The position numbers and the translations under genes were made by a program. Of a stretch of DNA of 39,560 nucleotides, positions 1-39,560 are shown one piece after another. Under the pieces are notes generated by a model. The model made no database searches. It worked only from the letters and a program-made list of their open reading frames with translations, and was not told the DNA's origin. Position 1 is the first letter of the stretch. Every line of letters starts with the position of its first letter. Source of the stretch: Candidatus Aenigmatarchaeota archaeon (GTDB lineage: Archaea; Aenigmatarchaeota; Aenigmatarchaeia; CG10238-14; SCSR01); NCBI GenBank assembly GCA_016177025.1, contig JACOWB010000009.1:1-39560 (forward strand), read 5' to 3'.

Positions 1-357
1 AGTTAGCTGTGATGTTTGATACAGGAATAAACTCCATATTCCCCCTGCAAATGAAACCAATGAGGAAACTAGAATTATGATCAATCTCTTCGATTTGCTT
101 GCAATAATTCCATGACCTTTATCTGTTAAAGTGTAGAAAATCCATTTTTTTCCCGGCTGTTCTATTCTCTTTACCAATCCAGCTTTCATTAAAACATTCA
201 AATGTTCGACTATCGTGGCCTCGCTCTTGTTTAATTTCTGGCTTATGAATGAAGGATTCCTTCCGCCCTCTGATAACATTTTGAGTATGTCAAGTCTAGT
301 GTCGACTGACAGAACCTTCAATACATCCCTGTCTATGATGGTTACAGGCTCTTCCAT
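1..357 (-). CDS. ArsR-like winged-helix transcriptional regulator with C-terminal hydrophobic segment (partial, runs off left edge)
   Basis: Reverse-strand translation MEEPVTIIDRDVLKVLSVDTRLDILKMLSEGGRNPSFISQKLNKSEATIVEHLNVLMKAGLVKRIEQPGKKWIFYTLTDKG..., typical ArsR wHTH pattern; open to position 1. Confidence 0.75.
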   Translation of the reverse strand, partial: MEEPVTIIDRDVLKVLSVDTRLDILKMLSEGGRNPSFISQKLNKSEATIVEHLNVLMKAGLVKRIEQPGKKWIFYTLTDKGHGIIASKSKRLIIILVSSLVSFAGGIWSLFLYQTSQLT

Positions 358-464
358 GAAAGGAGTTGTTGGAGGCAAGAGATAAAAACATTGGTTTTCA
401 TTTGGCTATGGCCGAATCATCGGATTGAATTAGAGTTAAATAGTTTTAGCTATTTATCTACCAC

Positions 465-1139
465 ATGGAAGAATCTATGAAACAGCTGGAAATGGAAATA
501 AAAAAACTTCTCACGCTTTCATAGGAAGTCGGGCAGTCTGTCTTTATAGAAGACAAATTGCCACATATAATTGGTCACCTAGACGATGTCGAAATCGGTG
601 TCGATCAAGCTTTAGCTGCCCAAAGAGCAGATGATGGATATGTGTTGCCTAGATGGCTGGGTAATCTGCACAGAAGGGTGAGAGAGACTATAAGAGTCTA
701 TACCGGACGCAATGAAGAAATTCTAGACAGATTACAAAACGGCAACACCGATACGGAGACATTTTTAGATTATGCCACTGGAAGAATAATCGGTGTTGTG
801 TAAGCACACATCCAACAGGAAGTAGCTAAAGTTATTGCCAGAGAAGGAAGCAGTCAACTTCCTTTGCAAGAAGCTCGTGAAAACCCGCGAGAACAGGGGG
901 ATACACATACGTATCTTGTTCTGAGGTTGTTAATTGAGGACAGGAAAACGGTAACACCAAGCCAATTAAGAAGAATGGGACTGGTTCCAGAGTTTGAGAG
1001 AGTAGAACAGTACGGCACTCTTCTGAAAAGTATGGCGTATGACGGATATTTGAAGAATTCTGGAAGAAAAGGGAGAGAACTTGTCAGAATGGTAACAGAG
1101 AAAGGAAGACAACGCTATGAGGCGGTCCGCACTCGATAA
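465..1139 (+). pseudogene. Single reading frame with in-frame TAG (522-524) and TAA (801-803); C-terminal part resembles a winged-helix domain
   Basis: ATG at 465, TTG ORF at 558 and TTG ORF at 864 are all in the same frame, and translation is protein-like across both stops. Confidence 0.5.
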
Positions 1140-1176
1140 AAGTTTAAGACCTTCACCGACAAACGATTAAATAATC

Positions 1177-2340
1177 ATGGACATCAAGGAAGCAGCCTTA
1201 AAACTGCACAAAGAGCTCAGAGGCAAGATAGAAATTAAAAGCAAATATCCTATCAAGTCGCTGGAGGACCTGACGCTTCTCTACACCCCAGGAGTTGCTG
1301 CGGCATCGATGGAAATTTTCAAGAATAAAAACTTGGCATATGACTATACATCGAAATGGAATACGGTTGCTATTGTAACCGACGGCTCCAGAGTATTGGG
1401 TCTTGGCGACATAGGACCGGAGGCGGCATTGCCTGTGATGGAGGGTAAGGCACTATTATTCAAGCTATTCGGTGACGTAGACGCCATACCAATCTGTCTG
1501 GCTACGCAAGACACTGATGAGATAATAAACATAGTGAAGAAGATCGCTCCGACTTTTGGTGGGATAAACATTGAAGACATTGACTCCCCAAGATGCTTTG
1601 AGATAGTTGACAGGCTGGAGAAAGAGCTGGATATACCTGTCTTTCATGATGATCAACATGGTACAGGTGTGGTTACACTTGCCGCGTTATCGAATGCGTT
1701 AATACTTGTAGATAAAAAATTGGAAACTGTAAAAATCGTTATTGCCGGTGCTGGTTCAGCTGGCACTGGTGTGACAAAAATTTTGTTGAAAGCTGGAGCG
1801 AAGAACATTATTGTTACGGATTCGAAAGGCGTGATTTTCAGTGGAAGAACTGAAAACATGAACCCATACAAAGAAGAGCTGGCAAACACCACCAACCCCG
1901 AGAATTTGCAAGGCGATGTTACAGAAGCGTTGAAAGGGGCTGATGTGCTGATTGCATTGAATGGAAAACCTAATTCCATTACAGTAGATATGATAAGGAT
2001 GATGTCAAAGAATCCTATTGTGTTCGCACTTGGCAACCCGGAACCAGAAATTCTTCCGAACGATGCGAAGGAGTGTGGGGCGAAGATTGTTGCGACAGGA
2101 AGAAGCGATTTTCCCAACCAAGTAAACAACAGTCTCGCCTTTCCTGCGATTTTCAGAGCAGTTTTTGATGCAAGGCTGGAAAAAGTAACCGACGAGATGA
2201 AGTTGGCGGCCGCTTATGCTATTGCTGATTTCATTCCAAAGGACAAATTAAATGAAGATTACATTGTCCCGCGAATGACTGACAAAGGCTTAAGAGAAAA
2301 AATTGTGGAAAATATCCTGAGAGCTGCAAACAAAAACTGA
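1177..2340 (+). CDS. NAD(P)-dependent malic enzyme (malate dehydrogenase, oxaloacetate-decarboxylating)
   Basis: LYTPGVAAASMEI, DGSRVLGLGDIGPEAALPVMEGKALLFK, PVFHDDQHGTGVV, IVIAGAGSAGTGV motifs. Confidence 0.96.
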   Translation: MDIKEAALKLHKELRGKIEIKSKYPIKSLEDLTLLYTPGVAAASMEIFKNKNLAYDYTSKWNTVAIVTDGSRVLGLGDIGPEAALPVMEGKALLFKLFGDVDAIPICLATQDTDEIINIVKKIAPTFGGINIEDIDSPRCFEIVDRLEKELDIPVFHDDQHGTGVVTLAALSNALILVDKKLETVKIVIAGAGSAGTGVTKILLKAGAKNIIVTDSKGVIFSGRTENMNPYKEELANTTNPENLQGDVTEALKGADVLIALNGKPNSITVDMIRMMSKNPIVFALGNPEPEILPNDAKECGAKIVATGRSDFPNQVNNSLAFPAIFRAVFDARLEKVTDEMKLAAAYAIADFIPKDKLNEDYIVPRMTDKGLREKIVENILRAANKN

Positions 2341-2653
2341 AAATTACCACACAAGCAGTTGTATTTGAAAAGTTCCACGAGCACAATTCTAAAAATGAAA
2401 AATTTTAATTAAACTATACACTGCAACATATAGGATGAAATTAACTAAACTATTTATAAGTAAGAATGGAATAAAGTTTTACTCGTTTAATCTCGTTCGA
2501 CTTGATTTACTCTCGTAAAGTAAATCTCGTGTAACTCTCGTAAAGCCACACTTTATTATCGAAATCTCATTCTCGTAAAAAGTAAATTGGAAACCACTTA
2601 TAAAGGGTTTTCGATGAAGTGAAATATATTTCACAAAAGATAGGAGGAATAAA

Positions 2654-3805
2654 ATGGAATCGATTGTTAGAAACGCGTTAGGAAAGTCGGCTAGTACTGA
2701 CGATTCGTTGCAAAGCAGATTCAGGCTAGAGTCCACATCTGGTGCAACATTCAGCAACGTTGACTACTACAAGCTTGCTGAACAGGAGTTTGGTTTCTCA
2801 GTGAAGAAAGCCAAGGTGACCGTCATTGGTTGCGGAGGCGCTGGACAGAATGCTGTAACACGATTAACAGAAATGGGAGTCGAAGGTGCGCAAACTGTTT
2901 CATGCAACACAGATGCCAAGCATCTGGCAGTAGGCAAGGCTGATAAGAAGATTCTCATCGGAAGAGAATTGACAAGAGGACTAGGAGCTGGAGGAATTCC
3001 AGAAGTAGGAAAGAAGGCTGCAGAAGAGTCAAGGAACGAAATCAAGGAAGCTCTCGACGGTTCTGACCTAGTATTTGCAATCGCAGGCCTAGGAAAAGGA
3101 ACTGGAACAGGAAGTGTCCCGATAGCATGCGAAGTAGCAAAGTCGATGGGAGCAATTGTGATCGCTGTAGTTACAATGCCTTTCAAGCTCGAAGGAGCTA
3201 GAATCAGCAAGGCTGAAGAAGGTCTAGCATCTTTGAGACAGGTATGCGACACTGCGATTGTAATCGAGAACGACAAGCTTCTCAAGTTTGCAGGCAACAT
3301 GGCAATCCAAAATGCATTTGCAGTTGCAGACGAGCTCATAGCAAGCATGGTAAAGGGAATCACAGAGACTATCACACTGCCGAGTCTCGTCAACTTGGAT
3401 TACGCTGACGTCAGGTCAGTCATGCATTCAGGTGGCGTGGCATCGATAGGGGTAGGTGAGAGCAACTCGAGCAACAGGGCAGAAGACTCGATAACAAAAG
3501 CGTTAATGAATCCTCTGCTGGAAGTTGACTACACAGGAGCATCAGGAGCTTTGGTGCACATTACAGGAGGTCCAGACCTAAGACTGGATGAAGTTAACCT
3601 AATAGGCGAAGCGGTGGCACAACACCTAGATCCACAAGCACAAGTATTCTGGGGGGCAAGAGTTCTGCCGGAATTCGAAGGCAAGGTTCAGGTAATCGCC
3701 ATCATCACAGGAGTACGATCGCCGTATATCCTTGGGCCAGTCTCAAGAGAAGCGCCAATAGTCAGGGAAATCAGTCAGACACTAGGCATTGATGTCATAA
3801 GATGA
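2654..3805 (+). CDS. ftsZ: Cell division GTPase FtsZ
   Basis: VIGCGGAGQNAVTRLTEMGVEGAQTVSCNTDAKHL, ILIGRELTRGLGAGG, AGLGKGTGTGSVP; SD-like aggagg before ATG. Confidence 0.95.
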   Translation: MESIVRNALGKSASTDDSLQSRFRLESTSGATFSNVDYYKLAEQEFGFSVKKAKVTVIGCGGAGQNAVTRLTEMGVEGAQTVSCNTDAKHLAVGKADKKILIGRELTRGLGAGGIPEVGKKAAEESRNEIKEALDGSDLVFAIAGLGKGTGTGSVPIACEVAKSMGAIVIAVVTMPFKLEGARISKAEEGLASLRQVCDTAIVIENDKLLKFAGNMAIQNAFAVADELIASMVKGITETITLPSLVNLDYADVRSVMHSGGVASIGVGESNSSNRAEDSITKALMNPLLEVDYTGASGALVHITGGPDLRLDEVNLIGEAVAQHLDPQAQVFWGARVLPEFEGKVQVIAIITGVRSPYILGPVSREAPIVREISQTLGIDVIR

Positions 3806-3868
3806 AGGCACTGCCTTCAATCTTACCTTCTTTAATTTCATCTTAAAAAGAAAGGGAGGAGAAAAAGA

Positions 3869-3934
3869 ATGGACGAAGACATATGGGATCCGCTTGAAGA
3901 AGTAGAAATGGAAGACTACGACTCTGACGAGTAG
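3869..3934 (+). CDS. 21-aa acidic microprotein MDEDIWDPLEEVEMEDYDSDE
   Basis: ORF ATG 3869 to TAG 3934, preceded by gggaggag SD-like sequence; directly downstream of ftsZ. Confidence 0.5.
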   Translation: MDEDIWDPLEEVEMEDYDSDE

Positions 3935-4134
3935 TGGGTTTTCCTTATTTTTTAATTTTTGTTAGCTTTTTTCTTAGAGTTTTATAGGATTTCTGGCAGC
4001 ACTAGCCTAAAAATATTATCTTGCATCTTAAAAACCGCATTTTTGAAAACCGGCAATGTACATGCCAGGCGTTATAAGGATGTGCAAAATCGCCAGTTAC
4101 TGTATATCAAGTTAACTTAGAAGTTAGAGAAAAT

Positions 4135-4467
4135 TTATCGCATTCTTGACAATCTTGGCGGGGATGGAGCTTCTGGCTGCTCTACAGACTCTTCTGGAGC
4201 TTCTTCAGGAAAGGCCGCCTCGCTTATGTGCTTTATGATGACAACATCGCCGACAGACTGAACCATGTTATAAGGAACTACAACGCCCTTCTTGCCAGCT
4301 ACCATCTTGCCCAAAAGGGAGCCTCGCGCTGCTTCGACAACCAGTGACCTAACCTTATAGCGTGACAAGTCGAATTCCATGTCGCTTACCTTGCCGCAGT
4401 AGAACCCCCTGTTAGTGAAGACGTCCTTGGCGAACATGTCAGAAATATCCTTTACTAATATTGGCAT
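4135..4467 (-). CDS. PRC-barrel domain protein
   Basis: MPILVKDISDMFAKDVFTNRGFYCGKVSDMEFDLSRYKVRSLVVEA...VVVPYNMVQSVGDVVII matches the PRC-barrel pattern. Confidence 0.8.
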   Translation of the reverse strand: MPILVKDISDMFAKDVFTNRGFYCGKVSDMEFDLSRYKVRSLVVEAARGSLLGKMVAGKKGVVVPYNMVQSVGDVVIIKHISEAAFPEEAPEESVEQPEAPSPPRLSRMR

Positions 4468-4555
4468 ATTCTATTATATGTGGAGATTAATTTAAATATC
4501 TGTGGTGATGCGATGGGATCAAGTTATTATCTGGCTTTGCAGTCACGTTTTCTAA

Positions 4556-4573
4556 ATGTAAGACGTCTTACAT
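4556..4573. promoter_or_regulatory. 18-bp perfect palindrome ATGTAAGACGTCTTACAT (candidate operator)
   Basis: Self-complementary across all 18 nt; 16/18 match to the palindrome at 33686-33703. Confidence 0.55.
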
Positions 4574-4641
4574 ATATCCCATGTGGGACATTACAACCAA
4601 AAGTTAATTTATTTTAATATCAACTGTTATCATCTATGTAT

Positions 4642-4744
4642 GCTGGAGTCGCCTAACCAGGTATGGCACGAAATCCGAAAGGATGTGTAAGGTTGCTAAC
4701 CTCGCGCAGCTTGCTGCTTGCGAGTTCAAATCTCGCCTCCAGCG
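4642..4744 (+). tRNA. tRNA-Ser(GCT) with predicted 19-nt non-canonical intron (about 4672-4690)
   Basis: Acceptor GCTGGAG/CTCCAGC with G73; D-arm GCC-TAACCAGGTAT-GGC; variable arm GCAG-CTTG-CTGC; T-arm GCGAG-TTCAAAT-CTCGC; removing AATCCGAAAGGATGTGTAA restores CGAGG-TTGCTAA-CCTCG. Confidence 0.85.
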
Positions 4745-4775
4745 CTTTTAAATGTAAAAGATACATAATTCGATT

Positions 4776-4940
4776 ATGAAACTTGCAATAAAAATCTGGG
4801 AAGGAGAAAAATACTACATTGCAAGAGTTCCGGAATTAGGCGTAACTACACAAGGTAGAACACCTTATGAAGCTAGAAAAAATCTACGTGACGCCATAGA
4901 ACTTCATTTAGAATCTATGATAGATTATATCTTAAAATAA
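4776..4940 (+). CDS. HicB-like (UPF0150) 54-aa protein, no adjacent HicA
   Basis: MKLAIKIWEGEKYYIARVPELGVTTQGRTPYEARKNLRDAIELHLESMIDYILK; typical HicB N-terminal fold pattern. Confidence 0.75.
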   Translation: MKLAIKIWEGEKYYIARVPELGVTTQGRTPYEARKNLRDAIELHLESMIDYILK

Positions 4941-4949
4941 AATAGAATC

Positions 4950-5465
4950 ATGGAATGGTATTGGTTCTCATTAATTCCTGTACCTGTACTTCTTTGGTTA
5001 TGGTTTGAACTGATTCGCGATGAGGCTTTGCCGATTCCCTTGCCGAAAGAAACTATAAGAAAAATGTTGAAATTATCTAGCGTGAAGGAAAACGATATTG
5101 TTTATGATTTAGGTTCTGGCGACGGCAGAGCTTTGATTATCGCTGCAAAAGAGTTCAATGCTAAAGCTATCGGCATAGAAAAAAATCGATTGTTGGTTTG
5201 GTTGTCTCGCTTGACAATTAGTAAAAACAGATTGCAGGATAGAATAGACATCGTCCATGACGATATCTTCAAGAAGAAAATAAGAGATGCCGATGTAATC
5301 CTGATATACCTTTCACACAAACTAACGCAAAAACTGGGACCGAAATTCCAAAAAGAATTGAACAAAGGCACGCGAATAATTTCCGCAAGCCATCCTTTAA
5401 TTGGTTGGAAAATAATTAGGAAAATAAGAACTGGGCATTTTTATTCATACTTGTACAAAGTTTGA
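4950..5465 (+). CDS. Class I SAM-dependent methyltransferase with N-terminal hydrophobic segment
   Basis: VYDLGSGDGRALIIAAKEFNAKAIGIEKN (motif I), DADVILIYLS. Confidence 0.8.
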   Translation: MEWYWFSLIPVPVLLWLWFELIRDEALPIPLPKETIRKMLKLSSVKENDIVYDLGSGDGRALIIAAKEFNAKAIGIEKNRLLVWLSRLTISKNRLQDRIDIVHDDIFKKKIRDADVILIYLSHKLTQKLGPKFQKELNKGTRIISASHPLIGWKIIRKIRTGHFYSYLYKV

Positions 5466-5468
5466 TTA

Positions 5469-6200
5469 ATGCTAGACATCAGAAAGGTCAACGTTTACTA
5501 CTATACTATATTCGCTCTGATAGCGACTGCCGTAGCTGGGTTAACTTTTATCGGTTTCTCTTCCACATTCATCATACCATTGATAATACTGCCTTTTGTC
5601 ACTCAAACTACTGAAATTATTTTGAAAGGAATCAAATTGGGAAAATGGGGGTACTCGCCTAGCGCAACAATAACAGGATTTATTTTGGCGATGGTATTGT
5701 CTCCTTTGCCACTTTATGCGCAGATTATTGTTGGTATGGTAGCAATCCTGCAGAAGTATATAATCAGGCGCGATAGAAGACACATATTCAATCCTGCCGC
5801 ATTTGGGCTGTTGTTCGCATGGTTAGCATTCGGCACTCCGCCAGCGTGGTGGGCCGCGGCAACACCTGCGGTCTTCCTCTTTCTGTTTTCAGACTATTTG
5901 ATTGGAAGACTGCCGCTGGCTTTGACATTTTATATGGTCTATGTTGGTTTAGTATCCGGAATTGGCTATTTCGCCACTGGCACGTTTTCTCCGAGTCTAC
6001 TCAGTTACCCGCTGTTATTTTTTGCGTTGGTGATGGTTGTAGAACCGAGGACAAGCGCTATTACTAAAACGGGGATGATAACAGAAGGGATTCTGCTGGC
6101 TATTGGTATATTTGCAGTTCAACGATTTGTGCCAATAGATTTGTTTGTCCCCGCATTGCTTTTAGCTAACATATTGGTACATTTCAGGGTATTGAAATAA
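5469..6200 (+). CDS. RnfD/NqrB-like membrane protein
   Basis: SATITGFILAMVLSPLPLYAQIIVGMVAILQKYIIRRDRRHIFNPAAFGLL resembles NqrB/RnfD; multiple TM segments. Confidence 0.7.
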   Translation: MLDIRKVNVYYYTIFALIATAVAGLTFIGFSSTFIIPLIILPFVTQTTEIILKGIKLGKWGYSPSATITGFILAMVLSPLPLYAQIIVGMVAILQKYIIRRDRRHIFNPAAFGLLFAWLAFGTPPAWWAAATPAVFLFLFSDYLIGRLPLALTFYMVYVGLVSGIGYFATGTFSPSLLSYPLLFFALVMVVEPRTSAITKTGMITEGILLAIGIFAVQRFVPIDLFVPALLLANILVHFRVLK

Positions 6201-6219
6201 ATTTTTAAATAATATGAAA

Positions 6220-7239
6220 TTAGATGATTGTCAGAATCGCCGTATTGCACATGCTTGATGTGCATAATCGTAAAGTATGTGTGCCTTTCGATAAAGAAGC
6301 TAAGGGTTTTATTGTTGCCAATTGCCCTGGTGTCACCAATCCTGAATACAATGCACTTATTTCACCACCTGATAAAGCTCTATTGTAGATGCTCACTTCG
6401 TCGATGAGAACATCGGCAGGGCGAAGCCCTGGTTTCGCTGAGCCAAAATATAGTTTGTCAAGATTTGGGGCATTGACATGCAGTGGGTAGTCGCCTCCCG
6501 TTGACCCAACGCTACTTTGTAAAACCCCATCTATATAGGACTTCAGTGTTCGGTCAGCTCTTGAGAAAACTAAGGCGACATGCTTCCACTCATTGGGCAA
6601 ATCACCACCATTATAAACAGAGGCTACTCCAGCCCCATGGGTAGTTCCATCATTAACATTTACCAACACAAAGCTACGGTAAATATAATAGAGCGTGTAA
6701 TCAGGAACATTGTCTTTGCGGTAGTTAATAATCTCAGTAGTGGTTGCTCCGCCTCGGTTTTTAATCCAAGCTGTTACTGTAAGCGCATCTGAAGGCCTTA
6801 AACTCACATCATTCCCAGCATCCACATAATCATCCACGCCATCAAAACTCAATGCTTTACTAAATTTACCATCTTGCCATGCAGGACAATTAGGACATGA
6901 TGGTCCTAGAGTTCCTACATTTTTATTTCCAGAATTATCATCAGTAGTACTTCCACTGCCTTCGTTAAAGCTCCAATATCCAACCACTCCTTGAATATTC
7001 GGCACAACAGCTATGTTTACAGCATTACCGTCTAATGTAATAGAAGAAAAAGATGTTATCGGATTGGTTCCAGAGTTTCTTATTATTAGTGTATTGTTTA
7101 CAGAATCAATTACTTCAAATGTTGCTGCAGTTTTGCCTGTGAAAACACCTGATACGTACAGGTAAGTTGTTCCGCCTAGCGCAACAACAATCATTAAAAT
7201 TAGAATTGATGCGATGACAGTAGAGATTGCTTTATGCAC
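6220..7239 (-). CDS. Type IV pilin/archaellin-like protein fused to a LamG (concanavalin A-like) domain
   Basis: N-terminal MHKAISTVIASILILMIVVALGGTTYLY class III signal; GVVGYWSFNEGSGSTTDDNSGN...LSFDGVDDYVDAG...LIDEVSIYNRALSGGEISALYSG is LamG-typical. Confidence 0.9.
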   Translation of the reverse strand: MHKAISTVIASILILMIVVALGGTTYLYVSGVFTGKTAATFEVIDSVNNTLIIRNSGTNPITSFSSITLDGNAVNIAVVPNIQGVVGYWSFNEGSGSTTDDNSGNKNVGTLGPSCPNCPAWQDGKFSKALSFDGVDDYVDAGNDVSLRPSDALTVTAWIKNRGGATTTEIINYRKDNVPDYTLYYIYRSFVLVNVNDGTTHGAGVASVYNGGDLPNEWKHVALVFSRADRTLKSYIDGVLQSSVGSTGGDYPLHVNAPNLDKLYFGSAKPGLRPADVLIDEVSIYNRALSGGEISALYSGLVTPGQLATIKPLASLSKGTHTLRLCTSSMCNTAILTII

Positions 7240-7275
7240 AAAAATTATTAGCTTTAGTGTTTAATTAATGTTAAG

Positions 7276-7362
7276 GGGTTCGTAGTCTAGTGGTAAGGAA
7301 CTTTCACTCTAGGACTGGTCTTTGACGTGGACCGAACAGGAGTTCGATTCTCCTCGAACCCA
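7276..7362 (+). tRNA. tRNA-Val(GAC) with predicted 15-nt non-canonical intron in the D-arm (about 7300-7314)
   Basis: Acceptor GGGTTCG/CGAACCC with A73; anticodon arm GGTCT-TTGACGT-GGACC; T-arm AGGAG-TTCGATT-CTCCT; removing ACTTTCACTCTAGGA restores D-stem GTC/GAC. Confidence 0.8.
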
Positions 7363-7367
7363 CTTAT

Positions 7368-7700
7368 TTATGGTTTACCTGAAATAGGTGAAATAATTTT
7401 CTGCCTTAAATCATCGGCTTGTTTTTTATATGTGTCAGCTTTACCAGGTTTTTGTGATGCCAACTCGTCAAGACGTGCTGCTTCTTGAGATCTTTCATTC
7501 CGCAATTCATCATCAGAAATCATCCCGAATGCTTTTTGAATCGCTTCGCCCGCACGTTCAATCCCATAAATAGGACTTTCTGGACCAATATTTTTCCCTG
7601 ATATTTTATCGGTAGCTACTGCCAGACCGCCTGCACCAATCACTCCACCTAGAATTAGTAGAATGCTTAAGGCTGGGACTATTCCATTCAAAATTACCAC
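7368..7700 (-). CDS. Secreted/membrane-anchored protein, DUF5667-like
   Basis: N-terminal hydrophobic segment, then GPESPIYGIERAGEAIQKAFG... Confidence 0.5.
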   Translation of the reverse strand: MVILNGIVPALSILLILGGVIGAGGLAVATDKISGKNIGPESPIYGIERAGEAIQKAFGMISDDELRNERSQEAARLDELASQKPGKADTYKKQADDLRQKIISPISGKP

Positions 7701-7729
7701 TTGATCATATTTGGTTTCTTTATATTAAA

Positions 7730-7814
7730 TAATTTATATTCTAGTGGCAGGACAGTACCTTGACGAGGTATACTCAATTTGGTACAGACAGGAGTTCGAT
7801 TCTCCTCGAATCTA
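7730..7814 (+). pseudogene. tRNA-Val(GAC)-like sequence with degenerate 5' acceptor and possible 14-nt insert in the anticodon 3' stem
   Basis: 23-nt exact match to tRNA-Val T-arm region (acaggagttcgattctcctcgaa); D-loop CTAGTGG; GTACC-TTGACGA-GGTAC after removing one GGTA-bounded 14-nt unit; 5' acceptor does not pair fully with CGAATCT. Confidence 0.6.
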
Positions 7815-7815
7815 C

Positions 7816-8319
7816 TTATTTTTTAATTTTGTAAATAAATTCGATGGCGTATGGCACTAGTGGACCGACGGTGAGTGCGACCAACAAATTTCTGGCATAG
7901 ACATCGGGACCTGACCATAAAAGATTACCCCATGGTCCTACAGGGTTGAAGAATACGAAACCTGAAAACTGCATGGCTGTCCAACCGACTGCAAAAAACA
8001 AAGAACCAAAAACTCTCCCCACATATTTCTCTAGACCTGAAAATCTCCTGCTAAAAAGATTTTCAAGAAAGCTCACGCCGATAATAGCTCCGATTGCACT
8101 CGGTATCAAGAAAAGCGCCCCGAGAGTTTCTAGATTGACAGGAATAATCTGAGAACTGCGCTGGTAAAGAAATAGTGTATTGTCCAAGAAGGGAACAAAG
8201 GAGTTTTCAGTTGTTAGCCTGTAAATTACAGGAATAAGATAAATTATGGCGCCTACAATGATCCATTTCTTGTTTTTGCTTAAGCTTTTGAGCAAGGCTT
8301 CGAGAATATCCATAGACAT
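7816..8319 (-). CDS. Uncharacterised multi-pass membrane protein
   Basis: Several hydrophobic helices; intact ORF. Confidence 0.6.
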   Translation of the reverse strand: MSMDILEALLKSLSKNKKWIIVGAIIYLIPVIYRLTTENSFVPFLDNTLFLYQRSSQIIPVNLETLGALFLIPSAIGAIIGVSFLENLFSRRFSGLEKYVGRVFGSLFFAVGWTAMQFSGFVFFNPVGPWGNLLWSGPDVYARNLLVALTVGPLVPYAIEFIYKIKK

Positions 8320-8350
8320 AATTTGATTTTAGAGAAATAAAAGTAGAACC

Positions 8351-9176
8351 CTAGTACAAAGCCTGTATGCCTGCTATGTCACCTGAATTAAGATCCTGTT
8401 TTTTAGTTTCTCCGTATGATGCATATCTGTACATCGTCTCTTCTGTGCAGCTGTCATCAGGATGCCCCATTCCAACCGTATGGCCGAGTTCATGTGTCGC
8501 GATGTTCTCAAAGTCCATCTTGTCTGCTTCTCCTGTGCTGCTCCAATCAAAATCCACTTGGTCATACACCTGATCCCATTCCACTAGTTCGCGTTGACCT
8601 GGAGGACCATAAAATATCCCCCACACTATCGTAACTGCGATTGCACCTGGACTATCTACATCACCAAAATATACTTCATTTTGTCCGTCTGTACTCGATG
8701 TGTCAGCAACTAGGGTTGAATTTGTTGTGCTACCAGCACCAAGTATATCGTATGATGAAGCATCTTCCCATTTTTGGATGTTTGCTGCTTCATTGTTGAA
8801 GATGAAACCTTCGTCTAATCCCCTTGAATTTGCCGGATTGATGACCCAAGGCTCGAGAACTTTCCATTTAGCTCCTTTCGCTAGAAATGCGTAACATGTC
8901 GTTCCACCCTTACCTCCACCTGGAGTTCCCGGTGGTTTAGCATTTTCCTGTTTGTGAATAAACATGAATCCCTGCACTTCTCTACCGTCTACATCTCTAG
9001 CAGTTCCTAAACTGAACACGTTATCAGCTACCTGCACCGCATTAGGCGGTATCGTTACTGTGGTCCCTACTTTTGACTTGGTATTTGTTGCAGGAAGTAA
9101 ATTAGGTTGTGCAAATACCAAACCCACTGCACTAAGAATCAATAAGGCTGAGAGTAATCCAACCAGAACTTTCATA
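8351..9176 (-). CDS. Secreted matrixin-type zinc metalloprotease
   Basis: MKVLVGLLSALLILSAVGLVFAQ signal peptide; IATHELGHTVGMGHPDD (HExxHxxGxxH). The ORF-track start at 9295 would overlap the RNase P RNA, so the start is placed at 9176. Confidence 0.88.
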
Positions 9177-9227
9177 TTTTTATTAGTCGATGGAAGGTAT
9201 ATAAGGATTTCTTTACTACAATATATA

Positions 9228-9480
9228 GGCGAGCTGAACAGGTAGTTTCGCTTCTCTGTCAAAGGAGAAGTGAGGAAGTTCCCTCCACCCGTCAAGGTGC
9301 TGTGGAATCAGCCAGCTGAGAAGTTGGAACCAGAATCAGAAACGAATCTGTTGCCAGCGATAAGAATGATGAAATGACTTGCTGGTAATGGAATGAAACG
9401 GTCTGGTATAACCTTGGGTGCAAGCGTTCGCGCTTAGATAAATGCTACCTAAACAGAAGAGGGGCTATGGGCAGCACGCC
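9228..9480 (+). ncRNA. rnpB: Archaeal RNase P RNA
   Basis: GAGGAAGTTCCCTCC (CR-I-like) and AAACAGAAGAGGGGCTATGG (CR-V-like); ends GGCGaGCTG/CAGCaCGCC form P1; poly-T follows. Confidence 0.92.
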
Positions 9481-9492
9481 ACTTTTTATTTT

Positions 9493-9918
9493 CTATGGAA
9501 GACTCTCTCTGAGACTGTGTACTCTATCCCGATAAGCATTTTCCCTTTGGGTTCTAGAATTACCATTAGTGTGACGATAGTTGGAGGGGGTATCATCAAC
9601 AATCCCAAATATGTATTTTAAATCCTCAACCAACGGTTCATAATTTCGTTTGAGTTTTCCGCGTGGTGGTACTATCAGAGCTATTGGGCAGGATTCGAAT
9701 CCACCATCCATAGTTAATATGACAGAATGAGGATATTTTCCTGCTTCTGCAATTATATCTACGTCTTCTATCGGATTATGATTCAGGGCTCTTGCAACTC
9801 TAAATCCCTTTTCACGTAATGTTTCTGCAAACCGTGGAATAGAAATATTTTGATCGAGAATGACGGTAGGTATCCCATTATTAGAAGAAAAATCTCCGTG
9901 ATATCTCCAATCGCTCAC
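9493..9918 (-). CDS. PIN-like / DUF5615-like nuclease-fold protein
   Basis: PTVILDQNISIPRFAETLREKGFRVARALNHNPIEDVDIIAEAGKYPHSVILTMDGGFE. Confidence 0.6.
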   Translation of the reverse strand: MSDWRYHGDFSSNNGIPTVILDQNISIPRFAETLREKGFRVARALNHNPIEDVDIIAEAGKYPHSVILTMDGGFESCPIALIVPPRGKLKRNYEPLVEDLKYIFGIVDDTPSNYRHTNGNSRTQRENAYRDRVHSLRESLP

Positions 9919-9994
9919 ACGACATTATTTAAATTAAAAGGATAAATAATTCTTTCATTGAAAGATTTAAGAATATGCAGGACAATTCTTAACT

Positions 9995-10156
9995 ATGTCT
10001 TCTAAGAAAGATAGAATATACATGCCTTCAGGTGTAGGTGGACTTATTCGTTACCCTGATGAAGAGAAGGAAGTCGTCAAACTAAAACCTAAGCATGTGA
10101 TTTGGCTTGTTGTAGGAATTGCAGTTTTTGAAATTTTGCTGAAGTTTTTATTTTAA
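9995..10156 (+). CDS. secG: Preprotein translocase subunit Sec61-beta (archaeal SecG)
   Basis: 53 aa: MSSKKDRIYMPSGVGGLIRYPDEEKEVVKLKPKHVIWLVVGIAVFEILLKFLF; SGxGGLIRYxDEE motif plus C-terminal TM. Confidence 0.9.
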   Translation: MSSKKDRIYMPSGVGGLIRYPDEEKEVVKLKPKHVIWLVVGIAVFEILLKFLF

Positions 10157-10157
10157 A

Positions 10158-12680
10158 TCAGCTGAAATAGCCAGATAAAACTTCTCTATTTTTTTCCAGC
10201 CAGCCAATGTTTCTCTCCACTCTTTCAAACGCCCTATCCAATGTCATCTTGTATTTTACAGGATGCTTTGAGAAGAATTTCTTCAACTCTTCCTTTTCAT
10301 CTCTGCTAATGCAGGAACCGATAATAGCTTCTATTAGCCTGATAAACAGTTTTCCACTCTTCTGATATTCTTCTAGTCTTTTCCAGTTTTTCTTTACCCA
10401 TGGCAACAATATAGACCGTGAATTCGGATTTGATGCGACTGATGGGATTATGATTATCGAATCTTGCATCCTGACTTTTTTACTAAGAGAAAAATCCAGA
10501 ACCCTGGTTAATAGCTTGACGTCTTTAAACTGACCCAAAGCTATCAAAAGCATTCTCCTTTCATCAGGACTCTGTGTCTTAGAATACAGTTCCAAAAGAT
10601 TATTGTAAACATTTTCACCACCATTCGCGGCCATTATAGAAAACACAGGGGAGCGTATATCGGGGTGCAACTCTTGTTTTTTCAAATATCCCTCGAATTT
10701 TTCGTTTGCTTTGTTCAGAACTTCGGGATCTTCAGCAAAGCCGCAGTACCTTATAGCTAACTCACGCAGCAATGAATCCTTCTGGCTTTCGTCCTTTCTG
10801 GGATCCCATCCTAATCTGTCAAGAATTCCTTTGAAAGTTTCTGCATGGTAGTTTCTGAATTTGAGCCAGATAGAACTCCAAAAAGGTTCTTGTGAAAATA
10901 CAAAATAAATAGCACGCATATTCTGGTAAATATCGCTGAGAACAAGGTAATTGTCTTCATTGAAATAAGAACGGCTAAAGTCAAGATACCTGTCTATCGT
11001 AATTTCACCGTTTCTAGAAAGCTCAAACAAATCGTTCTGAATCCCCCATCTGTCTAATGCGTCCAAATCTTGGCTTGAAATCAGAAATTTCAATTTCGAA
11101 AGACTCCCGTTTGGATAACTCGCCCTGTAAAAGCCAGTTTGCCCGTAGTTTATTTTAAACCATTCGGGAATGTTTTCAAGCGGAATTGCCTTCTTTTGAT
11201 TGTCCAGCATTTCGACTAGAACCTGATTATCGGTTTTAATTACGAGTGGTATGGGCCATAGAGTGCTGTCCCTGTGATTGAAAACGAATCTCTTTTGTCG
11301 CAGCACAAAATTTCCATCTTCCAAGCTTGATTCAACAAGCGGATATCCGGCTTGTCTTATCCATTTTTCGGTGATTTTATTTACAGGCTTTTTTGATGCT
11401 TTGGCTAGAGAATTCCACAAGTCAGCTGAAGTGGCATTGCCATATTTGTATTTTGAGAGATAGTCGCTTACACCTCTTCTGAATATTTCCTCGCCGAGAT
11501 AACCCTCTATCATTCTGAGAATGCTGCCGCCTTTGGAGTAGCTGATGGCATCGAATATCTCCTCTATTTCATTTGGATTCTTGACATCAACTTCTATCGG
11601 ATGGGTTGATCTGATTGAATCATCAGTGAAAGCGCTTTCTGTTTCTTCACCGATGAAGTCTTCCCACATTTTCCATTCAGGGAAAAGATGATCAACGGCT
11701 TTGTACGCCATGAAAGTCGCGAAGCTTTCATTCAGCCACAAATCATTCCACCATCTCATCGTCACCAGATTGCCTGACCACTGGTGCCATAATTCATGAG
11801 CGATTATCATCGCTATTCTTTTCTTGACAGCGGTCGAGGTCGTCTTAGGGTCGAATAGAAGGTATATCTCGCGGAATGTAATTGCACCCCAGTTTTCCAT
11901 AGCCCCTGCGGCGAAATCAGGCAGGGCTATCATATCAAGTTTCGGCAACGGGTAAGGAACGTTGGAATACTCCTCGAAATATTTCAAGAACTTTTTCGTC
12001 AAATCCAGTGCAAACTTGCATTGTTGTTTTTTGCCAGGAACTGTGGCTACTCTTATCAGAGTCTTTCCTGTTTTTTCCTCTAAGAAATCAAACTCACCGA
12101 CACCGAGATAAAGAAGGTATGTCGACATCTTAGGTGAGCGATAAAATTTGACTATTCTCTTGCCACCTTGTTTGGTATCCTCTTTTATTGGCATGTTGGA
12201 TATGGCTCGCAAATTTTTGTCGATTAAAAGTGTGACATCAAAAGTCGCTTTATACTGTGGCTCGTCAAAACAAGGAAAAGCTCGCCTAGCATACGGAGCT
12301 TCGAATTGGGTGGTTGCAAGATATTTTTCAGATTTATTCTGGATATATTTGCTTCTGTAAAAACCGAGGAGGTTGTCGTTTAATTTTCCGTTGAATTCTA
12401 TCACAAGTATTGCCGACCCTCGTATTTTTTCACTGAATTTTAAAGTAACTGCCTCCTTTTCTGGATATATCTTTATTTTCGGTTTTAGAGTTGCTTTCTT
12501 ATAGTCCAGACTGACGTGTTTAATCTCCAGATCAACTGCATTAAGAATTATTTCATTGGAGTCCTTTATTTCCAAATCTATGGTCTCCTTACCTGAATAT
12601 CTGAAGTTTTTCAAATCTACATCAAAGGACAAGTTATAGTTGATTGGGATAACATTTGTGGGTATTATGCCCTTAGTCAT
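10158..12680 (-). CDS. M1 family aminopeptidase
   Basis: GAMENWGAITFREIYLL and HELWHQWSGNLVTMRWWNDLWLNESFATF. Confidence 0.97.
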   Translation of the reverse strand: MTKGIIPTNVIPINYNLSFDVDLKNFRYSGKETIDLEIKDSNEIILNAVDLEIKHVSLDYKKATLKPKIKIYPEKEAVTLKFSEKIRGSAILVIEFNGKLNDNLLGFYRSKYIQNKSEKYLATTQFEAPYARRAFPCFDEPQYKATFDVTLLIDKNLRAISNMPIKEDTKQGGKRIVKFYRSPKMSTYLLYLGVGEFDFLEEKTGKTLIRVATVPGKKQQCKFALDLTKKFLKYFEEYSNVPYPLPKLDMIALPDFAAGAMENWGAITFREIYLLFDPKTTSTAVKKRIAMIIAHELWHQWSGNLVTMRWWNDLWLNESFATFMAYKAVDHLFPEWKMWEDFIGEETESAFTDDSIRSTHPIEVDVKNPNEIEEIFDAISYSKGGSILRMIEGYLGEEIFRRGVSDYLSKYKYGNATSADLWNSLAKASKKPVNKITEKWIRQAGYPLVESSLEDGNFVLRQKRFVFNHRDSTLWPIPLVIKTDNQVLVEMLDNQKKAIPLENIPEWFKINYGQTGFYRASYPNGSLSKLKFLISSQDLDALDRWGIQNDLFELSRNGEITIDRYLDFSRSYFNEDNYLVLSDIYQNMRAIYFVFSQEPFWSSIWLKFRNYHAETFKGILDRLGWDPRKDESQKDSLLRELAIRYCGFAEDPEVLNKANEKFEGYLKKQELHPDIRSPVFSIMAANGGENVYNNLLELYSKTQSPDERRMLLIALGQFKDVKLLTRVLDFSLSKKVRMQDSIIIIPSVASNPNSRSILLPWVKKNWKRLEEYQKSGKLFIRLIEAIIGSCISRDEKEELKKFFSKHPVKYKMTLDRAFERVERNIGWLEKNREVLSGYFS

Positions 12681-12708
12681 TACATATTTTTTAGGGGATT
12701 GAAATATA

Positions 12709-13077
12709 TTAAACTGGTATTGATTGCCTTTGATAAGTGGGCTCTCCGCTTACTGAAACTACATGGGGAGTATTGTACAGATTCCAAGCAGGATAATACA
12801 AACCCTCTACAATTATTTTATACAGCTCTCCTAGGCATCTGGTTTTCTCTAGATTTTTGTCGTCTACTAATTCACGATAACAGGATAGAAAATTTCCGCT
12901 TGCCTGGCTTAAGCTAGATACTAAACCATTGGGCGAAGACTGGTTCGAGTCCAATGTTCTTAATGCCTTTCTGAAAGAATTAACAGAAGAAGTTAGACGG
13001 AGGTCGTGCAATTCGAGTAATAATGGTATTACTCTTTCGTTGAAGTCTTCTCTTAGAATCCCCACGTACCCCAACAA
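12709..13077 (-). CDS. Hypothetical protein, 122 aa
   Basis: Intact ORF between flanking genes; no recognisable family. Confidence 0.45.
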   Translation of the reverse strand: MLGYVGILREDFNERVIPLLLELHDLRLTSSVNSFRKALRTLDSNQSSPNGLVSSLSQASGNFLSCYRELVDDKNLEKTRCLGELYKIIVEGLYYPAWNLYNTPHVVSVSGEPTYQRQSIPV

Positions 13078-13111
13078 TTACTAATTAGCTAACCACTATA
13101 TAAATCTATCT

Positions 13112-13726
13112 ATGAACATGGAAAATAATAAAAGGATTTTAAAGCAGTTGAAAGAACTGGAGAGATTGAGCTCAAACATGAGACTGGCTGCTGAAAAATG
13201 GAGTAACCCTTGGCAGACATTAATTTCAACTATTCTATCTGCGCGAACAAGAGACGAAATAACAATACCTATCGCAAACAAATTATTTGAGAAATATCCT
13301 ACGGTTAAATCCCTAGCTAAAGGGAAGGTAAAAAATATCCAGAAGATAATAAGACCGATTAATTTTTACAAGACCAAATCGAAAAACATAATCAAGTGCG
13401 CTAAAATTCTAGCTAAGAAATACAATGGAAATCCTCCTCATGATTTTGAGAGACTACTGGAATTGCCTGGAGTTGGAAGAAAAACTGCGAATGTTTTCCT
13501 TTCAGAGATGGGTAAAGATACGATAGGAATAGATACACACGTTTCTTATCTGTCTCAGAAATTGAGCTGGACTAAAAATAAAAACCCTGAAAAAATCGAA
13601 GAAGATTTAAAACGGCTATTTCCAAAATATTATTGGAAGAAAATAAACCCAATTTTAGTCCGATTTGGAAAGACATATACAAGCAGAAGAAAGAAAGATG
13701 AAATTTTGAAAAGATTAAAAAGATAA
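13112..13726 (+). CDS. nth: Endonuclease III-family DNA glycosylase/AP lyase lacking the C-terminal Fe-S cysteines
   Basis: LELPGVGRKTANVFLSEMGKDTIGIDTHV (HhH, catalytic K and D); C-terminus FGKTYTSRRKKDEILKRLKR without the Cys cluster. Confidence 0.92.
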   Translation: MNMENNKRILKQLKELERLSSNMRLAAEKWSNPWQTLISTILSARTRDEITIPIANKLFEKYPTVKSLAKGKVKNIQKIIRPINFYKTKSKNIIKCAKILAKKYNGNPPHDFERLLELPGVGRKTANVFLSEMGKDTIGIDTHVSYLSQKLSWTKNKNPEKIEEDLKRLFPKYYWKKINPILVRFGKTYTSRRKKDEILKRLKR

Positions 13727-13749
13727 TTTAGAGTAATTCAATTCTTATT

Positions 13750-15465
13750 ATGAAGAACTACGAAATCGCCAAGACTCTCTATAATATTGCACTTTATCTG
13801 GAAATGGAAGACGAACCGTTCAAACCTAGGGCATATGAGAAGGCTGCTCGTTCTGTCGAAGCGTTAACAGAAGACGTGTCTGACATATACAAAAGAGGCG
13901 GCACCAATGCATTGATGGACATACCTGGCGTCGGAGAGGCTATATCAGCAAAGATTGAGGAACTGATACTGACAGGAAAGCTGGAATATTACGAAAAGCT
14001 GAAGAAGAAAATTCCTGTTGACATTGAAAGCTTGACTTCTATCGAAGGCGTTGGACCGAAGCGTGTGAAGACACTCTACAAAAAATTGAAAATCAAAACC
14101 GTTGAAGACCTTGAGAAAGTTGCGAAAGCCGGTAGGATAAGGAAGCTTGAAGGATTCGGTGAGAAAAGCGAACAGGCTATCCTAAAAGGAATTGAATTTT
14201 TGAAACGAAGCAAAGGCAGATTTATTTTGGGCTATGTCTTGCCAACATTGAGAGAAATTGAAGAAAGATTAAGGAAACTGCCAGAAGTTATGAAAGTAAA
14301 CATCGCTGGCAGTACAAGAAGGATGAAAGAAACTATTGGTGATGCTGATTTTATTGTCGTATCAAACAAACCTCAGAAAGTAATGGATTTCTTCACGTCA
14401 ATGCCGGATGTTGTCCATGTATACAGCAAAGGGTCTACAAAATCGATGGTCAAGTTAAATAACGGTCTAGATGCGGACATACGCGTGGTTCCTGAAAAAA
14501 GTTACGGCGCCGCTTTACAATACTTCACAGGAAACAAAGACCATAATATAGCATTGAGAAAGATTGCGATTGATAAAGGATGGAAGTTGAGCGAGTATGG
14601 TGTGTTTGACAGGCATGACAAATATCTTTTTGGTAAAGATGAAGAAGAAGTTTATGAAAAACTTGGGTTGAAGTGGATGCCGCCTGAACTCAGGGAAAAC
14701 ACTGGAGAGATTGATGCTGCTAAGAAAAACAAATTGCCAAAATTGATTGAATACGGTTCATTGAAAGGTGATTTACAGATACAAACCAAATGGACTGATG
14801 GGACGAATTCCATAAAGGAAATGGGGGAGGAAGCTAAGAACCTTGGGTTGGAATACATCGCGATCACAGACCATACGAAAAGAAATGCTTTTGTAGGAGG
14901 ATTGGATAATAAAAAAATAAGGCAACAAATGAAAGAGATAGAAAAAATTAATAAAATTATCAATGGTGTCAAAATTTTATCCGGTTCTGAAGTGGATATA
15001 TTAAAAAATGGAGAACTGGATATATCAGACGATGTATTAGAAGATCTTGATGTTGTAGGTGCCTCAATTCATTCAAGTTTCAATTTACCAAAGATTGAAC
15101 AGACTAACAGAATAATAAAGGCTATGGAAAATGAAAATGTTGATATTTTGTTTCACCCAACTGGAAGGCTGATACAGGAAAGAGAACCGTATGATGTAAA
15201 TATGGAAAAGATAATTCAAACTGCGAAAGATACTGGGACTAGACTCGAGGTAAATGCATTTCCGAACAGACTAGATCTTAAAGATGAACACATAAAACTT
15301 GCGGTTAAAGCTGGTGTGAAATTGGTAATAAATTCAGATGCGCACAACAAGAATCATCTTCAGTATCTTGAATTAGGAATTGCCCAGGCTAGAAGAGGCT
15401 GGGCTGAAGCTAAGGATGTTGTAAACACTAGAAAGTTAAATGATTTTTTGAAACTTTTGAAATAA
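13750..15465 (+). CDS. polX: PolX-family DNA polymerase with C-terminal PHP domain
   Basis: HhH (IPGVGEAI), NTase GDADFIVV, PHP motifs (AITDHTKRN, NSDAHN). Confidence 0.95.
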   Translation: MKNYEIAKTLYNIALYLEMEDEPFKPRAYEKAARSVEALTEDVSDIYKRGGTNALMDIPGVGEAISAKIEELILTGKLEYYEKLKKKIPVDIESLTSIEGVGPKRVKTLYKKLKIKTVEDLEKVAKAGRIRKLEGFGEKSEQAILKGIEFLKRSKGRFILGYVLPTLREIEERLRKLPEVMKVNIAGSTRRMKETIGDADFIVVSNKPQKVMDFFTSMPDVVHVYSKGSTKSMVKLNNGLDADIRVVPEKSYGAALQYFTGNKDHNIALRKIAIDKGWKLSEYGVFDRHDKYLFGKDEEEVYEKLGLKWMPPELRENTGEIDAAKKNKLPKLIEYGSLKGDLQIQTKWTDGTNSIKEMGEEAKNLGLEYIAITDHTKRNAFVGGLDNKKIRQQMKEIEKINKIINGVKILSGSEVDILKNGELDISDDVLEDLDVVGASIHSSFNLPKIEQTNRIIKAMENENVDILFHPTGRLIQEREPYDVNMEKIIQTAKDTGTRLEVNAFPNRLDLKDEHIKLAVKAGVKLVINSDAHNKNHLQYLELGIAQARRGWAEAKDVVNTRKLNDFLKLLK

Positions 15466-15477
15466 TCACGACAATTA

Positions 15478-15568
15478 CGTCTAATCGGTGTTATGCGACC
15501 ACATCAGTGGCAATTCATCAGAATTGAGTTTTACCGCAGTAAAATTTCGCCTAATCAGTGTTATATGC
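15478..15568. repeat. Imperfect direct repeat pair (CGTCTAATCGGTGTTATGC / CGCCTAATCAGTGTTATATGC) flanking three short perfect hairpins
   Basis: Hairpins CCAC-ATCA-GTGG (15499-15510), CAATTC-ATCA-GAATTG (15511-15526), TTTTAC-CGCA-GTAAAA (15529-15544). Confidence 0.6.
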
Positions 15569-15613
15569 CCGAATATGATCAAGATAAAAAGCACTATCGA
15601 CAATCTATAATCT

Positions 15614-16447
15614 ATGAAAGTTTTTCTCGGTCCAGCCGGTCTGCCCATGGCATCTGAAGGAAATACAATCGCTGGCATAAAAAAGATAAAAGAACTTGGG
15701 CTAAATGCGATGGAAATCGAATTCGTACGTCAGGTATATATGAATGAAAAAACCGCTGAGGAAGTAGGGCAAGTTGCCAAGGAAAACGAAGTAAGATTAT
15801 CAGTTCACGCGCCTTATTACATAAATCTCTGTTCGAAAGATGTGAAAGTGATAAAAGAATCCAAGGAAAGGATATTGAAAAGCCTTCTAATAGGAGAAAT
15901 TGCTGGGGCAGATGCAGTAGCTGTTCATGCAGCATATTATTCCGGTTTGACATCTGAACAAGCTTATGACAAGCTTAAGGAAAATGTTCTGGATATACTG
16001 GATAAAGCTAGATCAAAAGGCATGAAACACATCAAATTTGGATTGGAAACTATGGGGAGAGAAAGTCAGTTTGGTAGTCTAGACGAAATAATAAAATTGT
16101 GCAGAGATGTTGATAGTAAACATCTAGTTCCTTATATTGACTGGGGGCATTTGTTTGTAAGAGGGAAAGGTAAGATAAATTACGGAGAAGTTTTCGATAA
16201 GTTGAAAGTTTTAAAACTTGATCACATCAACTCGCATTTTGAGAATGTAAACAAAAATAAACGGGGTGAGTTTGTTGATGTTCACGTTCCTATTAATGGA
16301 CATCCGTCATTTGAACCTTTGGCTAAGGAGATAGTCAAAAGAAAATTTGACATAACAATAATTTCTGAATCGCCAATTTTAGAAATTGATAGTTTAAAAA
16401 TGAAATCAATATTTGAAAGTATCAATAATACCGTACGGTTGAGTTAA
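15614..16447 (+). CDS. Endonuclease IV-like (AP endonuclease family 2, TIM barrel)
   Basis: SVHAPYYINL, AVHAAYY, FGLETMG, YIDWGHLF, DHINSHFEN, DVHVPINGH, ISESP: ligand-like positions of the EndoIV metal site present. Confidence 0.88.
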   Translation: MKVFLGPAGLPMASEGNTIAGIKKIKELGLNAMEIEFVRQVYMNEKTAEEVGQVAKENEVRLSVHAPYYINLCSKDVKVIKESKERILKSLLIGEIAGADAVAVHAAYYSGLTSEQAYDKLKENVLDILDKARSKGMKHIKFGLETMGRESQFGSLDEIIKLCRDVDSKHLVPYIDWGHLFVRGKGKINYGEVFDKLKVLKLDHINSHFENVNKNKRGEFVDVHVPINGHPSFEPLAKEIVKRKFDITIISESPILEIDSLKMKSIFESINNTVRLS

Positions 16448-16666
16448 TTCACCATCTCCGTATGTTCTTCCTGTATGGCCGACTACTGCACGAGTTATAC
16501 GTACCGATACTAAGCATCCGTTGGGTATATCGGAGCCGTCATGTCTGATATTCAATCTCGTTCTGCCATCTAAAGTTTCCGCAACATAAGGTGATTTCCG
16601 GTCACGGGTTATTATTGCTAATACTTCCTGGCCTGGCACAATTGGTTGGTGTTTATTATTGTACAT
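16406..16666 (-). CDS. Small TRAM/OB-fold-like protein
   Basis: PGQEVLAIITRDRKSPYVAETLDGRTRLNIRHDGSDIPNGCLVSVRITRAVVGHTGRTYGDGE resembles TRAM; overlaps EndoIV-like 3' end convergently. Confidence 0.5.
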   Translation of the reverse strand: MYNNKHQPIVPGQEVLAIITRDRKSPYVAETLDGRTRLNIRHDGSDIPNGCLVSVRITRAVVGHTGRTYGDGELTQPYGIIDTFKY

Positions 16667-17291
16667 GCTTCTCGTCCTCGATTATATAAATTCCCGTTTC
16701 ATCTGCATGAGCTGATCTGAGACCATTAGGTGATTGATAAGGTCCATCGGGTCCACTTTTCTCTGAAAATTGGAAATGAGTTACTCCGCCACGATACATT
16801 CTCAAATCTCTGAGAGGAGGTTCTGTCACTCCTTTGCCCATTAAAATGTAGGGATCGTCTATAGGTGGGTTTATATCTAGTGCCTGATCTGCACTTGATG
16901 GGGTTACAGTAATTATAGGAGATTTATCAACTAGGTATTCACGAAGAATTATCGACATTTCATCAAAAAATTCTTCTTTATCAATTTCTGCAAGTTGTCG
17001 TTCACGTACTCTATATTCTAATGCATCTAGTAAAGTTTGACTAGGTACATTTCGATAAGAAACTGGATCCCCGTCTACAAAAACTGCTATTACCCTAGTC
17101 CCTTGAGGGGTCTGATCGATTAATCTGACTCTATCAGATTCTATTCTCCAGTGTCCAGCTATTGTGCTATTTATACCGTCTGTATGTATGGGTATATCTC
17201 CTCTATACTCTGATAACTGTCTCAGTAAAGGCCCTACCAATGTCTGCCTATATTCTTGTAATTTCTGCCTAGTCTCATTACTAATTATCAT
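16656..17291 (-). CDS. Hypothetical protein, 211 aa
   Basis: Intact ORF overlapping the downstream ORF start by 11 nt. Confidence 0.6.
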   Translation of the reverse strand: MIISNETRQKLQEYRQTLVGPLLRQLSEYRGDIPIHTDGINSTIAGHWRIESDRVRLIDQTPQGTRVIAVFVDGDPVSYRNVPSQTLLDALEYRVRERQLAEIDKEEFFDEMSIILREYLVDKSPIITVTPSSADQALDINPPIDDPYILMGKGVTEPPLRDLRMYRGGVTHFQFSEKSGPDGPYQSPNGLRSAHADETGIYIIEDEKHVQ

Positions 17292-17368
17292 CTTATTTCC
17301 CTTTGACCAACCTCCTTACTTCGCAAGATAGGTTTAAGAAGTTTCCTTTTAGCAGAATTTGATAGACA

Positions 17369-17797
17369 TTACACATCCAAAATAACATCTGCTTTCCAGC
17401 CAGATTTTGTTTTTTCAACTTTGAAATTATGCAATGATACAGCTTTCACATCCACCAGCAGTTCATGTTTTTTCATGTTCAACTTCTCGCCATAAGCTTT
17501 TGATTTCAGCTTGTATTTCTTGCTTTCTGTAATCTTGATATCGAATTTACTAAACAGCAGCAATTCTGCATCCTTTAAAAAAATCAATTCCTGTAAAAAG
17601 TTGAACAAAAGCATATCCACATTATCAGCCTCGACTCCTATTTTTTTCTCTACCTTATGTTTAACGGATTTCAGGTCCTTAACTTGCGTGTTTTCTAAGG
17701 CTAATGCTGATGAGTCGAACAACTCTTCCAGAGTTTTTCCAGTAGCTTCAAATGCCACATCTGCTATTGCTATATCCTCCAGGAATTTGTAAGGCAT
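17369..17797 (-). CDS. Archease (RtcB cofactor)
   Basis: MPYKFLEDIAIADVAFEATGKTLEELFDSSALALENTQVKD...NVDMLLFNFLQELIFLKDAELLLFSKFDIKI is the archease pattern. Confidence 0.92.
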   Translation of the reverse strand: MPYKFLEDIAIADVAFEATGKTLEELFDSSALALENTQVKDLKSVKHKVEKKIGVEADNVDMLLFNFLQELIFLKDAELLLFSKFDIKITESKKYKLKSKAYGEKLNMKKHELLVDVKAVSLHNFKVEKTKSGWKADVILDV

Positions 17798-17831
17798 AAT
17801 TAAAGTTTGTAAAAGGTAGAAATAAATGAGT

Positions 17832-19121
17832 TTATACTAGAACTACATCAGATTCTTTGTATATATAATCAGGTCCTGATTTTAATGTTGTAGTTACATT
17901 TCGTGCACGATACAGTAAAAACGCATCATCCGATAATTGTAAAGCATTCCATACTATTCTCTTACCTGGTTCTACATATTCTCTATCCCACTCAGGAATA
18001 TCCCAACCAGGGTGTATTTCCCACCCAGGCTCTAATTCATGCCCTTTTATAAAACCGTGAAGACGGTAGGCTAGTTCGATAGCTCTTACTTCGGCTCTTA
18101 GAGCCGCACCTATACCATAGGTCAGTTCTCTCTCCACCCGTTCAGCATATCTTAAGACACCTTGTAACTTCTGCCTAGTATCGGGCATTTTTTCATGCTT
18201 TTTTGGCTTCCAATCATCACCCAAAGAATATATAGGATAATCTTCTCCTTCAACTTTTGGTAAAATTACTTTGGCTTCTATACTCGGAACAACTACTTTT
18301 TTACCAGGCTCCGTCTGAGTATATGTTATAACTTCTTGCGGTTCTTTTGGTGGGGGCAATCTAACTCCTTCTTCTCTAAGTTCTCTTGCTTGTTGCCTAT
18401 AATGGTCAGCTTGATCTTTCATCCGCTGTGCCATTATCTTAAGCAATATATATGGGGACCCATAAAATGCAAATGCTAAATTTGGATGAACGAAATATTC
18501 AAAATGAACAACTTGCTGTCTGACCCCATCAGGACCTACAAAACCTGTAGGAATTGCAAGTTTATGCTCTTCGAAAAATGTTTTCAATTGTTCAGTGGGT
18601 GTGATTTCAAGGCTACGCCATCCCTGATGCCATTCGGCAAAAGGATCTACTACAGAAAAATGTCTCCAAGCACCAACTTTTTGTTTTTCATTAGGTCCGA
18701 ATTCAAGGACGCTATAATCTTTCGTTCTTATTGACATTGTATGCATATCGTTGTTAGAAATTACCTTAAATATTTGGCCATGTCTATTTTCTTTAGAAAT
18801 AACTCTTTGATTCGATTGCAGCACCCGTGGCCGCATTTCATCATATGATGGAAGATTAACTACCAGACCATATTTAATAGCTGCTTTCAAGGCAGTGAAC
18901 ATATCAAAGTCAGTTCTATGATAATCTAATCCGTTATGAGAATCTTCTAAATAAGCAGGTAATGGGTTTCTTCTAGCTAGATTTATATCCCGAGATTTTA
19001 TTGCAGCGGTTAATAATGGTCTGAGTGGCTGTGACTTATCCAAAGCGGATATTACCATTGGATTATGCAAAATTTCTGCTAATGTTTTAGCAACTTTTCT
19101 ATCCACTTTATCACTAAGCAT
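17832..19121 (-). CDS. Uncharacterised 429-aa protein
   Basis: Long intact ORF; no recognised domain. Confidence 0.7.
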   Translation of the reverse strand: MLSDKVDRKVAKTLAEILHNPMVISALDKSQPLRPLLTAAIKSRDINLARRNPLPAYLEDSHNGLDYHRTDFDMFTALKAAIKYGLVVNLPSYDEMRPRVLQSNQRVISKENRHGQIFKVISNNDMHTMSIRTKDYSVLEFGPNEKQKVGAWRHFSVVDPFAEWHQGWRSLEITPTEQLKTFFEEHKLAIPTGFVGPDGVRQQVVHFEYFVHPNLAFAFYGSPYILLKIMAQRMKDQADHYRQQARELREEGVRLPPPKEPQEVITYTQTEPGKKVVVPSIEAKVILPKVEGEDYPIYSLGDDWKPKKHEKMPDTRQKLQGVLRYAERVERELTYGIGAALRAEVRAIELAYRLHGFIKGHELEPGWEIHPGWDIPEWDREYVEPGKRIVWNALQLSDDAFLLYRARNVTTTLKSGPDYIYKESDVVLV

Positions 19122-19150
19122 TAATTCAATACTAAGCTTTAAAATATGAC

Positions 19151-19477
19151 TTATTCTACTATTTTATCGATCTTAGCCGCAAGTATGAAATCATTCTCGC
19201 TCAATCCTTTTATCGCATGCGTGCTTAAAGTTATTTTAACTCTTTTGTAGCTATGAAGGTAAATATCCGGATGATGATCTTCTTCTTCGGCTATATCTCC
19301 AACTTTATTAATGAAGCCTAAAGCCTCTTTGAAATCTTTGAATTTGAATTCTTTTTCTATTTCTTTGCGAATAATGAACCATCCATTGACTTGCTTGAGG
19401 TATCTTTTAGCTTCTTGTCTCGTGAAAGGTTTCACTCCGCCTTCGCATGGAACACAGTTCTTTTCTGAGAGTTGCAT
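19151..19477 (-). CDS. Pterin-4a-carbinolamine dehydratase family protein
   Basis: WFIIRKEIEKEFKFKDFKEALGFINKVGDIAEEEDHHPDIYLHSYKRVKITLSTHAIKGLSENDF. Confidence 0.93.
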   Translation of the reverse strand: MQLSEKNCVPCEGGVKPFTRQEAKRYLKQVNGWFIIRKEIEKEFKFKDFKEALGFINKVGDIAEEEDHHPDIYLHSYKRVKITLSTHAIKGLSENDFILAAKIDKIVE

Positions 19478-19489
19478 AATTAATATGTG

Positions 19490-20965
19490 TTAACCTTTTA
19501 CATTTCCGATTGGAGTGAATCGTACTACTTTCTTGGATATACCAGCCAAGTGTGTCGCTTCAATGACATCGTCGATGTTTTTGTACGCTGATCCAGCTTC
19601 CTCAGCCAATCCAGAAAATGAAACTGACTTGACATAAATTCCTTGCTTCAGCATATCTCTTTGTAACTGTTCACCACGGAACATGCCTTTAGCTCTTGTC
19701 CTGCTCATTGTCCTTCCTGAGCCGTGAGCTGTTGACATGAAAGTTTCTGCTGCATTAGGACCACCAACTAACAAATAACTACCGGTCTCCATGGAGCCAC
19801 CAATAATTACTGGGGATCCATCGTCACGATATAATTTTGGAATTTCTTCCCTTCCAGCAGGATAAGAACCTGTAGCTCCTTTTCTGTGTACGATTAGCTC
19901 TTTAGTTTCTCCATCGACTTTATGTCTTTCAACTGATGCTCTATTATGCGAGACGTCAAAAACCATTTTCAATCCTAATTTTTCTGCATCCTGCTTGAAA
20001 ACATCAGAAAAAACTTCCCTGATTCTATGTAAGATAACTTGCCTATTAGCAAAACTCATGTTAACTCCGCATGCCATAGCTTTGAAGTAATCCTGTCCTT
20101 CTGGAGAATTGAAAGGTGCACATGCAAGTTCTGGGTCTAAGATTTTAATTCCATATTTTTTCTCCATCACTGATAGGAATAATTGAAGATAGTCAGTCCC
20201 AATTTGATGGCCAAATCCTCTTGAACCGCAATGAAACATTATTACAACTTGATTTGGAAACAGCCCCCATTTCTTTGCTAGCTCTTTGTCGAAAATATTT
20301 TCCTCCTTCACAACTTGTATTTCCAGATAATGGTTACCAGAGCCTAGTGTGCCTATTTGATTGACTCCTCTTTCGACAGCCTTGGATGAAACCTTAGATA
20401 CGTCTGCCCAATCTGCTTTTCCGTTTAATTCCGTTCTTTCCAAATCCTCTTTCCACGCATATCCATTATCCACACACCATTCTGTACCTTCGGTTACAAC
20501 TTTTCTGAATTGGTCCTTAGTTAGTTTAACGAACCCGCTAGAACCAACACCCGCGGGAACTTTGTCGAATAATTTGTCGACTAGAGTTTTTAGATGCGGC
20601 TTGACATCATTATAAGTAAGATTTGTTAGAACAAGTCGCATACCACAATTTATGTCGAACCCTATTCCACCAGGAGAAATCACTCCATTCTCTTCTGGAT
20701 CAAATGCAGCTACGCCCCCTATCGGGAAACCATATCCGCTGTGGCCATCTGCCATGCAGAAGGCAAATTTTTGGATTCCTGGCAAGTTTGCAACATTTGT
20801 TATCTGGTCGTATACCTGCAAGTCCATCTGATCTACAATCTTTTTTGTGGCGTATATCCTAGCAGGAACTTTCATTCCTTGCTTGAAACTAGTAGGTACT
20901 TCCCATACTACATCTGACACTTTCTTGAAGTCGGGTTTCTTGAATATTTGATTTCCGAATGGCAT
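19490..20965 (-). CDS. rtcB: tRNA-splicing ligase RtcB
   Basis: AFCMADGHSGYGFPIGGVAAFDPEENGVISPGGIGFDINCGMRL; GTLGSGNHYLEIQ; FHCGSRGFGHQ; TAHGSGRTMSR. Confidence 0.97.
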   Translation of the reverse strand: MPFGNQIFKKPDFKKVSDVVWEVPTSFKQGMKVPARIYATKKIVDQMDLQVYDQITNVANLPGIQKFAFCMADGHSGYGFPIGGVAAFDPEENGVISPGGIGFDINCGMRLVLTNLTYNDVKPHLKTLVDKLFDKVPAGVGSSGFVKLTKDQFRKVVTEGTEWCVDNGYAWKEDLERTELNGKADWADVSKVSSKAVERGVNQIGTLGSGNHYLEIQVVKEENIFDKELAKKWGLFPNQVVIMFHCGSRGFGHQIGTDYLQLFLSVMEKKYGIKILDPELACAPFNSPEGQDYFKAMACGVNMSFANRQVILHRIREVFSDVFKQDAEKLGLKMVFDVSHNRASVERHKVDGETKELIVHRKGATGSYPAGREEIPKLYRDDGSPVIIGGSMETGSYLLVGGPNAAETFMSTAHGSGRTMSRTRAKGMFRGEQLQRDMLKQGIYVKSVSFSGLAEEAGSAYKNIDDVIEATHLAGISKKVVRFTPIGNVKG

Positions 20966-21034
20966 TTTTATTTTTCACTTCCTATTTGTCAGTTGAAATT
21001 GTTAAATAAGAATTAAAAAGGAAGGATTTATTGC

Positions 21035-21142
21035 TTACCACTCCTTACATCTCAACAAATCCTTGTTTCCGCATAAATAACACTTTACCGCCTTTTCCTC
21101 AACAAATATGAGTTTGCACGGCTCACACACCCAATGTGGCAT
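21035..21142 (-). CDS. 35-aa zinc-ribbon miniprotein
   Basis: MPHWVCEPCKLIFVEEKAVKCYLCGNKDLLRCKEW with two CxxC knuckles. Confidence 0.65.
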   Translation of the reverse strand: MPHWVCEPCKLIFVEEKAVKCYLCGNKDLLRCKEW

Positions 21143-21164
21143 AGAAATATTTCTAAATTAAACT

Positions 21165-21824
21165 TTAAGACAACTCTCTCAAAACGACGACTTTACCCTT
21201 CACCCCGGATTTGAACTCTTCTTCTGCGGCTTTAGCTTTATCGCCTAGCAATCGCCTGTAATGCATAGGAATCGTTACTTTAGCTTTTATTGCATTTGCG
21301 GCCTGCACAGCTTCTTCCACGTCCATCGTATAAGTTCCACCGATGGGAAGCATTGCAACATCTATATCTGCCAAGTTCCGCATCTCTGGAATGAAATCCG
21401 TATCGCCTGCGTGGTATATTCTTGATTCACCGACTTCAAAGATATACCCGACCCAATTGTTCTCTTTCGGATGGAATGTTATCCTGTCTGGCTTGATGTT
21501 ATATGCTGGGATTGTTTTAATTCTGATGCCCGCGACTGTGAGGACTCTGTTTGGCCCTACAATCATGAATGCGTTGCTCGGCAGGTTCAGATTCTCGCAT
21601 CCTTTTGTTGCAACAACTACTGTATTAGGCTTTATTAGTTTTCTTATATCGTTCGGGCTCCAGTGGTCATAATGCGCATGGGAAATGAAGATTGCATCTG
21701 CCTTCTCGTTCGGTAACCTCTTCAAATCGAATGGGTCGACAAAATAAAATTTCTTGCCTTCCTTGTTTTCTATCTGAAAGCTTGCATGCCCAAACCAAAA
21801 CAAGTTATCTAAAATATCTGCCAT
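21165..21824 (-). CDS. UPF0173-type metal-dependent hydrolase (metallo-beta-lactamase fold)
   Basis: FGHASFQIENKEGKKFYFVDPF, AIFISHAHYDHWSP, YHAGDTDFIPEM, IPMHY. Confidence 0.93.
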   Translation of the reverse strand: MADILDNLFWFGHASFQIENKEGKKFYFVDPFDLKRLPNEKADAIFISHAHYDHWSPNDIRKLIKPNTVVVATKGCENLNLPSNAFMIVGPNRVLTVAGIRIKTIPAYNIKPDRITFHPKENNWVGYIFEVGESRIYHAGDTDFIPEMRNLADIDVAMLPIGGTYTMDVEEAVQAANAIKAKVTIPMHYRRLLGDKAKAAEEEFKSGVKGKVVVLRELS

Positions 21825-21862
21825 AAAGTAATCTTACAGAATTGAAATTAAATCCTTGAACT

Positions 21863-22231
21863 TCACTCGACAGCTATACCATGCTTCTTCAGAGAGGCTA
21901 TATATCGGTCTCTTCTTTTCTCAGCTGTTTTCCATGCCATATATCTCTGCATGTTCGGCATCCTTCCGTCTGCTGCAGCATACGCTACTCTTCTTTTTTC
22001 TTCAAGAAAGGAAATCCCTTTAGGCATCATAGAAACTGTCAGACTTAATTCGGACCAACCGTCGGGGAATGCGCCTTTGCCTGGAGACTCTTCATGATAT
22101 CTTTCTGTTGGCCACAATCCTATAACTACATTCCTGATTCCGAGGTCTTTAAATCTCCGGGACACCCTATCGTATCCGAATCTGTAGTTTTCATACAAAT
22201 CTGATAATCTACTAACCGCTGCTCTGAGCAT
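21863..22231 (-). CDS. Hypothetical protein, 122 aa
   Basis: Intact ORF divergent from the S26e-like gene. Confidence 0.5.
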   Translation of the reverse strand: MLRAAVSRLSDLYENYRFGYDRVSRRFKDLGIRNVVIGLWPTERYHEESPGKGAFPDGWSELSLTVSMMPKGISFLEEKRRVAYAAADGRMPNMQRYMAWKTAEKRRDRYIASLKKHGIAVE

Positions 22232-22236
22232 AAAGA

Positions 22237-22596
22237 ATGCATGACATGCAAAGCTTAAAACCTTTATTACGCTATGATGACAATTTTATTAATATGCCGA
22301 TAAGTGAAGCGCCCTACAAAAGATCGTACCAACATCAACCAGGTAGAGGTAGGGAGGCCAGTGTAGTTTGTGACGGCTGCGGCAGGCAGGTTCCCAGGTA
22401 CAAGACTTTTACCAAGAGAACCGGCATGCGAATCAACGATCCTATGATAATGCAACAAATAGACAGAAGAATGATTCACATGATGTCCAGGATTGCGAGA
22501 TACTGCCCTAGTTGCGCGAGGTTCAGGCATATAGTGCAGCCCGGCAAGTCTGTAAGAAAGAAGGGATTCTCTCGCCCCTTCAGACCGGTTAGATGA
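22237..22596 (+). CDS. S26e-like zinc-binding protein
   Basis: VVCDGCGRQVPRYKTFTKRTG...RIARYCPSCARFRHIV resembles ribosomal S26e CDxCGRxVPRDK...YYCVSCAIH. Confidence 0.55.
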   Translation: MHDMQSLKPLLRYDDNFINMPISEAPYKRSYQHQPGRGREASVVCDGCGRQVPRYKTFTKRTGMRINDPMIMQQIDRRMIHMMSRIARYCPSCARFRHIVQPGKSVRKKGFSRPFRPVR

Positions 22597-22597
22597 G

Positions 22598-24361
22598 ATG
22601 GTTTTGGAAAAATTGAAGCAGTTGCGTGGAGCATTTTACAAGAAGCTTGCTAAGGAAACGAAAGAAGAAGAGCCTTTGCCAGGGTTCAGATTGGAAAAGT
22701 CGAAAAGGATGGTTGAACTTTCTGATTTCGATGATATTACGAAAGTCAATTCTATCTACCCTCTGATGGAGCCGTTCTCATATGCGCATGTAAAATGGGA
22801 CGACGAGGAGAAGACATTAATGTATGATATGATAGAGCCTCAGCTCAATGAACGGGAAAAAAAACTCATGGAAAAAATCTCGGATGCTGTAATCCAGCTT
22901 GTTGACGTCGAACTTTCGTCTATGAAAGAAACGACACAAGCTATTCAATATCTGCAAAGCCAGGTCGGCAAGGTCCTGAAAGATTTCGGACTGCAGCTGA
23001 CACCAAACCAGTATGTTAAAATAATGTACTTCATTTACAGAGACTTTATCGGTTTGAATGAGATTGACGGGTTGATGCAGGATCCGAATATAGAGGATAT
23101 CAGCTGTGATGGTACGAACACGCCTGTGTTTGTGGTGCACCGGAAATACGGCTCGATTAAGACAAGCGTTGCTTTCGATGACTTGGAAGGATTGAGAGAG
23201 TTTGTAATCAAGCTTGCCGAAAGAAGCGGGAGATATGTGAGCTATGCGGAACCTATTTTAGACGGGACGCTTCCGGACGGATCAAGGGTTTCGGCAACAA
23301 TAGCTGGCGACGTTGCGACAAGAGGACCGACATTCACGATAAGAAAGTTTGGCGAGAAACCCATGTCGCCGGTTGAGCAGATCATTTCAAATACCGCAAA
23401 TGCCGAACTGCTCGCCTACTTTTGGTATCTTGTGGAGCGCGGTGCGAACATACTTTACGTCGGTGCGACCGCTACCGGAAAGACCACATTCCTGAACACG
23501 TGCTGCATGTTCATCCCGCCTGAAAAGAAGATTGTCTCGATCGAGGACACAAGAGAAATCAGGATACCGAACGAGCATTGGGTGTCCGGACTGGCAAGGA
23601 CAGGTTTCGGCATCCCTACTGTGACGGGTGAAAAATACGGCGAGGTCACCATGTTCGATTTGCTGAAAGAAAGCTTCAGGCAGAATCCTGATTATGTCAT
23701 CGTCGGCGAGACAAGGGGAAAGGAAGCCTATGTAATGTTCCAAGGCATGGCGTCGGGTCATACGTCATTCAGTACATTCCACGCGAACTCTGTCGATGCT
23801 GTCATTAAAAGATTGACATCGCCGCCTATAGAACTGTCGCCCACGCTGATAGAAAGCTTGAATGTCGTCACAATAATGACTCATACAAAGGAGAAGAGCG
23901 CAAGAAGGGTGAAGGAGATTGTGGAGATTATTTCAGTCGATCCCAGGACAGAAGAAGTTAAGACGAATCTTGTTTTTCTCTGGAACCCGTCAACAGACAC
24001 GATAGAAAAGGTTAATGACAGCCAGTTGATTCCCAAAATGGTGGAGGCAAGGGGAGGCGACATGGAAGAAGCAAAGGAGGATCTGGAAAGAAGGAAGGCT
24101 GTTTTGGACTGGCTTGTATCGAAAGACATAAAGGATTATATGGAAGTTGTGCGGTATGTCAACATGTTTTACAAGGAACCCGAAAAGCTTTTCCAGACGA
24201 TGGGAGTTGATTGGAAGAAAGAGGGGCAGAAAGTGAATGAGCAGCCACCACAGAAAGTTCCTATTCAGGTTGAAACTCCTAAAGAGCCTGCCAAGGCCGA
24301 AGGAAAAAGGACCTCACTGCTGAACCTTCTCGGATTCAAGATGGTAAGAGAGCGACATTAG
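22598..24361 (+). CDS. Type II/IV secretion-type ATPase (archaeal type IV pilus / FlaI-TadA family)
   Basis: ILYVGATATGKTTFLNTCCMFIPPEKKIVSIEDTREIRIPNEHW...VGETRGKEAYVMFQGMASGHTSFSTFHAN. Confidence 0.95.
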   Translation: MVLEKLKQLRGAFYKKLAKETKEEEPLPGFRLEKSKRMVELSDFDDITKVNSIYPLMEPFSYAHVKWDDEEKTLMYDMIEPQLNEREKKLMEKISDAVIQLVDVELSSMKETTQAIQYLQSQVGKVLKDFGLQLTPNQYVKIMYFIYRDFIGLNEIDGLMQDPNIEDISCDGTNTPVFVVHRKYGSIKTSVAFDDLEGLREFVIKLAERSGRYVSYAEPILDGTLPDGSRVSATIAGDVATRGPTFTIRKFGEKPMSPVEQIISNTANAELLAYFWYLVERGANILYVGATATGKTTFLNTCCMFIPPEKKIVSIEDTREIRIPNEHWVSGLARTGFGIPTVTGEKYGEVTMFDLLKESFRQNPDYVIVGETRGKEAYVMFQGMASGHTSFSTFHANSVDAVIKRLTSPPIELSPTLIESLNVVTIMTHTKEKSARRVKEIVEIISVDPRTEEVKTNLVFLWNPSTDTIEKVNDSQLIPKMVEARGGDMEEAKEDLERRKAVLDWLVSKDIKDYMEVVRYVNMFYKEPEKLFQTMGVDWKKEGQKVNEQPPQKVPIQVETPKEPAKAEGKRTSLLNLLGFKMVRERH

Positions 24362-24403
24362 AAAATCTTTAGCTATAGAAAATCCAATATATTATCGGGT
24401 ATA

Positions 24404-25279
24404 ATGGCCAGTTACAATGCAGTGTCCACAGTTTTGTTCGGCGGATTGATAGACAGGATAGGAAAGAAATTTAATTTTCTCAGGGAAAGCCTGCCGAAGG
24501 CAGGCGTCAGGATACCGTTCAGAACATATCTCAGCGTGGTTTTCCTTAACACGATTGTAGTATATCTGTTTTCACTGGTCTTCTTCACGATAGCGACAAC
24601 TTTTTTTCTTGAGTTTGAAACTCTTTTCAAAATCGTCCTGCTTGCGTATCTTCCGCTGGTTCTGGCGATTCTGACGTTCGGTTTATTGGTGATATATCCG
24701 TACCAGAAGGCCATGGGAAGAAGGAAAAACATAGACATCAATCTTCCGTTTGCACTGACGCATATGGCCGCCATTGCAGAATCTGGTGTGCCGCCGTACA
24801 TGATTTTCAAACTGCTGAGCAACTTTGATGAATATGGAGAGATTTCAAGGGAAATGAAGATTCTTGTGAGAAATATAGACACATTCGGAATAGACCCGCT
24901 GACAGCAGTCAGGGAAACTGCAGAGAGAACGCCGAGCAATGACCTGCGCCAGATTCTTCTTGGCATTATCAGCGCCACAGAAAGCGGCGGTGATGTCAAG
25001 ACGTATATCAAAAACGCGGGAGATCAGGCCATGTTTGAATGGAGACTGAAAAGGGAGAAGTTTATGCAACAGCTTTCTGCGTATGCAGAGTTCTATACAG
25101 GAATCTTGATTGCCGCGCCGCTTTTCATTATAGCTTTGTTCGCGGTCATGAATATGATCCAGCCCAATATAGGCGGATTTGACATATTGACGCTTACAAA
25201 ACTGAGCATCTACATACTGGTACCGTTTTTGAACGCGGGCTTTCTGCTGTTCCTCAAGGGTGTTGAGGTGGAGATGTAA
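24404..25279 (+). CDS. Type II secretion/TadC-like membrane platform protein
   Basis: Multi-TM; LPFALTHMAAIAESGVPPYMIFKLLSNFDEYGEISREMKILVRNIDTFGIDPLTAVRETAERTPSNDLRQILLGIISATESGGD. Confidence 0.88.
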   Translation: MASYNAVSTVLFGGLIDRIGKKFNFLRESLPKAGVRIPFRTYLSVVFLNTIVVYLFSLVFFTIATTFFLEFETLFKIVLLAYLPLVLAILTFGLLVIYPYQKAMGRRKNIDINLPFALTHMAAIAESGVPPYMIFKLLSNFDEYGEISREMKILVRNIDTFGIDPLTAVRETAERTPSNDLRQILLGIISATESGGDVKTYIKNAGDQAMFEWRLKREKFMQQLSAYAEFYTGILIAAPLFIIALFAVMNMIQPNIGGFDILTLTKLSIYILVPFLNAGFLLFLKGVEVEM

Positions 25280-26112
25280 TGGTCAAGTTTTCCACTCTCG
25301 TTGCAATTTCGGTGGCAGTTTATGCGGTATTCGCTTTGTTCAATTACCTGTATATTTCAAAGTTGACAGGCTATGCGACCACGATGTATCTTATAGGTGC
25401 GATTGTAATAGCCATGCCCGTAGTTATAATAAAGTATTTTGAGACGAAACGGGTGAAGGATATGGAAAATAATTTTCCTGTGTTTCTGCAAGACTTTGTC
25501 GAGGCTGTGAGAGGAGGCATGACACTTCCCAGCGCCTTCAAAAGCATAGCCGGGAACCAATACGGGCCTCTGACACCACTTGTGAAAAAGATGGCTGCTC
25601 AACTTGACTGGGGGATTCCAGCCGAGGTTGTATTGCTTAATTTTGCGAAAGAAACCAGGTCGAAATTGATATCGAGGATAGTGTCCACAGTTATGGAGAG
25701 CCACAGGTTCGGCGGGAAACTTCTAGAGACATTTCAAGCTCTCAGCGGCACTGCCATAGAAGTTGAGAGGCTGAGGGCGGAAAGAAGACTGTTCCTTAAC
25801 TCGCAGATAATCACTGGGTATATAATATTTTTTGTTTTCCTTGCTGTGATCATAGGGCTGGAAAAGTACCTCGTACCTAGCCTAGGCCAGGTGTCGGCTC
25901 AAAGCCTGACTCAAATATCTGCAGCGGGTGCTGCATCACAGGCGAACCTGCAACAAGAATACAGCGAGATATTCAGGAATTTGATTTTGATGCAAGGCCT
26001 ATTCGCAGGGTTGACAGTTGGGAAAATGTCAGAAGGCGCAGTGGTGGCTGGAATCAAACACAGCATTTTCATGATGGTTACTGGAATGCTCGTATTCCTA
26101 ATAGTTGGTTAG
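25279..26112 (+). CDS. Second TadC/GspF-like membrane platform protein
   Basis: FPVFLQDFVEAVRGGMTLPSAFKSIAGNQYGPLTPLVKKMAAQLDWGIPAEVVLLNFAKETRSKLISRIVSTVMESHRFGGKL; start overlaps upstream stop. Confidence 0.88.
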   Translation: MVKFSTLVAISVAVYAVFALFNYLYISKLTGYATTMYLIGAIVIAMPVVIIKYFETKRVKDMENNFPVFLQDFVEAVRGGMTLPSAFKSIAGNQYGPLTPLVKKMAAQLDWGIPAEVVLLNFAKETRSKLISRIVSTVMESHRFGGKLLETFQALSGTAIEVERLRAERRLFLNSQIITGYIIFFVFLAVIIGLEKYLVPSLGQVSAQSLTQISAAGAASQANLQQEYSEIFRNLILMQGLFAGLTVGKMSEGAVVAGIKHSIFMMVTGMLVFLIVG

Positions 26113-26122
26113 CAATATAGAA

Positions 26123-26593
26123 TTAACAGGCTGCAACGTCGCCCCTGTCTGCCAAATCAGTCACAGTGCTGCAGTTGGTGTAGACCCATATCTTATCGTA
26201 GTTGGCGCCGACACCTGAGATCGATTGGTTGAACGCAAATATCTGGCCTGGCTTCAAAGCAAGATAATTGCCTCCGCTACCGCCCGAAGAATCATTAAGG
26301 GCGAGGGACACTATAGTGGTGGAACCGTTGGTATTGGTGACCTGCAAAGTTATGTTGCCCAAAGCTACCCTTCCGTTGTTTTTAACAATCCCTGAGATAT
26401 TATTATTGCAGTATTTCAAATTGGACAAATCAATAGCGCCATTGCTGCAGATAATCTGATTTTCGCCTTCTTTGCTAACGATACCAGACGATGTTTGCGT
26501 GAATCCAGATATCCATACGCTTATTATACCTCCTACGCCTACCGTAAAAGCAATTAGCAGGACAGTTGCGACTAGTGGCGATAATCCTTTCAT
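26123..26593 (-). CDS. Archaeal type IV pilin-like protein
   Basis: MKGLSPLVATVLLIAFTVGVGGIISVWISGF class III signal (start trimmed from ORF track). Confidence 0.85.
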   Translation of the reverse strand: MKGLSPLVATVLLIAFTVGVGGIISVWISGFTQTSSGIVSKEGENQIICSNGAIDLSNLKYCNNNISGIVKNNGRVALGNITLQVTNTNGSTTIVSLALNDSSGGSGGNYLALKPGQIFAFNQSISGVGANYDKIWVYTNCSTVTDLADRGDVAAC

Positions 26594-26597
26594 TTTT

Positions 26598-27014
26598 TTA
26601 CCTCGTACAGGATGACGACCTGCTGACATCAGGGCATATTGTTTTTACTAAAATGCTGGAAAAGTCCGATGATACACTAGAAACTGAAAAGCTCTTGAAT
26701 GTATTAGCAGGCAAGCTGCCGTTCAGTGGTATTACGTTGCTAACGGTTCCATTTGAATATTCTATGTAAGCCGTCAGGTTTCCCAAATCCACGCTTCTCA
26801 CATTGTTCACCGAAAATATTATAGTCTGCGCGGTCGAGTTGTACTTGCAATTCAAGAATTCGAATTGCGCAACCCTGCATTGGGCGGATGTAGAATTTTC
26901 CGTCGGTAATGATGTGGAAACAAAAGTGGAGCTCCAATAAGCCAATACACCGGCGATGGTCATGGTGATGGCTATCAAAAGAACCGCTGCCACAATTGGG
27001 GATATACCTTTCAT
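26598..27014 (-). CDS. Archaeal type IV pilin-like protein
   Basis: MKGISPIVAAVLLIAITMTIAGVLAYWSSTFV class III signal. Confidence 0.85.
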   Translation of the reverse strand: MKGISPIVAAVLLIAITMTIAGVLAYWSSTFVSTSLPTENSTSAQCRVAQFEFLNCKYNSTAQTIIFSVNNVRSVDLGNLTAYIEYSNGTVSNVIPLNGSLPANTFKSFSVSSVSSDFSSILVKTICPDVSRSSSCTR

Positions 27015-27069
27015 ATCAACAAAAATAATTTGTGTTTTTCGCCAGATAAATGTTACTTAAGCCGAGTTT

Positions 27070-27648
27070 TTGGGAAGATTTATTAGTGCTGAAGGGCAAA
27101 AGAAATGTATGGCAAGATCCAGAGGCGACGAATTAGGATTTTACAAGATTATCAGCGTTGTGGCGATTTTGGTTGCTGTTGCCGCATTTGCCAGACCTTA
27201 TTTTTCAGGGGTGGATGCTGTGACGCCTTTGCTCCCAATCGAAGAATTGTCCACCAGCGGGTATACGAAAGTTGATGTCCAAGTGTCTGCATCCGAAAAT
27301 GCGGGTATCGTCACCATTCAGGGCGGATGTTATCAAGTGACTGCAACGACAGAACTGTCGCAAGTAGAATCGATAGCAAATGGTCAGGAGGGTAGAGTCG
27401 GATCCAGACCACTAACACACGATCTGTTCAAGGACGCAATGGAGAGTTTGGATGTTGTCATGGTGATGGTGAAGGTTGTCGATATGCAAGACAATACTTA
27501 CATAGGCAGGATGATTTTGAAACAGGGCGATAGAATTGTGAGCTTGGATTCCCGTCCGAGCGATGGGATAGCGTTGGCTGTCAGGACTGGCGCACCTGTA
27601 TACATGAAGGATGATTTGCTGAAATCGCAAGGGCAGTATGTCTGCTGA
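27070..27648 (+). CDS. DUF151 (bifunctional nuclease family) protein with N-terminal TM segment
   Basis: LDVVMVMVKVVDMQDNTYIGRMILKQGDRIVSLDSRPSDGIALAVRTGAPVYMKDDLL; start may be ATG at 27109. Confidence 0.85.
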   Translation: MGRFISAEGQKKCMARSRGDELGFYKIISVVAILVAVAAFARPYFSGVDAVTPLLPIEELSTSGYTKVDVQVSASENAGIVTIQGGCYQVTATTELSQVESIANGQEGRVGSRPLTHDLFKDAMESLDVVMVMVKVVDMQDNTYIGRMILKQGDRIVSLDSRPSDGIALAVRTGAPVYMKDDLLKSQGQYVC

Positions 27649-27927
27649 CTATTTCTTCAGCGCGTCTTTGAATTTATCTGCAAATTCCTTCGCTTCGTCT
27701 GAAAGTTTTTCAGCTGCTTTTTCCAAGGCCGCCTGCGGAGAGCCACGAGAAACATCGACCAGAATCTTAGGCTTGGATAAATAGGGGTGCTCCATGATTG
27801 TCGCGGCTTCCTTCACTGAAGGATCCTCCCACAATTTGTCTTTTACCATGTTTGCAAAAGCTATGGTCTCTTCGCCGAACTCCGCTATCAGGCGCTTGCC
27901 TGTGTCTTCCAGTTTCTTCAGTTCCAT
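27649..27927 (-). CDS. Hypothetical protein, 92 aa
   Basis: Intact ORF convergent with the DUF151 gene. Confidence 0.55.
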   Translation of the reverse strand: MELKKLEDTGKRLIAEFGEETIAFANMVKDKLWEDPSVKEAATIMEHPYLSKPKILVDVSRGSPQAALEKAAEKLSDEAKEFADKFKDALKK

Positions 27928-28034
27928 GTTATCCTAATTGTTTGGAAGAGGATTTAAAGATTTAGATTCTGGGAATAATGCCCACAAATGGAAATACCGT
28001 ATCTTTCTTATCTATTACTGTTTTATTATTATTT

Positions 28035-28119
28035 GGCCCCGTGTGGAAATTGGATATCCGAGGAGGCTTCGGAGCCTAGGAGCAACCTCCGGTTGAGGGT
28101 TCGAGTCCCTCCGGGGTCA
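28035..28119 (+). tRNA. tRNA-Arg(TCG) with predicted 12-nt intron at about 37/38 (about 28073-28084)
   Basis: Acceptor GGCCCCG/CGGGGTC with A73; D-arm TGGA/TCCG; T-arm GAGGG-TTCGAGT-CCCTC; GGAGG-CTTCGGA-CCTCC after removing AGCCTAGGAGCA. Confidence 0.82.
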
Positions 28120-28162
28120 TCTTCAAAAATTTAAAAATTAGAGTTGTCAACTAATTACAGGC

Positions 28163-29182
28163 TTGTATTTCATGAACGAGATATTGAAAGATTATGTTCG
28201 GGTGTGCAGAGAAGCCATCGAGATAGCAGAAGATATAAAATTGGATATGCCAGAACCGAGCCACATGGTGTTTACAGGTATGGGCGGATCGGGAATATCA
28301 GGCAACTTGGTGAAGGATATAGTGAAGGATGATATTACCCAACCTATAGATGTGTCAAAAGGGTACAATCTTCCCGGCTTCGCTAAGGAGGGCAGTCTTG
28401 TTGTTTGCACGAGCTATTCAGGAAATACGGAAGAGACACTAAGCCAGTTTGTTGAAGCATTGAAAAGAAAATGCCACATCATTTCAATAGGATCTGGAGG
28501 GAAGTTGCTTGAATGGTCGAAAAGATTTGGCGTTCCTTTCATTCAAGTGCCTAGCGGCTATCAGCCGAGGGAAAGTATACCGTATTTGTTTTTCCCTTTG
28601 ATAATGTGCATGCAGAAGATATTCAAGGTTGATTTCTCAAGAGATATAGAAGAGTTTCTAAGCGTGGTGCCTACAATAAATCTCGCAGATATTGACAAGA
28701 TTGCGTCCGCTGTAAAAGATACAATGCCCGTGATATACGGGCCTTCTGGATTTTTAGGGGTTATGAGAAGGACCAAATCCGAATTGAATGAGAACAGTAA
28801 GATGCATGCCAAGTTTGAGGAGTTGCCTGAGCTTAGCCATAACGAGGTTGTTGGTTATGAATTGTTTGAATACCCAAACCTTTCTGTGATTTTTATGAGA
28901 GACCATGATGAATTGCCTGTGATGTCAAAACGGATTGAAATTGTTAAAGATATTATTAAAGGTAAGGTGGGTAGTTTCCATGACATATGGGCTTACGGAA
29001 ACTCAAAGCTGGCAAAAATCCTTTCTCTGGTGTACCAAGGCGACTATCTAAGCTTCAAGCTTGCGGAATTGAGAAATGTTGATTGGAAGACTACAAAAAC
29101 GATAGACAAGGTAAAAGAAAGTTTGAAAGAACTCGGCACCGTGGAAAAACTTGAAAAAGAGCTGGAGTTTATATCCTCGTGA
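28163..29182 (+). CDS. Bifunctional phosphoglucose/phosphomannose isomerase (SIS domain)
   Basis: FTGMGGSGISGNLVKDI, VVCTSYSGNTEETLSQ, FEELPELSHNEVVGYE. Confidence 0.93.
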   Translation: MYFMNEILKDYVRVCREAIEIAEDIKLDMPEPSHMVFTGMGGSGISGNLVKDIVKDDITQPIDVSKGYNLPGFAKEGSLVVCTSYSGNTEETLSQFVEALKRKCHIISIGSGGKLLEWSKRFGVPFIQVPSGYQPRESIPYLFFPLIMCMQKIFKVDFSRDIEEFLSVVPTINLADIDKIASAVKDTMPVIYGPSGFLGVMRRTKSELNENSKMHAKFEELPELSHNEVVGYELFEYPNLSVIFMRDHDELPVMSKRIEIVKDIIKGKVGSFHDIWAYGNSKLAKILSLVYQGDYLSFKLAELRNVDWKTTKTIDKVKESLKELGTVEKLEKELEFISS

Positions 29183-29207
29183 TAATAATTACGGTTCTGT
29201 GAATTCC

Positions 29208-30107
29208 ATGGACAACCATACCAAAGGGTATCTTTACATGGTTATATCGACGTTGCTCATATCCATAGCATTCATATTCAATACATTTGCTCTGAGAGGA
29301 ACCAATCCGACGACAGGCGCGTTCTTTGTTTTTGGTTTCAGCACTATTGGAACATTCGCGATGCTGGTGGCCACGAAAAAGATAGGGAAAATAAAGCAAC
29401 TGATGCCAAGGTTTTGGAAACCCCTTCTTTTGATTGGTGTGCTCAATGGTGTAAGTGCTACCCTCTGGTTTTACCTTCTCGGTTTGATGGGACCTTCTCT
29501 ATTGAGTTTTCTGCTGAGATTTTCCACGATATTCATGATAATAATGGGTATTGTTTTCCTAAAGGAAAGATTCTCGAAGCTCGAAATCGTCGGCGGGTTG
29601 ATAATGATTGCCGGAACGTTTATAATCAGCTATTCGAACGGCGAGCTGATACTCTTTGGCGTGTCGCTCGCGATGATATTGTCAGCCGTATTCTCAGCCG
29701 TTCAGTTCCTGAATAAAGTTTACATAAAGGAGATAGATCCGCTTGTGATCAATGCATTAAGGGTTTTGTTCACATTCGCGACTGTTTCTACAATTGCTTT
29801 ATGGACATCGCAGCTAGCTGTGCCGCCTCTCGCCACATTGGGCTGGCTGGCACTTTCTTCTATATCGGCTGGGATGATAGGATTTCTTCTTAACTTCAAG
29901 GCGTTGCAACTGATAGATTTGTCGAAGACCGCCGTCATTCAGTCTATGCAGCCTTTTGTTGTCGTGCTATATTCAATACTGCTTCTGGGTTCGGTGCCAA
30001 GCAGCCTGCAAATGTTCGGCGGGATTGTGATTGTTGTTGGGACGATTGTATCGGTGTTGGCAAGGTACAAGCCCAAGTTTATAGCTAGGTTCATACCATT
30101 TGATTAG
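29208..30107 (+). CDS. EamA/DMT superfamily transporter
   Basis: About ten hydrophobic helices in two EamA-like halves; likely start at MDNHTKGYLYMVISTLL. Confidence 0.88.
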   Translation: MDNHTKGYLYMVISTLLISIAFIFNTFALRGTNPTTGAFFVFGFSTIGTFAMLVATKKIGKIKQLMPRFWKPLLLIGVLNGVSATLWFYLLGLMGPSLLSFLLRFSTIFMIIMGIVFLKERFSKLEIVGGLIMIAGTFIISYSNGELILFGVSLAMILSAVFSAVQFLNKVYIKEIDPLVINALRVLFTFATVSTIALWTSQLAVPPLATLGWLALSSISAGMIGFLLNFKALQLIDLSKTAVIQSMQPFVVVLYSILLLGSVPSSLQMFGGIVIVVGTIVSVLARYKPKFIARFIPFD

Positions 30108-30372
30108 CATGTATTTGAAAAATGCGGCACGAAAGGAAATTGAAAGGATAGACAAGATAATGGAGAACTTGGAGCTTATTGATGGGGAGAAAACAGATTC
30201 ATTGGTCAAGGTGATGAATTCGTATCATGAAGATTTGAAATCATTTTTCGGGAAGAAGCAGTACCTGCAGGCACTGGAAACTGCTTTTATTGTGTGGGCG
30301 TATGTCGATGCCGGACTGCATCTGAAAGTGTTTAGAGTGCCGGATTCTATAAAAAATATGTTCACGGTGTAG
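30100..30372 (+). CDS. DUF357 family protein
   Basis: SYHEDLKSFFGKKQYLQALETAFIVWAYVDAGLHL. Confidence 0.75.
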   Translation: MISMYLKNAARKEIERIDKIMENLELIDGEKTDSLVKVMNSYHEDLKSFFGKKQYLQALETAFIVWAYVDAGLHLKVFRVPDSIKNMFTV

Positions 30373-30455
30373 AATCGCCAAAGTTCTAATAAAAGAAATT
30401 CAAATATTATTAGAGGTCTGATTCGATCACAAACACACTTATCACAAAGCTGTCT

Positions 30456-32933
30456 ATGCAGGGATTCAAGAGTTTCAACAGACGTGTCTCCATACCTTTT
30501 CTTCCTGGCGTCAACGCGATAGCAGGCCCTAATGGTTCTGGAAAGTCTAATATATTGGATGCGGTCGCATTTGTTTTAGGGAGAACGTCGGCGAAGTCTT
30601 TGCGCGCTGACAGATTGCATGAGTTGATTTATCATGGTGGTGGTTCAAAATCTCGTGCCGACTTTGCATCAGTTGTATTGACTTTCGACAATTCCAAAAA
30701 AATGTTCCAGGTCGAAAGTGACGAGCTGTCTATAGTCAGAAAAGTAAATCAGAAGGGTGTGACTGTTTACAAAATGAATGATAGGACGGTTACACGAGAC
30801 AAAATAATTCAGACATTGAACGCTGCTAGAATACGTCCGGATGGACATAACATAATTTTGCAGGGTGATGTGACAGAGATTATTGAAATGAATCCCGTGG
30901 AAAGAAGGGGTATCATTGATGAGATATCGGGCATCGCAGAATACAACGACAAGAAGGAAAAATCTCAGAAGGATCTGGATGCCGTTGACCAGAAACTGAA
31001 GGAGGCCGAAATAATAATCAGCCAGCGATATGATATTTTCAAGAAATTGGAAGAGGAAAGGAATGTCGCAATTAAATACCAGAATTTACAACAGCAATTG
31101 AAGACATTGAAAGGATCGCTTGCAAACAAGAAAGTGCAGACATTCCAGGAACAGTTGGACAAGTTTGAGGAGACTCTTGCCGGAAAAACAGAATCGAATG
31201 AAAAACTAACGAAGGAACTTGAAGGGACTGAAAATGAATTAGAGGGTAAAGAAAAGGGTATAAGGGAAGTTGCAGATAAACTGATAGACCTCTCCAAAAG
31301 AGTTGAAATTGAAAAGGAAATATCGGAGCTTCGTTCGCAGATACTTATTAAGAAGGACAAGCTTGATTCCGACATGCGGGAAATCGAAAGATTGAATGAC
31401 TTGATCGAAAAATTGCAAGCATTTGAATCGAGAAAAACGGAATTGTCCGGAGAAATGCCTAGAGCTGTACGAAGCATTCTAGCATTGAATTTGCGAGGTG
31501 TCCATGGTACGATATCCAATCTTGTTTCAGTCCCAGAAAAGTATCAGATAGCAATCGAAGTCGCCGCGGGTCCGCATTTTAATGACATAGTCGTGGATGA
31601 CGACAATGTCGCATCGTATTGCATCGAATATCTGCGAAGGGAAAGAATTGGGAGAGCCACATTCGTGCCGCTGAACAAAATCAAACCTATATTCTTCAGA
31701 GAAACCGAACTGATAGGAAAGCATGGTGTGATAGGAGTTGCCAGCAAACTGATCAAATACGATACAAAGTTCATGTCTGCAGTAGAATTCGCCTTTGGAA
31801 ATACGCTTGTGGTGGACAAGTTGGATTCTGCGCGCGCGATAGGAGTTGGAAGAGCGAGAATGGTCACTCTTGATGGCGACCTCATTGAAAGGAGCGGCGC
31901 GATGATTGGAGGGCACTATATCAAATCACATGGAAAATTTGTTGAAGCGTCCACCAAGCAGGAGATTGATAGTTATCTGGATCTGAGAAGGAGACTGCAG
32001 GAAGAAACCGAGTTTTTGAAAGAGAACGTGGATGACCTGGAGAAAAAACTTAAGAAAATAGCCGTATCTGAAGGGACAAGAGAATTCATAGATCTGGAAA
32101 AATTGAGAATAGGTTCTGAACAGGAGATAGACAAGCTGAGGGAACGAAGAAAGAAACTCAACGAGAGAAGGTTAAATCTTGAAATAGAAATAAACAGGGC
32201 TAACATAGACAAGGCGAGGTTGGAAACAGAATTGCAAAACGCCAAGGTAGAATTGGAACAATATGGACAAATCGCTTTTGTAGATGAAAAAATACACATT
32301 CTAGAAAATTTCATAATTAAAAATGAAAAGGAACTTGCATCAATTGGGTTGGTCAACCTGAAAGCCATAGGCGAGTTTGAAAAGTTCAAAAATGAATTCG
32401 AAGGGTACAAGGAAAAATACGAAAAGATTCTTGAAGAAAAGAAAGCTGTCCTTGACATGATCATGAAAATCGAGGAAAAAAGGAAGGACGTTTTCTTCGG
32501 GACATTAAACGAAATCAAGCAGGAATTCAACAACATCTTTGTTAAGATGCTGAATGGGACTGCAAGCTTGGAGCTGGAAGACCAAAACAATCTGGAAAGC
32601 GGATTGATTATTAAGGCGAGTCCAAAAGGAAAAACTTTGCTTAATCTTGATGCGATGTCCGGCGGTGAAAAGTCGCTTACAGCGTTGGCTTTCATTTTCG
32701 CTATACAAACGTACAAGCCAGCGCCATTTTATATTTTGGATGAGGTCGACGCGGCACTTGATAAAGCCAACAGCAAAATTGTTGCCGACATGATTAAAGA
32801 ATTTTCGAAAAATGCACAATTCATCATGATCACGCACAATGACACAACAATCAAGGCTGCCGACCAAGTATACGGATGCAGCATGATAGACGGGGAAAGC
32901 AAGATAATGGCACTTGAACTGCCCAAGCAATGA
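30456..32933 (+). CDS. smc: Chromosome segregation protein SMC, short coiled-coil variant
   Basis: GPNGSGKSNILDAVAFVLG Walker A; hinge HGTISNLVSVPEKYQIAIEVAAG; MSGGEKSLTALAFIFAIQTYKPAPFYILDEVDAALD. Confidence 0.95.
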   Translation: MQGFKSFNRRVSIPFLPGVNAIAGPNGSGKSNILDAVAFVLGRTSAKSLRADRLHELIYHGGGSKSRADFASVVLTFDNSKKMFQVESDELSIVRKVNQKGVTVYKMNDRTVTRDKIIQTLNAARIRPDGHNIILQGDVTEIIEMNPVERRGIIDEISGIAEYNDKKEKSQKDLDAVDQKLKEAEIIISQRYDIFKKLEEERNVAIKYQNLQQQLKTLKGSLANKKVQTFQEQLDKFEETLAGKTESNEKLTKELEGTENELEGKEKGIREVADKLIDLSKRVEIEKEISELRSQILIKKDKLDSDMREIERLNDLIEKLQAFESRKTELSGEMPRAVRSILALNLRGVHGTISNLVSVPEKYQIAIEVAAGPHFNDIVVDDDNVASYCIEYLRRERIGRATFVPLNKIKPIFFRETELIGKHGVIGVASKLIKYDTKFMSAVEFAFGNTLVVDKLDSARAIGVGRARMVTLDGDLIERSGAMIGGHYIKSHGKFVEASTKQEIDSYLDLRRRLQEETEFLKENVDDLEKKLKKIAVSEGTREFIDLEKLRIGSEQEIDKLRERRKKLNERRLNLEIEINRANIDKARLETELQNAKVELEQYGQIAFVDEKIHILENFIIKNEKELASIGLVNLKAIGEFEKFKNEFEGYKEKYEKILEEKKAVLDMIMKIEEKRKDVFFGTLNEIKQEFNNIFVKMLNGTASLELEDQNNLESGLIIKASPKGKTLLNLDAMSGGEKSLTALAFIFAIQTYKPAPFYILDEVDAALDKANSKIVADMIKEFSKNAQFIMITHNDTTIKAADQVYGCSMIDGESKIMALELPKQ

Positions 32934-32937
32934 TTTT

Positions 32938-33651
32938 ATGAAAGGACAAATTCAAAAATCAGAAGAAGAGAATATTTTGAAAACAATTATCGAGAAGGAA
33001 AGCTGGGAAGACGTAATCTATTACATTGTAAGTCTGGAGCAACTGAATCCGTGGGATGTTAACCTCGTCAAACTGACGGAAAGTTTTATTAAATTCATCA
33101 AGAACATAGAAGACCTGGATTTCAGGATACCAGCAAAGGTTGTTTTCGTTGCAACGATATTATTGAGGTTGAAGGCGGATTATCTTTCCATATTTGAAGA
33201 AGAGGAAGACTCTGTTGAAGAAATGCTAAAGGAAGACAAGCCATTCGCCGAACTGGGAATAGACCCTAATCTTGTGCAACTTGGATATCCTATGCGAAGA
33301 GCACCAAAGCGTCAAGTCACACTAGAAGAATTGATTGTTGCGTTAAGGAAAGCTTTGGCTGTGAGGGAAAGAAAAGAGGAACGGGTGAAGGTTGCGAGAA
33401 GGCAGTTGGATGTTGTATCTGTTGCAGAAGAGGATATGACTATCAAGACAGAAAAAATGCTGAAAGAGATTGAAGAATTGATGCAGAAGCTTCACAGGGA
33501 TAAAATTGAATTCACGCAAATTGTAAAAGAATGGAAGAAAGATAAAGTCATAGAAAAATTTGTTCCATTATTGCATTTGGAAACTGATGGAAAACTTGTT
33601 GGGGAACAGGAAGATTTCTTCAAGGAAATAATGATAAGGAAGAAAAGTTGA
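32938..33651 (+). CDS. scpA: ScpA (kleisin)
   Basis: SLEQLNPWDVNLVKLTESFIKFI...IPAKVVFVATILLRLKADYLS; immediately downstream of smc; internal ATG preferred over ORF-track start 32914. Confidence 0.92.
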   Translation: MKGQIQKSEEENILKTIIEKESWEDVIYYIVSLEQLNPWDVNLVKLTESFIKFIKNIEDLDFRIPAKVVFVATILLRLKADYLSIFEEEEDSVEEMLKEDKPFAELGIDPNLVQLGYPMRRAPKRQVTLEELIVALRKALAVRERKEERVKVARRQLDVVSVAEEDMTIKTEKMLKEIEELMQKLHRDKIEFTQIVKEWKKDKVIEKFVPLLHLETDGKLVGEQEDFFKEIMIRKKS

Positions 33652-33685
33652 TTTTGTTAAATTCTGTACTGAAAAGTTTATATGT

Positions 33686-33703
33686 ATGTAACACGTGTTA
33701 CAT
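33686..33703. promoter_or_regulatory. 18-bp perfect palindrome ATGTAACACGTGTTACAT (candidate operator), adjacent to TATA-like TTTATATG
   Basis: Self-complementary over 18 nt; 17 nt upstream of the ORF at 33720. Confidence 0.7.
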
Positions 33704-33719
33704 AGCAGGGTGATTCAGA

Positions 33720-33929
33720 ATGAAGGAGTTCATCTTAACATTCGACTTACCAAGAGAAATGGGAACTGTTAAAGTCAGAACTTGGAGGGAATTGCAGAAG
33801 ATTGACGCGAGGATGATACAATTTTCAATGTGGAAATCTGCAAGACTGGATGAACTGATGAAAATAGCCATCGGGATCAAAAAATCTGGTGGGACTGCAA
33901 AAATACTGGAAGAAAGATTTGTCTTCTGA
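33720..33929 (+). CDS. 69-aa Cas2/PaaX-C-like ferredoxin-fold miniprotein
   Basis: FILTFDLPREMGTVKVRTWRELQKIDARMIQFSMWKS resembles the Cas2-like pattern (FDIPxxxRxxRxxLRxxLxxxGFxxxQxSxW). Confidence 0.55.
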   Translation: MKEFILTFDLPREMGTVKVRTWRELQKIDARMIQFSMWKSARLDELMKIAIGIKKSGGTAKILEERFVF

Positions 33930-33960
33930 AAATTAATATCAGCGAAACAAAATTAATTAC

Positions 33961-34461
33961 ATGAACAAGAAAGCTCTTGTTGAATCAGCTCTGTTTGTTT
34001 CTGACAAACCTATCAGCTTAGCCAAGCTTTCTGAAATCACTGGCTTGCCGCTAGAAGAGCTGGGACCTGTAATCGAGAAAATAAAGCAGGAGCATTCCAA
34101 AGAGGAGAAAGGTATGGATTTGGTTGAGATTCCTGAAGGTTATGAATTCCGAATAAAGCCGCAGTATCGAGACAAGATTGCAAAACTCGCCCCGTTATCG
34201 GACTTGACAGAAGGCATGCTGCGGACACTTGCGTTGACTGTTGCGATAAAACCGCCGGTGAAGCAATCCGCAATTGTAAGATATCAGGGGAACAAAGCAT
34301 ACGGATATATCGAACAATTGGAAAGGAAGGGATTGGTTAAGACGGAAAAATTCTCGCGGACGAAAGTTGTAAAGCTCACGGACGAATTCGAGAAATATTT
34401 CGGCAAAAGCGTGGACGAACTGAAGAAATTATTGGAAGGGACTAAACAGACAGGCTCCTGA
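33961..34461 (+). CDS. scpB: ScpB (SMC-associated winged-helix protein)
   Basis: VESALFVSDKPISLAKLSEITGLPLEELGPVIEKI...RTLALTVAIKPPVKQSAIVRYQGNKAYGYIEQLERKGLV. Confidence 0.93.
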   Translation: MNKKALVESALFVSDKPISLAKLSEITGLPLEELGPVIEKIKQEHSKEEKGMDLVEIPEGYEFRIKPQYRDKIAKLAPLSDLTEGMLRTLALTVAIKPPVKQSAIVRYQGNKAYGYIEQLERKGLVKTEKFSRTKVVKLTDEFEKYFGKSVDELKKLLEGTKQTGS

Positions 34462-35131
34462 CCATCAATCCATTCTCTGTTATTTCAAAGGGGTATATCT
34501 TCTTCCCGTGATCCGTTCTTCTCATCTTAAGTATCTGCAAATTTCTCGAAGCGCCGCCGACGGTCATGTAATTCAACAGTATCACAGAATCTGCCACGAA
34601 CTCCTCGAATCCGAATTTGCTTATCTCATCCTTCGCGCTTCTGGGAACCTCGGATATGATCATGCTCGTCACGCCAAGCGATTTCAATGTGTTCAGCATG
34701 TCGAAAGCCTTCGACCTCAGCTGGAACGACTCCTCGGGCCTCTCCTTCCACCCCATCGTCGCTATCGTCAGGCTGTCCAAAGCAAACCTCGTCGCGTTTG
34801 TCTTCTTCACGCTCTCGACTATCCTGGTCGTCACTGACGATATGTCGCTCGCAATCATGCTCTCCAATCTGAATCTCCCCGCTGCGGCGTACTTTGAAAA
34901 GTCCCACCCGAATCTTGCGACGTCACGAAGAATGTCATCAGGCCTCTGCTCAAGCGTGACATAAACGCCATTCTCCCCTTTCTGAAGGCCGTTCCATATG
35001 TACTGCATTCCTAGTATCGTCTTCCCTGTACCGGCATTGCCGGCAACCAAATTAATCGAACCTTTCACCAGCCCGCCTTCAATCAGCTTGTCAAATCCTG
35101 GAACTCCAGTCTCCACTCTTTCTTCAGGCAT
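34442..35131 (-). CDS. KaiC-like RecA-superfamily ATPase
   Basis: ETGVPGFDKLIEGGLVKGSINLVAGNAGTGKTILGMQYIWNGLQKGENGVYVTLEQ. Confidence 0.93.
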   Translation of the reverse strand: MPEERVETGVPGFDKLIEGGLVKGSINLVAGNAGTGKTILGMQYIWNGLQKGENGVYVTLEQRPDDILRDVARFGWDFSKYAAAGRFRLESMIASDISSVTTRIVESVKKTNATRFALDSLTIATMGWKERPEESFQLRSKAFDMLNTLKSLGVTSMIISEVPRSAKDEISKFGFEEFVADSVILLNYMTVGGASRNLQILKMRRTDHGKKIYPFEITENGLMVRSLSV

Positions 35132-35214
35132 AAATAGAACTTGGTGAAAGTTTCAGATAAAGTTTAATGTTAATCAATGCTGCTACAAAACTGCAATCAA
35201 CCATCTTTGAGGAT

Positions 35215-36279
35215 TTACCCCCGCTTGTAAGAAAATCTGAAGTTGCCAAGACCAACTTTCCTTTTATAGAGGACATATACCACTACAGCCACCGCGGCTA
35301 TGCCTATGATAATATAGATGTAAATCAATGATGGTGCTTCAGGCGCTGCTATAACGGCCTCCGAAACAGCGACAGTATTAGACTCCAAGACGTCTAGCTT
35401 TTTGTTCACCTGGTACGACAAGTCCTTTGTCTCGTCCTTCTTCACTTCCGAAAATTCCCACTGGACAATAGGATCCGCCTGCAGAACTTTCGGTTGTTCG
35501 CCTAAAAATATGACTTCCGATATGCTTGCCGCAACGCTTTTCGGAATAACTTCGACTATGTTCACATTTTTCAAATCCTTGTCGGGTTTGATCATAAGAC
35601 TAACTCTGGAGACATGTGACGTCTGTCCTGTTGTCTTTTCCTTGACTTCGAACACTTCAAGCGTAGCTCTGACTGACACGGGTGCCGACGAACCGCTTGA
35701 AACAGATTGTTTTATTCCAGAAAGAACCTGTTGCGCCTGCGCTTCGGTAGCGGACGTCAGAACCTTTTCGATGATGTTTTTTACAATCGGGACTTGTGTC
35801 GGTGTTGAAGTTTCAGCCACTCCTGTTTTTGTCACTTCAACATTCTCGGGCTTGATTTCTGTTACACCCAAATCCGATGGTCTGATTGACCTGATGATTT
35901 CCTGCACTGTTGTGATCTTTGTCACAGTTTCCTTTACCGGTGTCACAGGTATCGGCGTGGGCGCAGGTTCGGGTGTGGGCGTTGTAGTGGTCGTGTCACT
36001 GGACGGGGTGGTGGTTGTGCTTGTTCCAGAAGACGATGGTGTTGTAGTTGATGGCGCAGAGCTTGCGCATACACCAGAATTACAAAAACCTCCAGTACAT
36101 TCGTTCGCAGCCGAGCATGATGCACCATCGGACTTTAAGGCGCTTGTCGAGCCTATAGTCCCTCCTGTGTCCCCAGAAGAAATTGTTATCGAGGATTCAC
36201 CTTGCGGCGCCGCTATGACTATCGGAACCAATAAAATGAATACTGCCAAAAATGCTGTATGAATTTTGTAATCATTCAC
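35215..36279 (-). CDS. Secreted surface protein with Cys motif, Thr/Ser/Pro linker and C-terminal TM plus basic tail
   Basis: GTG start (VNDYKIHTAFLAVFILLVPIVIAAP signal); DGASCSAANECTGGFCNSGVC; C-terminal IYIYIIIGIAAVAVVVYVLYKRKVGLGNFRFSYKRG. Confidence 0.75.
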   Translation of the reverse strand: MNDYKIHTAFLAVFILLVPIVIAAPQGESSITISSGDTGGTIGSTSALKSDGASCSAANECTGGFCNSGVCASSAPSTTTPSSSGTSTTTTPSSDTTTTTPTPEPAPTPIPVTPVKETVTKITTVQEIIRSIRPSDLGVTEIKPENVEVTKTGVAETSTPTQVPIVKNIIEKVLTSATEAQAQQVLSGIKQSVSSGSSAPVSVRATLEVFEVKEKTTGQTSHVSRVSLMIKPDKDLKNVNIVEVIPKSVAASISEVIFLGEQPKVLQADPIVQWEFSEVKKDETKDLSYQVNKKLDVLESNTVAVSEAVIAAPEAPSLIYIYIIIGIAAVAVVVYVLYKRKVGLGNFRFSYKRG

Positions 36280-36292
36280 TTCTTTACCCCCG

Positions 36293-39200
36293 TTAACTTG
36301 GGTTACCACCTGTCAGAGCTACGCTCCACGAGCCGAATGTGAATGTTGTGGAATATGTTCCTGGTAGTGTAGCTGCCGGTATCTTGACGTATACAGTGAC
36401 TGTACCGTTGATTGGAACCGATGTCGAATGCAAATCTCGCAACGGGTATATGGTATCGGTCGTGTTGTAATCGTGCGACACATAGTATGTTGCCGCTGTG
36501 CCATTAGATATCGTGTAATTCATAATCGTATTCCCTGTGGTGATTATGCTGGATGATGTGCTACATGAAGTGCATGTCCAGTTAGCCACCTTCACAGCTG
36601 TTGCATTAACGTCTGTTGCATTGCTCGTTGAGCTACCAAGTGTGATGTTGAAAGTGAACGACCATCCGTTTGCGTAAGTACCATCGGCTATTCCGCTTGT
36701 GTCCGATGTGTTCAATGTCGCCGTAACTCCCGCTAGCGTATCAACGCCGACATATGTTATGCTTCTAGTCGCATTATTCAGCGCCCTGTCCTGAGCTGTT
36801 ACAATGATTGTATTATTTGCAGAATCTGTCAATAAAGCGAGCGTCGAAGTGCATGTTACATTATAGGCGCTAATGATTGTGCAGTCATTGTCCCTATTGA
36901 ATCCCGAATTGTTAACAAATATGGAATCGAACTTGACTCCGCTGTTTCCGGACACGCTGCTGTTATCATAGACTATGAATGTGAATGCCGGCGTGGTTGT
37001 TGTGACATTGCTTGTGTTGGTTGGTGCAACTATTGTTATCGTCGGCACCGTATTGTCGCTAAAGAATTCCAATGAGTTTGCCGAGATTAATGACAGTTGC
37101 GTGGTGAAATTAATATTCTGTCCTGTTTTGCTGTTCCATGTTTTGTACACGCCTGTGCCATCTTCAACATAAGCGTCTACTGTGCCGCTAACGTTCGATT
37201 GATTCAAAGCCCAATAAATGAAACCGTCGGCTGATGTATTGGTATCGCCCGATATGCTGGCGCCGTTTCGTGTCCCAGTAGTGTTGCCATCTGTTGCTTT
37301 AAACGTGCCTGAAGGCGACCCTCCGTCAACGACTACTGCTCTCAAACCGGTTATCGTGCCCCCGTCACTGTTCTGTAAAGTGACCTTCACCGAGAATGGC
37401 AGTCCTATGCTCAAGCTGGCTTGCGAAGCCGAATTCACAGGCGTGTTATTTCTTGTCAAGTTAATATACCCGTCTCTTGAGAATGTCAGATTCGCAGAAC
37501 CTTCCAGTGATGAGTTTGTTGCGTTCAAATAATAGATATTGCTCGTCGAGGAATTCCTGAAGAAGTCCTTATTCTCAGCACCCGGCGTGCCGTTTAGAGT
37601 CATACGTAACCCCGTACCCATATTACCTGTTCCGTTGACCTCGTCCGTCATGTTAACAATAAGGCTGTACTTGAGGGCTGTCGTTGTCGCATTAAATGTG
37701 ACATTTATCGGCACAGTGCCTGACGTGGGTGTAACGCTCGTGTTGCTTGCGTTGACATATCCCGGACCGAACACTGTTATTGTGACTGATGATGTACGTG
37801 GCACTGGGATATAGCCTATACTGTTCCTGTACCTTGAAGTGTTGCCTGCGAGCTCAACGCCTCCGTATGATGGCAAGTTGAGACTGCCATTTATGTTCAA
37901 GCATGTAGAGTTCGTCTCTGTGCAGAGGCTAATCACTCTCACCGTGAATGGCAATGCCGACGCATTCACACCTGTTGTCGAGTTGGGAGTTGTGTTGAAT
38001 GCCACTGTCGCATTCCTTGATGACGCGTCTGGTATGAACCACGTGCTTGTGTTGACATAACCTCGGGCGAATGCCGTGATGCTGGTGTTAGTGCCGTTAG
38101 GCGCTGCAATGAAAGCCCTGCCTCCGAAACCTGCCGAATAATTGGTTATGATGCCTGACGCAGCTGCCCCTCCGGACCCGTCCCAATCGGTAGAGCCGTT
38201 GATGTTAAAGCATGTTGCATTCAACTCGTCGCACATTATGTCAACCCTTACCGTATATGCCAAGCTGACATTAGCCAGCGCCTGCAATGAGGTGTTGATC
38301 GGTGTCATCGTTATCCCACTTGAATTCGTGCTGTTGTCTATCCAACCTCTCTTGGACATGTTGACATATGCAAAACCCGAGTCCAAGATAGAGTTGTTCA
38401 AGCTAAAGTTAACTGCGGAAGCTTGAAAGTCATTAGCCAGTTCGTCCTGGGTAGCGACTTTGAGATTGAATGGCATCTGTATTGTCAGTGTCGACTGGTT
38501 GGTGGCGTTTATCGGCTGATCGACGCTGCTTGTATTGATGAAGCCTGGCCTGGCCACCGTAACGTTTACATAGCCTGGCAATCTACCAGTCTGGTTCGAA
38601 AAGTAAAACACATTGGAAGAGTTTACATCTGTAGTTCTAGCTATGCCATTTTGCGATATGTTCAACGCTATAGTGACTGTGTTGTTTTCGGCCGTGAAAA
38701 ATCTAGCAGAGCTCAGTTCATCCGTGACAGTAACCTTGGTGATATAGCGCAATCCGCTTGCCAACACATCCGCATTCACGTTGTTGGTTGAATTGAAGAG
38801 AAGCAATGTCTGTCGCGTGGCGTTGGGCGTGACTTCTACGCTGGAGTTGACAAAGCTCTGGTTACCTAGGTAGGCCGATATCACTATAGGAGCTGTGCCT
38901 GTGGCATTCACATAAGCCCAAGGACCGAAATAGTTGCTTTGGTTAAGCTGCCCAAAAACATCTATGCCAGCTTCTACGCCCCCGCCGTCCAATTGACCAA
39001 GCCTGTCGGTGGCATTTATAGTGAAGTTCCTCGCACCCAGTTCGTCATAGACTGCATAGACTCTGACTGTAAAGTTCAATCCATCAGTACGATTTGTCGT
39101 AGCCCCAGTTGCGCTTGTGCTATTAAAGACCACTGTGGTTTGGTTGGTCTGGTTGACCCTCACTGCTATGGAGCGGTTGACAAAACCGTCCTTGCTTGCG

Positions 39201-39560
39201 TTAAGTGTTATTTCGGTGTTGGGAACCCTGTTTGACACGTTAATGTAAGCGTCCCCGCCGCTATAAGTTACATTCGTCTGAGCCAGTCCATGGACATCTA
39301 TATCAACCATCGTACCGTCAATCGTGAAACAGTCTCCTGTCCTTCCCAGCTCAGTACAGATATCGGTGACCCTTAGTGTGAAGTTGTGTCCTGATGACAC
39401 TATAGCTTGCGTGGATGTATTGAGTTGAATATCAGTGTTGTTGGTGGAGTTTATGTAGCCATCCCTTGAAATGGTCAGATTAACAGCAGCATCTGATATG
39501 TTATAATAGTATGCATTGCCTGATGTTGTGTTAGGCGTGGAGTTCGTGTTTGTGTCATTG
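36293..39560 (-). CDS. Giant surface protein with degenerate tandem repeats and many N-glycosylation sequons (partial, runs off right edge)
   Basis: Reverse frame stays open from 39400 through 39560 (NDTNTNSTPNTTSGNAYYYNISDAAVNLTISRDGYINST...); recurrent FTVRV...DEL...GYVN units. Confidence 0.85.
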   Translation of the reverse strand, partial: NDTNTNSTPNTTSGNAYYYNISDAAVNLTISRDGYINSTNNTDIQLNTSTQAIVSSGHNFTLRVTDICTELGRTGDCFTIDGTMVDIDVHGLAQTNVTYSGGDAYINVSNRVPNTEITLNASKDGFVNRSIAVRVNQTNQTTVVFNSTSATGATTNRTDGLNFTVRVYAVYDELGARNFTINATDRLGQLDGGGVEAGIDVFGQLNQSNYFGPWAYVNATGTAPIVISAYLGNQSFVNSSVEVTPNATRQTLLLFNSTNNVNADVLASGLRYITKVTVTDELSSARFFTAENNTVTIALNISQNGIARTTDVNSSNVFYFSNQTGRLPGYVNVTVARPGFINTSSVDQPINATNQSTLTIQMPFNLKVATQDELANDFQASAVNFSLNNSILDSGFAYVNMSKRGWIDNSTNSSGITMTPINTSLQALANVSLAYTVRVDIMCDELNATCFNINGSTDWDGSGGAAASGIITNYSAGFGGRAFIAAPNGTNTSITAFARGYVNTSTWFIPDASSRNATVAFNTTPNSTTGVNASALPFTVRVISLCTETNSTCLNINGSLNLPSYGGVELAGNTSRYRNSIGYIPVPRTSSVTITVFGPGYVNASNTSVTPTSGTVPINVTFNATTTALKYSLIVNMTDEVNGTGNMGTGLRMTLNGTPGAENKDFFRNSSTSNIYYLNATNSSLEGSANLTFSRDGYINLTRNNTPVNSASQASLSIGLPFSVKVTLQNSDGGTITGLRAVVVDGGSPSGTFKATDGNTTGTRNGASISGDTNTSADGFIYWALNQSNVSGTVDAYVEDGTGVYKTWNSKTGQNINFTTQLSLISANSLEFFSDNTVPTITIVAPTNTSNVTTTTPAFTFIVYDNSSVSGNSGVKFDSIFVNNSGFNRDNDCTIISAYNVTCTSTLALLTDSANNTIIVTAQDRALNNATRSITYVGVDTLAGVTATLNTSDTSGIADGTYANGWSFTFNITLGSSTSNATDVNATAVKVANWTCTSCSTSSSIITTGNTIMNYTISNGTAATYYVSHDYNTTDTIYPLRDLHSTSVPINGTVTVYVKIPAATLPGTYSTTFTFGSWSVALTGGNPS

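Follow-up and report, generated by a model that had tools for sequence, protein, structure and literature searches.

A probable BHB intron in the D-loop of an archaeal tRNA-Val(GAC) gene

A tRNA-Val(GAC) gene with extra sequence in the D-arm

The question raised by this locus is whether extra sequence in the D-arm of a tRNA-Val(GAC) gene is an intron and, if so, which nucleotides would be removed and by which enzymes. The gene lies in the window, that is, the whole stretch of 39,560 nt analysed here, which is one entire contig (C15) of an archaeal draft genome (571 kb in 23 contigs, about 86% complete) and also encodes an archaeal RNase P RNA. The initial annotation had read 7276-7362 as tRNA-Val(GAC) with two copies of AGGA (7296-7299 and 7311-7314), and the sequence, the coordinates, the AGGA copies, the anticodon arm and the Val(GAC) identity are all confirmed. 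The match to RF00005 spans exactly 7276-7362 and scores 47.0 bits, against 63.0 bits for the intronless orthologue of a congener (G003). The uninterrupted parts of the gene are listed below.

7276-7362, + strand: tRNA-Val(GAC) gene in its precursor form (RF00005, 47.0 bits; structure parse)
7276-7282 and 7355-7361: acceptor stem, GGGTTCG and CGAACCC, with discriminator A at 7362
7317-7333, + strand: anticodon arm GGTCT-TTGACGT-GGACC, uninterrupted, with anticodon GAC at 7324-7326

The gene has no encoded CCA. Its acceptor, anticodon and T arms are all intact, and the extra sequence is confined to the D-arm. For the same segment, the default run of ARAGORN reports Glu(CTC) and the run that permits introns reports Gln(TTG), both of which are miscalls; the Glu identity was dropped, since the Glu-like stretch CTTTCAC sits within the intron described below.

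Location and structure of the predicted intron

We scanned the gene for canonical bulge-helix-bulge (BHB) structures, and it turned out that there is a single match, with an outer helix AGTCT/GGACT (the D-stem plus A9-T26) and a 4-bp central helix AGTG/CACT. The MFE fold of the precursor gives the same BHB structure, whose parts are as follows.

7295-7310, + strand: 16-nt intron AAGGAACTTTCACTCT at tRNA position 20/21 in the D-loop (sole canonical BHB in the gene; product equal to the D-arm of the intronless orthologue)
7285-7288, + strand: GTCT, 5' strand of the D-stem and of the outer BHB helix (BHB scan, MFE fold)
7312-7315, + strand: GGAC, 3' strand of the D-stem and of the outer BHB helix (BHB scan, MFE fold)
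7289-7292, + strand: AGTG, exon strand of the central BHB helix (BHB scan, MFE fold, relatives)
7305-7308, + strand: CACT, intron strand of the central BHB helix (co-varies in G004, AATG/CATT)
7293-7295, + strand: 5' bulge GT-A, with the predicted 5' splice site after 7294
7309-7311, + strand: 3' bulge CT-A, with the predicted 3' splice site after 7310

In a canonical BHB, the cut falls between the second and the third residue of each bulge (PMC4307357), and this rule, applied to the AGTG/CACT BHB, therefore predicts the removal of 7295-7310, which is 16 nt between positions 20 and 21. Excision of these 16 nt yields a 71-nt cloverleaf whose D-arm, GTCT-AGTGGTA-GGAC, has a loop of 7 nt. A length of 16 nt is most likely for the insert, rather than 15 nt, because no other canonical BHB exists in the gene, the MFE fold contains this one, and the D-arm that it leaves matches a natural intronless one. 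Thus, the D-arm insert that was claimed for this tRNA-Val(GAC) is indeed present, while its length, given at first as 15 nt, is better read as 16 nt in view of the BHB and the D-arm of G003.

How easily such a structure arises by chance depends on how strictly it is defined. A loose BHB search, used in the first shuffle test, matches 62% of shuffled sequences and is too loose to inform, and the central-helix pairing at fixed splice sites gives p ~0.045 for this gene alone. The single gene by itself is weak evidence against chance, and the family comparison is strong evidence.

Comparison with relatives

The D-arm pattern of Val(GAC) is matched in five of the six genomes of the genus. In G003, Val(GAC) is intronless and its D-arm GTCTAGTGGTAGGAC reads GTCT-AGTGGTA-GGAC, letter for letter the predicted product; Val(GAC) of G005 is intronless as well. 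D-loop introns are found in Val(GAC) of G002 (16 nt; 4/4 central pairs, AGTG/CATT), of G004, where the flanking sequence is similar (13 nt; 4/4, AATG/CATT), of G012 from another genus (14 nt; 4/4, AGTG/CACT) and of G001 (16 nt; only 3/4). The interiors of these introns cannot be aligned among the genomes, and all of the genes splice to GTCTARTGGTAGGAC under the same rule. One central pair has changed on both sides in G004, from AGTG/CACT to AATG/CATT. Taken together, 19 of 20 central pairs are formed over five genomes, which was reached in none of 200,000 intron shuffles with fixed splice sites, although this joint test treats related genes as independent and so overstates their independence. 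When the precursors of G001 and G004 are folded, their MFE structures lack the full BHB.

Besides, two other tRNA genes of G005 have insertions in the D-arm. Its tRNA-Glu(TTC) (L186, G005:C3:16452-16533) contains an 11-nt D-loop intron with the same place and BHB anatomy (helix AACG/CGTT), and its tRNA-Val(TAC) (L162/L183, G005:C2:5142-5226) has an insertion of about 13 nt in its 3' D-stem region.

Proposed splicing and alternative explanations

The properties of archaeal BHB introns are found at this locus: a 4-bp helix with two 3-nt bulges, a canonical tRNA restored by excision, co-variation of the helix, and EndA and RtcB genes in the genome. We consider it very probable that the insert is an ordinary archaeal BHB tRNA intron in a non-canonical place, which would be cut by EndA and joined by RtcB into a standard tRNA-Val(GAC). 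If the gene is transcribed, the precursor would fold with the D-stem GTCT/GGAC as the outer helix, and the canonical BHB would be completed by base-pairing of AGTG of the D-loop with CACT, which lies towards the 3' end of the intron. EndA would then cut each of the 3-nt bulges (at 7294/7295 and at 7310/7311), RtcB would join the exons into a standard tRNA-Val(GAC) with the D-loop AGTGGTA, and the 16-nt intron would be set free.

A different excision, of a 15-nt unit between the AGGA direct repeats (7296-7310 or shifted), had been proposed in the initial annotation. It gives an acceptable D-arm with an 8-nt D-loop AGTGGTAA, and Val(TAC) of the same genome does have an 8-nt D-loop (AGTGGTTA), but no BHB with symmetric 3-nt bulges supports the 15-nt unit, and the D-loops of the G003 orthologue and of a second Val(GAC)-like copy at 7730 are 7 nt long. 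The AGGA repeat is absent from the D-loop introns of G001, G002, G004 and G012, yet the BHB rule, applied to these introns, predicts an identical 7-nt loop. Excision between the repeats is thus not supported by conservation in relatives, and we regard it as improbable. The repeat arises from A21 and the 3' strand of the D-stem (AGGAC), echoed inside the intron; because of this echo and the absence of the repeat in relatives' introns, it looks incidental. The pairing of AGTCTAG with CTAGGACT, which had been suggested across the insert, was rejected, as it leaves a 1-nt bulge and no BHB and the canonical AGTG/CACT BHB explains the sequence better.

The insert might also be retained, either in a pseudogene or in a tRNA with an enlarged D-arm, and Val(GAC) copies do decay in this genome, as illustrated by a copy about 370 bp downstream.

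7730-7814, + strand: second Val(GAC)-like copy (RF00005, 27.3 bits, below the cut-off)

In this copy, the acceptor stem forms 4 of 7 pairs, the D-loop is uninterrupted, and the anticodon loop contains a 14-nt intron resembling those of G001 and G002. It is probably a decayed paralogue or pseudogene, not an intact backup. All stems of the 7276 copy, however, are intact, and no second intact Val(GAC) gene turned up: the check for one in the genome (about 86% complete) gave no uninterrupted gene, the sole other copy being the decayed one with its own intron. Moreover, a homologous insert is kept, with co-variation of the helix, in other genomes and in another genus, so that retention seems highly improbable. 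An assembly or sequencing error, through slippage at the AGGA repeats, could be suspected in a contig of a draft genome fragmented into 23 pieces, but same-site introns with different sequences in four other genomes contradict it and leave it a negligible probability. As for the surroundings of the two copies, which carry different intron sets, a minus-strand ORF at 7368-7700 without a Pfam match separates them, and no acceptor half was seen by eye upstream of the 7730-7814 copy.

tRNA introns across the genome

The predicted 16-nt BHB intron of Val(GAC) is the only intron assigned to the D-arm in the host genome. According to RF00005 matches, about 25 complete tRNA genes were found, of which about 20 contain introns and five do not (Gly CCC, Ala TGC, Asn GTT and two Leu). 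The introns are mostly 11-16 nt long and mostly located at 37/38, while others lie in the anticodon arm around 27-34. In the automated parse, a perfect (4/4) central helix occurs in 10 of 20 parsed intron genes, against 2.6 expected (p ~0.001); these counts are approximate, since the single-intron parser misreads the intronless Leu tRNAs with a long variable arm (L018, L020) as well as two-intron or short-outer-helix tRNAs (L013, L014, L022, L025).

Several of the other genes are worth recording. The tRNA-Gly(TCC) gene (L013 1501-1596) is apparently interrupted twice, by an intron of 12 nt near 29/30 and by another of 11 nt at 37/38. In the window, tRNA-Arg(TCG) at 28035-28119 has a 12-nt intron at 37/38 and is reported by ARAGORN only as 'tRNA-???', and ARAGORN misses tRNA-Ser(GCT) at 4642-4744, the anticodon stem region of which is interrupted by a 19-nt intron. 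The introns of tRNA-Trp, elongator Met and Lys (L005, L011, L008) are longer (33-43 nt) and have in common a motif close to GATGAYAGAAG as well as a stretch on the 5' side with the potential to pair with the anticodon loop. Introns like that of tRNA-Trp exist in other genera of the family, such as L159 (G016) and L161 (G007), and these long introns may represent a conserved structured intron.

Splicing enzymes of the host

The expected exon ligase is encoded in the window itself.

19490-20965, - strand: RtcB RNA ligase of 491 aa (Pfam PF01139, E 6e-163)

Its closest relatives are from MAGs labelled Aenigmatarchaeota, with best matches 74-84% identical, and these matches place the host most likely within the Aenigmatarchaeota lineage of DPANN archaea.

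The genome has one EndA gene (L037 145-714, - strand, G000:C14), which encodes about 190 aa with PF02778 and PF01974, and exactly one PF01974 match is present in 16 of 17 family genomes. The homology of the family proteins to EndA is clear, and the Tyr and His of the catalytic triad are kept. The third residue of the Tyr-His-Lys triad is replaced: at the position of Lys156 of M. jannaschii, all 14 aligned family EndAs (loci L037, L123-L126, L201, L203-L206, L208-L211) have Ala, in the motif NIRATM. The change from Lys to Ala is also visible against the solved EndA structure 1a79. The solved chain 3iey_A has an insertion similar to that of the family EndA, but there the Lys is kept. A basic stretch, KLKRGPK, is conserved in the family just before the catalytic His.

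Generally, Tyr, His and Lys are the three residues conserved in all four EndA types (PMC6379350), and given the Ala in place of the catalytic Lys, the cleavage competence of this EndA is assumed. In reviews, non-canonical introns are associated chiefly with EndA enzymes of the (alpha-beta)2 and epsilon2 types; the sole EndA found here is alpha-like, with no detectable second subunit.

Relation to known introns and significance

The initial annotation called the D-arm a rare non-canonical position, which is fair, but the case is less surprising than that suggests: position 20/21 has already been listed among the non-canonical intron sites of archaea (PMC4090602), D-arm introns are cleaved in vitro by crenarchaeal EndAs (PMC4307357), and most tRNAs of the host have introns. 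Because of this list and this cleavage, the D-loop 20/21 intron is an already known kind of interruption, and what is new is its instance in an Aenigmatarchaeota tRNA-Val(GAC). With the listed non-canonical BHB introns (PMC4090602) it shares the short length, the 4-bp helix and 3-nt bulges, the location outside 37/38 and the presence of EndA and RtcB, whereas the rich sources there are Crenarchaeota and Nanoarchaeota. Sulfolobus tokodaii tRNA-Glu(UUC)/(CUC) and Aeropyrum pernix tRNA-Thr(UGU) likewise have BHB-like D-arm introns, the cleavage of which was studied in vitro (PMC4307357), but they are other tRNA species served by a crenarchaeal (alpha-beta)2 EndA, while the host has a lone short alpha-type EndA. 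In Thermoproteales, as in the host, most tRNAs are interrupted, some more than once, and the spread of one intron sequence among tRNAs has been reported (PMC4090602, PMC8450103); these are, however, an unrelated lineage, and the host introns are mostly 11-16 nt. We found no dedicated study of tRNA introns in Aenigmarchaeota/Aenigmatarchaeota in the open-access literature.

In conclusion, a clear D-loop intron is added from DPANN archaea with comparative support, and its presence varies among close relatives. Such tRNA genes are miscalled by a standard tRNA finder (ARAGORN, as Glu or Gln). The larger value of the Val(GAC) precursor is as a natural substrate for an EndA whose catalytic lysine appears to be missing. 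We put forward only tentatively, as something that may well prove otherwise, that one short EndA, without the catalytic lysine and without a detectable second subunit, splices the mostly interrupted tRNA set of this Aenigmatarchaeota family, including position 20/21. If this is true, the lysine would be dispensable or replaced, for example by KLKRGPK, and a homomeric alpha-type EndA would be able to serve non-canonical positions.
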